DNA from: Candidatus Tepidifontimicrobium thermophilum
GTDB lineage: Bacteria; Sysuimicrobiota; Sysuimicrobiia; Sysuimicrobiales; Sysuimicrobiaceae
Assembly: GCA_031296405.1 (NCBI GenBank)
Contig: JAVKKH010000003.1
Coordinates: 62,001 to 126,000 of the forward strand
Direction: 5' to 3'
Length of the DNA stretch: 64,000 nucleotides
The translations under genes and the position numbers were made by a program. The notes under the pieces are model-generated. The model saw nothing but the letters and a program-made list of their open reading frames with translations. It made no database searches and had not been told where the DNA came from. Below, piece after piece: positions 1 through 64,000 of the stretch; position 1 is the stretch's first letter, and the number at the start of each line of letters is the position of its first letter.

Positions 1-983
1 TTCCACGCCAGGTCCGTGGCGTCGCCCACCCCGGTGTTCATGCCCAGGCCGCCCGTGGGGATCACCAGGTGGACGGCGTCCCCCGCCAGGAACACTCGGC
101 CCACCCGGTACCGTTCCGCCAACAGCAGCTGCTGGCGCCACCGCCCCGCGTAGAGCAGCTCGTAGCGGACCGGCATCCGCACCACCCGCTCGAAGATGCG
201 GGGCATCTCCGCGTCGTCCTCCACCACCGCGTGCAGGGTGAAGTGGCGGGCGTCGTCCTGGACGATGAGCATGGTCTGCTGGGTGTCCGCCACGTGGTAG
301 TGCCGGCCCTTGCCGACGGGGATCCGCTCGAACAGGTCCTCGGACCGGAACAGGGCCTGGCACAGCTCCCGGATGTTCCCCTCGCCGTGGAGCGCCACCC
401 CCAGCAGCTCCCGGACCGTGCTGTTCCCGCCGTCGCAGCCCACCAGGTACTGCGCCCGCACCTCCACCACCGCGCCGTCGCTGGTCCTGCGGACCTGAGC
501 GGTGACCCCGTGGGTGTCCTGCTGGAAGGACACCAGCTCGTGGCCGTAGCGGACGGTAACCGTAGGCAAGGCTTCCGCCTCGGACTTCAGCAGCGGTTCC
601 AGGGTGTACTGCGAGATGAGCTGGTAGGGCTCCAGGGGCAGTGTTCCGTCGTTGCGGGAGCGGATCTGGGCCTCGGCCTCCGCCACCGACGGGTAGGCTA
701 GCCGGAGGATGGGGGGATCCACCAGGGAGGTGACGATGAACACATCCATAGGGTAGTGCCGGGGAAAGCCCGCCTGCCGGATCTTCTCCGCGATCCGCAT
801 CCGCCGGTAGATCTCCATGGTGCGGGCGTTGCAGCGTTCCATCTTGGGGAGGAACTGGGGGGCCTCCTTGCGCTCCACCAGGACGCAGCGCACGCCCCGC
901 TGCCCGAGATCCACGGCCAGGGTAAGGCCCACCGGCCCGGCCCCGACGATCAGGACCTGCGTCTGCAGCTGCAGGTTCGCCAT
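1..983 (-). CDS. FAD-dependent aromatic hydroxylase (group A flavin monooxygenase), C-terminus cut by window edge
   Basis: The gene reads leftward off the window edge, so only about 327 N-terminal residues are visible. The N-terminus has the FAD-binding fingerprint GAGPVG in a Rossmann start (about residues 14-19), followed by a conserved E and R of the ADP-binding fold. The middle has the CDGGNSTVR motif typical of the DG stretch, and near the window edge there is GDAVHLVIPTGGLGMN, the second FAD motif. This pattern belongs to the MhpA/PheA/TfdB (FAD_binding_3) group, which hydroxylates phenolic rings with NAD(P)H and O2. The ATG at 983-981 was chosen because the FAD motif follows directly. 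The substrate cannot be told. The remaining C-terminal part lies outside the window. Confidence 0.85.
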   Translation of the reverse strand, partial: MANLQLQTQVLIVGAGPVGLTLAVDLGQRGVRCVLVERKEAPQFLPKMERCNARTMEIYRRMRIAEKIRQAGFPRHYPMDVFIVTSLVDPPILRLAYPSVAEAEAQIRSRNDGTLPLEPYQLISQYTLEPLLKSEAEALPTVTVRYGHELVSFQQDTHGVTAQVRRTSDGAVVEVRAQYLVGCDGGNSTVRELLGVALHGEGNIRELCQALFRSEDLFERIPVGKGRHYHVADTQQTMLIVQDDARHFTLHAVVEDDAEMPRIFERVVRMPVRYELLYAGRWRQQLLLAERYRVGRVFLAGDAVHLVIPTGGLGMNTGVGDATDLAW

Positions 984-1083
984 GGCGTCCTCGCGTCCGC
1001 TACTACCGTCTTCGACTGGAAGCTGGAACGCAACGGGCGTGTTCGAGAATGCTGAACCAGCCCGCGGCGGAGGGGGAAGCGGG

Positions 1084-1782
1084 CTACAGCAGCGCCGGCA
1101 GGATCTCCAACCACATCCCCACACCCACCGCCACGCTGGCCAGACCGGCGGAAGCGCGCACGATCTGGTACAGCCGCTCCCAGCGGGAGACCGCGGCCAG
1201 GGTAGGCGCGGCGATGCACAGGCTGGTGAGGAACATGCCGGCCCAAGTCCCCACGCCGAAGGCCAGGAGGTACGCCACGCCCGCCGCCAGGGAAGTCGCC
1301 GCGGTCATGGCCACCACCGCGGCAGCGCCGCTCCCCGCCAGGCCGTGGACGACGCCTATCAGGAAACTGATGCGTCCCCGAGCCCCTTCCGACGTGTGCG
1401 TGTGCGCGTGGTCAGGGCCTCCCAGGTGGGTGTGGAAATGTGGGTGGGACCGGCCGTCGTGCTCGTGGACGTGGAAGTGTACCCGCTCGCGCCGAAGCGC
1501 CCACAGGGTGCGCAATCCGAGGACCACCAGCAGGACCCCCACGCCTAGATCCACGGTGTGCTCCCACGCCTCAGGCAACCGCACCCGCAACGCCAGCAGC
1601 GGCAGGCCAACCGCGGCGATGGGCAGCAGGTGGCCTGCACCCCACCACAGCCCGAGCCGCGCCGCGGGCCACAGGCGGCGCTCCTCTGCCACGAGGGTGG
1701 AGACCGCCACGAGGTGGTCCGGGTCCAGGGCGTGCCGGACCCCCAGGACGAACGCTGCCCCCAGCAACAGGGCAAAGGACAC
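1084..1782 (-). CDS. NicO-family nickel/cobalt transporter-like membrane protein
   Basis: The 232-residue polytopic membrane protein carries HALDPDH (residues 17-23) in the first helix, the H-x4-DH signature of nickel/cobalt permeases, and a second conserved motif GVVHGLAGSGA near residue 143. Between these lies a cytoplasmic loop with about a dozen histidines (residues 101-130), typical of metal-handling NicO/HupE-like proteins. A longer reading frame extends to 1860, but the GTG at 1782 is preferred because AGGAGG lies five bases upstream and the hydrophobic helix starts at once. It lies between divergent catabolic genes and has no nickel-enzyme partner in view. UreH/SirB-type permeases are an alternative name. 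Confidence 0.75.
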   Translation of the reverse strand: MSFALLLGAAFVLGVRHALDPDHLVAVSTLVAEERRLWPAARLGLWWGAGHLLPIAAVGLPLLALRVRLPEAWEHTVDLGVGVLLVVLGLRTLWALRRERVHFHVHEHDGRSHPHFHTHLGGPDHAHTHTSEGARGRISFLIGVVHGLAGSGAAAVVAMTAATSLAAGVAYLLAFGVGTWAGMFLTSLCIAAPTLAAVSRWERLYQIVRASAGLASVAVGVGMWLEILPALL

Positions 1783-1992
1783 GGAAACCTCCTGTCCTGC
1801 CGGGCCAGCGCGGAGGTGGGCCGGGTCCGTACCCCGCACGTGACCGGTTTTCCCGGACAAGCCTAGCTACGGCTGTGCGTGCGGTCAAGCGGCGCGGTGT
1901 GCAGGATAGCGGAACCGCGCGCTTGTACGCCGGCTGGCCTCGTGTTACGCAGGGGATGGCGTGGCAGCAGGCGCGGGAAGGGGGTGGTGCAC

Positions 1993-3009
1993 GTGCGGGC
2001 GCGTTGGGCTGTGGCGGTCGCCTCGGCGGTGTTACTTGCCACGGCTGCCTCGGTAGCTCCCGCCCAAACGCCGTTTACAGGCCGCACCGTGACGGTGCTG
2101 GTGGGCAACCCTCCGGGAGGCGGCTACGACCGTTTCGCACGGCTGGTGGCGCGACACCTGCCCCGGTACCTGCCCGGCAGCCCCACCGTGGTGGTGCAGA
2201 ACATGCCCGGGGCGGGTGGGATCGTGGCCGCCAACCACCTGTACAACGTGGCGCGGTCGGACGGCTATACCCTGGGCCTGTTCAACCGCAACCTCGTGAT
2301 CGCCCAGCTGGCGGGGGTACAGGAGCTGCGGCTGGACATGCGGCGCTGGCACTGGATCGGAAACCTGGCGGGGGAGACGTACGTGTTCGCCATCCGCTCG
2401 GACCTCCCGTACCGCCACGTGTTGGACCTCCGGCACGCGGAGCCGCCGGTGGCGGTGGGCTCCACGGGACCGGGCACGGGCTCCCACGACTACCCGCTGG
2501 CCCTGAAGGTGTTCCTCCGGCTGAACCTGCGGATCATCAGTGGCTACCAGGGAACCGGAGAGGTGGCTCTGGCAGTGGAGCGGCGGGAGCTGGATGGTCG
2601 GGCGGGTGCCTGGTCTTCCCTGCTGCCCCACATCCGGCGCGGCGTCCTGCGTCCCCTGGTGCGGACCCTTTCCGACAACCCGGACCCGCAGCTACGCGCC
2701 CTGCCTGTGGACCAGGACCTGGCTACAGGGGAGGTGGCGCGGGCGGTGCTGCGGCTGCGGTCCATCACCCTGAAGCTGGGTCGGCCTTTCGTGGCGCCGC
2801 CGGGAGCGCCGGTGGAGCTGGTGCGGGCCTACCAGGAGGCCTTCCGCCGCCTGGCGCAGGATCCCGCCTTCCGGTCTGAGGCGGAGCGCAGCGGGTTCGA
2901 GCCCGCCTACACCTCACCGGAGGAGTGCCTGCGCACGGTGCAGGAGGTCCTGTCGGCACCGCCGGGGGTGCAGCGGGTGTTCCGGGAGCTGTTCCAGTTC
3001 GGCGAGTGA
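1993..3009 (+). CDS. Bug/TctC-type tripartite tricarboxylate transporter solute-binding protein
   Basis: The protein is about 338 residues with an N-terminal signal peptide: a short basic start, an alanine/valine-rich core and an AQT cleavage region. The mature start GRTVTVLVGNPPGGGYD matches the Bug (TctC) family, whose members capture carboxylates in a Venus-flytrap fold. The further motif QNMPGAGG is a family hallmark. Three in-frame GTG codons lie at 1984, 1987 and 1993; 1993 gives the best spacing from the GGGAAGGGG stretch. No TctA or TctB membrane subunits are in the window, so the receptor is an orphan here. It sits directly upstream of the ThDP enzyme and molybdenum hydroxylase genes, so it probably binds their substrate or a precursor (inference). 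Confidence 0.8.
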   Translation: MRARWAVAVASAVLLATAASVAPAQTPFTGRTVTVLVGNPPGGGYDRFARLVARHLPRYLPGSPTVVVQNMPGAGGIVAANHLYNVARSDGYTLGLFNRNLVIAQLAGVQELRLDMRRWHWIGNLAGETYVFAIRSDLPYRHVLDLRHAEPPVAVGSTGPGTGSHDYPLALKVFLRLNLRIISGYQGTGEVALAVERRELDGRAGAWSSLLPHIRRGVLRPLVRTLSDNPDPQLRALPVDQDLATGEVARAVLRLRSITLKLGRPFVAPPGAPVELVRAYQEAFRRLAQDPAFRSEAERSGFEPAYTSPEECLRTVQEVLSAPPGVQRVFRELFQFGE

Positions 3010-3035
3010 AGGAGGCCCGCTGGTTGGAGGCGCGG

Positions 3036-4760
3036 ATGCGGAAGTACGTCTCGGATCTCATCGTGGATCTGCTGCAGCGGTTCGGCGTGCCCTACGTGAG
3101 TCTGAACCCGGGCAGTAGCTTCCGCGGGCTGCACGACTCCCTCGTCAACTACGGCGGCAACCGCCCGGAGATCGTGGAGTGCCCGCACGAGAAGATCGCG
3201 GTGGGCATCGCGCACGGGTACGCCCGGGTCACGGGCCGGCCCATGGCCACCGTGCTCCACAACGTGGTGGGGTTGCTGCACGGCAGCATGGGGATCTACC
3301 AGGCGTTTTTGGACCGCGTGCCGATGCTGGTGCTGGGCGCCACCGGCCCCGCGGACGTGGCCTTGCGGCGTCCCCGGATCGACTGGGATCACACCGCCCT
3401 CCTGCAGGGCACCGCGGTCCGGGACTTCGTGAAGTGGGACGACCAGCCCGTGGGGGTGGACGCGGTGGTGGAGTCCTTCGCCCGGGGCTACCGGGTGGCG
3501 TGCACGGAACCTGCCGGCCCCGTGTACCTTTGCTACGACGTGGCTTTCCAGGAGGAGGAGCTCAAGCGGGAGGTGGCCCTCCCCGATCCCGCTCGGGCGG
3601 TGTACACGCGGCTGCAGCCGGACCCCCAGGCAGTGGAGCGGGCCAGCGACTGGCTGGTGGAAGCCCGCCGGCCGGTAATCGTGGCGGACCTTCTGGGCCG
3701 TCACCCGGAGACTGTGGCCGCTTTGGCGGAACTGGCGGAGCTTCTGGCAGCGCCCGTGGTGGACGCGGGCGGCCGACTGAACCTGCCCAACACCCACCCC
3801 CTGTGGCGCCGGAGCCGGGAGGTCCTGCGGGGTGCGGACTGCGTGCTGCTGCTGGACGTGCGGGACCCGTTCGGCTGGCTGCACGAATACGACGAGCGGG
3901 AACGGGTGGCCGACCGACTGGTGGCGGACGGCTGCCGGGTGGTGGAGGTGGGATACGGGGACCTGGGCATCCGCGCGTGGTCCCACCAGTTCCAGCGCTA
4001 CCAAGAGGTAGACCTGTCGATTCTGGCGGATACCCGGGAGGCGGTTCCGGCCCTGGTGGAGTGCTGCCGCGACCGCCTCCGCAGCCGCGGGGACGCGGAC
4101 GAACGTTCCAACCGACGGGCCCGCCTGGCGGAGGAACACGCCCGCATTCGGGGTCGCTGGCGGGAGGTTGCACAGTCCGCGCGGCCGCAGGCGCCGATGG
4201 CCACCAGCCGGTTCGTGTGGGAGGTGTGGGAGCAGATCCGTGGGCGCGACTTTGTCTTCACCGGGAGCCTGGTGAACGACTGGATCCCGAAGCTGTGGGA
4301 CTTCGACCGGCCGGACCGCTATGCGGGCAAACCCCTGGGGACCGCGACCCAGATCGGCATCAGCCTGGGGGTGGGGCTCGCGTACCGCGGCTCGAGCAAG
4401 CTGGTGGTGAACGTGCAGACGGACGGGGACCTGATGTACGACCTGGGCGCCCTGTGGGTGGCGAGTCACTCCCGCATCCCCATGCTGACGGTGATGTTCA
4501 ACAACCGGGCTTACTACAACGACTGGGAGCACCAGATCGAGGTGGCACGGGCGCGGGGCCGCGACGAGGCCCGGGCGTACGTGGGCATGGAGCTGGATCG
4601 GCCGGCCCCGGACTTCGCTTCGGTGGCCCGTGCCCTCGGCTGGTACGCGGAGGGTCCCATCGAGGACGCCCGCCAGGTGGGCCCTGCCGTGCAGCGGGCT
4701 CTGCGGGCGGTGGAGGAAGGTACGCCGGCGTTGGTGGACTGTGTCACCGCCTTCCGGTGA
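3036..4760 (+). CDS. Thiamine-diphosphate-dependent enzyme, acetolactate synthase/benzoylformate decarboxylase superfamily
   Basis: The protein has 574 residues and the three-domain layout of the IlvB superfamily. The pyrimidine-binding domain contains the catalytic glutamate in PHEKIAVGIAHGYA (E52). The C-terminal cofactor domain contains TDGDLMYD (about residue 460) and, about 28 residues later, the NN of the ThDP motif. The ATG at 3036 has GGAGG six bases upstream; a longer in-frame extension to 2925 overlaps the upstream gene and was rejected. The gene follows the TctC-type receptor by 26 bases and ends four bases before the molybdenum hydroxylase large subunit, so the two enzymes probably act in one pathway. 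The sequence does not decide between decarboxylase, carboligase and acyl-CoA lyase activity. Confidence 0.85.
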   Translation: MRKYVSDLIVDLLQRFGVPYVSLNPGSSFRGLHDSLVNYGGNRPEIVECPHEKIAVGIAHGYARVTGRPMATVLHNVVGLLHGSMGIYQAFLDRVPMLVLGATGPADVALRRPRIDWDHTALLQGTAVRDFVKWDDQPVGVDAVVESFARGYRVACTEPAGPVYLCYDVAFQEEELKREVALPDPARAVYTRLQPDPQAVERASDWLVEARRPVIVADLLGRHPETVAALAELAELLAAPVVDAGGRLNLPNTHPLWRRSREVLRGADCVLLLDVRDPFGWLHEYDERERVADRLVADGCRVVEVGYGDLGIRAWSHQFQRYQEVDLSILADTREAVPALVECCRDRLRSRGDADERSNRRARLAEEHARIRGRWREVAQSARPQAPMATSRFVWEVWEQIRGRDFVFTGSLVNDWIPKLWDFDRPDRYAGKPLGTATQIGISLGVGLAYRGSSKLVVNVQTDGDLMYDLGALWVASHSRIPMLTVMFNNRAYYNDWEHQIEVARARGRDEARAYVGMELDRPAPDFASVARALGWYAEGPIEDARQVGPAVQRALRAVEEGTPALVDCVTAFR

Positions 4761-4764
4761 GCCT

Positions 4765-6963
4765 ATGGCGGAGTTCCACGCAGGCGGCGAGGGCCGCACG
4801 GACGCTTGGGTCAAGCTGTACGGGCAGGCGGTGTACGCGGGGGACGTGCGCGTGCCCGGGATGCTGTACGGGGCCCTGGTCCGCAGCCCATACCCCCACG
4901 CGCGGATCCTCCGGATCCGGACGGAAGCCGCGCGGTCGCTGCCGGGCGTCCACGCGGTCCTCACCGGTGAGGACGTCCGGTACGGCACGTACGGGCGCCG
5001 GGTGCGGGACATGCCGGTCCTGGCGCGCCAGGTGGTGCGTTTTGCGGGCGAGCGGGTGGCCGCGGTGGCCGCGGAGAGCCCGGAGCTGGCTCGGGAGGCC
5101 GCGGCGCTGGTGGAGGTGGACTACGAGCCCCTGCCCGCGGTGTTCGACCCGGAGGAGGCCCTGCGGCCCGGGGCACCGCGGGTGCACGAGGCCCCTTGGA
5201 CCTACCCGGGCGCGGTGACCGGACCCGAGGACCCGCCGAACCTGCAGTCCCGCCGGGTGTGGCAGCACGGGGAGGAGGTCGAGGCGGTCCTGGCGCGCTG
5301 CCGGTACGTGTTCGACGAGACGTACTTCGTCCCCGCGGCCCACCAGGGCTACCTGGAGCCCCACGGCTGCTTGGCGTGGTGGAAGCCGGACGGGTCGGTG
5401 GAGGTGTGGGCGTCCAACAAGAGCCCGCACCGGCTGCGGGCACAGCTCAGCGCCTGTCTGGGGCTGCCTCCGGATCGCATCCGGGTCATGCCCCTCTACG
5501 TCGGGGGCGACTTCGGCGGGAAGGGGTCGCCCATGGACGTGCCGGTGTGCGTGGCGCTGTCGGAGGCCACGGGGCGGCCCGTGAAACTGGTCCTGGACTA
5601 CGAGGAGGACCTCTCCTGCACCAACCCCCGCCACGCATCCAAGGTCCGGGTAAGGCTGGGGGTCGACGGGGAAGGTCGCCTGCGGGCACTGGACGTGCGG
5701 GCGGTGGCGAACGGCGGCGCGTACGCGGCCTTCAAGCCTGCAGAGCACGTGAACCTGAACGGCTTCGGAGAAGCGGGCAACACGTACCGGATCCCCTCCG
5801 TGCGCATCGAGAGCCTGATCGCGTACACGAACACGGTTCCCCGGGGCCACATGCGATCCCCGGGCTCCCTGGAGGCCAACTTCGCCGTGGAGTCCACCGT
5901 GGACGCGGCGGCGCGGGCTTTGGGCATAGACCCCCTCGAGTTCCGTTTGCGCAACGTCCTGCGGACAGGCGACCTGGGGACCCTGGGGGAACCGTGGGTG
6001 GAAGCTCGCGGCGAAGAGGTGGCCCAGGCCGCGGCGGCCGCCCTGCGGGAGTCCGAGCCGCAGGCACCGGTGGGGCGGGACGGCGGCAGGTGGGCCCGGG
6101 GCGTGGGTTTTGCGTTCTACTGTCGCGCTGCACACGGCGGCACCACGGAGGTCGCGCTGCTGCCGCAGCCCGACGGCTCCCTGGTGGTGCGGGTCCCCTT
6201 CCCGGACCAGGGAGGCGGGCAGCACACGGTGGTCCGAAACGTGGTGCAGAGGGAGCTGGGCCTGCCCGCAGGGTTTGTGCGGGTGGAGCAGGCGGACACC
6301 AGCCAGCTGGCCACCGACTCGGGCGTGGGGGGGAGCCGCGTGAGCCTGACCGCCAGCGCCGCCGCGGCCTCCGCCTGTGCGGAGCTGCGGCGGCGCCTGG
6401 AGGAAGAGGGACTCGCGCAGCTGCCGGTGCAGGCCGCGCTGGCGGAGCTGGCCCGCCGCTGGCCGCAGGAGGTGGTGCGGGCGTCTGTGTCCGTAGACGA
6501 GGAGTTGTGGGTCAACTCGGTGTGCGTGCAGGCCGCGCGCGTGGCCGTGGACCGGGACACCGGCCAGGTCCGGGTGGAGGAGCTGGTCACCGCCCTGGAC
6601 GTGGCCGAGGTGTTGAACCCCGCATCCCACCGTGCGCAGGTGGAGGGCGGGGTGGTGATGGGACTGGGATCCGCCCTGCTGGAGGAGCTGGTCCTGGAGG
6701 ACGGACGGGTGGTGTCCACCAACCTGCACGACTACCGGCTTCCCTCCGTAGCAGACCTACCGCGCCTGCGGGTCGTGCTGGTGCCGGGCGGCAAGGGCTG
6801 GGGGCCGCACGGGGTGAAGCCCGTGGGCGAGCTCACCAACGTAGCGGTGGCGGCCGCCGTGGCCAACGGGGTCGCCGACGCGGTAGGCGTCCGGGTCCGG
6901 CGGCTACCCATCTCTGCGGAGGAGGTCTACCAGTTGATGCACCCGCGGGAGGGCAAGGCGTGA
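4765..6963 (+). CDS. Xanthine dehydrogenase-family molybdenum hydroxylase, large (Mo-cofactor) subunit
   Basis: The 732-residue subunit has the a/b hammerhead domain at the N-terminus and the molybdopterin-binding region after it. Visible motifs are GGDFGGK (about residue 247), the RSPGSLEANFAVE segment, and PVGELTN near residue 687, where the glutamate matches the catalytic base of this family. It lacks the AYRCSFR loop of form I CO dehydrogenase. Such enzymes hydroxylate aromatic or N-heterocyclic substrates, oxidise aldehydes or reduce aryl-CoA. The ATG at 4765 lies four bases after the ThDP enzyme stop. The small subunit start overlaps this stop by four bases. The gene order large-small-medium with a ThDP enzyme suggests a shared unknown pathway. 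Confidence 0.9.
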   Translation: MAEFHAGGEGRTDAWVKLYGQAVYAGDVRVPGMLYGALVRSPYPHARILRIRTEAARSLPGVHAVLTGEDVRYGTYGRRVRDMPVLARQVVRFAGERVAAVAAESPELAREAAALVEVDYEPLPAVFDPEEALRPGAPRVHEAPWTYPGAVTGPEDPPNLQSRRVWQHGEEVEAVLARCRYVFDETYFVPAAHQGYLEPHGCLAWWKPDGSVEVWASNKSPHRLRAQLSACLGLPPDRIRVMPLYVGGDFGGKGSPMDVPVCVALSEATGRPVKLVLDYEEDLSCTNPRHASKVRVRLGVDGEGRLRALDVRAVANGGAYAAFKPAEHVNLNGFGEAGNTYRIPSVRIESLIAYTNTVPRGHMRSPGSLEANFAVESTVDAAARALGIDPLEFRLRNVLRTGDLGTLGEPWVEARGEEVAQAAAAALRESEPQAPVGRDGGRWARGVGFAFYCRAAHGGTTEVALLPQPDGSLVVRVPFPDQGGGQHTVVRNVVQRELGLPAGFVRVEQADTSQLATDSGVGGSRVSLTASAAAASACAELRRRLEEEGLAQLPVQAALAELARRWPQEVVRASVSVDEELWVNSVCVQAARVAVDRDTGQVRVEELVTALDVAEVLNPASHRAQVEGGVVMGLGSALLEELVLEDGRVVSTNLHDYRLPSVADLPRLRVVLVPGGKGWGPHGVKPVGELTNVAVAAAVANGVADAVGVRVRRLPISAEEVYQLMHPREGKA

Positions 6964-7490
6964 CGGGAGCCGTGGTGGAGCTGTGGGTGAACGGGGAGCC
7001 CGTCCGGGCTGCCGCAGACGGAGCGGAGTTCCTCGCGGAGTTCTTGAGGGAGCGCCTGGGCCTGGTGGGCACCAAGCTGGGGTGCGGCATTGGGGTGTGT
7101 GGGCTGTGCACGGTGTGGATGGACGGCCGGCTGGTGAGCAGCTGTCTGGTGCCCGTGGCGGTGGCCGCGGGCCGGCAGGTGTGGACGGTGGAAGGCCTGG
7201 TGGCCCTGGCGGAAGGGCGCGTGCACAACCCGCCCCCCGGGCTTCCCCGGCCGGAGCTGGTGCGCGCGGTGCACAGGGCCTTCGTACAGTGCGAGGGGCT
7301 GCAGTGCGGCATCTGTACCGCGGGGCAGGTGTGGGCGGTGTGCGCGCTGCTGTCGGAGGAACCGGTCCCGCCGGAGGGACGGGTGCGGGAGTTCCTGGCG
7401 GGTAACCTGTGCCGGTGTACGGGGTACCAGGGGATCCTGCGAGCCGTACAGCAGGCCTCGGAGGAGTGGGCGCAGCGTGCGGCCCCTTGA
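6960..7490 (+). CDS. Molybdenum hydroxylase small subunit with two [2Fe-2S] clusters
   Basis: The protein is about 176 residues long. The plant-ferredoxin-like cluster is seen as GCGIGVCGLC followed by SSC, and the second cluster as QCGIC and CRCTGYQG in the four-helix C-terminal domain. These are the eight cysteines expected for CoxS/XdhC-type electron-transfer subunits, which pass electrons from the Mo site to FAD. The GTG start at 6960 overlaps the upstream TGA (GTGA); another GTG lies four codons downstream. The gene overlaps the medium subunit by 14 bases, so all three subunits are translationally coupled. Confidence 0.92.
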   Translation: MTGAVVELWVNGEPVRAAADGAEFLAEFLRERLGLVGTKLGCGIGVCGLCTVWMDGRLVSSCLVPVAVAAGRQVWTVEGLVALAEGRVHNPPPGLPRPELVRAVHRAFVQCEGLQCGICTAGQVWAVCALLSEEPVPPEGRVREFLAGNLCRCTGYQGILRAVQQASEEWAQRAAP

Positions 7491-8340
7491 GTACGTGACG
7501 CCCCACAGCCTTGCGGAGGCCCTGGAGCGGCTGGCGGGCTCGGACCCGTCGGAGACGGTGGTGTGGGGCGGCGGGACGGCTCTGGGACCGCTGCTGCGGC
7601 GGGGCCTGGTGCGCCCGAGGGTGCTGCTGGGGCTGGAAAGGGTGGCGGGCCTGCAGGACCTTTCCCTGGCCGAGGACGGGTTGAGGGTGGGTGCCCTGGT
7701 CCGCCTGGCCGACCTGAGCCGGTCACCGGTGGTGCGGGGCTCCCTTCCGCTCCTCGCGGAGGCGGCAGGGCGGGTGGGCAACGTCCGGGTGCGCAACGCG
7801 GCCACCCTGGGAGGGCACCTGGCCCACGCGGACCCCGCGCAGGACCTTCCTCCTGTCCTGCTGGCCCTGGACGCGCAGGTGCGGCTGGAAAGCGTGCGCG
7901 GCACGCGGACGCTGCCGCTGGAGAGGTTCCTCGTGGGGCCCCTGCAGACCGCGCGGGCTGACGACGAGCTGCTGACGGAGGTGTGGGTGCCTGCCGCGGC
8001 GTTCGGCCGACGCACAGCCTACGTGCGCTTCACGCCCCGGAGTTCCCAGGACTACCCCACCGTGGGCGTGGCGGCCAGCCTGCGGGTGGACGCAGACGGG
8101 GTGTGCCGGGAGGCGCGGGTGGCGGTGGGCGGGGCGGCGCCCACCGCGTTGCGGGTGCCCGCGGCGGAGGCGGCCCTGGTGGGTGGGCGGCTCACCCGGG
8201 AGCGCTGTCGGGACGCGGCGGCCCAGGTGGAGTCCGCGGTGGACCCCTGGGACGACACGAGGGGCAGCGCCCGGTACAAGCGGGCGATGGCGCGGGTGTG
8301 GACGGAGCGGGTGCTGGAGGACCTGGCTTCTGAGGCGTGA
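7477..8340 (+). CDS. Molybdenum hydroxylase medium (FAD-binding) subunit
   Basis: The 287-residue protein has the CoxM/XdhB flavin-domain layout: VWGGGTAL (about residues 28-35) for the FAD pyrophosphate, GNVRVRNAATLGGHLAHADP for the second FAD contact, and a C-terminal CO_deh_flav_C-like region ending with the conserved RYKRAMA segment. It accepts electrons from the iron-sulfur subunit. It lacks the cysteine-rich insert that marks 4-hydroxybenzoyl-CoA reductase beta subunits, which argues against that enzyme. The GTG start lies inside the 3' end of the small subunit and is preceded by GGAGG. Confidence 0.9.
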   Translation: MRPLEYVTPHSLAEALERLAGSDPSETVVWGGGTALGPLLRRGLVRPRVLLGLERVAGLQDLSLAEDGLRVGALVRLADLSRSPVVRGSLPLLAEAAGRVGNVRVRNAATLGGHLAHADPAQDLPPVLLALDAQVRLESVRGTRTLPLERFLVGPLQTARADDELLTEVWVPAAAFGRRTAYVRFTPRSSQDYPTVGVAASLRVDADGVCREARVAVGGAAPTALRVPAAEAALVGGRLTRERCRDAAAQVESAVDPWDDTRGSARYKRAMARVWTERVLEDLASEA

Positions 8341-8358
8341 CCGAGAGGAGGTGCAGTC

Positions 8359-9366
8359 ATGTGGAGGGGAGCTGGGAAGCTGCTCCTGGTGACGGCGCTG
8401 GTACTGGCTGCGGCCACCGCGTTACCCGCACAGGCGGACCTAGTGGCTGCGGCCAAGCGGGAAGGGCGGCTCGTGCTGTACGGGTCCCTCACCACCCTGG
8501 ACGTGGTGAACAAGATCTTCGAAAGCCGCTACGGGATCCCCGTGGACTACTGGCGGGCGGCCAGCACCCGGGTCCTGGACCGGGTCCTGAACGAGACCCG
8601 GGCGGGCCGTCCGCAGTTCGACGTGGTGCAGACCAACAGCAGCCCCATGATGGTGCTGCGGGAGGCCGGCGCGTTCGCGCGGTACCCCTCGCCCTCGTAC
8701 GAGATGTTCGGGAAGTCCACGCGGGACCCGCAGGCCCTGGTGTCCCCGCAGTTCCTGGTGATCCCCATCGGGATCGTGTACAACACGCGGCTGGTGCGGC
8801 CTGAGGAGGCGCCCCGGGGACTGCTGGACCTGCTGGAGCCGAAGTGGAAGGGCAAGGTGGTGATGGCGGACCCGACCCTGCACACCACCACCGCGCAGTG
8901 GCTGATGGAGCTCCGGTCGGTGCTGGGCGCGCAGTGGCGGCCGTTCCTAGAGCAGCTGGCGGGGCAGGTGGGTGCGTACGTGGAGTCCTTCATCCCCGTG
9001 GCGGACCGGCTGGTGCGGGGGGAGTTCCCCGTGGGCCTGACGTACATCCGCTACGTGTACCAGTTCGGGAAGGAAGGCGCGCCCCTGGACTACGTGCGGC
9101 TGCCCGTGTTCCTGGCCGACGGCCACCGGATCGCGCTCGGAGCCCGCGCCTCGCGGCCCAACGCGGGCAAGCTGTACATCGAGACCCTGCTGTCCCGAGC
9201 GGGCCTGCTGGCGCTGGCACAGGACGGCGACTTCGTCTCCCTACCGGGCGTGTACCCGCCGCTGCGGGACGCGGAGAAGCTGCGCATCGTGGCCATGCGG
9301 GACTACGACGAGGCAGGGCTCACGCGGGCTAGGGAGGAGTTGGGGCGGATCTTCCGAAGGCGGTAG
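8359..9366 (+). CDS. Periplasmic/extracytoplasmic solute-binding protein, Fe(III)/polyamine (AfuA-FbpA) type
   Basis: The 335-residue protein has a clear signal peptide (basic start, LLLVTALVLAAATALPAQA) and a type 2 periplasmic-binding fold: EGRLVLYGS near the mature N-terminus, a PIGIVYNTRLV hinge segment, and LLEPKWKGKVVMADP. These features are common in ABC receptors annotated for iron or small organic anions. GAGAGGAGG lies eight bases upstream of the ATG. No matching permease or ATPase is nearby. It follows the medium subunit by 18 bases, so it is probably cotranscribed with the molybdenum hydroxylase. Confidence 0.8.
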   Translation: MWRGAGKLLLVTALVLAAATALPAQADLVAAAKREGRLVLYGSLTTLDVVNKIFESRYGIPVDYWRAASTRVLDRVLNETRAGRPQFDVVQTNSSPMMVLREAGAFARYPSPSYEMFGKSTRDPQALVSPQFLVIPIGIVYNTRLVRPEEAPRGLLDLLEPKWKGKVVMADPTLHTTTAQWLMELRSVLGAQWRPFLEQLAGQVGAYVESFIPVADRLVRGEFPVGLTYIRYVYQFGKEGAPLDYVRLPVFLADGHRIALGARASRPNAGKLYIETLLSRAGLLALAQDGDFVSLPGVYPPLRDAEKLRIVAMRDYDEAGLTRAREELGRIFRRR

Positions 9367-9404
9367 GGGACCCACGGTCAGGAACTTCGGGGGAGGTGAA
9401 ACGG

Positions 9405-10598
9405 ATGCGGAAGTGGGGATGGATCGCACCAGGAGGGCTGCTGCTGGCCATAGCCGTGGGTGTGGTGCCCGCGGCCCCCGCGGGGCCGCTGCGGGTGGCG
9501 TTCCTGGGACCTCTCAGCGGGCCCTTTGCCTTCTGGGGGACCAACGCCCGGGATGGGATGCGCATGGCCGTGGAGGAGCTGAACGCGGCGGGAGGGGTGC
9601 TGGGACGGCCGGTGGAGCTGGTGGAGCGGGACGACCGCAACAACCCCGCGGAAGCCATCAGCCTCTTCCGGTCCCTGGCGGAACGGGAAGGGATCGTGGC
9701 CGCGGCCGGGACCATCAGCAGCGACATCGGGACCGCCCTGGCCCGGGAAGCGGATCAGCTGCAGGTCCCCGTGTTCCTGGTCCGGGCGGGGGCCCACACG
9801 ATCCTGAGGAAGACCAGCCGCTACACCTTCCGGACCTGCCTGGTGGCGTCGCCCATGTACGTGCAGGCGTCCGCGGCGCTCATGCAGTACGCCAAGTACA
9901 CGCGGGTGGGGGCCATCATCGCCGACTACGCGTGGGGCCGCTCCTACATGCAGTGGCTGGACCGCTTCGTCCGGTCGGTGCCGGGCATGCAGATCCAGAT
10001 CGAGGTGGCCCCCGTGGCCACCTCCGACTTCACCCCGTACCTCCGGCGGCTGCAGGGCTTCAACCCGCAGTTCCTGGACATCGGGGGCCACCCGCCCGGG
10101 ATTCCGGTGATCGTCCGGCAGGCGGCGGAGCTGGGGTTCCGCCAGCAGATGTTCGGTGCCCACAACCCACCCGAGTGGATCGTCCAGCGGGCCGGGGAGG
10201 CCCTGTTCGGACGGTACGTGGACTACACCTGTGCAGACTTCACCCACCCCACCTTCCGCCGGCTGGCGGAGCGGTTCTTCGGCACCTACCGGCGCTACTT
10301 CGACGACAACGCCTTTGCGGGGTACGCGGTGGTCAAGATGGTGGCGGAGGCCGCCCAGAAGGCGGGCTCTCCGGATGCCCGTCGGATCGCGGACGTCATC
10401 CGGCGCGGTCGGTTCGTGCAGCCCGGCTACGGCTGGCCGCTCTCCTTCACCGAGTGGGGCGAGATGAAGGAGGCGCGGCCTATCCTGTTCACCCTTCAGC
10501 GGGGAGAGTTCCCCGGAGGCGTTTGCCCGGGCTGCGGGTGGGTGCAGAAGTTCGAGTTCCGGGTGCCCCGGCTGGAGCCGTACGTTCCGGAGGAGTGA
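9405..10598 (+). CDS. LivK-type ABC transporter substrate-binding protein
   Basis: The protein has about 397 residues: a signal peptide, then the type 1 periplasmic-binding fold with the family start PLRVAFLGPLSGPFAFWG and the AVEELNAAGGVLGRPVELVERDD segment. ATG 9405 is preferred over the in-frame GTG 9396, because GGGGGAGGT then lies at good distance. The C-terminal part has an unusual CPGCG pair (near residues 374-377), unlike the two other LivK-like proteins in the window. The gene ends 10 bases before the convergent iclR-type gene. Being the last of a same-strand run, it probably belongs to the molybdenum hydroxylase transcript. The ligand is unknown. Confidence 0.8.
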   Translation: MRKWGWIAPGGLLLAIAVGVVPAAPAGPLRVAFLGPLSGPFAFWGTNARDGMRMAVEELNAAGGVLGRPVELVERDDRNNPAEAISLFRSLAEREGIVAAAGTISSDIGTALAREADQLQVPVFLVRAGAHTILRKTSRYTFRTCLVASPMYVQASAALMQYAKYTRVGAIIADYAWGRSYMQWLDRFVRSVPGMQIQIEVAPVATSDFTPYLRRLQGFNPQFLDIGGHPPGIPVIVRQAAELGFRQQMFGAHNPPEWIVQRAGEALFGRYVDYTCADFTHPTFRRLAERFFGTYRRYFDDNAFAGYAVVKMVAEAAQKAGSPDARRIADVIRRGRFVQPGYGWPLSFTEWGEMKEARPILFTLQRGEFPGGVCPGCGWVQKFEFRVPRLEPYVPEE

Positions 10599-10608
10599 GG
10601 ACGGGAGC

Positions 10609-11397
10609 CTACTGGGCGGAGGCCGACCGCCGGCGCTGCAGCTCCTCGTAGGCGGTGTAGCCCAGCCGGCTGGACACCTCCCGGCAGGCCGCCACGATGG
10701 CCCGGCGCAGCTCGTCCTTCTGCCGGTGGAAGCGGTACGCGGGCACCGACAGGCTCATGGCGGCCACCACCTCGCCTCGGTGGTCGCGGATAGGGGCCGC
10801 CACGCAGCACAGCTCCAGGACCGCTTCCTCGATGTCGAGGGCGTAGCCGCGCAGCCGGACCTGCTCCAGCTCGGCCCGCAGCTGCCGGAGGTCGGTGATG
10901 GTGTTGGGCGTGAGGGCGGGCAGGCCCGTGCGGCTGAGCAACGCCTCCACCTGCGTCCACGGACGCGCCGCCAGCAGCACCTTGCCCACCGCGCTGCAGT
11001 GGGCGGGCAGTTCCACGCCCACGCCCGTCACGGACACCTGGACGGCGCGGGTGCCCTGGAGTTTGTCCACGTACAGCACCCGGTCACCCTCCATGGTGGC
11101 CAGGTGCACCGTCTCCCCGAACCGCGAGACCAGCTCTTCCATCACGGGCCGGGCCTCCACCCGGTACTGGGTGGTGGCCAGGAGGGTGCTGGACAGGGCC
11201 AGGATGCGCCAGCCCAGGCGGTACCGGCGGTCCGCGGTGCGCCGCAACAACCCGATCTCGCACATGGTGCACAGGAGGGCGTGGGCGGTGGACTTGGGGA
11301 TTCCCAGGAGCGAGGCCACCTCGCTGACGCTGCGTTCGGGATGGTCCATCCCGAACAGCTCCAGCACCTGCCCCACCCGCTGGACCGTGCTGAGCAT
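10609..11397 (-). CDS. IclR-family transcriptional regulator
   Basis: The 262-residue protein starts with a winged helix-turn-helix (residues about 6-60, with SVSEVASLLGIPKSTAHALL as the recognition part) and continues into the IclR effector-binding domain with AVGKVLLA and the YALDIEEAVLELCCVAAPIRD segment. IclR proteins such as PobR and PcaR often control aromatic catabolism. It is divergent from the livK-livG-livF-livH-livM-dioxygenase-pobA run, so it probably senses a hydroxybenzoate or its product (inference). The ATG at 11397 was chosen because the HTH follows directly; a longer frame to 11502 would run through the operator. A TAAAAT box eight bases upstream suggests a leaderless transcript. 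Confidence 0.9.
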   Translation of the reverse strand: MLSTVQRVGQVLELFGMDHPERSVSEVASLLGIPKSTAHALLCTMCEIGLLRRTADRRYRLGWRILALSSTLLATTQYRVEARPVMEELVSRFGETVHLATMEGDRVLYVDKLQGTRAVQVSVTGVGVELPAHCSAVGKVLLAARPWTQVEALLSRTGLPALTPNTITDLRQLRAELEQVRLRGYALDIEEAVLELCCVAAPIRDHRGEVVAAMSLSVPAYRFHRQKDELRRAIVAACREVSSRLGYTAYEELQRRRSASAQ

Positions 11398-11405
11398 CCC
11401 ACCGC

Positions 11406-11434
11406 ATTTTAGGCGCCCGTGCCGCGGGGTGAAA
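11406..11434 (-). promoter_or_regulatory. Candidate promoter of the iclR-type gene
   Basis: On the minus strand TTTCAC (11434-11429) and TAAAAT (11411-11406) are separated by 17 bases. The -10 box ends eight bases before the ATG, so transcription would start at or next to the start codon. Confidence 0.45.
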
Positions 11435-11441
11435 GGGGGAT

Positions 11442-11479
11442 GTTCTGGTATCGTGAACAAAAGTTCCGGATACCAGAAC
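11442..11479. promoter_or_regulatory. 38-bp dyad-symmetric operator candidate between iclR and livK
   Basis: The outer arms GTTCTGGTATC (11442-11452) and GATACCAGAAC (11469-11479) are perfect inverted repeats of 11 bp. Around the same centre lie inner arms GAAC (11455-11458) and GTTC (11463-11466). The dyad lies between the divergent iclR and livK genes, just upstream of the iclR -35 box. IclR proteins bind such palindromes, so this is the likely autoregulatory and activator site. Confidence 0.7.
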
Positions 11480-11570
11480 CTGACCCTTGCCTGCACGGGC
11501 ACGGCGCCGGATTCTAGTACCGGTCCACCCGGGGGACCGCGTGGATGTCGGCGGTGTCAGGGGGTGAGGT

Positions 11571-12767
11571 ATGGTCCGCACGGCGGTGTTGCTTGGGTTG
11601 GCGGTGGTAGCGTTTGCCTCGGGAAGCGGGGCAGCGCCCGCGGGGGTCGTGCGGCTAGGGGCCGTGATCCCCCTCACCGGGCGGTTCGCCTCCGGGGGAG
11701 CCCAGGTCCGGGCCGGCTACGAGATGGCGGTGGAGGACCTGAACGCCCGAGGCGGGGTCCGGGTGGGCGGCCAGCAGCTCAGGCTGGAGCTGGTGGTGGT
11801 GGACGACGAGTCTGACCCTACCAAGACCGTGAGCCGCATGGAGGCCCTGGCCCAGCAGGACGTCGCGGTGTACCTGGGCGGGTTCGGCAGTGACCTGCAC
11901 GCCGCCGCGGCAGCGGTGGCCGAGAAGAACCGTACCCCCTACTGTGGGGTAGCCTTCGCCCTGTGGGGGATCCACCAGCGGGGCTACAAGTACCTGTTCT
12001 CGCCGTTCCCGAAGTCGCCGGAGATGGCCATCGAGACGTACCGCATGCTGAACGGATACCTCCTCCAGGACCAGCGGCCGCGGCGGGTGGCCATTTTCGC
12101 GGAGCGCACCGACTGGGGCCGGGAGATCTCGAACCTGTGGTCCGTGCGGTCCACGGAGTTCGGCTACCAGGTGGTGTTCCGCGGCGAGTACACGGTGGGG
12201 ACGCGAGACCTGAGCGACCTGATCCTTCGCGCGAAAGCGGCGGGCGCGGAGCTCGTACTCGGCGTTCCCACCCCTCCGGACGGGATCACCCTGGTGCGCC
12301 AGATGAAGGAGCTGGACTTCAACCCCAAGGCGCTCCTGCTCATCCGGGCTCCGGACGCCCCCGCGTGGAGCCAGAGCCTGGGCCGGGACGGCGACTACAC
12401 CTTGCTCATGCCGGGTTGGCACCCGGGGGTGAAGTTCCCCGGGGCCGCGGACCTCAACCGCAAGCACCAGGAGCGGTTCGGCCGGCCCGCGGACGTCCTG
12501 GTGGGCCCCGCGTACGCGTGCGTGCAGGTGGCGGCGGACGCCGTCCAGCGGGCGGGCAGCCTCGATCGCGAGCGGATCCGTGAGGCCATGGCGTCCACCA
12601 GCCTGCGGAGCACTGTGGTGGGACCGGTGCGCTTCCGGCCCGACGGCACCAGCCCGGTGACCACGGTGGTGGTGCAGTGGCAGGCAGGCCGGCAGGAGCT
12701 GGTGTGGCCGAGGGAGTTCGCCACGCGGCCGCTGGCGTACCCGGCCGCGCCCTGGCGTAACCGGTGA
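11571..12767 (+). CDS. LivK-type ABC transporter substrate-binding protein (aromatic-acid candidate)
   Basis: The 398-residue protein has a signal peptide (VRTAVLLGLAVVAFASG) and the type 1 binding fold: RLGAVIPLTGRFASGG, then AVEDLNARGG and DDESDPTKTVSRME. It is about 60% identical by eye to the product of 31546-32745; both share DESDPTKTVSRME and GYKYLFSPFPKSPE. It heads a complete livK-G-F-H-M set whose stop codons touch or overlap the next start. That set is followed by ring-cleavage and hydroxylation genes, so the ligand is more likely a hydroxybenzoate than an amino acid (inference from context). Confidence 0.85.
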   Translation: MVRTAVLLGLAVVAFASGSGAAPAGVVRLGAVIPLTGRFASGGAQVRAGYEMAVEDLNARGGVRVGGQQLRLELVVVDDESDPTKTVSRMEALAQQDVAVYLGGFGSDLHAAAAAVAEKNRTPYCGVAFALWGIHQRGYKYLFSPFPKSPEMAIETYRMLNGYLLQDQRPRRVAIFAERTDWGREISNLWSVRSTEFGYQVVFRGEYTVGTRDLSDLILRAKAAGAELVLGVPTPPDGITLVRQMKELDFNPKALLLIRAPDAPAWSQSLGRDGDYTLLMPGWHPGVKFPGAADLNRKHQERFGRPADVLVGPAYACVQVAADAVQRAGSLDRERIREAMASTSLRSTVVGPVRFRPDGTSPVTTVVVQWQAGRQELVWPREFATRPLAYPAAPWRNR

Positions 12768-12805
12768 GGCGCGGGGAGCACGGGGCCTCATGGAAGAGGA
12801 GAGCG

Positions 12806-13633
12806 GTGTCAGGGTACGCGACGGCACCCGCTTCGGGCGCCGCTGACGGAGAGAGGACTGTCTTCGGGCCCGCCTCTCGCCCCGCGTCCGAGCCGCACGG
12901 GGGAACGGTGTTGCTGCAGGTCCGGGGGCTGTGCAAGCGGTTCGGCGGCGTCCAGGCGGTGCGGGACCTGGACCTGGACGTGGGGGAACGGGAGATCTTC
13001 GGTCTGCTCGGCCCCAACGGCTCGGGGAAGACCACGGTGTTCAACCTCGTGGCGGGCGTGCTCCCCGCGGACGCGGGCGAGATCCGCTTTCGGGGGGTGC
13101 TCCTGAACGCCCTGCCGCCGCACCGACGGGCGGCGCTGGGAGTCGCCCGCACCTTCCAGCTGGTGCGGAGCCTGGCCCGGATGACGGTGACGGACAACGT
13201 GGCCGTGGGGCGCCTGTACGGTACGTCCCCCGCGCGGTCCGTGGACGGCGCCCGGCGGGAGGCCGCGCAGCTGCTGGACCTGGTGGGGCTGGCAGACAAG
13301 GCAGGGCTGCCCGCGGGCAGCCTCAACCTCGCAGAGCGGCGCCGCCTGGAGGTGGCGCGGGCCCTCGCCACCCGACCCCGCCTCCTGCTGCTGGACGAGC
13401 CCTTCGCCGGCCTGAACGCGGACGAGGTGGAGGCGGAGGTGCGTCTGTTCCACCGGCTGCGGGAGGAGGGACTCACCCTGATCCTGGTGGAGCACAACGT
13501 GCCCGCGGTGCGCGCTCTGTGCGACCGCGTGGCGTTCCTCAACTCGGGCGAGAAGATCGCGGAGGGCCGGCCCGACGACGTCCTCTCCCACCCTCGGGTG
13601 GTGGAGGTGTACCTGGGGAGGCCGGGCGGGTGA
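12806..13633 (+). CDS. livG: Branched-chain-type ABC transporter ATP-binding protein LivG
   Basis: The ATPase has Walker A GPNGSGKTT, the Q-loop in GVARTFQLVR, a relaxed signature LNLAERRRLE in place of LSYGQQR, Walker B LLLLDEPFAGL, and an H-loop in VEHN. GTG 12806 is preceded by GAAGAGGAG. GTG 12908 would give the usual LivG N-terminus (LLQVRGLCKRFGG) and is a real alternative; the residues between them are low-complexity. GTG 12764 overlaps the livK stop but adds only linker. The protein pairs with LivF to energise LivHM. Confidence 0.88.
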   Translation: MSGYATAPASGAADGERTVFGPASRPASEPHGGTVLLQVRGLCKRFGGVQAVRDLDLDVGEREIFGLLGPNGSGKTTVFNLVAGVLPADAGEIRFRGVLLNALPPHRRAALGVARTFQLVRSLARMTVTDNVAVGRLYGTSPARSVDGARREAAQLLDLVGLADKAGLPAGSLNLAERRRLEVARALATRPRLLLLDEPFAGLNADEVEAEVRLFHRLREEGLTLILVEHNVPAVRALCDRVAFLNSGEKIAEGRPDDVLSHPRVVEVYLGRPGG

Positions 13634-14346
13634 GCGTGCCGGTCCTGGAACTCCGCGGCGTGGAGGCCGCCTACGGCGACGCGCAGGTCCTGTGGGGGGT
13701 GGACTGGCGGGTCCAGCCCGGCGAGGTGGTGGCGGTGGTGGGGCCCAACGGCGCCGGTAAGAGCACCACCCTGCGGGTGGTGGCGGGGCTACTGCGGCCC
13801 CTGAGGGGAGAGGTGTGGTTCGACGGCACGCGCATCGACGGGCTTCCGGCGGACGCGGTGGTGGAGCGCGGTGTGGCCCTGGTGCCGGAAGGCCGGCGGC
13901 TGTTCGCGCACATGACGGTGTTGGAGAACCTGCTGCTGGGCGGCTACGCCACGCGGGCCAGACCCCTGCGGCGGCGGACGCTCGAGGAGGTCTTCCATCT
14001 GTTCCCCGTGCTGGGGGAGCGGTCCGGGCAGCTGGCGGGCACCCTGTCGGGAGGCCAGCAGCAGATGCTGGCCATCGCCCGGGCCCTCATGAGCCGTCCC
14101 CGGCTGCTCCTGCTGGACGAGCCCTCCTTAGGTTTGGCACCTGTGGTGGTCCAGCAAGTGTACGGGGTGGTCGCGCGCATCGCCCGCGAGGGGGTCACCG
14201 TGGTGGCGGTGGAGCAGAACGTGTACCCCGCACTGCAGCACGCCGCGCGGGGCTACCTGATGGCCCACGGCCGGGTGGTGGCGGAAGGGCCGGCGGAGAC
14301 GTTGCTGCGCACGGCGTTGGTGCAGCGGTCGTACGTGGGGGGCTAG
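13630..14346 (+). CDS. livF: Branched-chain-type ABC transporter ATP-binding protein LivF
   Basis: The 238-residue ATPase has Walker A GPNGAGKST, the canonical signature LSGGQQQM, Walker B LLLLDEPSLGL and the characteristic LivF segment GVALVPEGRRLFAHMTV. The C-terminal VEQN with the conserved ending GPAETLL is also typical. GTG 13630 overlaps the LivG stop (GTGA), and the stop lies one base before the livH start, so subunit synthesis is tightly coupled. Confidence 0.93.
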   Translation: MSVPVLELRGVEAAYGDAQVLWGVDWRVQPGEVVAVVGPNGAGKSTTLRVVAGLLRPLRGEVWFDGTRIDGLPADAVVERGVALVPEGRRLFAHMTVLENLLLGGYATRARPLRRRTLEEVFHLFPVLGERSGQLAGTLSGGQQQMLAIARALMSRPRLLLLDEPSLGLAPVVVQQVYGVVARIAREGVTVVAVEQNVYPALQHAARGYLMAHGRVVAEGPAETLLRTALVQRSYVGG

Positions 14347-14347
14347 G

Positions 14348-15223
14348 GTGGAGGTCTGGCTGCAGAACATGACCTTCGGAGCTCTCGTGGGCGGGCTGTA
14401 CGGGCTCGCGGCGGTGGGCCTCGCGCTCGTGTTCGGAGTGCTGCGGATGCTGAACGTGGCCCACGGGGAGCTGATCATGCTGGGCGGCTACGCCACCTTC
14501 TGGCTGTTCACCCTGTGGCGGACCGATCCGTACGTGTCCCTCCTGGTGGCGGGGCCTGCCCTGTTTGCGGTGGGAGTGGCCCTGTACGAGGGGCTGTTCG
14601 GCCGGTTGGTGCACCTGCACGAGGAGTCCAAGATCCAGCTGTCCATCCTCATCGGTTTCGGGCTGGCGCTGGTGCTCCACGCTTCGGCCATCCTTGCGTG
14701 GACCGCGGACGAGCGGGGGGTGACCGCGGCCTACGCAGGGAGGGTTCTGCGGGCAGGGGCCCTGGTGGTCCCCATCACCCGCCTGGGTGCCCTGGGGGTG
14801 GCCTTCGCGGTGCTGGCGGGCCTGCACCTGTACCTGCAGCGCACCGACGCGGGCCGCGCCATCCGCGCCACCGCGGAGGACTGGGAGGCGGCGTCCCTCA
14901 TGGGCATACCGGTGCGCCGCGTCTACCGCACCGCGTTCGCGCTCGGCAGCGCCCTGGCGGGGGTGGCGGGGAGCCTGGTGGCGGTCTCCGACGCCATCAG
15001 CCCTGCCATCGGGCTGAGCTGGACCCTGAAGGCGCTCATCGTGGTGGTGCTGGCAGGGCTGGGGAGCATCCTCGGGACTTTCGTGGCCGGAGTCCTGCTG
15101 GGCGTGGCGGAGTCCGCGGCCGCCTTCGCTTTGGGCGGAGTCTTCCGGGAAGTGGTGGGCTTGGTGCTGTTCGTGACGATCCTGACCCTCAGGCCCCAGG
15201 GCTTGTTCGGGAGGGGGCTGTGA
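14348..15223 (+). CDS. livH: Branched-chain-type ABC transporter permease LivH
   Basis: The 291-residue permease has about eight hydrophobic helices. Recognisable family segments are GLYGLAAVGLALVFGVLRMLNVAHGEL at the N-terminus (given here in part: MLNVAHGE), the RAIRATAEDWEAASLMGI cytoplasmic coupling loop and VVLAGLGSILGTFVAGVLLG. It forms the transmembrane channel together with LivM. GTG 14348 follows the livF stop by one base, and its own stop overlaps the livM start by four bases. Confidence 0.93.
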   Translation: MEVWLQNMTFGALVGGLYGLAAVGLALVFGVLRMLNVAHGELIMLGGYATFWLFTLWRTDPYVSLLVAGPALFAVGVALYEGLFGRLVHLHEESKIQLSILIGFGLALVLHASAILAWTADERGVTAAYAGRVLRAGALVVPITRLGALGVAFAVLAGLHLYLQRTDAGRAIRATAEDWEAASLMGIPVRRVYRTAFALGSALAGVAGSLVAVSDAISPAIGLSWTLKALIVVVLAGLGSILGTFVAGVLLGVAESAAAFALGGVFREVVGLVLFVTILTLRPQGLFGRGL

Positions 15224-16137
15224 GGCCCGCCCTGCTGGTGGCGCTCGCGGTGCTGGCTTGCGCCCTTCCGTGGGTGGCGGGCGAGGCGGTGGTGAACTGG
15301 GGCCTGCTGGTCCTCCTGCAGGTGGTGGTGGCGCAGTCCTGGAACCTGCTGGCGGGCTACGGGGGCCAGGTGAACCTGGGCCACGCGGCCTTCTTCGGTA
15401 TCGGTGCTCTGGTCACCCGCAGCCTGTGGATGGGCGGAGTCCCGGTGGCGGCGGCGCTGGCAGCTGGCGCCGTTGCGGCCGCGGTGGCGGGCTTGGGGAT
15501 CGGGCTACCGTCCCTGCGCCTGCGGGGCCCGTACTTCGCCATCGGGACCCTGGCCATGTCGGAGATCCTGCGGATCGTGGTGGCTACCACCCTGCCGGAG
15601 GTGTCGGCTCTGCCCGCGGATCTCATCGCGGGCTACCGCCTGCTGCCCCGGTACTATCTGGTGCTGGCGCTGGCGGCCGTGAGCACGGGCACGGTGTGGC
15701 TCGTGGCAAGGTCCCGGTTCGGCATGGGGCTGGTGGCGATCCGGGAGGACGAGTGGGTGGCGGAGACGGTGGGGGTGGACAGCTACCGGCACAAACTGGC
15801 CGCACTCCTCGTGAGCGCGGCGCTCGCGGGAGGTGCGGGAGGGGCCTTCGGCTACTACCACCTGAGCTTCTACCCGCAGTTCGCCTTCAGCCCGGTGTGG
15901 ACCTTCGACGCGGTCCTGATGGTGTTTTTGGGCGGCATCGGGACCGTGTGGGGACCCCCGATAGGCGCCGCGTTCTTCGTGCTCCTGCGGGAGGCGCTGG
16001 CTTTGCGGCTGACGGAACTGCACGTGCTGGTGTTTGGCGCGGTCTTCGTGGTGGTGGTCCTGGCGCTCCCGGGAGGGCTCGTGGACCTGCTCGGGGTGCT
16101 GCGGCGGGTGCGTGGATCCCGTCCGCAGCCGGCGTAG
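15220..16137 (+). CDS. livM: Branched-chain-type ABC transporter permease LivM
   Basis: The 305-residue membrane protein has the LivM landmarks WNLLAGYGGQVNLGHAAFFG near the N-terminus, LRLRGPYFAIGTLA in the middle, and AIREDEWVAETVGVD as the coupling loop. FLGGIGTVWGPPIGA comes near the end. GTG 15220 overlaps the livH TGA (GTGA). It completes the transporter; the next gene starts 26 bases later with its own strong ribosome-binding site. Confidence 0.93.
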   Translation: MRPALLVALAVLACALPWVAGEAVVNWGLLVLLQVVVAQSWNLLAGYGGQVNLGHAAFFGIGALVTRSLWMGGVPVAAALAAGAVAAAVAGLGIGLPSLRLRGPYFAIGTLAMSEILRIVVATTLPEVSALPADLIAGYRLLPRYYLVLALAAVSTGTVWLVARSRFGMGLVAIREDEWVAETVGVDSYRHKLAALLVSAALAGGAGGAFGYYHLSFYPQFAFSPVWTFDAVLMVFLGGIGTVWGPPIGAAFFVLLREALALRLTELHVLVFGAVFVVVVLALPGGLVDLLGVLRRVRGSRPQPA

Positions 16138-16163
16138 GGAGATCCTTGCGAAGGAGGTGAACG

Positions 16164-16592
16164 ATGGCGGAAGGGTTGCCCGAGCGAGGGATGTCGGAGG
16201 AGGAGCTCGAGCGGCTGCGGTCCGTCTACGTGGACCTGGTGGGGTTCGTCCCACCGAGGATCCAGGCCCGGACAGAGCTGCTGAGCCGTCTGGACCCGGA
16301 GGGCCTGCGCATTCAGGAGGAAATGCGCAGGCACTTCATGTACCCGAAGTGCTTTGACACCAAGACCGCCCAGCTGATGCTGTTCGGGATGCTGCTGATG
16401 AACCTGCAGGATGCCGCGAAGCTGCACGCCATCGCCGCGCGCCGCGCGGGGGCCACGTGGGAGGAACTGAGCGCGGTGGTGGGGCTGGCGTTTTTGTTCC
16501 GGGGGCTTTCGGCCGCCAACTACGGCTTCCAGATTCTCCAGGAGATGGCGCAGGCCGAGACGGCGCCAGCGCAGACGACGCAGAGGAGGTGA
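16164..16592 (+). CDS. Carboxymuconolactone decarboxylase (CMD)/AhpD-like protein
   Basis: The 142-residue all-helical protein has the CMD core: FDTKTAQLMLFGMLLMNLQDAAKLHAIAARRAGATWEEL (start FDTKTAQLM, then H in KLHAIAARR, and the GATWEEL turn). There is one cysteine (PKCFD) and no CxxC, so it is not an AhpD-type peroxidase. In the beta-ketoadipate pathway CMD proteins decarboxylate gamma-carboxymuconolactone, but here it precedes an extradiol dioxygenase, so a role with a ring-cleavage product is open. GAAGGAGGTGA stands six bases before the ATG, one of the best ribosome-binding sites in the operon. Confidence 0.75.
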   Translation: MAEGLPERGMSEEELERLRSVYVDLVGFVPPRIQARTELLSRLDPEGLRIQEEMRRHFMYPKCFDTKTAQLMLFGMLLMNLQDAAKLHAIAARRAGATWEELSAVVGLAFLFRGLSAANYGFQILQEMAQAETAPAQTTQRR

Positions 16593-16598
16593 GGAAGG

Positions 16599-17579
16599 AT
16601 GGGAGAGCCGCTGGTGGTACAGCTGGCCCACGTGGAGATCACGAGCCCCAAGCCCGATCAGACCCTGTGGTTCTTCCACGATCTTCTGGGGCTGGAGGAG
16701 ACGACCCGACAGGGGCAGTCGGTGTACCTGCGGGCGTACGAGGACTGGTACCACCACACCCTGAAGATCACGGAGGGGCCGCAGTCCGGGCTCGGGCACA
16801 TCGCGTGGAGGGCGGCGTCCGAACAGGCCCTGGAGGCGCTGGCGGAGCGGCTCGAGCGGGCGGGCCTGGGACGGGGGTGGACCGACGGGGACCTGGGCCA
16901 CGGGCGGGCGTACCGCTTCGTGACCCCTGAGGGCCACCCCATGGAGGTCCTGTGGGAGGTGGAGTACTACCAACCTCCGGAAGCCCTGCGCACCGCCCTG
17001 CGGAACCGTCCGCAGAAGCGGCCCCTGCGCGGGGTCCCCGTCCGCCGGATCGACCACGTGAACATCATGGTCCAGACGGTGGGCCCCGTCCGGGACTTCC
17101 TGGTAGACCTTCTGGGGTTCCGCGTGCGGGAACAGAAGATCGGCAAGGATGGCGAGGAAGTGGGGGCCTGGCTGAGCGTGAGCCCCCTGGTGCACGAGAT
17201 CGCGGTGATGCGGGACGCCACGGGCAGCCGCGGCCGCTTCCACCACGTGGCGTACTGGTACGGGTACCCCCAGCACCTCCTGGACGCCGCGGACGTGATG
17301 GCGGACTACGGGGTCCGGATCGAGGCGGGCCCGGGCAAACACGGTACCACGCAGGCGTACTTCATGTACGTGTTCGAGCCCGGCGGGGTCCGGGTGGAGC
17401 TGTTCGGGGACACCGGCTACCTCATCTTCGACCCCACGTGGAAGACGGTCGTGTGGGACGTGTCCAACGAGAGCGACCTGGAGCGCAGCAGCATCTGGTT
17501 CGGAGGCCGCCTGCCGGAGACCTTCTACACCTACGGGGTCCCGTCCGTGGGCTGGGAAGCCGTGGGGGTGCGGCGGTAG
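16599..17579 (+). CDS. VOC-fold (type I) extradiol ring-cleavage dioxygenase, catechol 2,3-dioxygenase-like
   Basis: The 326-residue protein has two vicinal-oxygen-chelate repeats. The Fe(II) ligands can be placed at H153 (RRIDHVNIM), H215/H216 (RFHHVAYW) and E267 (GGVRVELFG), close to the classic H153/H214/E265 of catechol 2,3-dioxygenase. It follows a CMD-like gene and stands four bases before pobA, whose product is protocatechuate. Type I enzymes that cleave protocatechuate at the 2,3-bond (PraA of Paenibacillus) are known, so this is a good candidate for protocatechuate or a related catechol. A paralogue lies at 37486-38526. Confidence 0.85.
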
Positions 17580-17583
17580 GGAG

Positions 17584-18789
17584 GTGAGGGAGCTGCCCAC
17601 CACCCAGGTGGCCATCGTGGGGGCGGGGCCCGCGGGCCTGCTGCTGAGCCACCTCCTGCACCAGGCGGGCATCCGCAGTGTGGTGCTGGAGTCCCGCAGC
17701 CGGGCGTACGTGGAGCAGCGGGTTCGGGCGGGAGTCCTGGAGGACGGCACCCGCCAGATCCTCGTGCGGGCCGGGGTTGGCGAGCGCATGGAGCGGCAGG
17801 GCCTCGTCCACGAGGGCGTCAACTTCGCCTTCGAGGGTTCCCTGTTACACTTCGACTTTCCGACCCTCACCGGAGGGCACACCATCATCGTGTACGGGCA
17901 GCAGGAGGTGGTGAAGGACCTCATCCGTGCCCGGCTGGAAGCGGGCGGCGACGTGCGGTTCGAGGCCGAGGTGGTGCGGCTGGAGGACCTGGGAACGCGG
18001 CCCCGGGTGTTCTACCGGAACCCGGACGGGTCCGAGGACTGTCTGGAAGCGGACTTCGTGGCGGGCTGCGACGGCTCGCACGGCATCTGTCGGTCCACCA
18101 TCCCGGACTCCGCGCGCCGGGTGCACCAGCGGGCCTATCCCTTTGCGTGGCTGGGGATCCTGGCCGAAGCTCCCCCCGCCTCCCACGAGCTCATCTACGT
18201 GAACCACCCACGGGGGTTCGCGCTGTTCAGCATGCGTTCCCCACGGCTGTCGCGCAACTACGTGCAGGTCCGGGCCGACGAGCCGCTGGAGGACTGGCCG
18301 GACGGTCGCATCTGGGAGGAGCTGCAGCGGCGCCTGGACCGGGCTGCCCGGCTGACCCCCGGTCCCGTGCTGGAGAAGAGCCTCGCTCCGCTACGCAGCC
18401 TCGTGGTGGAGCCCATGCAGCACGGCCGGCTGTTCCTCGCCGGGGATGCCGCCCACGTGGTCCCTCCCACGGGAGCGAAGGGGCTGAATCTGGCCGTGTG
18501 TGACGTGGTGGTGCTGGGCCGTGCCCTCGTGGACTACTACCGGCACGGGGAGGAAGCCGGCCTGCGCAGCTACACGGAACGCTGCCTGGAGCACGTGTGG
18601 CAGGCCCAGCACTTCTCGTGGTGGATGACGCAGCTGCTCCACCGCCTCGACGACCCGTTCGAGGAGGGGATGCAGCAGGCGCAGCTGCGGGCCCTGCGGC
18701 GCAGCGAGGCCGCGCGCCGGTACCTGGCGGAGAACTACACGGGGGTGCACACGAGCCTGCGGTACGTAGACTGGCTCCCGCTGTCCTGA
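17584..18789 (+). CDS. pobA: 4-hydroxybenzoate 3-monooxygenase
   Basis: The 401-residue flavoprotein matches PobA closely. It has GAGPAG (residues 13-18), the RVRAGVLEDGT segment near residue 46, the CDGSHG loop, and GDAAHVVPPTGAKGLNLA near residue 289, the FAD ribityl-binding motif of this enzyme. PobA converts 4-hydroxybenzoate with NADPH and O2 to protocatechuate. GTG 17584 comes right after the dioxygenase stop, with GGAGG overlapping. Ending an operon of transporter, CMD and dioxygenase genes, it suggests that imported 4-hydroxybenzoate is hydroxylated and then cut in the meta mode. Confidence 0.92.
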   Translation: MRELPTTQVAIVGAGPAGLLLSHLLHQAGIRSVVLESRSRAYVEQRVRAGVLEDGTRQILVRAGVGERMERQGLVHEGVNFAFEGSLLHFDFPTLTGGHTIIVYGQQEVVKDLIRARLEAGGDVRFEAEVVRLEDLGTRPRVFYRNPDGSEDCLEADFVAGCDGSHGICRSTIPDSARRVHQRAYPFAWLGILAEAPPASHELIYVNHPRGFALFSMRSPRLSRNYVQVRADEPLEDWPDGRIWEELQRRLDRAARLTPGPVLEKSLAPLRSLVVEPMQHGRLFLAGDAAHVVPPTGAKGLNLAVCDVVVLGRALVDYYRHGEEAGLRSYTERCLEHVWQAQHFSWWMTQLLHRLDDPFEEGMQQAQLRALRRSEAARRYLAENYTGVHTSLRYVDWLPLS

Positions 18790-18841
18790 CAGCACCTGTC
18801 GCCAGCGACCGGAGGCGCCGTCCGGGGTTGGAAGTTGCCGC

Positions 18842-20008
18842 TCAGGCTTCCCGTTCCACCGCTACCGCCACCGCCTCCCCGCCGCCCAGGCAGATGGCGG
18901 CCACGCCCCGCCGGGCGTCGCGCTGCTGCATGGCGTGCAGCAGGGTGGTGAGGATTCGCGCGCCCGACGCACCGATGGGGTGCCCCAGGGCCACCGCTCC
19001 CCCGTGGACGTTCACGGGATCCAGGGAGAGTCCCAGCTTCCGGCACACGCCCAGCACCACGGCGGCGAAGGCCTCGTTCACTTCGTACAGGTCCACGTCC
19101 TCCTTGCGCCAGCCCACGCGCTCCAGCAGCCGCTCGATGGCCGCCGCGGGCGCGATGGTGAACCACTCGGGTGCCGTGGCGGCCTGCGCGTAGCCCACCA
19201 CCCGGGCGAGGGGCCGGACGCCCACGCGGTCTGCCACCGACCGCTCCGCCACCACCAGGGCCGCGGCACCGTCGCTGATGCTGCTGGCGTTGGCTGCGGT
19301 GACGGTGCCGGTGGGCTCGAAGGCCGGCTTGAGGGTGGGGATGCGGTCGAACTGCACCCGCCGGGGTTCCTCGTCCTCCTCGACCCGCTTCCCGTCCGAC
19401 TCCACGGGGACCGTCTCGGGCCTGAACCAGCCCGCGTCCAGGGCCCGCAGGGCCAGGCGGTAGGACCGCTCCGCGTACGCGTCCTGTTCCTCGCGGCTGA
19501 TCCGGTACTCTGCGGCCAGCAGCTCCGCACACGACCCCATGTGGCAGTCTCGGTAGGGGTCCCACAGCCCGTCCAGGATCATGGAGTCCTGGACCTCGCC
19601 GTGCCCGAGCCGGTAGCCGGTCCGGGCCCGGGGCAGCAGGTACGGCGCCCGGCTCATGTTCTCCATTCCCCCTGCCACGTACACCCGCCCGTCGCCCACG
19701 CGGACCGCCTGAGCTGCCAGCACCACCGCCTTGAGCCCCGACCCACACATCTTGTTCACGGTGACCGCGCCCACGGAGTCCGGAAGCCCCGCATACCGCG
19801 CCGCCTGCCGCGCCGGTGCCTGGCCGAGCCCTGCGGACAGGATGTTGCCGAGGATCACCTCGTCCACCTCCTCCGGGCGCACCCCGGCCCGCCGGACCGC
19901 CTCCCGTACCACCACCGCACCCAGGCGGGGCGCGGGGACGTCTGCGAGCCCTCCCAGGAACCTGCCGATGGGGGTGCGCACCGCGCTCAGGATCACTGCC
20001 TCCGCCAT
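18842..20008 (-). CDS. Acetyl-CoA acetyltransferase (thiolase)
   Basis: The 388-residue thiolase has all catalytic residues: C88 in NKMCGSG, H343 in GHPIGAS and C373 in CLGGG. The N-terminus [14 protein letters not shown] is typical of acetoacetyl-CoA thiolases of the AtoB/PhaA group. It points toward pobA and is divergent from lysA. The ATG has GGAGGAGGTGGAGG upstream. It could serve acetoacetyl-CoA synthesis or the last step of aromatic or fatty acid breakdown; sequence alone does not decide. Confidence 0.9.
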   Translation of the reverse strand: MAEAVILSAVRTPIGRFLGGLADVPAPRLGAVVVREAVRRAGVRPEEVDEVILGNILSAGLGQAPARQAARYAGLPDSVGAVTVNKMCGSGLKAVVLAAQAVRVGDGRVYVAGGMENMSRAPYLLPRARTGYRLGHGEVQDSMILDGLWDPYRDCHMGSCAELLAAEYRISREEQDAYAERSYRLALRALDAGWFRPETVPVESDGKRVEEDEEPRRVQFDRIPTLKPAFEPTGTVTAANASSISDGAAALVVAERSVADRVGVRPLARVVGYAQAATAPEWFTIAPAAAIERLLERVGWRKEDVDLYEVNEAFAAVVLGVCRKLGLSLDPVNVHGGAVALGHPIGASGARILTTLLHAMQQRDARRGVAAICLGGGEAVAVAVEREA

Positions 20009-20130
20009 CCTCCACCTCCTCCGCAGGGCGTCCCGCCGCTCCCATTCTACGCCCGGTTGCGGGCCGCGCGGTTTCCCAACCCCCGCGGACCTCTGCTATC
20101 CTGGCGGCGATCGCAGGGAGGAGGCTGGCG

Positions 20131-21486
20131 TTGCGCGACGAGTTCCCGCGGACCCGCGAAGGGCACCTGTGCGTGGGCGGCTGCGACGCCCTGGAACTGG
20201 CCCGGACGTTCGGCACGCCGCTGCACGTCCTGGACGGCGGCCGGCTGCGGGCGAGCCTCCGGGCGTACCGGGAGGCCTTCGCCCGGCACGCACCCGGGGG
20301 CCAGCCTGTGTTCGCGTCCAAGGCCCTGTGCGTGCTGGCCACCTGCCAGCTGGCGCACCGGGAGGGGTTCTGGGTGGACGTGGCTTCCGGCGGGGAGCTG
20401 TACACCGCCCTCCGGGCAGGGGTGCCCCCGGCCCACGTGGTGTTCCACGGCAACTACAAGACAGAGGACGAACTGCGGTACGCCCTGGAGGCGGGCGTGG
20501 GCAGGGTGGCGGTCGACAACTTCTTCGAGCTGGACCTGCTGGATCGGCTGGCGCGGCAGAGCGGGCGGGTGGTGGACGTGTGGCTGCGGGTCACACCGGG
20601 GATCGAGCCCCACACCCACCGAGCCATCCAGACCGGCGGGGTGGACACCAAGTTCGGGTTCGCGATCCCCGGAGGGGCAGCGCTACGGGCGACCCGGGAG
20701 GCTCTGGAGAGGCCGGGCCTGCGGCTGCGGGGGTTCCACAGCCACATCGGCTCCCAGATTCTGGAGTTGGATCCCTTCCGGCTCAACGCGGAGCTGGTGG
20801 TGGCCTTCGCCGCGCAGGTGCGATCCCAACTGGGCTACGTGGCCGAGGAGGTGAACCTCGGGGGAGGGCTCGGCATCCGCTACCTGTCGTCGGACCGGCC
20901 CCCTTCGATCGAGGCGTACGTGGCTGCGGTGGCGGAAGCCCTGCGGAGTGCCTGCCGCGCGGCGGACTACCCTGCGCCCCGGCTGTTCCTGGAGCCGGGC
21001 CGCTCCGTGGTGGGTCCTGCGGGGGTGACCCTGTACACCGTGGGGCCGGTGAAGGAGATCGACGGCGTGCGCACGTACGTGGCGGTGGACGGCGGCATGT
21101 ACGAGAACCCGCGTCCCGCGCTCTACGGCGCCCGCTACGAGGCGGTGGTGGCGGAGCGGCCCGACGACCCGGCCGAGCGGGTGGTGGCGCTCGCGGGGCG
21201 GTGCTGCGAGTCTGGAGACGTCCTCGTGTGGGAGGCGCACCTCCCCGCGGTGCGGCCGGGGGATGTGGTGGCGGTGTTCTCCACGGGGGCGTACACGTAC
21301 TCCATGGCCAGCAACTACAACCGGTTCCCGCGTCCCGCGCTGGTCCTGGCGGAGGGAGGACAGGCCGCGCTGGTGGTACGGAGGGAAGGCTACGAGGACC
21401 TGGTCCGGCTGGACGTGCCGCTGTCCGCGGAAGTCTATCAGGCCGTGGCACGCGGGCCCGCGGCTGGCGGGTGCGAGGGAGTCTGA
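20131..21486 (+). CDS. lysA: Diaminopimelate decarboxylase
   Basis: The 451-residue PLP enzyme has the fold type III alanine-racemase barrel: K64 in VFASKALC binds PLP, GFHSHIGSQ and NLGGGLG follow, and EPGRSVVG contacts the cofactor phosphate. GRCCESGD carries the catalytic cysteine across the dimer interface, and YSMASNYNRF is the C-terminal substrate region. It makes L-lysine from meso-diaminopimelate. The start is TTG 20131 with GGGAGGAGG six bases upstream; no ATG or GTG fits as well. A TATCCT box lies at 20096-20101. The gene begins a long run of core genes. Confidence 0.93.
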   Translation: MRDEFPRTREGHLCVGGCDALELARTFGTPLHVLDGGRLRASLRAYREAFARHAPGGQPVFASKALCVLATCQLAHREGFWVDVASGGELYTALRAGVPPAHVVFHGNYKTEDELRYALEAGVGRVAVDNFFELDLLDRLARQSGRVVDVWLRVTPGIEPHTHRAIQTGGVDTKFGFAIPGGAALRATREALERPGLRLRGFHSHIGSQILELDPFRLNAELVVAFAAQVRSQLGYVAEEVNLGGGLGIRYLSSDRPPSIEAYVAAVAEALRSACRAADYPAPRLFLEPGRSVVGPAGVTLYTVGPVKEIDGVRTYVAVDGGMYENPRPALYGARYEAVVAERPDDPAERVVALAGRCCESGDVLVWEAHLPAVRPGDVVAVFSTGAYTYSMASNYNRFPRPALVLAEGGQAALVVRREGYEDLVRLDVPLSAEVYQAVARGPAAGGCEGV

Positions 21487-21487
21487 A

Positions 21488-22090
21488 GTGCTGGGCCTGG
21501 ATCCGGCGCAGCTGTTGTTCACCGCGGCGGCCCTGCTGGTGGCGGCCACGGTACACGAGTACGCCCACGCCTACGCCGCGGTGCAGCTGGGCGACCCCAC
21601 GCCGCGGTGGCTGGGCCGGCTGACCCTGAACCCCCTGGCCCACCTGGACCCGCTGGGGACCGTGTTGCTTCTGCTGGTGGGGTTCGGGTGGGCGAAGCCG
21701 GTGCCCGTCAACGCGGCGCACTTCCAGGACCCTCGGCGGGGGATCCTCCTGGTGGCGGTGGCAGGCCCGCTGGCCAACGTGTGTTTTGTGGCGGCCCTGG
21801 GCGCCCTGTACCGGCTCGGTCTGGTTCCCGAGGGCGGCTGGCTCGCATCCCTGTGGTTCCGCATGCTCTACGTCAACGCGGTCCTGGCGGTGTTCAACCT
21901 CCTGCCCATCCCGCCCCTGGACGGCTCGCGGATTCTCGGAGCGCTGCTGCGCGGTGAGGCGGAGAACGCCTACACGCGGCTGCAGCCGTACGGCGGCCTC
22001 CTGCTGCTGGTGTTGCTCGCCACCGGCTGGCTCGGGCCCCTGCTGCGGGGACCCGTGGTGTGGCTGGTCCGGTGGGCGGTGGGCGCGTGA
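21488..22090 (+). CDS. Site-2 protease-like M50 metalloprotease
   Basis: The 200-residue membrane protein has the zinc motif HEYAH (residues 23-27) in its first helix and the third ligand in NLLPIPPLDGSRI. This is the compact YwhC/YdaP-like group of M50 peptidases, with four to five helices and no PDZ domain, which cleaves inside membranes. The GTG at 21488 follows the lysA TGA immediately. Its position before scpA is common in Gram-positive-type genomes. The natural substrate is unknown. Confidence 0.88.
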   Translation: MLGLDPAQLLFTAAALLVAATVHEYAHAYAAVQLGDPTPRWLGRLTLNPLAHLDPLGTVLLLLVGFGWAKPVPVNAAHFQDPRRGILLVAVAGPLANVCFVAALGALYRLGLVPEGGWLASLWFRMLYVNAVLAVFNLLPIPPLDGSRILGALLRGEAENAYTRLQPYGGLLLLVLLATGWLGPLLRGPVVWLVRWAVGA

Positions 22091-22099
22091 AGGGACTGG

Positions 22100-22828
22100 A
22101 TGTCGGACGGCCGTAGCCCCATCGTCCGGGTCGCCGGGTTCGAAGGGCCGGTGCAGGAACTGGTGCGCCGGGCGCACGCCGGCGAGGTGGACCTACGGGA
22201 GGTAGACCTGAGCTCCATGGTCCGCTCCTATCTGGACGCCCTCGGACCGGAGGTGGACCTGGAAGAGGCCACGGAGTTCCTGTGGGCGGCTGCGGTGCTG
22301 GTGGAGCTGAAGAGCAAGCTGCTGCTGCCGCCCAAGCCGTCGCCGCCCGAAGCCGTGGGGGAGGAGGAAGCCGCAGACCTGGAGGAGCGCCTGAGGCAAC
22401 GGGTGGAAGAGTACCGGGTGTTCCGGGAAGCCGCGGAGGCCCTGGCCGCCCTGGAAGCGGTCCAGCGCCGCGTGTTCACGCGGCCCCCGGACGAGGCGTC
22501 TGCGGGCGAGCTCCCGCTGGTGGGGCTGACCGCGGAGGACCTGTTCGCGGCCTTCCGGCGGGTGCTGGAGCGGTCGGAGCAGCGGGTGGAGGAGGTGCCA
22601 CCGGAAGGGGTCACGGTGGCGGACCGCATGCAGGCCATCCTGGCCACCCTGGCCTCCTCGCCGCAGGGGGTGCTCTTCGAAGACCTCTTCGAGCCCGCAA
22701 GCCCTCGCATCGTGATCATCGTGACCTTCCTGGCCCTGCTGGAGCTGGTGCGTCGGCGGCGCGTGCGCGTGGCCCAGACGGAGCCCTTCGGACCCATCCG
22801 GCTGTACGCGGGGGGACGGGACGGGTGA
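22100..22828 (+). CDS. scpA: Segregation and condensation protein A (kleisin)
   Basis: The 242-residue acidic protein is ScpA-like: the N-terminus VRVAGFEGPVQELVRRAHAGEVDLREVDLSSM (key part FEGPVQELV) matches the canonical FEGPLDLLL region, followed by FLWAAAVLVELKSKLLLP and a C-terminal winged helix (FLALLELVRRRRVRVAQTEPFGPI). ScpA bridges the SMC heads in chromosome condensation. The ATG is nine bases after the protease stop, and the stop overlaps the scpB start. Confidence 0.93.
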   Translation: MSDGRSPIVRVAGFEGPVQELVRRAHAGEVDLREVDLSSMVRSYLDALGPEVDLEEATEFLWAAAVLVELKSKLLLPPKPSPPEAVGEEEAADLEERLRQRVEEYRVFREAAEALAALEAVQRRVFTRPPDEASAGELPLVGLTAEDLFAAFRRVLERSEQRVEEVPPEGVTVADRMQAILATLASSPQGVLFEDLFEPASPRIVIIVTFLALLELVRRRRVRVAQTEPFGPIRLYAGGRDG

Positions 22829-23391
22829 CGGAGGCGGACCGCCGTCACGTGCTGTGCTGTGCCCTGGAGTGCCTGCTGTTCGCCGGCGGCGGACCGGTGC
22901 CCCTGCGAAAGCTGGCAGCGGCACTCCAGTGCTCGGAGGAGGAGACGGAGTCCCTGCTGGCGCAGTTGCAGCTGGACTACCGGTCCCGGGGCCTGATGGT
23001 CCAGCAGGTGGCCGGCGGTTACCAGCTTTGCACGCGGCCCGAGTACGCGGAATACGTGACCCGGCTGGTGGCCGCACAGCCGGAACCCCTGTCGCGGGCC
23101 GCACTGGAGACGCTGGCGGTGGTGGCGTACCGCCAGCCGGTTACCCGTGCGGAGGTGGAAGCGGTACGCGGGGCGCGCAGCGACCACCACCTCCGGCGCC
23201 TGCTGGAGCGTAACTTGATCCGGGAGGTGGGCCGCAAGCCGGGTCCCGGAGCTCCGATCCTGTACGGGACCACGGAGGTGTTCCTCCGGCACTTCGGGCT
23301 GCGGGACCTCTCGGACCTGCCGCCCCTGGAGGGCCGTCGGGTGCAGGACATGTTGGGCACTCGAGCTGCGGGGGAGTCCGAAGAGCGGTGA
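22825..23391 (+). CDS. scpB: Segregation and condensation protein B
   Basis: The 188-residue protein has two winged-helix domains. CALECLLFAGGGPVPLRKLAAAL and PLSRAALETLAVVAYRQPVTRAEVEAVRG are diagnostic of ScpB, which dimerises and binds the ScpA kleisin. GTG 22825 overlaps the scpA TGA (GTGA), and its own TGA overlaps the next GTG. That fits stoichiometric production of the SMC accessory subunits. Confidence 0.93.
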   Translation: MTEADRRHVLCCALECLLFAGGGPVPLRKLAAALQCSEEETESLLAQLQLDYRSRGLMVQQVAGGYQLCTRPEYAEYVTRLVAAQPEPLSRAALETLAVVAYRQPVTRAEVEAVRGARSDHHLRRLLERNLIREVGRKPGPGAPILYGTTEVFLRHFGLRDLSDLPPLEGRRVQDMLGTRAAGESEER

Positions 23392-24479
23392 AGGCAGCAG
23401 TCCTGGCCGCGTTGCTGGCCGCCGCCCCGCTCCGGCCGGGGCAGTTGGGTGTGCAGGCCACGGCCTTTTTGCTGATGGAGGCCCGGACCGGCCAGGTGCT
23501 GACGCAGCACAACGCGCGCGTGGTCTGGCCGCCCGCCAGCACCACCAAGATCCTCACCGCGCTGCTGGTGGCGGAGTCCCTCGACCCGGACGCGGTGGTG
23601 ACGGTGAGCCGGCGGGCGGCCTCGCAGCGGCAGGGCGCCGGGGTGGGCCTACGGGCCGGCGAACGTCGGAGCGTGCGGGACCTGTTCTACGCCATGCTGC
23701 TGGCTTCCGCCAACGACGCCGCGGTGGCCCTGGCGGAAGCCGCGGCGGGCAGCGTGGAGGACTTCGTGCAGCGCATGAACCGGCGGGCCAGGGAACTGGG
23801 AGCCCGCCACACCCACTTCGTCAACCCCCACGGCCTGTACCACCCCCTGCACCGGTCCACTGCGTACGACCTCGCGGTGCTAGCCCGCGCCGCCCTGCAC
23901 AACCCCCGCGTGGCGGAAGCGGTGGCGGCCCCGGAGTACCTGTACCCGGGCGAGGCGGGGCCCCGGCGGCTGGTCAACCGCAACCGGTTGCTGTTCACCT
24001 ACCCGGGCGCCAGCGGCGTGAAGACGGGCTGGATCGCGGAGTCGGGCCCCTGCCTGGTCGCCTCCGCACGGCGCGGGGACCGCACGCTGATCGCCGTGGT
24101 GCTCAACTCACCCCGGGTCTTCGAGGAAGCGTCGCGACTGCTGGACTTCGGGTTCGACGCCTACGAGGTGCGGGTGCTGGCCAGGCCGCAGCAACCCGTG
24201 GCGGAAACCGAGCTGCCCGGCGGCGGGACGCTGCAGGCCACCGTGGCCGTGGAGCTGGTGTGGTCGGTGCCACGCGGGTCCCGGGTGCAGCTGCAGCCTC
24301 GGTGGGAAGTCGGCCTGCAGCCGCCCGTGCGGGCCGGTCAGCCCGTAGGCCAGCTGGACGTCGTGGTGGACGGGCAGGTTCAGGTTCAGGTGCCCCTGGT
24401 GGCGGTCAAGCCGGTGGAGGCGCGCCCTTCCACGGGCGGCTTGTGGCGTTGGCTGTGGGAGCTCGTACGGCGCAGGTGA
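23388..24479 (+). CDS. Serine-type D-Ala-D-Ala carboxypeptidase (peptidase S11, DacF-like)
   Basis: The 363-residue protein has the three penicillin-binding motifs: STTK (residues 51-54), SAN (about 107) and KTG (about 212). A short hydrophobic N-terminus may act as a signal sequence, and a tryptophan/arginine-rich C-terminus (LWRWLWELVRRR) looks like the amphipathic membrane anchor of DacA/DacF enzymes. It trims pentapeptides in peptidoglycan. GTG 23388 overlaps the scpB stop. Confidence 0.9.
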   Translation: MKAAVLAALLAAAPLRPGQLGVQATAFLLMEARTGQVLTQHNARVVWPPASTTKILTALLVAESLDPDAVVTVSRRAASQRQGAGVGLRAGERRSVRDLFYAMLLASANDAAVALAEAAAGSVEDFVQRMNRRARELGARHTHFVNPHGLYHPLHRSTAYDLAVLARAALHNPRVAEAVAAPEYLYPGEAGPRRLVNRNRLLFTYPGASGVKTGWIAESGPCLVASARRGDRTLIAVVLNSPRVFEEASRLLDFGFDAYEVRVLARPQQPVAETELPGGGTLQATVAVELVWSVPRGSRVQLQPRWEVGLQPPVRAGQPVGQLDVVVDGQVQVQVPLVAVKPVEARPSTGGLWRWLWELVRRR

Positions 24480-25324
24480 CGGCGGCTCTGGTGGCGCTGG
24501 CCGCGTGGCCGGCTTCCGGCGGCTGGCCACTTGTGGTCACTGACGCTGCCGGTGCGAGGCTGGTGTTTACCCGGCCGCCCGCCCGGGTGGTGTCCCTGGC
24601 GCCCAGCGCCACGGAGGTCCTGTGGGCGGTGGGCGCCGCGTCCCAGGTGGTGGGCGTCACGTCTGCGGACGACTACCCGCCAGAGGCCCGTAGGCGGCCC
24701 CGGGTGGGAGGCGTGCGGGTGGACGAGGAGCGGCTGGCGGCGCTGCGTCCGGACCTGGTGGTGGGTGTGCTCAGCCTGCAGGGACCGACCCTGGCACGCC
24801 TGCGGAGCCTGGGCTACCGGGTGCTGGCGGTGGAGGCCAACAGCCTGGACCAGGTCTACGGGTTGATCCTCCTCGTGGGGGACGTGACCGGGCACTCGAA
24901 GACAGCGCGGGAGCTAGTGGAGCGCATGCGCCGCGCGGAGGCGGAGGTGGTGGCCAAGGTACGGGGCCGGAGGCCGGTGCGGGTCTTCGTGCAGGTGTGG
25001 GACCAGCCCTTCCTCACCAGCGGGGCGGGTACCTTGACCGAAGACCTGCTCCGCCGGGCCGGGGGCCGGAACCTGTTCCCGGAACGGCACGGCTGGCCGC
25101 AGGTCTCCGAGGAAGAGGTGGTGGCCCGCGACCCGGAGTGCGTGGTGGTCCTCGGCAGGGGCGCCGATCGCGTGCGCCGGCGGGCCGCGTGGGCGCACAC
25201 CACCGCGCTCCGGACCGGCTGCGTGGCGGAGGTGGATCCGTCCTGGGTCGTGCGCCCCGGGCCCCGGGCGGTGCTGGGCCTGCGGGCCCTGGCCCGGGTC
25301 CTGCACCCGGAGGTGCGCTGGTGA
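24476..25324 (+). CDS. ABC transporter binding protein of the BtuF/FhuD (helical backbone) type
   Basis: The protein is about 282 residues, starts with a short hydrophobic leader and continues with PPARVVSLAPSATEVLWAVGA, the standard opening of corrinoid and haem/siderophore receptors. QVWDQPFLTSGAGTLTEDLLRRAGGRN is a second strong family match. GTG 24476 overlaps the carboxypeptidase stop; a start some 27 bases further upstream would lengthen the leader. The ATPase gene follows with a four-base overlap, but no BtuC-type permease lies between or near them. Confidence 0.82.
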   Translation: MTAALVALAAWPASGGWPLVVTDAAGARLVFTRPPARVVSLAPSATEVLWAVGAASQVVGVTSADDYPPEARRRPRVGGVRVDEERLAALRPDLVVGVLSLQGPTLARLRSLGYRVLAVEANSLDQVYGLILLVGDVTGHSKTARELVERMRRAEAEVVAKVRGRRPVRVFVQVWDQPFLTSGAGTLTEDLLRRAGGRNLFPERHGWPQVSEEEVVARDPECVVVLGRGADRVRRRAAWAHTTALRTGCVAEVDPSWVVRPGPRAVLGLRALARVLHPEVRW

Positions 25325-26100
25325 GGCTGGAGGTGGTGGGGCTGCACGTGCGCTACGGCCAGCAACCGGTGCTGAGCGGCGTGGAGCTCGCGGTAGGACC
25401 CGGCGAGCTGGTAGCCGTGTGCGGCCCCAACGGTGCGGGCAAGACCAGCCTGCTGCGATGCGCCGCGGGTGTCCTCAGGCCACAGGCGGGGTCCGTGCGG
25501 GTGGACGGACGGGACGTGAGCTCCCTCCCTAGTAGGGAGCGGGCGCGGCTGGTGGGCTACCTGCCGCAGGATCCCTCCGTGCCTGCAGGGCTGCGGTGCG
25601 TGGAGGTAGCGCAGCTGGGCCGGTACGCCTCCGCGACCGGCTGGGGGCTGGGCTGGACTCCGGGCGACCGCGAGGCCGCAGAACGGGCCCTTCAGGCCAC
25701 GGAGACCGCGCACCTCCGGGACCGGCCGATCCAGCACACCAGCGGGGGAGAACGTCAGCGGGTGCTGCTGGCGCGGGTGCTGGCACAGGGCGCGCGCCTG
25801 CTGATCCTGGACGAGCCCACCGCGCACCTGGATTTCGGTCACCAGGTCTCGGTGGCCGGCCTGTTGCGACGCCTGTCGCGGGAGGGGTACGGGATCCTGG
25901 CCGCCACGCACGACCTGAACCTGGCGTCCCTGTTCTTTGACCGGCTGGTCCTGCTGGCGGGCGGGCGCGTGGTGGCCCAGGGTCGGCCCCGGGAGGTCCT
26001 GCGGACGGGCGTGGTGGAGCGCGCGTACGGGCCCACCGCGGTGGTCTGCGCCCACCCGCAGACCGGAAGCCCCGTGGTGGTGCCGCGGGTGTCCGTATGA
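25321..26100 (+). CDS. ABC transporter ATP-binding protein of the FecE/BtuD/HmuV type
   Basis: The 259-residue ATPase has Walker A GPNGAGKTS, the Q-loop in GYLPQDPS, signature TSGGERQRV, Walker B LLILDEPTAHLD and an H-loop in THDLN. The layout fits the iron-siderophore/corrinoid importer group. GTG 25321 overlaps the stop of the binding protein, and its own TGA overlaps the cmk ATG (ATGA). The missing permease must be encoded elsewhere if the system is functional. Confidence 0.88.
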   Translation: MRLEVVGLHVRYGQQPVLSGVELAVGPGELVAVCGPNGAGKTSLLRCAAGVLRPQAGSVRVDGRDVSSLPSRERARLVGYLPQDPSVPAGLRCVEVAQLGRYASATGWGLGWTPGDREAAERALQATETAHLRDRPIQHTSGGERQRVLLARVLAQGARLLILDEPTAHLDFGHQVSVAGLLRRLSREGYGILAATHDLNLASLFFDRLVLLAGGRVVAQGRPREVLRTGVVERAYGPTAVVCAHPQTGSPVVVPRVSV

Positions 26101-26777
26101 GCCGGGGGCTGCGGGTCGCGATCGACGGTCCCACGGGCGCGGGCAAGGGCACCGTGGCCAGGATGGTGGCGCAGCGCCTGGGCTACCGATACGTGGACAC
26201 CGGGGCCATGTACCGGGCGGTCGCGTGGAAGGTCCTGAGGGAGGGGGTGGACCCCGAGGACGCGGAGGGTGTGGCTTCCCTGGCTCGCCGTACGCGGGTC
26301 GCTCTCGAGCCCTGGGAGGACGGACTGCGGGTCTGGTGCGACGGTGAGGACGTGACGGAGGCCATCCGGTCCGTGGAGGTGTCCGCGGTGGTGGGCCGGG
26401 TGGCGGCCAACCCCGCGGTCCGCCGGGTGCTCACCGAACAGCAGCGGCAGCTGGCTTCCTCGGGCGGCGTGGTGATGGAGGGCCGCGACATCGGCACCGT
26501 GGTCCTGCCGGACGCCGACGTGAAGGTGTACCTGGAGGCGTCTTTGGAGGAGCGGGCCCGCCGGCGGTACGAGGAGATGCGGGCCCGAGGGGAAAGGGTC
26601 CTGCTGGAGGACGTCCGGGAGCTGGTCCGCCAGGACGACAACTTGGCCCGCAGCCGGGCCACCGCGCCCCTGCGGCGCGCGGAGGACGCGGTGGTGGTGG
26701 ACACCACGGGGCGCAGCCCCGAGGAGGTGGCGGAGGAGATCGTGCGGCTCGTGGAGGCGCGCGCGGGGGTGAGGTGA
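26097..26777 (+). CDS. cmk: Cytidylate kinase
   Basis: The 226-residue kinase has the P-loop GPTGAGKGT (residues 11-19) and the family segment YVDTGAMYRAVAWKVL. It also has MEGRDIGTVVLPDADVKVYLEAS in the middle and RQDDNLARSRATAPLRRAEDAVVVDT near the end. Cmk phosphorylates CMP/dCMP. ATG 26097 overlaps the ATPase stop. The order cmk-plsC-ispH that follows is classic for Gram-positive-type bacteria. Confidence 0.95.
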   Translation: MSRGLRVAIDGPTGAGKGTVARMVAQRLGYRYVDTGAMYRAVAWKVLREGVDPEDAEGVASLARRTRVALEPWEDGLRVWCDGEDVTEAIRSVEVSAVVGRVAANPAVRRVLTEQQRQLASSGGVVMEGRDIGTVVLPDADVKVYLEASLEERARRRYEEMRARGERVLLEDVRELVRQDDNLARSRATAPLRRAEDAVVVDTTGRSPEEVAEEIVRLVEARAGVR

Positions 26778-26780
26778 TCC

Positions 26781-27488
26781 ATGGACGCGGGAGCCCGTGT
26801 AAGAAGGACGCCGCGGAGCGAGGGCGTCGGGGTCCTCGGGGACTGGGTGTACGGGGCCAGCAAGCTGGTGGTGCGCGCGGTGGTGCGGGGCCTGTTCCGG
26901 ATGGAGGTGACGGGCAGCGAGCACGAGCCGGCGCGGGGCCCGTATCTGGCGGTGGCCAACCACTGGAGCGCCCTCGACCCTCCCGTGCTCGGTGCCGCCC
27001 TGCGCCGCAAGGTGCACTTCATGGCCAAGCAGGAGCTGTTCGACATCCCGCTGCTGCGGAGCTGGATGCGCTGCATCGGCACCTTCCCCGTGCGGAGAGG
27101 GGAGCCCGACCGCCAGGCCATCCGCACGGCCTTGCAGGTCCTGGAGCGAGGCGGCGTGGTGGGCATGTTCCCGGAAGGCACCCGGAACCCGCGTGGCTAC
27201 CTGCTGCCCGCGGAGCCCGGCGCGGCCTTCCTCGCGTTGAAGGCGCGTGTCCCCATCCTGCCCGTGGCCATCCTGGGGACCCTGGAGATCCTGCCGAAGG
27301 GCGCGTGGGTACCGCGGCTCGGGAGGATCCGGGTCCGCATCGGGCCCCCCTTTCGGGTGGACGACCTCGTGGACGCGCCCGACCGGCTGCAGCGGGCCAG
27401 CGACCGCATCATGGGCGCCATCGCGGGGCTGATGGGGGTGGAGCCCCCCGTGCACGGGACCCGCAGGGCGGGCCGCGCCGCCCCGTGA
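26781..27488 (+). CDS. plsC: 1-acyl-sn-glycerol-3-phosphate acyltransferase
   Basis: The 235-residue protein has acyltransferase motif I NHWSALD (H-x4-D), motif II around GTFPVRRG and motif III FPEGTRN, followed by VPILPVAILG. It makes phosphatidic acid at the membrane. The gene follows cmk by three bases; the N-terminal 20 residues are basic and not conserved-looking, so a start a little downstream is possible. PlsY, which makes its substrate, is encoded four genes further on. Confidence 0.92.
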   Translation: MDAGARVRRTPRSEGVGVLGDWVYGASKLVVRAVVRGLFRMEVTGSEHEPARGPYLAVANHWSALDPPVLGAALRRKVHFMAKQELFDIPLLRSWMRCIGTFPVRRGEPDRQAIRTALQVLERGGVVGMFPEGTRNPRGYLLPAEPGAAFLALKARVPILPVAILGTLEILPKGAWVPRLGRIRVRIGPPFRVDDLVDAPDRLQRASDRIMGAIAGLMGVEPPVHGTRRAGRAAP

Positions 27489-27506
27489 TATCCTGAGAGG
27501 CGAGTC

Positions 27507-28358
27507 ATGCGGGTGGTGGTTGCCAGGCACATGGGTTTCTGCGGGGGAGTCCGCCGCGCGGTGGACCTGGCTGTGCAGGCGGCCCGAAACGGGCAGGGTG
27601 GGGCCACCACCTGGGGACCCCTGATCCACAACCCCCAGGAAGTGGGACGGCTGCAGCGGGAGGGCGTCCGGGTGGCAGAGCGCCTGGAGGACCTGGACGG
27701 GGGAGCCTTCGTGGTGTCCGCTTACGGGGTGGAGTCCGCGGTGCTGGACGCAGTCCGCCAGCGGGGCATGCCGGTGGTGGACGCCACCTGTCCCGTGGTC
27801 ACCCGCGCACACGAGCTCGCGGAGCGGCTGGCGGAGGAGGGCTACTTCGTGGTGGCGGTGGGCGACCACGGACACCCCGAGATGGTCACCCTGAAGGAAA
27901 AGCTGGGCGACCGGGTGGCGGTAGTCCACACGCCGGAGGAAGCCGCCCGGCTGCGGTTGCGCGGGAAGGTGGGGGTGTTGTCCCAGACCACTCAGTCCCT
28001 GGAGAACTTCCGCCGCATCGTGGCGGACATCGTCACCCGGGTGAAGGAGACGAAGGTGATCAACACCCTGTGCCCGGCCATCACTGTCCGGCAGGAGGAG
28101 GCCCACCGCCTGGTGGAGGAGGTGGACGTGCTGCTGGTGGTGGGCGGCCGGGGCAGTTCCAACACCACCCGGCTGGCGGAAATCGGCCGGCAGCGCGGGG
28201 TGGCCACCTACCACGTGGAGACCGCGGACGAACTGCAGCCCTCGTGGTTTTCCCCGGACGCCAGCGTGGGCGTCATGTCCGGTGCGTCCACCCCTGACTG
28301 GATCATCGAGCAGGTTCTGCAGCGTCTGGACGAGATCCGGACCCAGCTCGGCGGTTAG
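27507..28358 (+). CDS. ispH: 4-hydroxy-3-methylbut-2-enyl diphosphate reductase
   Basis: The 283-residue protein has the three cluster cysteines C12 (GFCGGVRRA), C95 (DATCPVV) and C189 (NTLCPAITVRQ), and the substrate-binding SGASTPDWII near the end. IspH is the last enzyme of the MEP isoprenoid pathway. A TATCCT box lies at 27489-27494, so it may have its own promoter. It is the plain short form, without the S1-domain fusion seen in some clostridia. Confidence 0.95.
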   Translation: MRVVVARHMGFCGGVRRAVDLAVQAARNGQGGATTWGPLIHNPQEVGRLQREGVRVAERLEDLDGGAFVVSAYGVESAVLDAVRQRGMPVVDATCPVVTRAHELAERLAEEGYFVVAVGDHGHPEMVTLKEKLGDRVAVVHTPEEAARLRLRGKVGVLSQTTQSLENFRRIVADIVTRVKETKVINTLCPAITVRQEEAHRLVEEVDVLLVVGGRGSSNTTRLAEIGRQRGVATYHVETADELQPSWFSPDASVGVMSGASTPDWIIEQVLQRLDEIRTQLGG

Positions 28359-28463
28359 TCCCTTTGGGTTCTGCGCCCCCCCCGCCGCAGCGCGCGGCGT
28401 ACCCAGGGCTTGGAGCTCCGGGAGTGAAGCACCGTCCCTCTGCTACCATCGGAACGGCCGTTC

Positions 28464-29807
28464 ATGAGCGCCGGCAAGCTCCCTCTCGTGGCCCTGGTGG
28501 GTCGTCCCAACGTGGGCAAGTCCGCCCTGTTCAACCGGATCGCGCGAAGACGCCTGGCCATCGTGGAGGACACACCGGGGGTGACCCGTGACCGGCTGTA
28601 CACGGAGGTGGAGTGGTCCGGCCGGCGGTTCGGGCTGGTGGACACCGGCGGCTACGTCCCGCGGCCCCAGGACCCGCTGACAGAACAGGTGCGGTGGCAG
28701 GCCGAGCAGGCGGTGCAGGAGGCGGACGTGGTGGTCCTGGTGGTGGACGCACAGACGGGGCGGCTACCCGCAGACCACGAGGTGGCGGAGGTGTTGCGGC
28801 GGTCGGGCAAGCCCGTGGTGGTGGCGGTGAACAAAGTCGACACCCCCGGTGAGGGCGCCGCCGTGGCCGCGGAGTTCTTCGCCCTGGGGTTGGGCGACCC
28901 CCTCCCGGTGTCCGCCCTGCACGGGTTACGGGTGGGCGAGCTGCTGGACCGGGTGGTGGCGCACCTGCCGGCGCCCACGCCCGAAGAAGTGGAAGAGGAA
29001 CCGGTGCGGGTGTCGGTGGTGGGCCGCCCCAACGTGGGCAAGTCCTCCCTGGTAAACGCCCTGGTGGGTTCGCCGAGGGTGGTGGTGGACGAGCGCCCCG
29101 GCACCACCCGCGACGCGGTGGACACCTACCTGCGCCACCGGGACCGGCCCTTCGTCCTGGTGGACACCGCGGGGCTGCGACGCCGCGCCCGGGTCACCGA
29201 GTCCCTGGAGTTCTACAGTGTGCGGCGGGCGGAGCAGGCCCTGGAACGGTCTCACGTGGCGATCCTGGTGGTGGACGCCTGGGAGGGTGTGACCGACCAG
29301 GACCAGCGGATCGCCCGGGAGGTCACCGAGCGGGGCAAGGCGTTGGTGGTGGCGGCCAACAAGTGGGACCTGGTGAAAGGACCCCTGGCGGAGGAGCGCG
29401 TAAAGCAGCTGTACCACGCCCTGCGGCACGTTGCGTTCGCGCCCGTGCTGTTCGTGTCCGCCAAGACCGGCCGGAACGTGGCGCGCCTGCTGGACGCGGC
29501 GCTCCGGGTGGACCGCGCCCACGCCCTGCGGGTGCCCACCGGGCCCCTGAACCGGGCGGTGGAGGCCGCGGAAGCCGCTCACCCGGCACCGGCGGACGCC
29601 CGCGGCCGGCCTCTCAAGATCTACTACGCCACGCAGGTGTCTACCCGGCCGCCCACCGTGGCCCTGTTCGTCAACCACCCGGAGGTGGCCACGGAAGCGT
29701 ACCTGCGCCACCTGGAGGCCCGGCTGCGGGAGCGGTTTGACTTCGAGGGAACCCCGATCCGCTTCGTGTTGAGGGCCCGCCGGCCCCGCAGGGGGAAGAT
29801 GGAGTGA
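28464..29807 (+). CDS. der: Ribosome-assembly GTPase Der (EngA)
   Basis: The 447-residue protein has two tandem GTPase domains with P-loops GRPNVGKS at residues 13-20 and about 187-194. Each is followed by DTPGVTRD/DERPGTTRD switch regions, DTGG and DTAG motifs, and NKVD/NKWD. A KH-like C-terminal domain follows. This tandem arrangement is unique to Der, which helps assemble the 50S subunit. The stop overlaps the plsY start. Confidence 0.96.
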   Translation: MSAGKLPLVALVGRPNVGKSALFNRIARRRLAIVEDTPGVTRDRLYTEVEWSGRRFGLVDTGGYVPRPQDPLTEQVRWQAEQAVQEADVVVLVVDAQTGRLPADHEVAEVLRRSGKPVVVAVNKVDTPGEGAAVAAEFFALGLGDPLPVSALHGLRVGELLDRVVAHLPAPTPEEVEEEPVRVSVVGRPNVGKSSLVNALVGSPRVVVDERPGTTRDAVDTYLRHRDRPFVLVDTAGLRRRARVTESLEFYSVRRAEQALERSHVAILVVDAWEGVTDQDQRIAREVTERGKALVVAANKWDLVKGPLAEERVKQLYHALRHVAFAPVLFVSAKTGRNVARLLDAALRVDRAHALRVPTGPLNRAVEAAEAAHPAPADARGRPLKIYYATQVSTRPPTVALFVNHPEVATEAYLRHLEARLRERFDFEGTPIRFVLRARRPRRGKME

Positions 29808-30406
29808 CCGCGGTCCTGCTGGTCCTGGGAGCGTACGTGTTGGGCTCCGTCCCGACGGGCCTGTGGCTCGTGCGGTGGGTCCGGGGCGTGGACGTTCGAG
29901 AGCACGGCAGCGGGAACATCGGCACCGCCAACGTCTACCGGGTCGCCGGACCGTGGCTGGGCAGCGTGGTGCTGGTGGCGGACGTGGCCAAGGGAGCTGT
30001 GCCCGTGCTGGTCTGCCGCGGCCTGGACCTAGCGCCGGGGTGGGCGGTGGTGGCGGGCGTGGCCAGCATCGCAGGCCACAACTGGTCGGTCTTCCTGGGC
30101 TTCCGGGGCGGGAAGGGGATCGCCACCAGCTTCGGGGTGCTGGCGGCCCTGTCGCCGAAAGCGGCCGCGGTGGCGGCGGCCCTTTGGGTGACCGCGGTGG
30201 CCGTGACCCGGTACGCCTCCGTAGGGAGTGTGCTCGCCATGCTCTCAGTGCCGGTAAGCATGCTGCTGTGGAAGGAGCCCGCGGCTCACCTGGCCTTCGG
30301 CGTGGCTGCGGCGGTACTCGGCCTGGTGCGCCACCGGTCCAACCTCAGGCGCTTGGTAGAGGGGACCGAGCTGCGCATCACGGACCGGCCGAAGGCGCCA
30401 CCGTGA
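29804..30406 (+). CDS. plsY: Acyl-phosphate glycerol-3-phosphate acyltransferase
   Basis: The 200-residue membrane protein has the PlsY motifs LGSVPTGLWLVR near the N-terminus, HGSGNIGTANVYR (motif 1), GHNWSVFLGFRGGKGIATS (motif 2) and RHRSNLRRLVEGTE (motif 3). It makes lysophosphatidate from acyl phosphate. GTG 29804 overlaps the der stop. In many relatives gpsA follows; here a ketopantoate-reductase-like gene overlaps its stop instead. Confidence 0.95.
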   Translation: MTAVLLVLGAYVLGSVPTGLWLVRWVRGVDVREHGSGNIGTANVYRVAGPWLGSVVLVADVAKGAVPVLVCRGLDLAPGWAVVAGVASIAGHNWSVFLGFRGGKGIATSFGVLAALSPKAAAVAAALWVTAVAVTRYASVGSVLAMLSVPVSMLLWKEPAAHLAFGVAAAVLGLVRHRSNLRRLVEGTELRITDRPKAPP

Positions 30407-31419
30407 ACGTCCTCGTCTACGGGGCCGGTGCGGTGGGGTCTTTCGTGGGCGCCGTCCTCGCGCGGGCGGGCGAGCGGGTCAGCCTGCTGGGCCGACCCGC
30501 GCACGTGCAGGCGGTGGCGCGGGACGGGCTGCACGTGGAAGGGCCCGGGGGCAGCCGCACGTGGGTGCGGATCGCGGCAGCAAGCCGTCCGGAGGAGCTG
30601 GACGGGCCTTTCGACGCGGTGGTGGTGACCGTGAAGGGCTACGACACCCACCGCGCCGCGTCCACGATCCCCCACCTTCTGGCGCCCCACGGCCGCGTGG
30701 TGTGTCTGCAGAACGGGGTCGGCCACGAGGAGGTGCTGGCAGGGCAGGTGGGCAGCGGGCGCGTGGTGGCGGGTGCGGTCACCACCAGTGTGTCCCTGGC
30801 CGCTCCGGGACGCCTGGTGCAGCACACCCGCGGCGGCGTGGTCCTGGCGCCCTGGGACGGAGCGCCCGTGGAGGACCTGGTGGACGGGCTGCGACGGGGC
30901 GGGCTCGCGGCGCGCGCCGCAGCGGACGCCCGCGGCCTCAAGTGGTCGAAACTGCTGTTGAACCTGGTGGCCAACGCCACCTGCGCGGTTCTGGACCTGC
31001 CGCCGCGGGTCATCTACGGGCACCCGGGGCTGTTTCGGGTCGAGCGCCGCATGCTCCAGGAGGCGGTGGCGGTGGGCCGTGCCCTGGGGGTCCGGTGGGT
31101 GGACCTGCCGGGGTTCCCTGTGCGCATGCTGGTGCCCACGTTGCGGTGGCCGGAGCCGGTGGCCCGGAGCGTGCTGCGGCGGGCGGTGTCCGGGGGCCGG
31201 GGAACCAAGATGCCGTCCCTGTGGCACGACCTGGCCCGGGGCCGCACGGAGGTGGCGTACTTGAACGGCGCGGTGGCCCGGTGGGGAGCCGCGGCGGGCG
31301 TTCCGACGCCGGTCAATGAGGTCCTGGCACGCCTGGTGGAGGAGCTGAGCCTGGGGCTGCGGGACCGGGAACTCTTCCGGCACCACCCGGAGGCCTTGAT
31401 GCAGGCGCTGGCGCGGTAG
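30403..31419 (+). CDS. 2-dehydropantoate 2-reductase (PanE/ApbA family)
   Basis: The 338-residue protein starts with the NADPH motif GAGAVG and has VKGYDT and LQNGVGHEE. It then shows KWSKLLLNLVANA with the catalytic lysine of PanE, and RTEVAYLNGAVARWG near the C-terminus. It should reduce ketopantoate in coenzyme A synthesis, although members with other 2-keto acid substrates exist. GTG 30403 overlaps the plsY stop. Its place right after plsY is normally that of gpsA, the glycerol-3-phosphate dehydrogenase. Confidence 0.85.
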   Translation: MNVLVYGAGAVGSFVGAVLARAGERVSLLGRPAHVQAVARDGLHVEGPGGSRTWVRIAAASRPEELDGPFDAVVVTVKGYDTHRAASTIPHLLAPHGRVVCLQNGVGHEEVLAGQVGSGRVVAGAVTTSVSLAAPGRLVQHTRGGVVLAPWDGAPVEDLVDGLRRGGLAARAAADARGLKWSKLLLNLVANATCAVLDLPPRVIYGHPGLFRVERRMLQEAVAVGRALGVRWVDLPGFPVRMLVPTLRWPEPVARSVLRRAVSGGRGTKMPSLWHDLARGRTEVAYLNGAVARWGAAAGVPTPVNEVLARLVEELSLGLRDRELFRHHPEALMQALAR

Positions 31420-31491
31420 GCCATCAAGCCGCGCCCCACGTGGAGCGCACCACCACGCCACCCTACGCGCCGCGACGAGCCGTCGGCGGGC

Positions 31492-31513
31492 TTGTTGACA
31501 ATCCAGTCAACAA
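31492..31513. promoter_or_regulatory. Inverted-repeat operator candidate upstream of the second livK-like gene
   Basis: TTGTTGAC (31492-31499) and GTCAACAA (31506-31513) form a perfect 8-bp inverted repeat with a six-base spacer. The left part also reads TTGT-TG-ACAA, the pattern bound by many FadR-subfamily GntR proteins. A matching TTGT-AG-ACAA box is in front of the ligM operon, which encodes a GntR regulator. Confidence 0.6.
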
Positions 31514-31524
31514 CGTGCTAGCAA
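31495..31524 (+). promoter_or_regulatory. Promoter of the second livK-like gene and probably fhs
   Basis: TTGACA (31495-31500) and TAGCAA (31519-31524) are 18 bases apart. The -35 box lies inside the inverted repeat, so the operator-bound regulator would block transcription. Confidence 0.6.
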
Positions 31525-31545
31525 GACGGCGAGGGGGTGGTGGCG

Positions 31546-32745
31546 ATGAAGCGGCTGGAGGGGCTGGCCCTGGGGCTGGCCGTGTGCGTGCTGCTGGCGG
31601 CTGCGGGCACGGCGGCACCGGTACGGAGCCTGCGGTTGGGCGCGGTGATCCCGTTGAGCGGGGGGCTTGCGGCCAACGGGAGGTTCATCCGCGCGGGGTA
31701 CGAGTTCGCGGTGGAGTACCTCAACGCCCGGGGCGGTGTGCGGTTGGGGGGCCAGCGGGTCCCCCTCGAGCTCACGGTGCTGGATGACGAGTCCGACCCC
31801 ACCAAGACCGTGAGCCGCATGGAGAGCCTGGCCCAGATGGGCATCGCTGCCTACCTGGGCGGGGTCGGCAGCCACCTGCATGCCGCCGCGGCCGCGGTGG
31901 CGGAGAAGAACCAGATCCCGTACTGCGGAGTCGGCTTCGCGCTTTGGAGCATCCACCAGCGGGGCTACAAGTACCTCTTCAGCCCGTTCCCCAAGTCCCC
32001 GGAGCTGGCGGTGGAGACGTACCGCATCCTCAACGCCTACGTACCTCCGGAGCAGCGGCCGCGCCGGGTGGCCATCTTCGCGGAGCGCACGGACTGGGGC
32101 AAGGAGCAGGCGGCCCTGTGGGTCACGCGCTCCGCGGAGTTCGGCTACCAGGTGGTCTACCAGGGGGAGTACACCGTGGGCGCGCGGGACGTGAGCGACC
32201 TGATCCTGCGGGCCCGCGCCGCGGGCGCGGAGCTGGTGCTGGCGGTGCCCACCCCCGCGGACACCATCACCCTGGTGCGCCAGATGCGGGAGCTGGGCTT
32301 CACGCCCAAGGCCTTCTTCGCCCTGCGGGGCGCGGACTCCATCGCGGTCCGGCAGGCCCTGGGCAAGGACGGGGACTTCTGGGTGTCCATGCCCGGCTGG
32401 CACCACGCGGTGAAGTACCCGGGCGTGGACGAACTGAACGCGTGGTACCAGCGCCGCTTCGGGACGCCCGCGGAGGTGGCGGTGGGCTCCGCGGTGGCGT
32501 GCGTGCAGGTCATCGCCGCGGCGGTGGAAGCGTCCCAGAGCACAGAACCCGGCAAGATCCGGGACGCGGTGGCCAGGGTGAACCTGATGACCCTGGCGGG
32601 GAGGGTGCGGTTCCGCCCGGACGGCACGAGCCCGGTCCCGGTGATCGCCCACCAGTGGCAGAACGGCCAGAGCGTGCTGATCTGGCCGCGGGAGTTCGCC
32701 ACAGCGCCGTTCGCGTACCCCGCTACCCCGTTCCCGTCCCGGTAG
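31546..32745 (+). CDS. LivK-type ABC transporter substrate-binding protein, paralogue linked to the O-demethylation module
   Basis: The protein is about 399 residues with a signal peptide (GLALGLAVCVLLAAAGTAA). It shares long runs with the product of 11571-12767, such as DESDPTKTVSRME, GYKYLFSPFPKSPE and RPRRVAIFAERTDWG. ATG 31546 has GAGGGGGTGG upstream; GTG 31537 is an alternative. No permease or ATPase genes follow, so it may deliver its ligand to the LivHMGF complex encoded at 12.8-16.1 kb. Its operator and position before fhs suggest it binds a methoxylated aromatic acid such as vanillate (inference). Confidence 0.8.
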   Translation: MKRLEGLALGLAVCVLLAAAGTAAPVRSLRLGAVIPLSGGLAANGRFIRAGYEFAVEYLNARGGVRLGGQRVPLELTVLDDESDPTKTVSRMESLAQMGIAAYLGGVGSHLHAAAAAVAEKNQIPYCGVGFALWSIHQRGYKYLFSPFPKSPELAVETYRILNAYVPPEQRPRRVAIFAERTDWGKEQAALWVTRSAEFGYQVVYQGEYTVGARDVSDLILRARAAGAELVLAVPTPADTITLVRQMRELGFTPKAFFALRGADSIAVRQALGKDGDFWVSMPGWHHAVKYPGVDELNAWYQRRFGTPAEVAVGSAVACVQVIAAAVEASQSTEPGKIRDAVARVNLMTLAGRVRFRPDGTSPVPVIAHQWQNGQSVLIWPREFATAPFAYPATPFPSR

Positions 32746-32751
32746 CGGGCC

Positions 32752-32767
32752 GCGGGTTCGAACCCGC
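32752..32767. other. 16-bp perfect palindrome between livK-like gene and fhs
   Basis: GCGGGTTCGAACCCGC is fully self-complementary and lies seven bases after the stop of the binding protein. It could be an operator or a small RNA hairpin. It resembles a tRNA T-arm, but no other tRNA parts are present. Confidence 0.4.
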
Positions 32768-32866
32768 CAGGGCTGGGACGAGGTGGCGCCAGCCCCCGGG
32801 TGTCATATTGTGTTCGGAGACGCCGGACGGGGCCGGCCAGGACCCGTCCCAGACAGGAGGGGTCGG

Positions 32867-34510
32867 ATGCCTTCGGGGCCGCTGGCGGGTGTCGTGCGCG
32901 ACCTCGGGCTGGAAGAGGACGAGGTCATTCCCTACGGACGGGACAAAGCCAAGGTGGTGGTGGACGCCCTACACCGCAGGCAGGGCCAGCGCGACGGCGC
33001 GCTGGTCCTGGTGACCGGCATCAACCCCACGTCCGCGGGAGAAGGGAAGACCACCACCGCCATCGGGCTTGCGGACGGACTGCGCCGGCTTCGACGCCGC
33101 GCCGCGGTGGCCATCCGCGAGCCGTCCATGGGGCCGTGCTTCGGGGTCAAGGGAGGTGGCACGGGAGGCGGCCGTGCCCAGGTCGTCCCCGCGGAGGACA
33201 TCAACCTGCACTTCACCGGCGACCTCCACGCGGTGGCCGCGGCCCACAACCTCGTCGCTTCGGTGGTGGACAACGCCCTGTTCCACCGGACGGTCCCGGA
33301 GCTACGTCCTGAGAACGTGTTGTGGCGCCGGGTACTGGACACCAACGACAGGGCCCTGCGTCAGGTGGTGGTGGGCCTGGGCGGAGGTGCGCACGGAGTG
33401 GCGCGGGAGACCGGCTTCGACATCACCGCGGCCTCCGAGGTCATGGCGGTGCTGTGCCTGGCGGAGGACCGCACAGACCTGAAGCGGCGGCTGAGCCGGA
33501 TGGTGGTGGGGGAGCGGGAGGACGGCAGCCCGGTGACGGTGGCGGATCTGGGAGTCGCGGGTGCCGCCGCCGCGTTGCTCAGAGACGCGATCCACCCCAA
33601 CCTGGTGCGGACTCTGGAGGGGACCCCGGCCTTCGTGCACGGCGGGCCCTTTGGGAACATCGCACACGGCTGCAGCAGCCTCCTGGCCACCAGGCTGGCG
33701 CTGAAGTGCGCGGAGGTGGTGGTCACCGAGGCGGGGTTCGGTACCGAGCTCGGGGCGGAGAAGTTCGTGCACATTAAGTGCCGCACGGGACGGCTACGGC
33801 CCTCCGTGGCAGTCGTGGTGGCGTCTGTGAGGGCGCTGCGGGTCCACGGCGGTGCCGGGAAACAGGCGGAGGAGCCCGACCCGGCCGCGGTGGAGCGGGG
33901 GCTGGCAAACCTGGACAAGCACTTGGAGAACGTGCGCCACCTGGGCATGCAGCCCGTGGTGGCCCTGAACGCCTTTGCCGCCGACTCGCGGGACGAGGTG
34001 AGGGCCGTGCTCAGGCACTGCCAGGACCTCGGGGTCCCCGCGGCCCACTTCCGGGGCTGGGAGCTGGGGAGCGAAGGTGCCCTGGAGCTGGCGGAGGTGG
34101 TGGACGAGCTGGTCCGCAATCGCCCCGAACCCACCGAGCCCCGTTACCTGTACGAACCCGCGTGGCCCCTGGCCCGGAAGCTGGAAGCGGTCGCCACCAC
34201 CCTCTACGGGGCCGAGGGCGTAGACCTGTCCCCCCGTGCCCGGGCCAGGCTGGCGCGGTACGAGGAGCTGGGTTACGGCGAGCTGGCGGTGTGCGTGGCC
34301 AAGACTCAGTACTCCCTGTCCGACGACCCAGGCAGGCTGGGCCGGCCGCAAGGTTTCCGGGTCACGGTGCGGGACGCCCGCTTGGCCGCGGGGGCGGGCT
34401 TCGTGGTGGTGTACACGGGCGACGTGCTGACCATGCCGGGGCTGCCCAGGCACCCGGCGGCGGAGCGGCTGGACGTGGATCCCACGGGGCGCGTGGTGGG
34501 GCTTACGTAG
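32867..34510 (+). CDS. fhs: Formate-tetrahydrofolate ligase
   Basis: The 547-residue protein has the ATP-binding loop TSAGEGKTTT (near residues 55-64) and the family signature REPSMGPCFGVKGGGTGGG. QVVPAEDINLHFTGDLHA and the NIAHGCSS segment follow. It interconverts formate plus THF plus ATP with 10-formyl-THF; run in reverse it yields formate and ATP. ATG 32867 follows AGGAGGGG. A homologue, ligH, is needed for vanillate and syringate demethylation in Sphingobium SYK-6. Here it converges on the metF-ligM operon, its stop overlapping that of the MetF gene by eight bases. Confidence 0.95.
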   Translation: MPSGPLAGVVRDLGLEEDEVIPYGRDKAKVVVDALHRRQGQRDGALVLVTGINPTSAGEGKTTTAIGLADGLRRLRRRAAVAIREPSMGPCFGVKGGGTGGGRAQVVPAEDINLHFTGDLHAVAAAHNLVASVVDNALFHRTVPELRPENVLWRRVLDTNDRALRQVVVGLGGGAHGVARETGFDITAASEVMAVLCLAEDRTDLKRRLSRMVVGEREDGSPVTVADLGVAGAAAALLRDAIHPNLVRTLEGTPAFVHGGPFGNIAHGCSSLLATRLALKCAEVVVTEAGFGTELGAEKFVHIKCRTGRLRPSVAVVVASVRALRVHGGAGKQAEEPDPAAVERGLANLDKHLENVRHLGMQPVVALNAFAADSRDEVRAVLRHCQDLGVPAAHFRGWELGSEGALELAEVVDELVRNRPEPTEPRYLYEPAWPLARKLEAVATTLYGAEGVDLSPRARARLARYEELGYGELAVCVAKTQYSLSDDPGRLGRPQGFRVTVRDARLAAGAGFVVVYTGDVLTMPGLPRHPAAERLDVDPTGRVVGLT

Positions 34511-36092
34511 CCACCTCCGACAGCTCCGCCTCCCGGGCGGATGGAGAGCTGGTCGGGGCGGGCAACACTTCGGTCCGTGCTCCGTGCCCGCGGTAGTGAA
34601 GCAGCCAGGAACACTGGCCGCGCGCGGCGTCGGGCACCGGCGCCACCCAGGTGCTTTCCCAGGTCTCCAGCTCGCCCGTGTACCTGGCCAGCCGGTAAAT
34701 CCGGGCGTGGATGCACTCCCGGTCGCCGAACTCGCAGGTGTTGCCGTCCGTGCCCCCGCAGGGACCGTTGGCCAGCCCCTTCGGGCAGGTCTCCGGGCAC
34801 ACGAAGAAGGTGTGGGGCAGCCTGCAGGTGCCGCAGAGCTGGCACCCGAGCCAAGGCCCCTTGATGGCGCCTTCCGCCCGCGTGAGGAATCGTCCCACGG
34901 GGCCGGCGGGGTCCACGCGCCGAAGGACACCTCCGAGGGCCTGCGACGCAGGTGAGGCGGGGTCGAACACCCACCGGTCCACAGCCCCGAGGATGCGGAA
35001 GCCCCTCAGCTCCGACGCGGAAGGTAAGGCCCCACCCTCGGCCGGTCCGTCCAGGTAGTACGCGCCCTCGGGCGTTAGCTGCACCGGCCGGCCGTCCGGG
35101 TGCTGCATCGCCGCCTCCCAGGCTGCCTGCCAGGTAGCGAGGTCGGGGCACGTCTCCGCCAGGTCCTCCACCGTCTGAAGGAGCTCCTCGAGGGTACGTG
35201 GGGTGTGCACGCCGCAGAGGTGGGCGCCACTCAGTCCCAGCCGCATCGCTCCGACCACCTGCAGGGCTGCGCGTCGGATCGCCTGTCGCCTCCCGTGGTC
35301 GGCAGACTGGGCCTCCGACTCCAGGCATCGGAGGAGGTCGGGGGGCACGTACACCCCGGGCAGGGAGCTACCCTGCAGCAGCCGTGCGGCCACCCTGGGA
35401 GTGAGGAGCCACACCGTGGCCAACACCGGAGCACGGAAGCCCCTGGCGCCTAGCCACCGGACCACCTCCGCCAGCTTGCGGGGGTCCCAGCCGATCTGCG
35501 TCATGAGGAAGTCCGCACCGGCCCGCAGCTTCTTCGCGGCCTTCACGTACTGGCCCCAGAGGGCTTCCTCCCGGTACTTGAAGGGGTTGACGGCAGCGGC
35601 CAGGAGCGAGTTGGGGAGGCGTTGCCGCGCGATGCGGAGGGCGTCCACGGAGTCCAGGTAGCGGTCCGCCCCTGCAGGAGCAGCCTCCCGTAGGGCGTCG
35701 CCCGTGAGGAGGAGGAAGCTGGACAGCCCCCAGCTGCGGGCGCGGTCCAGGTCAGCCTCTAGATCCCGAACCGTGCGCCCCTTACCTGCCCAGTGGACCA
35801 GGGGTACCGACCCGGTCGCTTCCACCACTTGCGCCGCCACGAGGACCGGGTCGTGGTCCCGGTCGGTGCGCACCCGGTCTGAGACCGTAAGCGCATCCAC
35901 CCGTCCATCCTGTTCCAGCCAGCGGGCGAGGCCCAGGACCTCGGCGAGCACGTGCTCGAAGGGTTTGGAGCCCACTAGCGGCGGCGACTCCACGGTGAGC
36001 GCGAAGGCTCCCCGCTGGAGCCGCTCCGCCAGGCGGTTCCGGTACCCCGTCTGCGGCTGGCGGCGGGGGGAGGAGGACCCGGAAGGGCCCAT
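34503..36092 (-). CDS. metF: MetF-MetV fusion: methylenetetrahydrofolate reductase with C-terminal cysteine-rich domain
   Basis: The 529-residue protein combines two parts. Residues about 20-310 are a MetF barrel: FALTVESPP (E35 at the position of the catalytic glutamate), then LLLTGD, AAVNPF, and GADFLMTQIGWDP for flavin and folate contacts. Residues about 365-475 are a MetV/MTHFR_C-like domain with eight cysteines (C417, C420, C423, C432, C436, C445, C453, C460) for metal or Fe-S binding. Acetogens usually keep MetF and MetV separate. It should oxidise 5-methyl-THF made by LigM to methylene-THF. The ATG overlaps the ligM TGA by one base. The exact electron acceptor is unknown. Confidence 0.88.
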   Translation of the reverse strand: MGPSGSSSPRRQPQTGYRNRLAERLQRGAFALTVESPPLVGSKPFEHVLAEVLGLARWLEQDGRVDALTVSDRVRTDRDHDPVLVAAQVVEATGSVPLVHWAGKGRTVRDLEADLDRARSWGLSSFLLLTGDALREAAPAGADRYLDSVDALRIARQRLPNSLLAAAVNPFKYREEALWGQYVKAAKKLRAGADFLMTQIGWDPRKLAEVVRWLGARGFRAPVLATVWLLTPRVAARLLQGSSLPGVYVPPDLLRCLESEAQSADHGRRQAIRRAALQVVGAMRLGLSGAHLCGVHTPRTLEELLQTVEDLAETCPDLATWQAAWEAAMQHPDGRPVQLTPEGAYYLDGPAEGGALPSASELRGFRILGAVDRWVFDPASPASQALGGVLRRVDPAGPVGRFLTRAEGAIKGPWLGCQLCGTCRLPHTFFVCPETCPKGLANGPCGGTDGNTCEFGDRECIHARIYRLARYTGELETWESTWVAPVPDAARGQCSWLLHYRGHGARTEVLPAPTSSPSAREAELSEVAT

Positions 36093-37489
36093 CACCGGCG
36101 CGTCACCGCGGCCCGGTACTGCCGTGCGGCCTCCGAGAAGGGCACCGGTGCCACGGTGGCCCGGATCTCCGTCTGTACATGGGGCTCCACGCTCGGCTTC
36201 CGGGACCCGCCCCCTTCCTCGCCCCAGACCACCACCACCCGCGTGCCCGGCTGGCTGTACTCCTCCTGCACGATGGCCAGGGACAGCATGGCGGAGTCGT
36301 TCCAGCTGTAGCCCGGCCACATGGAGACCCCCACCACCTCCCCCTGGCGGTTCAAGACCTTGTCGTACATCCAGGTGGCGTACTGGGAGACCGGCAGGTC
36401 GATGTACTTGGCCTGCTGCCCGATGGGTCTGGTGAACAGGGTCCCGAACGCCCGCGCCACGTCTTCCCCGTCCCACACCAGGGTTACCCTGCGGCGGTGC
36501 GGCCCCGGGGCCTTGGCCTGCAGGGCCTCCCGGCCCACGAACTCGTGGTCGAACTTCACGATGTGGCCGTAACCCAGTTCCCACGGTGTGAGGTAGTAGT
36601 CCTGGATGTTGCGAGAGTAGAAGCTCCCGCCCAGGGAGCCCACCGCCTCGTAGCTGTTGGCCGGGAGCCACTCCCGGTACGGCCGCAACTCCTCGCCGGT
36701 GTAGATGGCGGGGAGGGGACAGGGGATCCAGCCGGAGTCCAGCGCGTTGGTGGCGTACGCCCGCGACCCCACCTGCCGTAACCCGAACTCCTTACCGGCC
36801 TCCACGATGGCCGCCTTCACCTCGGGCCCCTCCTCGAAGGGCCCGAACAGCTCCGCGCCCGCCACCCCCGCCATCCCGTGGTGCAGCATGCGCACCCTAC
36901 GGCCCGCGATGGTGATCCAGCCCATGTGGAAGAACTTCACGTCCGGAAGCGGCCCCCCGTTGAGCTTCTCCAGCAGCGCGGGGGCGTTCGGGCCCTGAAG
37001 CTGGAAGCGGTACACCTTGCGGGGCCGGTGGGGGTCCAGGACCGACCACTCGTCGCGTTCGAGCTCCACCCGGTACCCGCCCGTCTGGGCGTGGTACTGA
37101 ACCCAGTTGTGGGCGGAGGGGCGGCCCACCAGCTGGAAGCTCTCGCGGTCCAGGTAAAAGAGGATGCCGTCCCCGATCACGTACCCCGCGGGGCTGCACA
37201 CCACCAGCTGCTTGGCGCGCCCCGGCTCGAAGTTCCTGAAGCTGTTGATGGCCAGGTGTTCCAGTAACCGGAAGGCGTCCGGGCCCCGGACGTACAGGTC
37301 CGTCATGTGGTAGGACAGGTCGTACAGCGCCACCGTCTCCCGCCAGGAGCGCTGCTCGTCCCTCCAGTTGGTGAACTCCGGCGGGACCACCGGGTAGATG
37401 CGGGTCCCGGTGCGGTTGTTGTACAGGTAGTCGGTGATGCTGGGCACCGAGTCCAGCACTTCCTGAAGGTTGCGCGGCGCGGTGCTCAT
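36092..37489 (-). CDS. ligM: Tetrahydrofolate-dependent aryl O-demethylase, LigM/DesA family (GcvT fold)
   Basis: The 465-residue protein is very similar to LigM of Sphingobium SYK-6 as I recall that sequence: MTDLYVRGPDA, YVIGDGILFYLDRE, NWVQYHAQTGGYRVE, LDSGWIPCPLPAIYTGE, YREWLPANSYEA and a C-terminal VVWGEEGGGSRKPSVEPH. Length (465 versus 471) also fits. These enzymes move the methyl group of vanillate, 3-O-methylgallate or (DesA) syringate to THF, giving protocatechuate, gallate or 3-O-methylgallate plus 5-methyl-THF. The ATG overlaps the dioxygenase TGA (ATGA) and has AAAGGGGG upstream. The sequence does not tell vanillate from syringate preference. Confidence 0.92.
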   Translation of the reverse strand: MSTAPRNLQEVLDSVPSITDYLYNNRTGTRIYPVVPPEFTNWRDEQRSWRETVALYDLSYHMTDLYVRGPDAFRLLEHLAINSFRNFEPGRAKQLVVCSPAGYVIGDGILFYLDRESFQLVGRPSAHNWVQYHAQTGGYRVELERDEWSVLDPHRPRKVYRFQLQGPNAPALLEKLNGGPLPDVKFFHMGWITIAGRRVRMLHHGMAGVAGAELFGPFEEGPEVKAAIVEAGKEFGLRQVGSRAYATNALDSGWIPCPLPAIYTGEELRPYREWLPANSYEAVGSLGGSFYSRNIQDYYLTPWELGYGHIVKFDHEFVGREALQAKAPGPHRRRVTLVWDGEDVARAFGTLFTRPIGQQAKYIDLPVSQYATWMYDKVLNRQGEVVGVSMWPGYSWNDSAMLSLAIVQEEYSQPGTRVVVVWGEEGGGSRKPSVEPHVQTEIRATVAPVPFSEAARQYRAAVTRR

Positions 37490-38526
37490 GCCCAATCCCC
37501 CCTTTCGCGGACGGGTGATTCCTTCCCACGCGACTCCAGGCGGCCGGCGACCACCTCCACGGGAGGCGTGCCGTAGGTGTGGAAGGTGGCCACGGTGGGA
37601 AGCCCCCACGCCTGGCCCTTCTTCCGCTCCGCCTCGCTCCACACGACCGGCCTCCAGTCGGGTGCCAGGATCAGGCGGGCCCCGGGGCAGGCGACCTCGA
37701 AGCGGTTCCCGCCCGGCTCGTACACGTACAGGAAGAAGGTCTGCTGGATGGCGTGCTTGTGGGGGCCGGTCTCGATGTACACCCCGTGCTCGAGACAGAT
37801 GTCCGCGGCGCGCAGGACCTCCTCCCGGCTGTCCACCGCGTAGGTCAGGTGGTGGAACCGGCCGCGGCTCCCGGTGGCGTCTTCGGTGATGGCCAGCTCG
37901 TAGCTCTTGTTGCAGACACTGAGCCAGGCACCTTTCTCCGACCCGTCGTCGAACACCACCACCTCCGTGAGGCGGAACCCCAGGACCTCCTGGAAGAAGC
38001 GGCGGCTGGCGCGCACGTCCGCGGCGAAGAAGTTCACGTGGTCCAGGCGCCGGAGGTTGCAACCCCGGGCAGGGAAGCGGGACGCCTGGTTCTTCAGCGC
38101 GGGCTTGGTCTGGGGCGTGGGGCGGTACCACTCTACCTCGTACAGCAGCTCCAGCACGTGGCCGTCCGGGTCCCGGAACCGGTACGCGGGACCGTGGCCC
38201 AGGTCTCCGTCCACCCATCCCTCGCCCAGGCCGGTCCGCTCCACGGCCTCCACGCGCCGCCGCAAGGCCTCGGGGCTGCTGGTCCGGAAGGCGCAGTGCC
38301 CCATGCCGGGCCAGGGGGACGCGGTGACCTTCAAGGTGTGGTGCGCGTAGTCGTCCCAGCCGCGCAGGTAGACCGAATCGCCCTGCCGGCCGGTCTCCAC
38401 GAGCCCCATGACCTCGGTGAAAAACCGGACGGTGTCGTCCGGGGTGGGGGTGAGCAGTTCCACGTGGCAGAGATGCGCCACGTCGAAGCTGAGAGGCCCT
38501 ACGGAGAACTGGACGTCGTCCACCAC
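37486..38526 (-). CDS. VOC-fold (type I) extradiol dioxygenase in the O-demethylation operon
   Basis: The protein has about 346 residues. Its Fe(II) ligands can be placed at H163 (RRLDHVNFF), H225/H226 (RFHHLTYA) and E277 (GGNRFEVAC). It is clearly paralogous to the product of 16599-17579; both share GWxDGDLGHGxAYRF. Its neighbours demethylate vanillate-type substrates (LigM) and process 4-oxalomesaconate (GalB- and LigK-type), so protocatechuate or gallate is the expected substrate. In known pathways this step uses the unrelated LigAB/DesB/GalA fold. The start is GTG 38526 (or 38523) after AAGGGGGTGGGG. Confidence 0.85.
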   Translation of the reverse strand: MVDDVQFSVGPLSFDVAHLCHVELLTPTPDDTVRFFTEVMGLVETGRQGDSVYLRGWDDYAHHTLKVTASPWPGMGHCAFRTSSPEALRRRVEAVERTGLGEGWVDGDLGHGPAYRFRDPDGHVLELLYEVEWYRPTPQTKPALKNQASRFPARGCNLRRLDHVNFFAADVRASRRFFQEVLGFRLTEVVVFDDGSEKGAWLSVCNKSYELAITEDATGSRGRFHHLTYAVDSREEVLRAADICLEHGVYIETGPHKHAIQQTFFLYVYEPGGNRFEVACPGARLILAPDWRPVVWSEAERKKGQAWGLPTVATFHTYGTPPVEVVAGRLESRGKESPVRERGDWA

Positions 38527-38545
38527 GCCCCACCCCCTTGGCCCG

Positions 38546-39172
38546 TTAGCTGCCGCCCTCCACCTGGCGCCGGAGGCCGTGCAGGTCGTACGTGAGGGCA
38601 CCCTGCTCCAGCTGCGCCCGCAACATCGCCTCCCGGGCGGCCCGGGCGCGGGCCGCCTCCAGCACCGCGGCCACCCGGTCCGCGGCTACCACCACCGCGC
38701 CGTCCGCGTCCAGCACCACCACGTCCCCTGGCCGTATGGTAGCCCCGCCCACGGTCACGGGCACGTCCAGGGCGCCCAGCGCGGACTTGCCCGCCCCGCG
38801 GACGGACACGAACCGCGCCCAGATGGGCAGGCCCAGGGCCTGCAGGTCCTCCAGGTCGCGGACGGCTCCGTCCACCAGGATGGCGGCCGCGCCCCGCGCC
38901 TTCGCCTGCACCGCCAGCAGCTCCCCCACGAGGGCCACCGGGGCGGGCTCCGGCATGGTGAGCACCAGTACCTCACCAGGGCGGACCCGCTCCATGACCG
39001 CGTGCACCATGAGGTTGTCGTCCTGACCGCACCGGACCGTGCGGGCGGGGCCCGCCGCCCGGCTCCCGGGGACCACGCGGATCCACGGTCCCTCCACCAG
39101 GCCGGTGCGTCCCCCTGCCTCGTACACGGTGGCGACCCCCAACCGTGCCAGTTCGGCCGCGTCTGCGTTCAC
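38546..39172 (-). CDS. RraA-like aldolase, 4-carboxy-4-hydroxy-2-oxoadipate aldolase (LigK/GalC type) candidate
   Basis: The 208-residue protein has the class II pyruvate-aldolase pattern of the RraA fold: GELLAVQAKARGAAAILVDGAVRDLEDL (key residues R105 and D106, metal and substrate contacts), and PGDVVVLDADGAVVV near the end. LigK/ProA/GalC enzymes of this family split 4-carboxy-4-hydroxy-2-oxoadipate into pyruvate and oxaloacetate. The direct upstream neighbour is a GalB-type hydratase making exactly that compound, which supports the call. GTG 39172 overlaps the GalB stop (GTGA). Confidence 0.85.
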   Translation of the reverse strand: MNADAAELARLGVATVYEAGGRTGLVEGPWIRVVPGSRAAGPARTVRCGQDDNLMVHAVMERVRPGEVLVLTMPEPAPVALVGELLAVQAKARGAAAILVDGAVRDLEDLQALGLPIWARFVSVRGAGKSALGALDVPVTVGGATIRPGDVVVLDADGAVVVAADRVAAVLEAARARAAREAMLRAQLEQGALTYDLHGLRRQVEGGS

Positions 39173-39882
39173 AGCCCCCTCACCACCTGTGGCAGGAGGC
39201 GCTGGAACGCCTCCGCGTACTGGATGCTGCGGTCTCCGGAGATCCGGCGTGCGTGGTTGGCGCGCCGCTCCGCCATGGCCGTGTAGTACGCCACCAGGTA
39301 CCGCTGGGATGCGACCGCCTCCATCGCCCGCAGCTTCAGCGGGAACACCGGCGTGATGTCGAGGAAGGTGGTGGGCACGAACCCGCACAGCTCGGACTGG
39401 TGCGGCTCGAAGGCGAGGACCTGAGCCGGCGGCACCGTCTGGAAGGCGCTCGCGACCCCGGCCCCGGAAGCCAGCTGGCGCGCCCGCTCCGTGGCCTGGT
39501 ACGCGACAGGGTGGTCGGGGTTGAAGGGGTCGCGTTCCGGGTGGGTGAGGATGACGTCAGGCGCCCACTCCCGGATGACCGCGGCCAGCTGCTCGGTGGC
39601 CTCCCGGCCCGCCTCCAGGGGGTAGTCGCCCCAGTCCAGGCAGCGGAAGGGGGCACCGAGGATCTCCGCCGCGCGGGTCGCCTCTTCGTGGCGGATGGCC
39701 TTCACCCGGTCCACCGTCTGGCCCGGTTCCGCCCACAGCTCACCGGACTCGCCCCGCTCACCGTAGGACAGCGCGACCACCAGGGCCTGGCCGCCCGCGC
39801 GGGTTACGGTGGCGATGGCACCGCCGGCACGCCACACGAAGTCCGCGGCGTGCGCGCTCACCACCAACAACCGCTGGGCCAC
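39169..39882 (-). CDS. galB: GalB-type 4-oxalomesaconate hydratase (PIG-L/LmbE fold)
   Basis: The 237-residue protein belongs to the PIG-L deacetylase fold but has the GalB variant SAHAADFVWRAGGAIA in place of the usual HPDD motif (H11, D14). It is followed by SYGERGES, EEATRAAEILGA, DPFNPDHP and AFEPHQSELCGF. These agree with GalB of Pseudomonas putida as I recall it. GalB hydrates 4-oxalomesaconate to 4-carboxy-4-hydroxy-2-oxoadipate. The GTG 39882 start uses the GGGGGG stretch as ribosome-binding site; ATG 39897 lies upstream but has no such site. Confidence 0.88.
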   Translation of the reverse strand: MAQRLLVVSAHAADFVWRAGGAIATVTRAGGQALVVALSYGERGESGELWAEPGQTVDRVKAIRHEEATRAAEILGAPFRCLDWGDYPLEAGREATEQLAAVIREWAPDVILTHPERDPFNPDHPVAYQATERARQLASGAGVASAFQTVPPAQVLAFEPHQSELCGFVPTTFLDITPVFPLKLRAMEAVASQRYLVAYYTAMAERRANHARRISGDRSIQYAEAFQRLLPQVVRGL

Positions 39883-39903
39883 GGTGTTCCCCCCCATGTC
39901 AGG

Positions 39904-40581
39904 TTACGGGGCCGCTGCGGGCCACGTCCGGCGCGCCACCTCCCGCAGGCTGGTCAGGACCGCCTGAAGGTGCGCCCTCATCCGAGCCTCCGCAGCGTCC
40001 GGGTCCTTCGCGGCCACGGCGTCCACGATGGCCCTGTGCTCTTCCAGGGAACGCGGCAGCCGACCCGGCGCCAGGACGGTGCGGTACTGGTACCGGACCA
40101 TCTGCGCCCACAGCGAGTCCAGCAGGCGCTGTGCGGTGGCGTGCCCGCTGGCCCGCACCAGCACGTGGTGGAAGCGCCCGTTGCACTCGGAGTACCCCAG
40201 GGAGTCTCCCCGTCGCGCACAGGCGGCCATCTCGCGGAGGATCGCCCGCAGCTCGCGGACGTCCTGCGGCCGCGCGCGGAGGGCCGCGTGGCGGGCTGCC
40301 AAGCACTCCAGGGCCGCGCGGGCCTCGAGGATCTCCACGGCCTCTTCCTCCGTGAGCAGCCGGACTCGCGCGCCCCGGTTGGGCGACCGCTCCACCACTC
40401 CCTCCTGTTCCAGACGCGCCAGGGCGGTGCGGACCGCGGCCCGGCCGACGCCCAGCATGCGGGCCAGCTCCGTCTCCACCAGCCGCTGCCCCGGGACCAG
40501 GCGGCCTTCCAGGACCGCCCGGCGGAGCTGCTGGTAGCAGTAGGCCTCGCCCTCGCCCCGCTTGGGCCGTACGGCCCTCAA
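39904..40581 (-). CDS. GntR-family regulator (FadR/FCD subfamily) of the O-demethylation operon
   Basis: The 225-residue protein has a winged helix with the GntR signature LVETELARMLGVGRAAVRTALARLEQEGVVER (HTH about 34-60) and an all-helical FCD effector domain with HRAIVDAVAAKDPDAAEARMRAHL. The start is TTG 40581, overlapping the TGA of the amidohydrolase (TTGA). Being encoded third in its operon, it likely autoregulates through the TTGT-AG-ACAA box at 42340-42349 and controls the fhs transcript through the similar box at 31492. The effector is probably an aromatic acid or ring-cleavage product (inference). Confidence 0.9.
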   Translation of the reverse strand: MRAVRPKRGEGEAYCYQQLRRAVLEGRLVPGQRLVETELARMLGVGRAAVRTALARLEQEGVVERSPNRGARVRLLTEEEAVEILEARAALECLAARHAALRARPQDVRELRAILREMAACARRGDSLGYSECNGRFHHVLVRASGHATAQRLLDSLWAQMVRYQYRTVLAPGRLPRSLEEHRAIVDAVAAKDPDAAEARMRAHLQAVLTSLREVARRTWPAAAP

Positions 40582-41507
40582 CGCTCCTCCTCCAGTCGCG
40601 CGATCCGCACGGTATTCTCCACCATGGTCCTGATCTGCGCCTCCTGGAGGCCCAGGGCCAGCAGCCGCTCCGCCAGCAGCGGCAGCCCGTCCTCCACCGG
40701 AGGAGCGTGGACCTGGCCCAGGTCGCTGGACAGGAACGAGTGGGCCGCTCCCACTGCGCGGATGTTTTCGGCCAGCTCCTCCCAGGAGATCTTGCCGCTG
40801 TGGGCGGTACCGAAGCACCGCTCCAGCCATGCGCCCGCGCGGGCCAGCTGCCGCTGGTCTTCCACGCTCAGCCGCTGGGTGGGAAAGTCGGGGTGGGTGA
40901 CGACGATGCACCTCACGCCTGCGGCCCGGGCCTCCTCCACCACGGTGAAGATCTCGTCCCTGGACAGGTGGCCGGTGGCCAGCACCATCCGGTGGCGTGC
41001 CACCACCCGCAGGACCTCCCGCAGCTCCGGTAGCGGTCTGCCGTTGCCGTCCACCACGCGCACCGGTTCCCAGGGCACCCCGCTGCGCTGGAGGTCCTCC
41101 TGGAGCGCCGCCCATACCGGACGTTTCCCCTGTGGGTCAGGAGGCCGGCGGGACGGGCTCTCGTTCTCCGCGTCCACCGTGGGCAGCCACACGATGCGCG
41201 CGCCCTCCCGGGCGGCGATCTCCACCGCGAGGGGGTTAAGGCCGCCTGCCGGACCGTTCAGGCAGATGGAGCCCAGCACGTCCACCTCCGGGACCACGAA
41301 CCGCGCCAGCCGCGCCCGGCCTGCGGTGGGACTGTAGTGGGACTTGATGGCGAACCCCGCCATTCCCCGGCGCGCGAACCGGCGGGCGACCTCCACGTCG
41401 TTAGCGCTCCGGGGCAGGACGTCGGGCGCGGTGTGCACGTGGAGGTCGTACGCTCCCCGGACGAGCGCCAGCGCCCGCTCACCGGGTCCTGCGTGCTCCT
41501 CCGTCAC
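40578..41507 (-). CDS. DUF6282-like amidohydrolase-superfamily protein, lactone-hydrolase candidate
   Basis: The 309-residue protein has a metal-site pattern of the amidohydrolase superfamily: DLHVHTAPD (H23, H25), AIKSHY (K55, H57), VTHPDFP (H near 205) and SSDLGQ (D near 262). I associate the family with DUF6282, whose function is not established. It sits between a dehydrogenase and a 4-oxalomesaconate hydratase. The classical pathway there needs 2-pyrone-4,6-dicarboxylate hydrolase (LigI, also an amidohydrolase), so that role is proposed (inference). GTG 41507 overlaps the upstream stop (GTGA). Confidence 0.7.
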   Translation of the reverse strand: MTEEHAGPGERALALVRGAYDLHVHTAPDVLPRSANDVEVARRFARRGMAGFAIKSHYSPTAGRARLARFVVPEVDVLGSICLNGPAGGLNPLAVEIAAREGARIVWLPTVDAENESPSRRPPDPQGKRPVWAALQEDLQRSGVPWEPVRVVDGNGRPLPELREVLRVVARHRMVLATGHLSRDEIFTVVEEARAAGVRCIVVTHPDFPTQRLSVEDQRQLARAGAWLERCFGTAHSGKISWEELAENIRAVGAAHSFLSSDLGQVHAPPVEDGLPLLAERLLALGLQEAQIRTMVENTVRIARLEEER

Positions 41508-42298
41508 CGCTGCCCCGCCAGCTCCACAAGCCACCCGACGCAGGCCTGAGCTACCCGCGGCGCGACCCCAAGCTCCTCCAACAGCTCGCAGGCGGCCCGC
41601 ATCTCGTCGGCCCTGCGGGCCGCATGGGTATAGGTGCCTTCCACCAGGCGGCTCAGCAGCGTGGCGTCCGCCTGCTCCAGGGTCTTCGCGATGTCCTCGT
41701 AGACTTCCGCCTCGCAGCCCAGGGCGCGGGCTGCGGCCAGGGCCTCCAGGGCGGAGGCCGCCAGCCCCTTCATGAACACGCTGCGGACCAACTTGCGGCC
41801 CGCTGCCAGGCCCACCTCCGGTCCCAGGACCCGCACCGGCATCCCCAGGGGACCCAGGCGGTCTGCGAGCGCCTGGGCGCCGGGGCCGCTGGCCAGGGCA
41901 GGAGTGCGGATGCCCCTTCCGGGGACGGGTGCCATGAGCGCGACGTCTGCGAACAGCGCCCCAGAGGGCTGGACGACCGCCGCAGCCCTCCGCTTGACGG
42001 CGGGGGCGGTGCTGTTGCAGTCCGCGTACACCTGACCTGGCTCCAGCCCGCTCACTGCAGCCTCGGCCACCTGCAGGGCGGAAGAGGGCGTGGTGAGCAC
42101 CAGGACCACGTGGGCCCCCGACGCAGCCGCACGGGGCCCGTCCGCGAGGGCCACGCCTTCGGGGATGCGCTTGGGCTCAGGGTCCCAGCCCACCACCCGG
42201 ACGCCCGCGCGGGCCAGGTCCTCCGCGACGGCACTCCCCGCCTCGCCCAAACCGAAGACGGCCACCCCCAGGATGGCTGCCCGTGCGCCTGGCCGCAT
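41504..42298 (-). CDS. NAD(P)-binding dehydrogenase with DUF1932-like C-terminal domain
   Basis: The 264-residue protein has the Rossmann motif GLGEAG (residues 16-21) preceded by VAVF, a VLTTPSSA segment, YADCNSTAP, and an all-helical C-terminus with KLVRSVFMKGLAASALEAL. The conserved lysine is placed as in 3-hydroxyisobutyrate/6-phosphogluconate dehydrogenases. It heads the operon. The step it could supply is oxidation of 4-carboxy-2-hydroxymuconate semialdehyde to the pyrone dicarboxylate, done by the unrelated LigC in Sphingobium (inference). ATG 42298 lies seven bases after a TACAAT box, so the mRNA is probably leaderless; ATG 42307 overlaps that box. Confidence 0.75.
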   Translation of the reverse strand: MRPGARAAILGVAVFGLGEAGSAVAEDLARAGVRVVGWDPEPKRIPEGVALADGPRAAASGAHVVLVLTTPSSALQVAEAAVSGLEPGQVYADCNSTAPAVKRRAAAVVQPSGALFADVALMAPVPGRGIRTPALASGPGAQALADRLGPLGMPVRVLGPEVGLAAGRKLVRSVFMKGLAASALEALAAARALGCEAEVYEDIAKTLEQADATLLSRLVEGTYTHAARRADEMRAACELLEELGVAPRVAQACVGWLVELAGQR

Positions 42299-42305
42299 CG
42301 GCCGC

Positions 42306-42334
42306 ATTGTATTTTCCCCGGGCGGACCTGTCAA
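42306..42334 (-). promoter_or_regulatory. Strong promoter of the O-demethylation/meta-cleavage operon
   Basis: On the minus strand TTGACA (42334-42329) and TACAAT (42311-42306) are separated by exactly 17 bases, one mismatch from the sigma-70-type consensus. Seven bases separate the -10 box from ATG 42298. Confidence 0.75.
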
Positions 42335-42339
42335 CTTTG

Positions 42340-42349
42340 TTGTAGACAA
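42340..42349. promoter_or_regulatory. GntR-type operator box TTGT-AG-ACAA
   Basis: TTGTAGACAA lies five bases upstream of the -35 box. It has the T-x-GT-N-AC-x-A symmetry of FadR-subfamily sites, and its downstream CC is shared with the box at 31492-31501 (ACAATCC in both). Confidence 0.6.
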
Positions 42350-42435
42350 TCCGGCCCGGGTAGAGCCGGTAGGGGTGCGCTCGGTCTTGTGCCCGCTCCC
42401 CCGGCGGTCCGCCATGCTTCAGGCGCAGACTGTCG

Positions 42436-42531
42436 CTACCGCCCGAACAAGAGGAACATCAGCGACCGGATCACAAACGCCCATACCAGCAGCGGCAGCA
42501 GCCAAGGGAGGTCCTCCAGCAACGTGCTCAC
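42436..42531 (-). CDS. Possible small membrane protein of 31 residues
   Basis: The frame runs from GTG 42531 to TAG 42436 and encodes a single hydrophobic helix: a short acidic start (MSTLLEDLP), then WLLPLLVWAFVIRSLMFLLFG and a final arginine. AAGGTGGTGGG precedes the start. It lies about 90 bases upstream of the operon promoter, on the same strand. The composition of a clean transmembrane segment makes it more credible than chance, but no family is recognised. Confidence 0.4.
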   Translation of the reverse strand: MSTLLEDLPWLLPLLVWAFVIRSLMFLLFGR

Positions 42532-42780
42532 GTCCCACCACCTTTTGTACGGGTGACCCTGCGAGCATGCTCTGTAGGGACACCTTCGCGAGCGGGCCGT
42601 TCCACCTCGTCCACCCCTTCGGCGGGGTAGGGTTGGGGACCGCGGCAGCAGGCCCGGCGGTTTCCCCTGAGTTGCAGACGCGGATCACTCACGCGGTTTC
42701 CTAAGCTCGCTGCTGGTCGGGCCCGACGGATTTCTGCCCCGCGAATCGCTGCGCGCTTTGCGGGGATCCCGCTACCCACA

Positions 42781-42809
42781 GGTCGGGCCGGGCGGATTTG
42801 AACCGCCGA
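42781..42809 (-). repeat. 29-bp copy of the tRNA-Pro 3' end
   Basis: Positions 42781-42809 are identical to 42949-42977, which form the T-arm and 3' acceptor strand of the intact tRNA. The identity stops on both sides. A third, weaker copy (19 of 21 bases) is at 42713-42733. Confidence 0.75.
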
Positions 42810-42814
42810 TGCCA

Positions 42815-42874
42815 CCCCAGCCAGTCGAAGGGAGGGGTCGCCTTTCCGTGAAGACGCGCAGCGACTGGCTGGGG
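42815..42874. repeat. 13-bp perfect inverted repeat
   Basis: CCCCAGCCAGTCG (42815-42827) pairs with CGACTGGCTGGGG (42862-42874) across a 34-base loop. It starts six bases after the 29-bp tRNA copy. It could be a hairpin or part of an old integration site. Confidence 0.6.
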
Positions 42875-42947
42875 ACCCCGGCGGGAGGTCGGCGGTTTCG
42901 TGCTGAGTTGCGCGGTGGGTCGCCAAACGGTTTACTGCTCACCTTCC

Positions 42948-43024
42948 TGGTCGGGCCGGGCGGATTTGAACCGCCGACCTCCTGAACCCCATTCAGGTGC
43001 GCTCCCAGGCTGCGCTACGGCCCG
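42948..43024 (-). tRNA. tRNA-Pro (anticodon GGG)
   Basis: On the minus strand a full 77-base cloverleaf can be folded. The acceptor is CGGGCCG with CGGCCCG, followed by A and an encoded CCA. The anticodon stem is CCTGA/TCAGG with loop ATGGGGT, and the T-arm has the TTCAAAT loop. The loop gives anticodon GGG, reading CCC/CCU. A TATAAT box (43038-43033) is placed nine bases upstream. Confidence 0.93.
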
Positions 43025-43032
43025 CGTGCGGA

Positions 43033-43041
43033 TTATATCAT
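43033..43041. promoter_or_regulatory. Overlapping divergent -10 boxes
   Basis: ATTATATCA holds TATAAT on the minus strand (43038-43033) for tRNA-Pro and TATATC (43034-43039) on the plus strand for the next gene. The plus-strand box ends eight bases before GTG 43048. Confidence 0.5.
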
Positions 43042-43047
43042 GGTCGG

Positions 43048-43683
43048 GTGAGCGTGTCCGGCCGGCTGACCGTTGCCTTCCTGGTGCTGGTGGCCGTGTC
43101 CGTGGGAGCTTTCGCAGCCGCGGGATGGGCCAGCCGCACCCCGCACGTCCACACGGCCCGCATGTTACAGGCCCTGCGGGACGGGGACGCGGAGACAGCC
43201 CTGGGTTGGGTGGACGTCCCCTCGGTGGCGGCCTCCGTGGTGGAGGTCCTTGAGGAGGAGTGGGTGCAGGCGCGGGCGGGAGACCCGGGCCGGTACGTGG
43301 CGTCGCCTTTGGTGCGTCCGCTGCTGCGCGGGGTGTTCGGTCTGGCGCGGGGTCAGGTCCAGCGCAGGGTGGAGGAGGAACTGCGGACCCTGCTCCGGCG
43401 CGTGGCGGAGGGCCACCCCGACGCGCCGGTGCAGCTACCGCGCTGGGGAGGCTTCCCCGTCAGCCTCGCCGCGGTGCTGTGGTTTGTGGACGTGCAGTGG
43501 CTTTCCGCGGACCGGGTGCGGCTATCTGCAGGGCCCGCGGACCAGCCGTGGCTGCGGGTAGAGATGGCGTGGCGCACGGACCGTTGGGTCGTGGTGGCCG
43601 CGGACCGGGAGTGGGTGGCCGCGCTGCTCCGCCCCCGCCTCGTCCGGCCCGAGGCATCGCCCCCGGGCAGCCCGGAACCCTAG
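43048..43683 (+). CDS. DUF2939-like membrane-anchored protein of unknown function
   Basis: The 211-residue protein has one N-terminal hydrophobic segment (LTVAFLVLVAVSVGAFAAAGW) that acts as anchor or signal. The rest has MLQALRDGDAETALGWVDVPSVAASVVEVL, which resembles the start of DUF2939 proteins. No catalytic motif is visible. GTG 43048 (or 43054) has no clear ribosome-binding site and lies eight bases after a TATATC box, so translation may be leaderless. The next gene begins nine bases after its stop. Confidence 0.6.
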   Translation: MSVSGRLTVAFLVLVAVSVGAFAAAGWASRTPHVHTARMLQALRDGDAETALGWVDVPSVAASVVEVLEEEWVQARAGDPGRYVASPLVRPLLRGVFGLARGQVQRRVEEELRTLLRRVAEGHPDAPVQLPRWGGFPVSLAAVLWFVDVQWLSADRVRLSAGPADQPWLRVEMAWRTDRWVVVAADREWVAALLRPRLVRPEASPPGSPEP

Positions 43684-43692
43684 GCGCCGGCG

Positions 43693-44097
43693 GTGTCTGC
43701 GGGAGAGGGCTTCCGCGAACGGGTGCTGGCCGTGGTCGCCGCCATCCCCCGCGGGAGAGTGCTGACTTACGGTGAGGTGGCGGCCCTCGCGGGCCGGCCC
43801 CGGTCTGCGCGCGAGGTGGGCTGGATCGCCCACGCCAGCACAGATGACCTCCCCTGGCACCGGGTCGTGAACCGGTTCGGGGGCTTGGCCTCAGGGTACA
43901 CCGGTGGCCCTGGAGCGCAGGCCAGAGCCCTCCGGCAAGAGGGAGTACGGGTCCGCCGGAACCTGACCGTGGACCTGGCCCGCTACCGGTGGACGCCCTC
44001 GGATGCGGAGCTGGCCCGCCTCCTGGGGGGCTCCGGGCGCCCAGGAAACCCGACGTTTACAGCCGGCGGACTAGGCCCACCGCCTTCCCCTCGATGA
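43693..44097 (+). CDS. Alkyltransferase-like protein (ATL) lacking the alkyl-acceptor cysteine
   Basis: The 134-residue protein resembles the C-terminal domain of O6-alkylguanine-DNA alkyltransferases: [17 protein letters not shown] and [11 protein letters not shown]. The active site reads PWHR (residues 54-57) instead of PCHR. Such ATL proteins bind O6-alkylguanine without repairing it and hand it to nucleotide excision repair. The last 40 bases overlap the 3' end of the convergent lexA gene. Confidence 0.85.
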
Positions 44098-44668
44098 CCA
44101 CGTCCCGGGCGTAGATGGGTTCCATGGTCGGGTTCTCGGGCTGCAGCCGGATCCGGTCGCCCTCCCGGTAGAACCGCTTCACGGTGGCCTCGTCCCCGAT
44201 GCGGGCCACCACGATGTCCCCGTCCTGCGCGTGGGACTGCTTGCGGACCACCAGGTAGTCCCCGTCGTAGATCCCCGCGCCGACCATGGAGTCGCCCCGG
44301 ACCCGGAGCAGGAAGCACTCCCCGCCGCCCACGAAGTCCTCCGGGAGGGTGAAGGAGTCCTCGATGTTCTGCTCTGCCAGGATCGGCGCCCCCGCGGTCA
44401 CCCGGCCGACCACCGGAAGCGAGACGACCCGCTTGTGGGGCAGGCTGGTGGGGTCCTTCAGGACCTCGATGGCGCGCGGCTTGCTGGGGTCCCGCCGTAG
44501 GTAACCTTTCTTCTCCAGCGCGCTGAGGTGGCTGTGGACGGTGGAGCTGCTGGTCAGGTGCAGGGCGTTGCCGATGTCCCGCACCGAGGGCGGGTACCCG
44601 CGCCGTCGCGTGTATTCGATCACGAAGTCCAGGATCTGCCGCTGCCGTCGCGTGAGCCCTCTGCTCAT
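44057..44668 (-). CDS. lexA: LexA repressor
   Basis: The 203-residue protein has an N-terminal winged helix ([22 protein letters not shown]), the self-cleavage site A92-G93 in TAGAP, S127 in GDSM and K164 in ATVKRF, the catalytic dyad. It represses SOS genes until RecA filaments trigger cleavage. GGGGGAGG precedes the ATG. A LexA box overlaps its own -35 region, so it is autoregulated. The neighbouring ATL gene is convergent with it. Confidence 0.95.
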
Positions 44669-44697
44669 GGTCCTCCCCCTTTCCGAAGCGTGCCGCT

Positions 44698-44736
44698 ATC
44701 TTACCACACAGGCTTTCGATAGGCAAACGTCTGTTC
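44698..44736 (-). promoter_or_regulatory. lexA promoter with overlapping LexA box
   Basis: On the minus strand TTGCCT (44726-44721) and TAAGAT (44703-44698) are 17 bases apart. GAACAGACGTTT (44736-44725) fits the Bacillus-type LexA site GAAC-RNRY-GTTY and covers the edge of the -35 box. Confidence 0.7.
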
Positions 44737-44745
44737 AAGCGGTCC

Positions 44746-44775
44746 TTGACCCCCGGGAACCGGGCACCGTAGACT
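44746..44775 (+). promoter_or_regulatory. Promoter of rny
   Basis: TTGACC (44746-44751) and TAGACT (44770-44775) are separated by 18 bases, 49 bases before the proposed rny start. The LexA box ends only ten bases upstream of the -35 box. Confidence 0.6.
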
Positions 44776-44823
44776 AGCAGGCGAAGGCGAGGACGCACCG
44801 CCCACAAGGGGAGGTGACGAAAC

Positions 44824-46365
44824 ACGAACGCCACTGAGTTCGCCGCGCTGCTGGGCGCGGTGGGCGTGGTGGCCTTCTTCGGTGGGTACGTTCTCCGGAA
44901 GCTGATCGCGGAAGCGAAGATCCGTTCGGCGGAGCAGGAAGCCCGCCGGATCGTGGAAGAGGCGCGACGTGAGGCCGAGTCCAAGGCCAAAGAGGCCCTC
45001 CTGGAGGCCAAGGAAGAGGCGCTGCGGCTCCGTCGGGAGGCGGAGCGCGAGATCCGGGAGCAGCGTGCGGACCTCCAGCGTCTGGAGCGGCGCCTGGTCC
45101 AGCGGGAGGAGGCCCTGGATCGCAGGGCGGACCAGCTCGAGCGTCGTGAGCGCGCGATCCAGCAGCAGGAGCAGGAACTGGCCCAGCGAGCCGAGGAGGT
45201 CAACGCGCTCATCGGCGAGCAGCGGCAGGCCCTGGAACGCATTGCGGGTCTGACCGCGGAGGAAGCCCGCCAGCGGCTGCTCGAGCAGATCGAGGCGGAC
45301 GTGCGCGAGGACGCCCTGGCGCGCATCCGCAAGATCGAGCGGGAGGCGCGGGAGGAAGCCGAGCGGCGGGCCCGGGAGATCCTGGCGCTTGCTATCCAGC
45401 GCACCGCCGCCGACCACACCGCGGAGGTCACCGTGTCCGTGGTGCCCCTCCCGTCCGACGAGATGAAGGGCCGGATCATCGGCCGGGAGGGCCGGAACAT
45501 CCGGGCCCTGGAAGCCCTCACGGGCGTGGACCTCATCATCGACGACACCCCCGAGGCCGTGACCCTCTCCTCCTTCGACCCCGTGCGGCGGGAAGTGGCG
45601 AAGATCGCCCTGGAGAAGCTCATGTCGGACGGCCGCATCCACCCGGCCCGGATCGAGGAGATGGTGGAGAAAGCGCAGCGGGAGCTGGAGGAACGGATCG
45701 TCCAGGAGGGAGAGCGGGCGGCCCTGGAGGCGGGCGTCCACGGCCTGCACCCGGACCTCGTGAAGCTGCTGGGGCGGCTGAAGTTCCGGACCTCCTACGG
45801 CCAGAACGTGTTGCAGCACTCGGTGGAGGTGGCGCTGCTGGCGGGCGAGCTGGCGGCGCAGTTGGGCGCGGACGCGGCCCTGGCGCGACGGGCGGGGCTG
45901 CTGCACGACATCGGCAAGGCCCTCACCCACGAGGTCCAGGGCAGCCACACGCAGATCGGGCTGGACGTCGCCCGGCGGTACCACGAGCACCCCGCGGTGC
46001 TGAACGCCATCCTGTACCACCACGGGGAGGAGGAGGCCAAGTATGTGGAGGCGGTGCTCGTGGCCGCGGCGGACGCCATCTCCGGCTCCCGGCCCGGTGC
46101 GCGGAAGGAGTCCGTGGAGATGTACATCCAGCGGCTGCAGGCCCTGGAGCAGCTGGCCACCTCTTTCCCCGGCGTGGAGAAGGCCTACGCGATCCAGGCG
46201 GGCCGGGAGATCCGGGTCATCGTGCGGCCCAACGAGGTGGACGACCTGGCCGCGTACCGCCTGGCCCGGGACCTGGCCCGCAGGATCGAGGCGGACCTGG
46301 ACTACCCGGGGCAGATCAAGGTGACGGTGCTGCGGGAGACGCGGGTGGTGGAGTACGCCCGCTGA
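44824..46365 (+). CDS. rny: Ribonuclease Y, apparently with an ACG start codon
   Basis: The protein is about 513 residues: an N-terminal membrane helix, a long coiled coil (about residues 35-195, rich in E, A and R), a KH domain with [12 protein letters not shown], and an HD domain with QHSVEVA and HDIGKA. RNase Y starts bulk mRNA decay at the membrane in Gram-positive-type bacteria. An in-frame TGA at 44815-44817 limits the start. AAGGGGAGGTGA (44806-44817) is correctly spaced only for ACG 44824, which also restores the usual N-terminus ([13 protein letters not shown]). The next conventional start, GTG 44860, has no ribosome-binding site and cuts into the helix. Confidence 0.9.
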
Positions 46366-46384
46366 CGCAGCTGCGGAGGGGCTT

Positions 46385-46936
46385 GTGGCCGTGGGACCCT
46401 CGTACGCCACGGAGGCCGTTCGGATCCTGCCCGACAGCGTCAGCTTCGTGGCCGCCCTGCTGGTGGAATTCCCGGAGTTCGCCTCCGCGGCCTTCCACCC
46501 GCGTGAGGGGACCCTGCGGCTCACCCTGCTGGTCGGCCGCAGGCTGCCGGCCCCTTCCCGGGTGCGGTTCGCCCGGAGGGTCGAGGACGCGGTGGCGGTC
46601 CTGCACGAGCTGGAGGGCGGGCCACCACCGCGTGTGGAGGTTCGCTGGCGGGTGGGCCCTAATTTCACCCGGTTCGACCTGGTGCGATCCGTGGACGACC
46701 TGACCGTGGAAGAGGTGCGGGTGGTAGCGCAGCTGGCCCGCGACAGCTTCGGAGGCGACCTGCTGGCGGGCGAGCGAGGTCAGGAGGAGGGGCGGGAGGA
46801 GGAGCTGCGCTACGCCCTGGAGCACGCCCGCCAGCTGCGTCCCACCCGGCCCGTGGTCGGGCTCCGGGAAGGCGGCAAGGTCCTCGTTTACTACGCCCCC
46901 CGGACCGCCCGCCGGGTGCGGGAGCCCGTTCCTTGA
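46385..46936 (+). CDS. Hypothetical protein
   Basis: The 183-residue soluble protein is not recognised. It has an N-terminal mixed alpha/beta part (LRLTLLVGRRLP, VRFARRVEDAVAVL) and a charged helix near residues 125-150. Codon usage is like its neighbours. GTG 46385 has GGAGGGG upstream, and its stop overlaps the TTG start of the ymdB-like gene, so it belongs to the rny operon. Confidence 0.7.
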   Translation: MAVGPSYATEAVRILPDSVSFVAALLVEFPEFASAAFHPREGTLRLTLLVGRRLPAPSRVRFARRVEDAVAVLHELEGGPPPRVEVRWRVGPNFTRFDLVRSVDDLTVEEVRVVAQLARDSFGGDLLAGERGQEEGREEELRYALEHARQLRPTRPVVGLREGGKVLVYYAPRTARRVREPVP

Positions 46937-47706
46937 GGATCCTGTTCGTAGGAGACGTGCACGGCCGGCCGGGGCGCCGGGCGGTGGCGCGGCGCGTACC
47001 CGCCCTGCGCCGCGAGTGGCAGGTGGACTTCGTGGTGGCCAACGCGGAGAACAGCGCGGGCGGGGTGGGCCTCACGCCCCAGACCGCTGCAGAGCTGTTC
47101 GAGGCGGGGGTGGACGCCCTGACGGGCGGCAACCACACCTGGGCCAAGCGGGAGGCGTACGAACTGCTGGACGCCGACCCGCGGTTGGTCCGACCGGCCA
47201 ACTACCCTCCTGGGGTGCCCGGGCACGGCAGCACGGTCCTGCGGCGCGGCGGCCTCGCCCTCGCGGTGCTGAACCTCCAGGGTCGGGTTTTCATGGACCC
47301 CTTAGACGACCCCTTCCGGGTGGCCCGGGCGGAGGTGGACCGCCTGCGGAAGGAGACGCCCTTCATCCTCGTGGACTTCCACGCGGAGGCCACCTCGGAG
47401 AAGATCGCCATGGGCTACTACCTGGACGGCCGGGTGACTGCCGTGGTGGGCACCCACACCCACGTGCAGACCGCGGACGAGCGCGTGCTCCCGGGCGGGA
47501 CCGCGTACATCACCGACGTGGGCATGACCGGGCCCCGGGACGGGGTCATCGGGGTGGACCGAGAGGCCATCCTGCAGCGGTTTCTGACCCAGCTGCCCAT
47601 CCGGTTCGAGGTGGCCACGGGTCCGGTGCAGTTCAGCGCGGTGCTGGTGGAGGCGGACAGCTCCGGACGGGCCACCGCCATCCGCCGGATCCACGAGGTG
47701 GACTGA
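46933..47706 (+). CDS. YmdB-family metallophosphoesterase (TIGR00282 type)
   Basis: The 257-residue protein has the calcineurin-like motifs GDVHGRPGR, NAENSAGG, GGNHTW and VDFHAEATSEK, and then GTHTHVQTAD. YmdB of Bacillus subtilis hydrolyses cyclic nucleotides and interacts with RNase Y. The rny-ymdB neighbourhood is conserved in Bacillota, here with one extra gene between. The start is TTG 46933, overlapping the previous TGA. Confidence 0.9.
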   Translation: MRILFVGDVHGRPGRRAVARRVPALRREWQVDFVVANAENSAGGVGLTPQTAAELFEAGVDALTGGNHTWAKREAYELLDADPRLVRPANYPPGVPGHGSTVLRRGGLALAVLNLQGRVFMDPLDDPFRVARAEVDRLRKETPFILVDFHAEATSEKIAMGYYLDGRVTAVVGTHTHVQTADERVLPGGTAYITDVGMTGPRDGVIGVDREAILQRFLTQLPIRFEVATGPVQFSAVLVEADSSGRATAIRRIHEVD

Positions 47707-47729
47707 GCCCAGAGGTCGGGGAGGAACCG

Positions 47730-48554
47730 GTGCGGGCAGACCTGCACACCCACACGAGGGCGTCGGACGGCACCCTCTCGCCGCGGGAGCTGGTCCGGGA
47801 GGCCAGGGCGGTGGGCCTCCAGGTGCTCGCGGTGACCGACCACGACACCGTGGACGGGATCGCGGAGGCGGTGGACGAAGCGGAGCGCCTGGGCATCGAG
47901 CTGGTGCCGGGGGTGGAGCTGAGCACGGACGTCCCCGGCAGCGAGGTCCACATCCTCGGCTACTTCGTGGACTGGCGGAGCGAGCCGTTCGGGACGTTCC
48001 TCCAGCGCCTGCGGGACGGCCGGCTGGCGCGGGCGCACGAGATGGTGCGGCGCCTGAACCAGCTGGGAGTCCCCCTGACGTTCGAGGAGGTGGTGCAGCA
48101 GGCGGACGGTGCGGTGGGCCGGCCGCACGTAGCCCGGGCCCTGGTGGCCGCGGGCTACGTGGCCACCTTCGAGGAAGCCTTCAGCCGCTACCTGGCCCGG
48201 GGCAGGCCTGCCTACGTGGAGCGGGAGCGCTTCACGCCCGAGGAGGCGGTGGAGGCAATCCTCCGGGCGGGCGGGGTCCCCGTGTTCGCCCACCCGCTCT
48301 GGGGCGGGGAGCGGGATCGGGTGGCGGGGCTGGCAGACCGAGGCCTTGTGGGGATCGAGGCCTACTACCCGGAACACTCGCCGCAGGACGTGCAGCGGTT
48401 CCTGCAGTGGGCGGAGGAGTTCGGCTTGGTCGCCACAGGGGGCAGCGACTACCATGGACCGGGGCCCGCGAGCCGCGCCCCCCTGGGTAGCGTGTACGTC
48501 CCTCCGGGTGCGGTGGATGCCCTGCGGGCGGCCCGGGAGCGGGCGCACCGGTAG
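47730..48554 (+). CDS. PHP-domain phosphoesterase
   Basis: The 274-residue protein has the PHP metal motifs DLHTHTRASDG at the N-terminus, TDHDTVDG, PGVELST, FAHPLW and GGSDYHG. The length and order match YciV/RNase AM-like proteins that cleave nucleoside 3',5'-bisphosphates or short 5' ends of RNA. GGGGAGG precedes GTG 47730. It follows the phosphoesterase by 23 bases and is probably part of the same transcript as rny. Confidence 0.85.
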   Translation: MRADLHTHTRASDGTLSPRELVREARAVGLQVLAVTDHDTVDGIAEAVDEAERLGIELVPGVELSTDVPGSEVHILGYFVDWRSEPFGTFLQRLRDGRLARAHEMVRRLNQLGVPLTFEEVVQQADGAVGRPHVARALVAAGYVATFEEAFSRYLARGRPAYVERERFTPEEAVEAILRAGGVPVFAHPLWGGERDRVAGLADRGLVGIEAYYPEHSPQDVQRFLQWAEEFGLVATGGSDYHGPGPASRAPLGSVYVPPGAVDALRAARERAHR

Positions 48555-48598
48555 GGGCAGGGCCGGGAACGGGGCCAGCAACTGGCGGGAGGCGTGCC

Positions 48599-48820
48599 AT
48601 GCGGTGTCCGAGGTGCGGGGCGGAAAACCCGGAGCGGAAGATCGTCTGCCGCAAGTGCGGGGCGCGGCTGCGGCCGACGGCGCCGGCCTCCTCGCCCGTC
48701 ACGCAGGAGACGGAGGCCGAGCTCATGTGGCGCCTCCGCTGGGACCTGCTGCGGGTGGGGGTCACGTTCGCCCTGTCCGCGGCGGTGGCGGTGGCTCTGG
48801 GGCTTTTCGTCCTGCGGTGA
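48599..48820 (+). CDS. Small zinc-ribbon membrane protein
   Basis: The 73-residue protein has a zinc ribbon with two CxxC pairs (CPRC at 3-6 and CRKC at 17-20), a short linker and a C-terminal transmembrane helix (VGVTFALSAAVAVALGLFVL). Such proteins are widespread in Gram-positive genomes and have no fixed function. It lies 44 bases after the PHP gene and just before the valS leader, whose -10 box begins two bases after the stop. Confidence 0.75.
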   Translation: MRCPRCGAENPERKIVCRKCGARLRPTAPASSPVTQETEAELMWRLRWDLLRVGVTFALSAAVAVALGLFVLR

Positions 48821-48822
48821 CG

Positions 48823-48828
48823 TATAAT
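48823..48828 (+). promoter_or_regulatory. -10 box of the valS T-box transcript
   Basis: TATAAT is a perfect -10 hexamer right after the stop of the zinc-ribbon gene. No good -35 box is visible at 16-18 bases upstream. Confidence 0.55.
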
Positions 48829-48835
48829 CCAGGGG

Positions 48836-49077
48836 AAGGCGACGCGGGGGAGGAGTAGCCGCACGGCCGGCGCAGCGAGGGCCCGGCGGTGTGAATGGCC
48901 CGCCGGTCCGACGGTGAACGTCGCCCCCAAGCCGCGGGAGGAACCGGAGTAGAACCCGCCGGGTGGCGCCCGTGACCGCGCCCCGAGGGCCGGGCTGCCG
49001 GCCGAGCCGTCGGCGGGCCCGGAAGGAAGGTGGTACCGCGGAGCGCCGCTCCGTCCTTTCGGACGGGCGGCGCTTTC
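48836..49077 (+). ncRNA. T-box riboswitch controlling valS
   Basis: The leader has Stem I with an AGTA loop E motif (near 48856) and on the 3' side GAAC-GTC, where GTC at 48920-48922 is a valine specifier codon. The T-box sequence with TGGTACCGCG is at 49031-49040; the TGGT bulge pairs with a tRNA acceptor ending ACCA. A terminator hairpin follows. Uncharged tRNA-Val should favour the antiterminator and switch valS on. Confidence 0.9.
49042..49077 (+). terminator. Intrinsic terminator of the valS T-box
   Basis: AGCGCCGC-T-CCGTCC pairs with GGACGG-GCGGCGCT around a TTTC loop, followed by a short T run. The 5' side overlaps the antiterminator region, as expected for a switch. Confidence 0.8.
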
Positions 49078-49098
49078 CCGTTGGGAGGTGTGTGCTCG

Positions 49099-51741
49099 AT
49101 GGAGGAGCTGCCGAAGGCGTACGACCCCTCGCAGGTCGAGGCACGGCTGTACCGCGCGTGGGTCGAGCGGGGCTACTTCCGCGCCCTGCCGGACCCACAG
49201 CGCGCCCCGTGGGCGGTGATGATGCCGCTCCCGAACGTCACCGGGGAGCTGCACATCGGCCACGCCCTCAACAACACCCTGCAGGACGTGCAGACCCGCT
49301 TCTGGCGCATGCGGGGCCGCAACGCCCTGTACCAGCCCGGCACCGACCACGCGGGGATCGCCACGCAGAACGTGGTGGAGCGGGAGCTGGCCCGGGAGGG
49401 GCTGCGCCGGGAGGACCTGGGCCGGGAGGGGTTCGAGCAGCGGGTGTGGCGGTGGGTGGAGAAGTACGGCCAGATCATCTACACGCAGCTGGAGCGGCTG
49501 GGCATCTCGTGCGACTGGGACCGAAAGATCTTCACCCTGGACCCCGACTACTACGACGCGGTCCTGGAGGCCTTCGTGCGCCTGTACCAGCGCGGGCGCA
49601 TCTACCGGAGCCGCGACTACATGGTGAACTGGTGCCCCCGGTGCGCCACCGCCATCTCGGACCTGGAGGTGGTGCACGAGGAGGTCAGCAGCTTCCTGTG
49701 GTACGTGCGGTACCCCGGCGCAGACGGCTCGGAGGGGATCGTCATCGCCACGCAGAGGCCGGAGACCATCCTGGCCGACGTGGCGGTGGCGGTGCACCCG
49801 GAGGACCCAAGGTACCGGCACCTGGTGGGCCGGCGGGTAGTGGTCCCCCTGGTGGACCGCGTGGTGCCCGTGGTGGCGGACCCGCGCGTGGATCCGGAGT
49901 TCGGGACCGGCGCGGTGAAGATCACGCCCGGCCACGATCCCCTGGACTACGAGATCGGCAAAGACCACGGCCTCCCGGCCCTCGTGGTGATCGGGGAGGA
50001 CGGCCGGATGAACCAGGAGGCGGGCCGGTTCGCCGGGCTGGACCGGTTCGAGGCGCGGGAACAGGTGGCCCGGGCCCTGGAGGAGGCAGGGCTGGTGGTG
50101 CGGCGGGAGCCGTACCGGACGCGGGTGGGCCGGTGCGACCGCTGCCACACCGTGATCGAGCCCGCCCTCAGCGAGCAGTGGTTCTGCGACGTGCGGGAGA
50201 TGGCGCAGCGCGCCGCGGACGCCATCCGCAGCGGCCGCGTGCGGTTCTTCCCCGAGCGGTGGGCGCGGGTGGCGGTGGACTGGCTGGACAACATCCGGCC
50301 GTGGTGCATCTCGCGGCAGCTGTGGTGGGGCCACCGCATCCCCGTGTGGTGGTGCGAGGCGTGTAACCACCCCGTGGCGTCCAAGTCGGCCCCGCAGGAC
50401 CGTTGTCCGGCCTGCGGCGGCCGCGCGTGGCGTCAGGACCCGGACGTGCTGGACACGTGGTTCAGCAGCGCCCTGTGGCCCTTCGCCACCCTGGGCTGGC
50501 CGCGGGACACCGAGGACCTGAGGTACTTCTACCCCACCAGCGTGCTGATCACCGACCGGGGGATCATCTTCCTTTGGGTGTGCCGGATGATCATGTTCGG
50601 CCTGGAGTTCATGGGGGAGGTCCCCTTCCACCACGTGTACATCAACCCCACGGTGATGGACCTGCAGGGGCGGCGCATGAGCAAGTCCCTGGGCACCGGG
50701 GTGGACCCCCTGCAGGCCATCCAGCGGTACGGCGCAGACGCCCTGCGGTTCGGGCTTGTGTCGCGGTGCTCCCAGGCGCAGCAGGACCTGCGGTTCGACG
50801 AGAAGATGGTGGCGGACACCCGCAACTTCGCCAACAAGATCTGGAACGCCACCCGCTACGTCCTCCGCAGCCTGGACGACTGGGACCCGCGCGGGGCTGA
50901 CCCTGCAGCCCTGCGGGGACGTACCCCGGACCGGTGGATCACCAGCCGCCTGCAGCGGACCGTGCAGGCGGTGACGGCCGCGTACGAGGAGTACGAGTTC
51001 GACCGGGCGGCCCGGACCCTGTACCACTTCCTGTGGAGCGAGTTCTGCGACTGGTACCTGGAGATCAGCAAGGTGCTGCTGCAGGACCCCCGGGCGCAGG
51101 ACGCCACCCGCCACACCCTGTGGCGGACGCTGGAGGCTAGCCTGCGGCTGCTGCACCCCATCATGCCCTTCGTCACCGAGGCGGCCTGGCAGGCCCTCCC
51201 CCATGAGGGTGCCAGCATCATGGTGGCTCCCTGGCCGCAGCCAGACCTCACCCGCTTGGACCCTGACGCGGAGGCGGAGATGGAGCTGGTCCAGCAGGTG
51301 GTGCGGGAGGTGCGCAGCCTGCGGGCGGACCTGCGCACTCCGCCGCAGGAGCGGGTGGAGGTACGGCTGGTGGCGGGGTCGGCGCAGGGTTCGCTGGAAA
51401 GCCACCACGCCCTGCTGGAGTTCCTGGGCCGGGCCCGCGTGCAGTTCGTGGACGAGACGCAGCGGCCGGTCCCTGCCGCGGGCGGCGTGGTGGGGCCAGT
51501 AGAGGTGTGGGTGCCCCTGGACCGTGCGCAGGCCGACCGGCTGGCCCAGCGGGCCCGCGAGGAGCTCGAGGAGGTGCAGCGGGAGATCGAGCGGGTGCGG
51601 TCGCGGCTGGGAAACCCCGACTTCCTCCGACGGGCGCCCGCGGAGGTGGTGGAGGCCGAGCGGGAGCGGTTGAGCCAGGCGCAGGCCCGGCGCGACAAGC
51701 TCGCGCGGTACCTGGTCTCCGACCCCACCCAGCGGAGCTGA
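49099..51741 (+). CDS. valS: Valyl-tRNA synthetase
   Basis: The 880-residue class Ia synthetase has GELHIGHALNNT (HIGH motif), the editing domain with TQRPETILADVAVAV, CISRQLWWGHRIPVW and RRMSKSLGTG (KMSKS motif). A coiled-coil C-terminal arm follows (EELEEVQREIERVRSRLG). ATG 49099 has GGGAGGTG eight bases upstream. A T-box in the leader couples its expression to tRNA-Val charging. Confidence 0.97.
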   Translation: MEELPKAYDPSQVEARLYRAWVERGYFRALPDPQRAPWAVMMPLPNVTGELHIGHALNNTLQDVQTRFWRMRGRNALYQPGTDHAGIATQNVVERELAREGLRREDLGREGFEQRVWRWVEKYGQIIYTQLERLGISCDWDRKIFTLDPDYYDAVLEAFVRLYQRGRIYRSRDYMVNWCPRCATAISDLEVVHEEVSSFLWYVRYPGADGSEGIVIATQRPETILADVAVAVHPEDPRYRHLVGRRVVVPLVDRVVPVVADPRVDPEFGTGAVKITPGHDPLDYEIGKDHGLPALVVIGEDGRMNQEAGRFAGLDRFEAREQVARALEEAGLVVRREPYRTRVGRCDRCHTVIEPALSEQWFCDVREMAQRAADAIRSGRVRFFPERWARVAVDWLDNIRPWCISRQLWWGHRIPVWWCEACNHPVASKSAPQDRCPACGGRAWRQDPDVLDTWFSSALWPFATLGWPRDTEDLRYFYPTSVLITDRGIIFLWVCRMIMFGLEFMGEVPFHHVYINPTVMDLQGRRMSKSLGTGVDPLQAIQRYGADALRFGLVSRCSQAQQDLRFDEKMVADTRNFANKIWNATRYVLRSLDDWDPRGADPAALRGRTPDRWITSRLQRTVQAVTAAYEEYEFDRAARTLYHFLWSEFCDWYLEISKVLLQDPRAQDATRHTLWRTLEASLRLLHPIMPFVTEAAWQALPHEGASIMVAPWPQPDLTRLDPDAEAEMELVQQVVREVRSLRADLRTPPQERVEVRLVAGSAQGSLESHHALLEFLGRARVQFVDETQRPVPAAGGVVGPVEVWVPLDRAQADRLAQRAREELEEVQREIERVRSRLGNPDFLRRAPAEVVEAERERLSQAQARRDKLARYLVSDPTQRS

Positions 51742-51805
51742 CGTCCCAGGGATCCCCGCCGCGGGCGCCGAACTCCCTGAGGAGATCGACCAGCGGGAGG
51801 CGAGG

Positions 51806-52579
51806 ATGGAGTTCCAGAACATCCTGACGCAGGTGGACGGCCACGTCGCCACCGTCCGGCTGAACCGGCCCCAGGTCCTCAACGCCCTCAACGGCCAGAC
51901 CCTGGACGAGCTGTGCGCGGCCCTGGACGCCTTCGAACTAGACCCGGAAGTACGGGTGGTGGTGCTCACCGGGGACGAGCGGGCGTTCGCCGCGGGTGCC
52001 GACATCCGGGAGTTCGAGGGGGTGACCCCTGTGGGGATGCTGGAGGGGCCGCGGGGCAAGCGGTGGGAACGGATCCGGGCCTTCCCCAAGCCCCTCATCG
52101 CGGCGGTGAGCGGTTACTGTCTGGGTGGCGGGTGTGAGCTCGCCATGGCCTGCGACCTCATCGTGGCGTCGGAGACCGCACGGTTCGGCCAGCCGGAGAT
52201 CAACCTGGGGATCCTGCCGGGTGCCGGCGGCACCCAGCGGCTGCCGCGCGCGGTGGGCAAGCACCGGGCCATGGAGATGATCCTCACCGGGCGTCACATC
52301 ACCGCACAGCAGGCGTACGAGTGGGGCCTGGTGAACCGGGTGGTGCCCCCGGAGGCCCTGATGGACGAGGTTTACGCCCTGGCGCGGGAGATCGCCAGCA
52401 AGGCGCCCGTGGCAGCCCGCTTGGCCAAAGCCGCGGTGCTGCGGTCCCTGGACACCCCACTGGAGGTGGGCTTGGACTACGAACGCCGCCTGTTCGCCCT
52501 GGCCTTCGGCACCGAGGACAAGGAGGAGGGCGTGCGGGCGTTTCTGGAGAAGCGCAAGCCGGTCTTCCAGGGCAGGTAG
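51806..52579 (+). CDS. Enoyl-CoA hydratase (PaaF-like)
   Basis: The 257-residue crotonase has both catalytic glutamates of true hydratases: [11 protein letters not shown] (E near 110) and [19 protein letters not shown] (E near 131). The oxyanion-hole segment [11 protein letters not shown] is also present. It is followed by a PaaG-like isomerase and a PaaJ/PcaF-like thiolase, the order of the lower phenylacetyl-CoA pathway. A general beta-oxidation role is equally possible. GGGAGGCGAGG precedes the ATG. Confidence 0.9.
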
Positions 52580-52594
52580 GCGAGGAGGGACGCG

Positions 52595-53374
52595 GTGGGC
52601 TACCAGACGCTCCTGTGGGAACTGTCGGACGGCGTGCTGACGGTGACGCTGAACCGGCCGGAGGTGCTGAACGCGGTCAACGACCGGATGGCGGAGGAGC
52701 TGCTGGACGCCCTGCGGCGGGCCGCTCGGGAGGCGGAGGTGCGGAGCGTGATCCTGACGGGCGCGGGCCGCGCCTTCTGTTCCGGGCAGGACCTGCGGGA
52801 ACGCGCCGCAGGGGACTTCTCGTACGCGCAGCACATCCGCACCCGGTACGCGCCGGTGATCCTGCAGCTGCAGAGCCTGGAAAAGCCCGTGGTGGCCGCG
52901 GTGAACGGGGTGGCGGCTGGGGCGGGTGCGAGCCTCGCGCTGGCGTGTGACCTGCGGGTGGCCTCCGAGGACAGCAGCTTCCTGCAGGCGTTCACCCGCA
53001 TCGGGCTGGTGCCGGACTCGGGGGCCACGTACTTCCTCCCGCGCCTGGTGGGCCTGGGGAAGGCCTTCGAGCTCTGCTACCTGGCGGAGGCGGTCCCCGC
53101 ACAGGAGGCGTGGCGGCTGGGCCTGGTGAACTGGGTGGTCCCCGCCGGGGAGCTCATGGGCAAGGCCCGGGAGGTGGCTGCCCGTCTGGCTTCCGGCCCC
53201 ACGCGGGCGTACGGCCTCACCAAGCGCGCGCTCCTGCGCAACCTGAGAGCCGACCTCCAAAGCGCCCTGGACTACGAGGCCATGCTGCAGGACGCCGCCG
53301 GCCGCACGGAGGACCACCGGGAGGGGGTGCAGGCCTTCCTAGAGAAACGGCCGCCCCGCTACGTGGGTCGGTAG
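52595..53374 (+). CDS. Crotonase-family isomerase, PaaG-like
   Basis: The 259-residue crotonase lacks the second hydratase glutamate; at that place it has [18 protein letters not shown] with aspartate (near 140), as in PaaG, the ring-1,2-epoxyphenylacetyl-CoA isomerase. [10 protein letters not shown] forms the oxyanion hole. The GTG start is 15 bases after the upstream stop, with GAGGAGGGA before it. Other delta3-delta2-enoyl-CoA isomerases share this layout, so the substrate is not settled. Confidence 0.82.
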
Positions 53375-53390
53375 CCGTCGGGAGGACAGG

Positions 53391-54593
53391 GTGCGCGACG
53401 TGGTGGTCGTGGACGCGGTGCGGACCCCCATCGGGCGGTACGGGGGAGTGCTGCGCGACGTGCGGCCCGACGACCTGGCGGCGTTGGTGATCGCGGCCCT
53501 GGTCCGGCGGACGGGGATCGACCCCGCCTGCGTGGAGGACGTGGTGTTCGGCTGCGCCAACCAGGCGGGGGAGGACAACCGCAACGTCGCCCGCATGGCG
53601 GCCCTTTTGGCCGGGCTGCCCGTGGAGGTCCCCGGGCAGACGGTGAACCGGCTGTGCGGGTCCGGGCTGCAGGCGGCGGTGAGCGCGTACCACGCCATCC
53701 GCTGCGGGGACGGCGACGTGATGATCGCGGGCGGCGTGGAGAGCATGACCCGGGCGCCCTTCGTGGTGGCGAAGGCTGCCGAACCCTGGAGTCGGAAGCT
53801 GGAGGTCTACGACACCACCATCGGCTGGAGGTTCACCAACCCCAAACTGGCGGAGAAGTACCCACCGTACTCCATGGGGGAGACCGCGGAGAACGTGGCC
53901 GAGCGGTACGGCATCACCCGGGAGGAGCAGGACCGGTACGCCCTGATGAGCCAGCAGCGGGCGGCGCGGGCCGTGCAGGAGGGCCGCTTCCGGGACGAGA
54001 TCGTACCCGTGGTCATCCCGCAGCCGTCCGGGGAGCCCGTGGTGGTGGACCGGGACGAACACCCGCGGCCGGACACGACCCTCGAGGCGCTTTCGAAGCT
54101 GCGGCCTGCCTTCCGGAAGGGCGGGACGGTGACCGCGGGGAACAGCTCCGGCATCAACGACGGCGCCGCGGCCCTGTTGCTGGCGGAGGCCAGCACCGCC
54201 CGCCAGCTGGGCCTGCGCCCCATGGCCCGCATCGTGGCCACCGCGGTGGCCGGCGTGGATCCCGCGGTGATGGGGATCGGGCCGGTGCCCGCGGTCCGCA
54301 AGGCCCTGGCGAGGGCGGGCCTGCGTGTGGAGGACGTGGACCTGGTGGAGCTGAACGAGGCTTTCGCCAGCCAGGTCCTGGCGTGCGTGCGGGAGCTGGG
54401 GTTGGACCTGGAGCGGGTGAACGTGAACGGCGGCGCCATCGCCCTGGGTCACCCGCTCGGGGCTTCCGGTGCCCGCATCCTGGGCCACCTGGTGTGGGAG
54501 ATGCGGCGCCGGGAAGCTCGCTACGGCTTGGCCACCATGTGCATCGGAGTCGGCCAGGGCATCGCGGTGGTGGTGGAGCGGGTGCCGACCTAA
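53391..54593 (+). CDS. Thiolase of the 3-oxoadipyl-CoA type (PcaF/PaaJ-like)
   Basis: The 400-residue thiolase has C89 (NRLCGSG), H354 (GHPLGAS) and C384 (CIGVG). The N-terminal [16 protein letters not shown] and [14 protein letters not shown] with the following PWSRK region are typical of PcaF/PaaJ enzymes that release acetyl-CoA from 3-oxoadipyl-CoA. It completes the trio begun at 51806. No paaABCDE oxygenase genes are in the window. Confidence 0.88.
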
Positions 54594-54626
54594 GCCGGCG
54601 GTCGCGTAGCGCCCCTCGACCTGGTC

Positions 54627-54632
54627 TATACT
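54627..54632 (+). promoter_or_regulatory. -10 box in front of secD
   Basis: TATACT lies 42 bases before the secD start, after the thiolase stop. A -35 match is not convincing. Confidence 0.4.
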
Positions 54633-54674
54633 GGGACGGGTCCGAAAACACGAAGTGAGGCAGGGAGTCGACCG

Positions 54675-56024
54675 TTGCGTTCCCACACGCTTCGCGTCCT
54701 GATTCTAGTTGCCCTCGCGGTGGCGTCGTTCCAGGTGGTGTTCCAGCCCGTGCGCCTGGACGGGTGGCGGCCCGCCTGGCAACCGCCGCAGCCGCGCCTG
54801 CGGCTCGGGCTGGACCTCCAGGGTGGCACCCGCATCGTCCTCGAGGCGGAACGGCGCCCCGGCGTGGAGGTCACCGCGGACAAGGTGGACGCGGCTATGC
54901 GGGTCATTGAGAACCGCATCGACGCTCTGGGCGTAGCGGAGCCGCTGCTCCAGCGGCAGGGACAGGACCGCATCATCGTGGAGTTCCCGGGACTGCAGGA
55001 CCCGCAGCGGGCGAAGGAGCTGATCGGCCGCACGGCGCTGCTGGAGTTCGTGGACACCGACCACCAGAGCCTGCCCCGGGGCGCGGAGTGGCTGCCGGAC
55101 AACCGGCGCGTGCGCCTCCCGGACGGACAGGTGGTGTCCCTCCCGAAGAAGGTGGTGGTCACCGGCGCGGACCTGCGGGACGCCCGCGCGGAGTTCGACC
55201 AGCAGTCCCTGCAGTGGCTGGTGCGGTTCCGGTTCGCGGGAGAAGGGGCCAGGAAGTTCGAAGACCACACGGGCCGCAGCATCGGCGAGTACCTGACCAT
55301 CGTGCTGGACAACCGGGTGCTGTCCAGCCCGGTGATCCGGGCCCGCATCCCGGGGGAGGGTGTGATCGAGGGCAGCTTCACCGCGGACGAGGCGCGGGAC
55401 CTGGCCATCCTGCTACGGGGTGGTGCGCTGCCCGTGCCCGTGCGGCCGGTGGAGGAGCGCACCGTGGGCCCCACCCTGGGGCGGGACTCCATCGACCGCA
55501 GCCTGCGGGCGGGGTGGATCGCCGCGGTGGCGGTGGTCCTGTTCGTGACCGCCTACTACCGGCTGCCGGGCTTCCTCGCTTCGGTGTCCCTGTCCGTCTA
55601 CGCGCTCCTGGTGCTGGCCCTCTTCGCGGGCCTGGGGGCTACCTTGACCCTCCCGGGCCTCGCGGGTCTGATCCTCAGCCTGGGGATCGCGGTGGACGGG
55701 AACGTGATCATCTTCGAGAAGCTGAAGGAGGAGCTCCGGGCGGGCAAGACCCTCCGGGCCGCCATCGCCGCGGGGTGGCGGCGCGGCCTCGTGACCATCC
55801 TGGACTCCAACGTGACCACCCTGGTGGGTGCCGCGGTGCTGCTGTGGCTGGGCACCGGCCCCATCCGGGGCTTCGCGGTCACCCTGACCCTGGGCGTGCT
55901 GGCCTCCATGTTCACCGCCATCGTGGCCACCCGGTGGCTGGTGGAGCTGTGCGCGGACCTGGGGCTCGCTCACAACCTGGCGCGGGTGGCGGACCTGCCG
56001 CGCCGGCCGGAGGTGGCGGCGTGA
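54675..56024 (+). CDS. secD: Protein translocase subunit SecD
   Basis: The 449-residue membrane protein starts with one helix, followed by RLGLDLQGGTRIVLE (the D1 signature), a periplasmic P1 domain, and five C-terminal helices with LGIAVDGNVIIFEKLKEEL. SecD works with SecF to pull exported proteins using the proton gradient. The start is TTG 54675 with GGGAG upstream. The stop overlaps secF. Confidence 0.94.
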   Translation: MRSHTLRVLILVALAVASFQVVFQPVRLDGWRPAWQPPQPRLRLGLDLQGGTRIVLEAERRPGVEVTADKVDAAMRVIENRIDALGVAEPLLQRQGQDRIIVEFPGLQDPQRAKELIGRTALLEFVDTDHQSLPRGAEWLPDNRRVRLPDGQVVSLPKKVVVTGADLRDARAEFDQQSLQWLVRFRFAGEGARKFEDHTGRSIGEYLTIVLDNRVLSSPVIRARIPGEGVIEGSFTADEARDLAILLRGGALPVPVRPVEERTVGPTLGRDSIDRSLRAGWIAAVAVVLFVTAYYRLPGFLASVSLSVYALLVLALFAGLGATLTLPGLAGLILSLGIAVDGNVIIFEKLKEELRAGKTLRAAIAAGWRRGLVTILDSNVTTLVGAAVLLWLGTGPIRGFAVTLTLGVLASMFTAIVATRWLVELCADLGLAHNLARVADLPRRPEVAA

Positions 56025-56977
56025 AGGCCTGGGACCTCATGGGCAACCGCCGGTGGCTGTACCTGCTGTCCGCCGGGATCGTGCTGGCCAGCGTGGTGGC
56101 GATGGCGATCCAGCCCGCCCTGGGCCGCCCGGTGCTGAACTGGGGTGTGGACTTCACCGGCGGTACCCTGATCACCCTGCGCTTCCAGGACCGGACGGTG
56201 TCCACCGGCCAGGTCCGCGCGGCCCTGCAGCCCCTCGGGCTCGGGGAGGCGATCATCCAGAAGGTCCACGAGACGGGGGACGTGTCCGTCCGCACGCGCC
56301 ACCTGGAGCCTGAGGAGCGTCGGAGGCTGGAGCAGGCGGTGCGGGAGCGCGTGGGGCCCTTCACGGTGCTGAGCGTGGACGACGTGGGCCCCAAGATCGG
56401 ACGGGAGCTGCGGAACGTGGCCATTCTGGGGGTGGCGGTAGGGCTGGCGCTGCAGGTGGTGTACGTCTCCCTGAGGTTCCGGTCCGTGCGGTTCGCCCTA
56501 GCCGCGGACGTCGCCCTGCTGCACGACCTGCTGCTGGTCCTCGGGGTGTTCGCCCTGACCCGGGCGACCGTGGACAGCAGCTTCGTGGCGGTCCTGCTGA
56601 CGGTGGTGGGCTACTCCATCAACGATACCATCGTGGTGTTCGACCGGGTCCGGGAGAATTTGCAGTTGCGGACGCGGGAGCCGTTCCTGCAGCTGGTGAA
56701 CCGCAGCGTCCTGGAGGCCCTGGTCCGTTCCATCAACACGGGGCTGACGACCCTGCTGGCCATCGGCAGCGTGTACCTGTTCGGAGGCCCCACGGTCCGG
56801 GACTTCGCCCTGGGCCTCACGGTGGCAGTGCTCACCGGCGGGTGGTCCTCCGTGGGCGTGGCAAGCCCCCTGCTGGTGGACATGACCCTGTGGGCCGAGC
56901 GCAGGGCCGGCCAGGCCGCTGTCCAGCCCACGGCTCAGCCCGCGCGGGCGGCGGCGAGCCGGCGGGGCCGCGCCTAG
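56021..56977 (+). CDS. secF: Protein translocase subunit SecF
   Basis: The 318-residue protein has NWGVDFTGGTLITLRF near the N-terminus and six helices. The conserved segment is VVGYSINDTIVVFDRVREN. GTG 56021 overlaps the secD stop (GTGA), so the two subunits are made together. The C-terminal tail is alanine/arginine-rich and not conserved. Confidence 0.94.
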   Translation: MKAWDLMGNRRWLYLLSAGIVLASVVAMAIQPALGRPVLNWGVDFTGGTLITLRFQDRTVSTGQVRAALQPLGLGEAIIQKVHETGDVSVRTRHLEPEERRRLEQAVRERVGPFTVLSVDDVGPKIGRELRNVAILGVAVGLALQVVYVSLRFRSVRFALAADVALLHDLLLVLGVFALTRATVDSSFVAVLLTVVGYSINDTIVVFDRVRENLQLRTREPFLQLVNRSVLEALVRSINTGLTTLLAIGSVYLFGGPTVRDFALGLTVAVLTGGWSSVGVASPLLVDMTLWAERRAGQAAVQPTAQPARAAASRRGRA

Positions 56978-57061
56978 ACCCCACGCGCCGCCATCGGGAG
57001 GGGGTGCCGGCGCGGCCGGCGGGCGTCTGTTCGACCCTCGTGGTAGACTGCGGGCAGAGCC

Positions 57062-57373
57062 ATGCGCCTTCTGGCCGGGGTGGTGTTCGTGCTGGCGGTG
57101 CTGTCCGTGGTGTTGGTTCTCAGCAACGCGGGCGCCTCGGACCGCTACCCCCTCCGTCTGGCAGCCTGGACGGTCCTGCACGACACCCTGCCCGCCTTGC
57201 TGGTTGCGGTCCTGTTTGCAGGCGCTGCCATCGCGGGCCTGCCCCTGGGCGTAGCGAACTGGTGGCTGCGTAGACGCGTGGCCGGCCTGGAACGCGAGCT
57301 GCGGGCGGTCCGCCAGGCGAGGGCTGACGCCGCGGCTGAACGGCCGGGCTCCGGGGAGGGCATGCCCAAGTGA
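57062..57373 (+). CDS. LapA-domain membrane protein
   Basis: The 103-residue protein has two transmembrane helices separated by a short loop, then an amphipathic, coiled-coil-like tail (RRRVAGLERELRAVRQAR), the LapA/YciS layout. In proteobacteria the family helps lipopolysaccharide regulation; in Gram-positive relatives its role is unknown. The stop overlaps the recJ start by four bases. A TAGACT box is at 57044-57049. Confidence 0.75.
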   Translation: MRLLAGVVFVLAVLSVVLVLSNAGASDRYPLRLAAWTVLHDTLPALLVAVLFAGAAIAGLPLGVANWWLRRRVAGLERELRAVRQARADAAAERPGSGEGMPK

Positions 57374-60300
57374 AGGGCTACGGGTGGCCCCGCACCCGGC
57401 CCTGGTCCTTCTGCCCTCTCCATCCGCACCGCGACGGCCTCGTCCGCGAGCTGGGCCTGCTTCCGGCCACCGCGCAGGTGCTGGCCGTGCGGGGCCTCGG
57501 GGATCCTGAGACTGCAGACCGGTTCCTCCGGGCACCCCTGGAGACCCTCACCCCCCCAAGCCGGCTTCCCGGAATCCCCGACGCCGCCGCGCTCGTCTGG
57601 CGCGCCGCCCGGGAAGGCCGGCGCGTCACCGTTTACGGCGACTTCGACGCGGACGGGGTGTGTTCGGTAGCCCTCCTGGTACGCGGGCTTCGGGCTCTGG
57701 GGCTGGACGTGGACTACTACGTACCGCACCGCCTGCGGGAAGGGTATGGGCTGAACGCGGAAGCGGTGCGCGCGCTGGGGGAGTCGGGGACGCAACTGCT
57801 GGTCACCGTGGACTGCGGGATCGGAGCCCTGGCGGAGGTGGCTCTGGCCAAGCACCTGGGGATGCAAGTGGTGGTGCTGGACCACCACGAGCCGCCGCCT
57901 GTACTGCCGGACGCCGACGTGGTGGTGGATCCGAAGATCCCCCAAAAGCCCTACCCGTTTCGCGGCTACTGCGCTGCGGGGTTGTCCTGGCAGCTTGTGG
58001 CCGCGCTTCGGGAACTTGCGGGCGCGCCGGCCACCGAGGACCTGCTGGAGCTGGCCGCGGTGGGTACCGTGGCGGACGTGGTGCCCCTGGTTGAGGACAA
58101 CCGGGTGGTGGTGCGCTGGGGTCTTGGGCGCCTGCCCCACACGCCTCTGGCGGGCCTGCGGGCGTTGCTGCAGAACGCAGGCCTTGCGGGCCCGGCGAGC
58201 GCGGACGACGTGGCGTGGCGGCTGGCCCCCCGGCTGAACGCCGCGGGCCGCGTGGACACCGCGCAGGCGGCCTTGCGGCTTTTGCTGACGGACGACCCGC
58301 AGGAGGCCTCCGAGCTGGCCTCCGAGCTGGAGCGGCACAACGCCCACCGGCAGCGCCTGCAGGACGCGGCTTTGGGTCAAGCGCTGGCGGCGGTGGAGGA
58401 AGACGGGCTACTGGACCGGCCCGGCATCGTGGTGTGGGGCCAGGACTGGCACCCGGGCGTGGTGGGTCTCGTGGCGGGCCGGTTGAGGGAGGCCTTCTGC
58501 AGGCCTGCAGTGGCTCTGGCGGTAGAGGGCGAGGTGGCACGGGGATCGGCCCGCGGCGTACCCGGGCTGGACCTGGTGGACGTGCTGGGGGAGTGTGGGG
58601 AGCTGCTGGACCGGTTCGGCGGACACGCCTCCGCCGCGGGGATGTCACTTCCCGCACGGCACCTACTGGAGTTCCGCAGGCGTTTCGAGGAGGCGGTGGC
58701 GTCTCGCATCCCGGCCGAGCTGCTGGTGCCCGAGGTCGTGGTGGAGGCGCAGGTGGGCCTGGAGGAGGTGACCGACCGGCTCCTGGAGGAGCTCGCCCTC
58801 TTGGAGCCTTTTGGAGCCGGCAACCCGAGGCCGGTGCTGGCCGCGAGGGGTCTACAGCCCCTGGAGGTAGGTCTTTGGGGCGCGGGCGAGCACCTGTGGG
58901 TCCGGCTGTGGGACGGCGCGAGGATCCAGGAGGCGGTCGGCTTCGGGCTGGGGGAGTGGGGCGAGCTGCTGGCCTTTGTCCAACCGGACCTGGACATCGC
59001 AGGGTGCCCCGAGCGCCACCCGTGGGAGGAGGGAGCATTCCGCTGGGTCCTGGAAGACCTGCGGGCACCCGGGCTGGAGCTCGGCCGGGTGCTGGCGGAC
59101 ACGCCGTCCTTGCTGAGGCGCCTGCTGGATCGGGGGGACGACTACCTTGCCGGCGCTTACCGCGGCGTGGAAGCCCGACCCGCGTTCTTCACCAAGGTGG
59201 TGGGCGTCAGTTTTGAAGGCCGGCAGGACGTGGTGGCGCAGCTCACGCCCGGGGAGGAAGTCCTGCTGAGGCGCGAACCGGCAAACCCCTTCGACCCCCA
59301 CGCGGTCCAGGTGGTCCGCTCGGACGGCTCCGTGGTGGGCTACCTGAACTCGGCCCTGGCCGGCCGGCTGGCACCACGCCTGGACCGGGGAGCCCGGTAC
59401 CGAGCGACGGTGACGGCGGTCACCGGCGGCGGCGACCGAAACCTGGGCGTGAACCTCCGGGTGGAGCAGGACGCCCCACAGCCGCGGGGCGGGTGGGTCC
59501 GGTCCGCGCTGCGCTCCTCAGGCCCAGACCTTGACCAGGTCCAGAAGCTCCTTTGGGGAGGAGACCGGCTTCCGGAGGCCCTGAGGCCCGCACTGGACCA
59601 GGTATTGGCCGGCGGGCGGGCTGCTGTGGCCTGTGCCCCTCGGAGGGAGTCGTCCCGCCTGGTGTTGCTGGCACTGGCGGCGCACGGCCTCCGCGACCGT
59701 CCCGCATTTCACGTGTCGCCCCTCGCGGAACTGGCGGACGGCCGGTGGCAGGCGTGGAGGGGTACGCTGGAGCGCCTGGGGCTGCGAGTGGGACGGCTGC
59801 ACGGGCTGGTGGGACGCAGGGAGCTGGACGAAGCCGAGCAGGCCCTGGAAGCCGGCGGCCTGGACGTGGTGTTCACCACTTCCACGTACGTGTCCCGCCG
59901 GCCTGAACTGCTGGCCGCCGGCCTGCTGGTGGTGGCAGAGGGCTGGGTGGAGGCGGAGCTGCCGTCGGAGCTGGGAGCGTGTCCGGGTCCCGTGCTGTGG
60001 GTGGTCTGGGACCCCGGGGCGAACCCGCGGGGCTGGGAGGTCTTCGGCCTTCCCGATGCCCGGACGGCGGTCCGGGTGGTAGACGCCAGACGCCGGGGAC
60101 AGCCGCAAGAAGCGTGGGTGGGGCAGGTCCCCACGGTCCTGTTCAGCCCCGGGCCTGCTTCTGCCCTGGAGGTGGCGCGCTCGTTGTCCGCCCTCGGTCA
60201 GGTGGCGTACGACCACCCGGGCCTTCCGGGCCCCGTGCGGGAGACCCTGGCGCAGCTTTTCAGCCAGGGGAAGTTGGCGGCTCTGGTCTGCGGTGGTCCC

Positions 60301-60858
60301 GCTCCGGAAGGGTTGCGCGGGGCCAGGCGGCTGGTGTGGTTGGGTCCTACCGCTAAGGAGGTCTTTCTCCAGCAGGCTGCTGGCGGCGTGGAGTCGGGAG
60401 GCCAGGTCACCCTGGTGCTGGCTTTCGGGCAGGAGGACTTGCGCCGCGCCCGCGCCGAGTGGGAGAGCCGGTACCCCAGTCGCCAGGCCCTGGCCGCGGT
60501 CTACCGGCTGCTCCGGGACCTGGGCGGTGAGGTGCGGTGGCCGGACGACCACCTGGCCCGCCGGGTCCACGAAGCCACCGGGCTGGACCCCCGGCTGGCA
60601 GTGCCCGCTGCCTTCCACGTACTGGAGGCCGCGGACCTGCTGCGGAGGGAGCGGGTGGCGGGAGGCTGGCGGGTGCAGCTGTGCGCGGCGGAGGGCCGGA
60701 AGGAGCTGGGCTCCGTCCTGCGTTTTGCCGAGGGGGAGCGCAGCCGGGCGGCCTTCGACGCCGGGAGCCGCTGGCTGGCGAGCTGCGCCGCGCTGGAGGT
60801 GCTAGAGCAGGTGGCCGCGGGCTCGGTTGCCGCGCGCACAGGCTCGGGTGCAGGATAA
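57370..60858 (+). CDS. recJ: RecJ-type single-strand exonuclease with HIRAN domain and long degenerate helicase-like C-terminus
   Basis: The 1162-residue protein begins with the DHH nuclease: YGDFDADG (about 89-96), VTVDCG, DHH (171-173), and a DHHA1 part with RFGGHASAAGM. An OB-like segment follows. Residues about 603-698 form a HIRAN domain (FFTKVVGVSFEGRQD, REPANPFDPHAVQV, VGYLNSALA), known to bind DNA 3' ends. From about 715 to 1010 the order recalls a RecQ/DEAD helicase, but the P-loop is degenerate (APRRESSR) and the DExH box reads AEGW. A winged-helix-like part ends the protein. Typical RecJ has 550-800 residues. GTG 57370 overlaps the upstream stop. Confidence 0.9.
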   Translation: MKGYGWPRTRPWSFCPLHPHRDGLVRELGLLPATAQVLAVRGLGDPETADRFLRAPLETLTPPSRLPGIPDAAALVWRAAREGRRVTVYGDFDADGVCSVALLVRGLRALGLDVDYYVPHRLREGYGLNAEAVRALGESGTQLLVTVDCGIGALAEVALAKHLGMQVVVLDHHEPPPVLPDADVVVDPKIPQKPYPFRGYCAAGLSWQLVAALRELAGAPATEDLLELAAVGTVADVVPLVEDNRVVVRWGLGRLPHTPLAGLRALLQNAGLAGPASADDVAWRLAPRLNAAGRVDTAQAALRLLLTDDPQEASELASELERHNAHRQRLQDAALGQALAAVEEDGLLDRPGIVVWGQDWHPGVVGLVAGRLREAFCRPAVALAVEGEVARGSARGVPGLDLVDVLGECGELLDRFGGHASAAGMSLPARHLLEFRRRFEEAVASRIPAELLVPEVVVEAQVGLEEVTDRLLEELALLEPFGAGNPRPVLAARGLQPLEVGLWGAGEHLWVRLWDGARIQEAVGFGLGEWGELLAFVQPDLDIAGCPERHPWEEGAFRWVLEDLRAPGLELGRVLADTPSLLRRLLDRGDDYLAGAYRGVEARPAFFTKVVGVSFEGRQDVVAQLTPGEEVLLRREPANPFDPHAVQVVRSDGSVVGYLNSALAGRLAPRLDRGARYRATVTAVTGGGDRNLGVNLRVEQDAPQPRGGWVRSALRSSGPDLDQVQKLLWGGDRLPEALRPALDQVLAGGRAAVACAPRRESSRLVLLALAAHGLRDRPAFHVSPLAELADGRWQAWRGTLERLGLRVGRLHGLVGRRELDEAEQALEAGGLDVVFTTSTYVSRRPELLAAGLLVVAEGWVEAELPSELGACPGPVLWVVWDPGANPRGWEVFGLPDARTAVRVVDARRRGQPQEAWVGQVPTVLFSPGPASALEVARSLSALGQVAYDHPGLPGPVRETLAQLFSQGKLAALVCGGPAPEGLRGARRLVWLGPTAKEVFLQQAAGGVESGGQVTLVLAFGQEDLRRARAEWESRYPSRQALAAVYRLLRDLGGEVRWPDDHLARRVHEATGLDPRLAVPAAFHVLEAADLLRRERVAGGWRVQLCAAEGRKELGSVLRFAEGERSRAAFDAGSRWLASCAALEVLEQVAAGSVAARTGSGAG

Positions 60859-60861
60859 GGT

Positions 60862-63072
60862 ATGACCACCCGGCTGGACGCGGGTGTGCCGCAGGAAGTG
60901 GGACTGCCCGGGGAGATGCAGCGGCTAGTGGAGCGGGTCCGGGAGGTCCAGCCGCAGGCGGACCTGGACCTGCTCAGGCGGGCGTACGCCTTCGCAGTCC
61001 GGGCCCACGAGGGGCAGTTCCGCAGGTCCGGGGAGCCCTACGTGATGCACTCCGTGGCGGTGGCCCACATCCTGGCGGACCTCCGCATGGACACCACCAC
61101 CGTGGCCGCGGCCCTGCTGCACGACGTCCCGGAGGACACCCCGCAGAGCCTGGAGGAGGTGCGGCGGGAGTTCGGCGACGAGATCGCCACCTTGGTGGAC
61201 GGCGTCACCAAGCTGGGCAAGATCCAGTGGCGGAGCCAGGAGGAGAAGCAGGCGGAGAACCTCCGGAAGATGTTCCTGGCCATGGCCAGCGACGTCCGGA
61301 TCATCCTGATCAAGCTGGCCGACCGGCTCCACAACCTGCGGACCATCGACGTCATGCCCCCCGAGCACCAGCGCCGCAAGGCCCGGGAGACCCTGGAGAT
61401 CTACGCCCCCCTGGCCAAGCGCCTGGGGATCGGGCAGCTGCAGAACGAGCTGGAGGACCGGGCCTTCGCCATCCTGGAGCCCGAGGCGTACCGGGAGATC
61501 ATGGAGTCCCTGCGGGAAGCGCAGGCCCAGCAGGAGGAAGTCCTCCGGACCATCCAGGAGGAGCTGTACCGGGAGCTGAACCGGGCCGGCATCCGGGTGG
61601 AGCGGCAGCACATTACCGCCCGGCCCAAGCACGCCTACAGCATCTACCGGAAGATGCAGCGGCCCGCTTACCAGGGCCAGGGCATCGCCCGGATCTACGA
61701 CCGGCTCGGGGTCCGGGTCATCGTGGACGACGTGAAGGACTGCTACGCGGCCCTGGGGGTGGTGCACTCCCTCTGGCGGCCCATCCCCGGGGAGTTCGAC
61801 GACTACATCGCCAACCCCAAGCCCAGCGGGTACCAGTCCCTGCACACCACCGTCATCTACCGGGGGGTTCCCCTGGAGATCCAGATCCGCACGCACCGCA
61901 TGCACCAGGAGGCGGAGTACGGGATCGCGGCGCACTGGCGGTACAAGGAAGGCAAGGCGGGGGCGCGGGACCGGGCCTTCGAGGAGAAGCTGTCCTGGCT
62001 GCGGCAGCTCCTGGAGTGGCACCAGGAGATGCAGGACGCCCAGGAGTTCATGCGGTCGGTGAAGCTGGACCTGTTCCGCAACGAGGTGTTCGTGTTCACG
62101 CCGAAGGGCGACGTGGTGGACCTGCCCAGCGGCGCCACCCCCGTGGACTTCGCCTACCGCATCCACACGGACGTGGGCCACCGGTGCGTGGGGGCCAGGG
62201 TGAACGGGCGCCTGGTGCCGCTCAGCTACCGGCTCCACAGCGGGGACATCGTGGAGATCCTGACCTCGAAGACCTCCACGGGGCCGAGCCGCGACTGGCT
62301 GGAGTTCGTGGTCACCAGCAACGCCCGCACGAAGATCCGCCAGTGGTTCCGCAAGCAGCAGCGCGAGGAGAACGTGGCCCGCGGGAAGGAGATGCTGGAG
62401 CGGGAGCTGCGGCGCCTGGGGCTGCTGTCCACCCTGCTGCGGGCGGACCGGGTCAAGGAGGCGTGCGAGAAGCTGCAGGTGGCCACGGAGGAGGACCTGT
62501 ACGCGGCCCTCGGCAACGGGGACCTGACGCTCCTGCAGGTGGTCCACGCCCTGGGCGGACCCCCCGCGCCCGCCTCCGAGCCGGCAGCGCCGCAGGCGCA
62601 GCCCGCCACCTCGCCCGCCCGGGGGCTGCGGGTGCGGGGCGTGGACAACGTGCTCATGACGTTGGCCCGCTGCTGCATGCCGCTGCCCGGGGACGACGTG
62701 GTCGGGTACATCACCCGCGGCCGCGGGGTGACCATCCACCGCCGCGACTGCCGGAACCTGGACTACCTGCGGCAGCACGGGGAGCGACTGCTGGAGGTCG
62801 AGTGGGAGCCGTCGCCCGACGGCAGCTACCCGGTGGAGATCCAGGTGGAAGCCCTGGACCGGGTGGGGTTGCTGAAGGACGTGCTCAGCGCGGTGGCGGA
62901 CACCCGCACCAACGTCCTGTCGGTGAACGCCCACGTGCGCCGGGACAAGGTCGGCGTGATCCACCTGACCGTGGACATCCGGAACGTGGGCCAGCTCACC
63001 GCGGTGCTGCAGCGGATCGGCAAGCTGCCCGACGTGTACCGCGTGGAACGGCTGACCGCAGGGGGCCGGTAG
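60862..63072 (+). CDS. Bifunctional (p)ppGpp synthetase/hydrolase (RelA/SpoT homologue)
   Basis: The 736-residue protein has an HD hydrolase domain (YVMHSVAVAHILADL and LLHDVPEDT), a synthetase domain with YQSLHTTV and the RIYDRLGVRV segment, a TGS domain (VFTPKGDVVDLPSGATPVDFAY), a zinc-finger-like RCCMPLPGDDVVGYITRGRG part and a C-terminal ACT domain. The hydrolase motif HDVPEDT keeps the key ED pair, so both activities are likely. The ATG is four bases after the recJ stop. Confidence 0.94.
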   Translation: MTTRLDAGVPQEVGLPGEMQRLVERVREVQPQADLDLLRRAYAFAVRAHEGQFRRSGEPYVMHSVAVAHILADLRMDTTTVAAALLHDVPEDTPQSLEEVRREFGDEIATLVDGVTKLGKIQWRSQEEKQAENLRKMFLAMASDVRIILIKLADRLHNLRTIDVMPPEHQRRKARETLEIYAPLAKRLGIGQLQNELEDRAFAILEPEAYREIMESLREAQAQQEEVLRTIQEELYRELNRAGIRVERQHITARPKHAYSIYRKMQRPAYQGQGIARIYDRLGVRVIVDDVKDCYAALGVVHSLWRPIPGEFDDYIANPKPSGYQSLHTTVIYRGVPLEIQIRTHRMHQEAEYGIAAHWRYKEGKAGARDRAFEEKLSWLRQLLEWHQEMQDAQEFMRSVKLDLFRNEVFVFTPKGDVVDLPSGATPVDFAYRIHTDVGHRCVGARVNGRLVPLSYRLHSGDIVEILTSKTSTGPSRDWLEFVVTSNARTKIRQWFRKQQREENVARGKEMLERELRRLGLLSTLLRADRVKEACEKLQVATEEDLYAALGNGDLTLLQVVHALGGPPAPASEPAAPQAQPATSPARGLRVRGVDNVLMTLARCCMPLPGDDVVGYITRGRGVTIHRRDCRNLDYLRQHGERLLEVEWEPSPDGSYPVEIQVEALDRVGLLKDVLSAVADTRTNVLSVNAHVRRDKVGVIHLTVDIRNVGQLTAVLQRIGKLPDVYRVERLTAGGR

Positions 63073-63115
63073 ACCGCGGCTCGGACTGCGCGCCGGCAAA
63101 CCGTAGGAGGGAGAG

Positions 63116-63883
63116 ATGGGACTGCTCCAGGATCGCTGTGCCCTCGTCATGGGAGTGGCCAACCGGTGGAGCATCGCGTGGGGCATCGCCCGCGCCTTCG
63201 ACCGGGAAGGGGCCCGCTGCGTGCTCACCTACCTGGGAGAGCGGGAGGAGGAAAACGTCCGGAAGCTGGCCGGGGAGCTGCGCGACCCGGTGCTGCTGCG
63301 GTGCGACGTCACCCGGGACGAGGACCTGGAGGCGCTGCGGGACCAGCTGGCCCAGCAGGTGGGACGCGTGGACGTCCTGGTGCACAGCATCGCCTACGCC
63401 CGCACCGAGGACCTGCGGGGTCGGTTCCTGGACACCAGCCGGGAGGGCTACCTGGTGGCGCAGAACGTGAGCGCGTACTCCCTGGTGGCGTGCGCGCGGG
63501 CGGTGACGCCCCTCATGACCGAGGGAGGCTCCATCCTCACCCTCACGTACCTGGCCAGCGAGCGGGTGTTCCCCAACTACAACGTGATGGCGGTGTGCAA
63601 GGCGGCTCTGGAGGCCTGCGTTCGGTACCTGGCCTACGAGCTGGGGGAGCGGGGGATCCGGGTGAACGCCATCTCCGCGGGACCCATCCGCACCGCCTCC
63701 GCACGGGCGGTGGCGGGGATTTCGGACTTCATCGAGACGTACAAGCAGCGGGCTCCCCTGCGCCGCACCGTGGACCAGGAGGAGGTGGGCGACGCGGCGG
63801 TGTTCCTGGCGAGCCCCCTCAGCCGCGGGGTCACGGGTCAGGTGCTGTTCGTGGACGCCGGCTACCACATCATGGGCGTGTAG
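63116..63883 (+). CDS. fabI: Enoyl-[acyl-carrier-protein] reductase (NADH) FabI
   Basis: The 255-residue reductase has GVANRWSIAWGIA, the NADH-binding start of FabI. The catalytic residues are Y145, Y155 and K162 (Y-x9-Y-x6-K). RVNAISAGPIRTASARAV and the closing VTGQVLFVDAGYHIMG are also typical. It performs the last reduction in each round of fatty acid elongation and is the triclosan target. GTAGGAGGGAGAG precedes the ATG. Confidence 0.95.
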   Translation: MGLLQDRCALVMGVANRWSIAWGIARAFDREGARCVLTYLGEREEENVRKLAGELRDPVLLRCDVTRDEDLEALRDQLAQQVGRVDVLVHSIAYARTEDLRGRFLDTSREGYLVAQNVSAYSLVACARAVTPLMTEGGSILTLTYLASERVFPNYNVMAVCKAALEACVRYLAYELGERGIRVNAISAGPIRTASARAVAGISDFIETYKQRAPLRRTVDQEEVGDAAVFLASPLSRGVTGQVLFVDAGYHIMGV

Positions 63884-63913
63884 AAGGGCCCGCGGGCGGC
63901 CGCGGCCTCGGTG

Positions 63914-63943
63914 TTGCACGAGACCGACAGAAAGCCGCACAAT
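63914..63943 (+). promoter_or_regulatory. Candidate promoter after fabI
   Basis: TTGCAC (63914-63919) and CACAAT (63938-63943) are 18 bases apart, followed by a ribosome-binding site (GGTGGAGG) and a GTG at 63983. Confidence 0.4.
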
Positions 63944-63982
63944 GGTGCGCTGGAAACCCTTTCCGCCTGGTGGAGGTACACG

Positions 63983-64000
63983 GTGACCGCGAACCGCACG
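63983..64000 (+). CDS. Possible start of the next gene, cut by window edge
   Basis: GTG 63983 follows TGGTGGAGG at seven to eight bases. Only six codons (MTANRT) are inside the window, so nothing can be said about the product. Confidence 0.3.

Follow-up and report, generated by a model that had tools for sequence, protein, structure and literature searches.

The recJ gene of the window (the whole 64,000-nucleotide stretch of DNA that was analysed) encodes a RecJ nuclease fused to a HIRAN domain and to a putative RecQ-derived helicase module that has lost its key motor motifs. Given the homology, the architecture, the motif states and the common gene neighbourhood, we think it probable that this gene represents one form of a RecJ-HIRAN-RecQ enzyme of three parts, in which the dead tail and HIRAN would position RecJ, and of which the Pfam domain PF10141 of Bacillus and Staphylococcus RecJ would be a decayed form.

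The gene (57370..60858; this and all other features given here lie on the + strand) encodes a protein of 1162 aa that is conserved at full length across the window's phylum. Its GTG start has a 4-base overlap with the stop of the preceding ORF. The protein was assigned to RecJ by NCBIfam TIGR00644 (464.2 bits, with a cut-off of 396.9, over aa 33-552), and Pfam searches found a DHH domain (57622..58068, aa 85-233; PF01368, E 1.2e-22), a DHHA1 domain (58426..58701, aa 353-444; PF02272, E 1.3e-12) and a RecJ_OB domain (58744..59028, aa 459-553; PF17768, E 7.6e-15). The DHH motif residues (D91, D93, D95, D148 and D171-H172-H173, with D236 just past the domain) and the GGH motif of DHHA1 (H419) are intact, and the 12 catalytic positions of the two domains are identical in 42/42 aligned RecJ proteins, the window protein among them. 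The gene product is accordingly annotated by its sequence as a predicted 5'-3' single-strand exonuclease with an intact active site. Its syntenic neighbours are secD (54675..56024; TIGR01129), secF (56018..56977; TIGR00966) and relA/spoT (60862..63072; TIGR00691), the last of which begins 3 bases past the recJ stop codon. The recJ-relA neighbourhood is common to the relatives with the fusion or the tail, as is the order with secD and secF wherever the contigs cover those two genes.

The first-pass annotation had proposed a HIRAN domain at about residues 603-698, after the DHH/DHHA1/OB core, followed by a tail of about 450 residues, and these boundaries proved correct to within a few residues. 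Pfam PF08797 matches aa 606-691 (59185..59442) at 52.0 bits, with a gathering cut-off of 24.7 (E 6.5e-14), and the domain also matches the human HLTF HIRAN structures (E 5.5e-6). The core motif R-P-NP-D--A--V----G---G-L is common to this domain and the HIRAN of HLTF/Rad5, and in both cases HIRAN lies beside an SF2 helicase module, although its partners in HLTF/Rad5 are SNF2 and RING, whereas those in the window protein are the RecJ nuclease and RecQ-type lobes. The DNA-stacking tyrosine pair of the HLTF ssDNA pocket is Y72 and Y93 (PMC4666394). A Phe aligns to the Y93 position in the window HIRAN, while the phmmer match does not reach the Y72 position, where alignment by hand shows no aromatic residue; because this pair is only half kept, 3'-end binding by the window HIRAN is uncertain. 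In every pair of genes compared, HIRAN has the lowest dN/dS of the whole protein (0.08-0.26).

When the window protein is searched alone, no Pfam family is matched past residue ~700. The profile of an alignment of 30 tails from the window's phylum (A1), when compared with solved structures, ranks RecQ first (4tmu, E 1.2e-21; RecQ4, E 3.7e-19; E. coli RecQ, E 2e-18), and Pfam searches of the A1 members match Helicase_C in 24/30 and DEAD in 16/30. A structure prediction of the C-terminal part, which the first-pass annotation had named as a check, yielded a RecQ-type fold (AlphaFold2 model of aa 576-1162, pLDDT 92.2, pTM 0.91), and the best Foldseek matches of the tail model are WRN, RECQL5 and D. 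radiodurans RecQ (E ~1e-11). The tail, about 450 aa long, is made up of two RecA-like lobes and a winged helix. These are a degenerate, RecQ-type RecA1-like lobe (59527..60054, aa ~720-895), supported by the A1 profile against RecQ structures in the PDB, AlphaFold2 and Foldseek; a RecA2-like lobe (60055..60471, aa ~896-1034), supported by the same profile and by motif comparison; and a C-terminal winged-helix module (60472..60819, aa ~1035-1150), which hhalign identifies as the part in common with PF10141 (ssDNA-exonuc_C).

The Walker A position in the first lobe reads APRRESS (59635..59655, aa 756-762), in contrast to GTGRGKS in the intact relatives described below, and the motif II position reads VAEGW (59932..59946, aa 855-859) in contrast to VDESH. 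Motif VI is QQAAGGVESGG in the window protein and QQSGRAGRDG in the intact relatives; the YxH..LP motif (YHAGL in RecQ) is retained in the RecA2-like lobe. The Walker A lysine, the DExH histidine and the first motif VI arginine are each kept in 0/30 tails from the window's phylum, as opposed to 9/9 intact relatives. Having lost its Walker A lysine, DExH box and motif VI arginines, the tail should be ATPase-dead. It has two RecA lobes in the order of RecQ (TIGR00614 / TIGR01389; 4tmu, 1oyw, 4q48) but not the Walker A Lys, DExH or motif VI Arg of that family, and, judged by sequence, it is a RecQ-derived pseudo-helicase that stands outside the RecQ helicases proper. That the tail follows a RecQ-type order with dead motifs had already been claimed, and the A1 profile, Foldseek and the motif counts all bear this out.

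Full-length copies of the fusion were found in 28/28 window-phylum genomes with a completeness of 90% or more, and most fusion matches contain no internal stop, so we rule out an assembly or frame artefact as the source of the fusion. Across HIRAN and the tail, dN/dS is 0.08-0.52 (0.21-0.52 for the RecA1 lobe), and purifying selection acts on the dead tail. Its lobes change more quickly than the core, with mostly 25-40% identity within the window's phylum, and the module could therefore be under weak constraint. Mean conservation is lowest in the RecA1-like lobe, at 0.33-0.49, compared with 0.6-0.7 over most of the core and of HIRAN. A RecQ match was absent from 18 of the 20 window-phylum genomes tested, and the window's own genome gave no TIGR00614 match at E 1e-15.

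Nine genomes of a different phylum (L199-L207) were found to encode RecJ-HIRAN-RecQ with every helicase motif intact (GTGRGKS / DESHH / TATA / QQSGRAGRDG). This goes beyond the first-pass annotation, which had left the distribution of the fusion to be checked: the fusion does occur throughout the window's phylum, but the idea that it is restricted to that phylum is overturned. In L207, a single protein matches DHH, DHHA1, OB, HIRAN, DEAD and Helicase_C, and, in its winged-helix region, scores 22.2 bits with PF10141, below the family cut-off of 26.4. The intact relatives score 138-194 bits with RecQ models, under the RecQ family cut-off of 219.8; these models cover only the two lobes of the intact fusions, whose C-terminal region carries a winged helix of a distinct kind. 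Profile similarity between the intact form and the window tail is high (E 1e-63), and the linker VDRRG and the C-terminal motif RRDL..SLRY.EG are common to all fusion forms. The other-phylum RecJ proteins among the matches listed stop near profile position 550, which had at first pointed to such a restriction but is not evidence of absence, because 1-2 genomes per group were sampled.

The tail had also been suggested to correspond to the extra domain of Firmicutes RecJ, and hhalign upholds this: A1 matched A3, a set of other RecJ tails, at E 3e-31 and the Bacilli tails at E 5e-7 to 2e-8, a further comparison among RecJ tails gave E 5e-15, and the shuffled and reversed null controls all gave E > 0.1. 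Pfam searches of the A3 tails found Helicase_C in 11/20 (best 6.8e-12) and PF10141 in 7/20, and several lineages carry lobe 2 and the winged helix without RecA1. The window protein itself has no direct Pfam match to PF10141. Foldseek searches with the Bacilli tail retrieved 8y30 first and then helicases weakly (E 0.025 and above), along with a weak match to D. radiodurans RecJ (E 0.03, prob 0.97); because these direct matches are weak, the link between the Bacilli tail and helicases is drawn from sequence profiles via intermediates. RecJ of the Bacillus/Staphylococcus type (structure 8y30, from S. aureus) has the DHH-DHHA1-OB core and the locus near relA in common with the window protein, and its C-terminal domain is a homologue of lobe 2 and the winged helix of the window tail. 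It has neither HIRAN nor the RecA1 lobe, and its tail is far shorter (~190-290 aa). The profile comparisons thus support homology of PF10141 to lobe 2 and the winged helix, and PF10141 would most simply be a further-decayed form of the RecQ-like tail, a direction of change that we infer.

In the RecF pathway, RecQ and RecJ serve as the textbook pairing of helicase and nuclease. In E. coli and Deinococcus they act together in resection (PMC4846377), with the same two activities as the fusion but as separate proteins, and for D. radiodurans no evidence of direct RecJ-RecQ contact was reported (PMC4846377). The best reading of our results is a single RecJ-HIRAN-RecQ resection enzyme that has decayed to differing degrees among lineages. 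Since the helicase part of the intact lineages retains every RecQ motif, one polypeptide there would combine a 3'-5' RecQ motor, a RecJ nuclease clearing the 5' strand that is displaced, and HIRAN, which could grip the 3' end, activities that we infer from the biochemistry of E. coli and Deinococcus RecQ and RecJ and from the HIRAN of HLTF. In the window's phylum, the dead module would act ATP-free as a platform binding junctions, SSB or duplex, and we regard this role as the most likely one given the predicted folding of the module, its conservation and the purifying selection on it. The platform and HIRAN would most likely direct RecJ to 3'-ended ss/ds junctions, e.g., gaps or stalled forks. 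All our observations agree with the proposal of the first-pass annotation that HIRAN may guide the nuclease to such forks or gaps. We also lean slightly towards the view that a resection machine in one polypeptide (5' nuclease, 3'-end-binding HIRAN and RecQ motor) was the ancestral RecJ of a large share of Firmicutes-like bacteria. On this view some lineages would still have it with all motifs, the RecJ of Bacillus, Staphylococcus and others would bear its eroded remnant, PF10141, and the window's phylum would retain the whole machine with the motor off.

It is conceivable, though we doubt it, that the dead RecQ part is debris and that its lobes persist as a spacer bearing a useful C-terminal winged helix, e.g., for SSB docking. 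The low conservation of the RecA1-like lobe and its absence from several lineages that have lobe 2 and the winged helix fit such a course, as does the binding of SSB-Ct by the CTD of D. radiodurans RecJ (PMC4846377), the protein to which Foldseek weakly links the Bacilli tail. Nevertheless, both lobes are full length in all 28 complete genomes of the window's phylum, dN/dS stays at 0.21-0.52 in the RecA1 lobe, and the tail model is well packed.

We consider it unlikely that the fusion of RecQ to RecJ arose independently in the intact-motif phylum and in that of the window, with PF10141 independent too. The intact fusions and the window's phylum are indeed ungrouped on the RecJ core tree, with tail-less RecJ in between, but the deep branches are unsupported, and neither a single tail origin, with the tail-less RecJ kept together (p-AU 0.81), nor one clade of the intact forms (p-AU 0.63) was rejected. 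A single tail gain is therefore compatible with this tree, and the identical domain order with HIRAN in the centre, the two motifs present in all forms, the profile similarity of the intact form to the window tail and the common gene neighbourhood all speak against separate histories. That the protein is a standard RecJ whose C-terminal extension is unrelated and resembles a helicase by chance has next to no probability: the window sequence alone does match no Pfam helicase family, but the A1 profile against RecQ, hhalign with its controls, AlphaFold2 with Foldseek, and the comparison with intact forms such as L207 refute it.

No paper joining RecJ with HIRAN or describing a RecJ-RecQ fusion was found in the open-access literature (titles, abstracts and terms). 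Under the three-part-enzyme reading, a natural RecJ-RecQ fusion with HIRAN in between would be a direct sign of both working as one unit, and it offers a single protein for measuring helicase-nuclease coupling. The same reading would supply an origin for PF10141, the Pfam domain of Bacillus and Staphylococcus RecJ, and predicts for it a decayed helicase-lobe fold beside a winged helix. The graded series of intact, dead two-lobe and one-lobe forms bears on the role of a helicase module for a nuclease once ATP is no longer used. Outside the window's phylum, HIRAN was detected in 18 of the 250 genomes searched (1-2 genomes per group), mostly in short ORFs and in four cases in longer ones.

The gene at 57370-60858 on the forward strand is a single ORF of 1162 aa, a recJ-HIRAN-tail fusion. 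Its product scores 464 bits against TIGR00644, which is over the threshold for RecJ, and carries DHH (aa 85-233), DHHA1 (aa 353-444) and OB (aa 459-553) domains. At 12 positions of the RecJ motifs the residues are identical in 42/42 aligned sequences, and, judged by sequence, the nuclease core is intact. The HIRAN domain that the first-pass annotation had placed after this core was recovered by profile search at aa 606-691 (52 bits, E 6.5e-14). It matches the HIRAN chains of human HLTF (E 5.5e-6), in whose pocket an ssDNA dinucleotide sits between Y72 and Y93 (PMC4666394). Within the window's phylum, Sysuimicrobiota, conservation of the HIRAN motif (TKV.GVTFEGRQ...L..G..L.L.REP.NP.DPHA.....DG...GYL) equals that of the RecJ core, and its dN/dS is the lower in all three pairs compared (0.08 vs. 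0.16, 0.13 vs. 0.20, and 0.26 vs. 0.31).

No helicase match was obtained for the tail from the window sequence alone. A profile of 30 tails from the phylum (A1), searched against solved structures, retrieved RecQ first (4tmu, E 1.2e-21 over 340 profile positions), with further matches to human RecQ4 (3.7e-19) and E. coli RecQ (2e-18), and Pfam matches among its members were to Helicase_C (24/30) and DEAD (16/30). AlphaFold2 modelled residues 576-1162 with a pLDDT of 92.2 and a pTM of 0.91, and Foldseek matched this model in the PDB to WRN, RECQL5 and D. radiodurans RecQ with E-values near 1e-11. This result rests on E-values rather than full-chain TM-scores, which are low (0.23-0.41 on query), probably because the two lobes, HIRAN and the winged helix differ in angle. 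The full fusion is present in all 28 genomes of the window's class and phylum that are at least 90% complete (43 species, 22 genera), and its tail evolves faster than the core and HIRAN, with dN/dS still at 0.09-0.52. Two proteins from the window's own family (L012 and L020, from genomes G006 and G004) have shorter tails, with about 540 aa after the core vs. ~600, and their HIRAN match begins at profile position 16-17, which suggests that the fusion is still eroding there.

A full-length profile was searched against 120 sampled species of another phylum, that of G094, and found end-to-end RecJ matches of 1197-1254 aa in nine genomes (L199-L207). These carry Walker A GTGRGKS (ATGRGKS in L207), VDESHH (LDEAHH in L206 and L207), TATA (TATL in L207), and TSAFGEGID and QQSGRAGRDG or close variants, i.e., a RecJ-HIRAN-RecQ whose helicase motifs are, by sequence, complete. 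RecQ models score 138-194 bits against four tested intact fusions. A single protein, L207, matches HIRAN, DEAD and Helicase_C, as well as the C-terminal half of PF10141, the C-terminal domain of Bacillus/Staphylococcus-type RecJ (22.2 bits, below the cut-off of 26.4). Three helicase residues, namely the Walker A Lys, the His of DExH and the first Arg of motif VI, are retained in 9/9 of these proteins vs. 0/30 in the window's phylum; the window tail is therefore a RecQ-derived pseudo-helicase, in agreement with the earlier description of a RecQ-type tail without working motifs.

Other RecJ tails show further states. In L208 HIRAN remains but the helicase is broken, while in L209, L219, L220 and L226-L228 HIRAN is absent and both lobes are dead; a group profile of the latter (plus L212 and L215) matches A1 at E 1.5e-39. 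In G234's phylum, where RecJ is ~1000 aa long, one subset has a dead two-lobe tail (A1 E 1.5e-20) and a second is weakly related to A1 (E 1.4e-4, probability 53%). The tails of L185-L198 and L109, ~1000-aa RecJ proteins of this phylum weakly matching RecQ-derived tails at E 1.4e-4, are perhaps extremely decayed two-lobe forms. Tails from G081's phylum (A3) consist of lobe 2 and the winged helix only and match A1 at E 3e-31; 11/20 match Helicase_C (best 6.8e-12) and 7/20 PF10141 (best 5.7e-6). The suggested correspondence to the extra domain of Firmicutes RecJ was borne out, as Paenibacillus-/Bacillus-like tails, among which L106 passes the PF10141 cut-off, match A1 with E-values from 5e-7, for a profile of 4 sequences, to 2e-8, for one of 9, with column-shuffled, reversed and unrelated control profiles all at E > 0.1. 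An alignment of these tails with A3 members (A6) matches residues 569-755 of the S. aureus RecJ structure 8y30 (E 2.5e-18), which is also the first structural match of an AlphaFold2 model of its first row (1.4e-12). A Bacilli RecJ tail gave a weak Foldseek match to D. radiodurans RecJ (E 0.03, prob 0.97), whose C-terminal domain binds SSB-Ct and could likewise be a remnant of this tail. In the open-access literature searched, we found neither a paper connecting RecJ with a HIRAN or RecQ fusion nor an explanation of PF10141.

In the RecJ core tree, the window's phylum forms one clade (99*) and deeper branches are mostly without support. Trees placing all tail-less RecJ together (p-AU 0.81) or the intact forms together (p-AU 0.63) were not rejected, and the simplest reading is a single gain of the tail followed by repeated decay. 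When RecQ unwinds DNA, the displaced 5' strand is digested by RecJ, with stimulation by SSB (PMC4846377). In the intact form, RecQ would unwind the DNA and RecJ would trim the 5' strand, with the 3' end held by HIRAN; in the window form, these modules may do no more than place RecJ at 3'-ended junctions, leaving any unwinding that is needed to another helicase. No RecQ-family match at E 1e-15 was found in 18 of the 20 genomes tested from the window's phylum, and in G021 alone a RecQ passes the cut-off, within an open frame of 1800 aa. Of the nine genomes with intact fusions, four (G544, G512, G593 and G539) gave no RecQ-level match other than the fused RecQ itself.

The gene order in the window is secD, secF, a LapA-like ORF, the recJ fusion, relA/spoT and fabI, with relA/spoT beginning 3 bases past the end of the fusion. 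In all five other-phylum loci examined (G544, G591, G525, G512 and G539), recJ lies beside or near relA, and secD/secF, where found, are upstream (G544, G591 and partly G525); these recJ genes and that of the window are therefore most likely positional orthologues. The LapA-like ORF (57062-57373, 103 aa) lies between secF and recJ, and its last codons contain the recJ start in a 4-base overlap. Its Pfam LapA match is weak (22.3 bits, below the cut-off of 28), and the ORF is conserved in the close relative L002.
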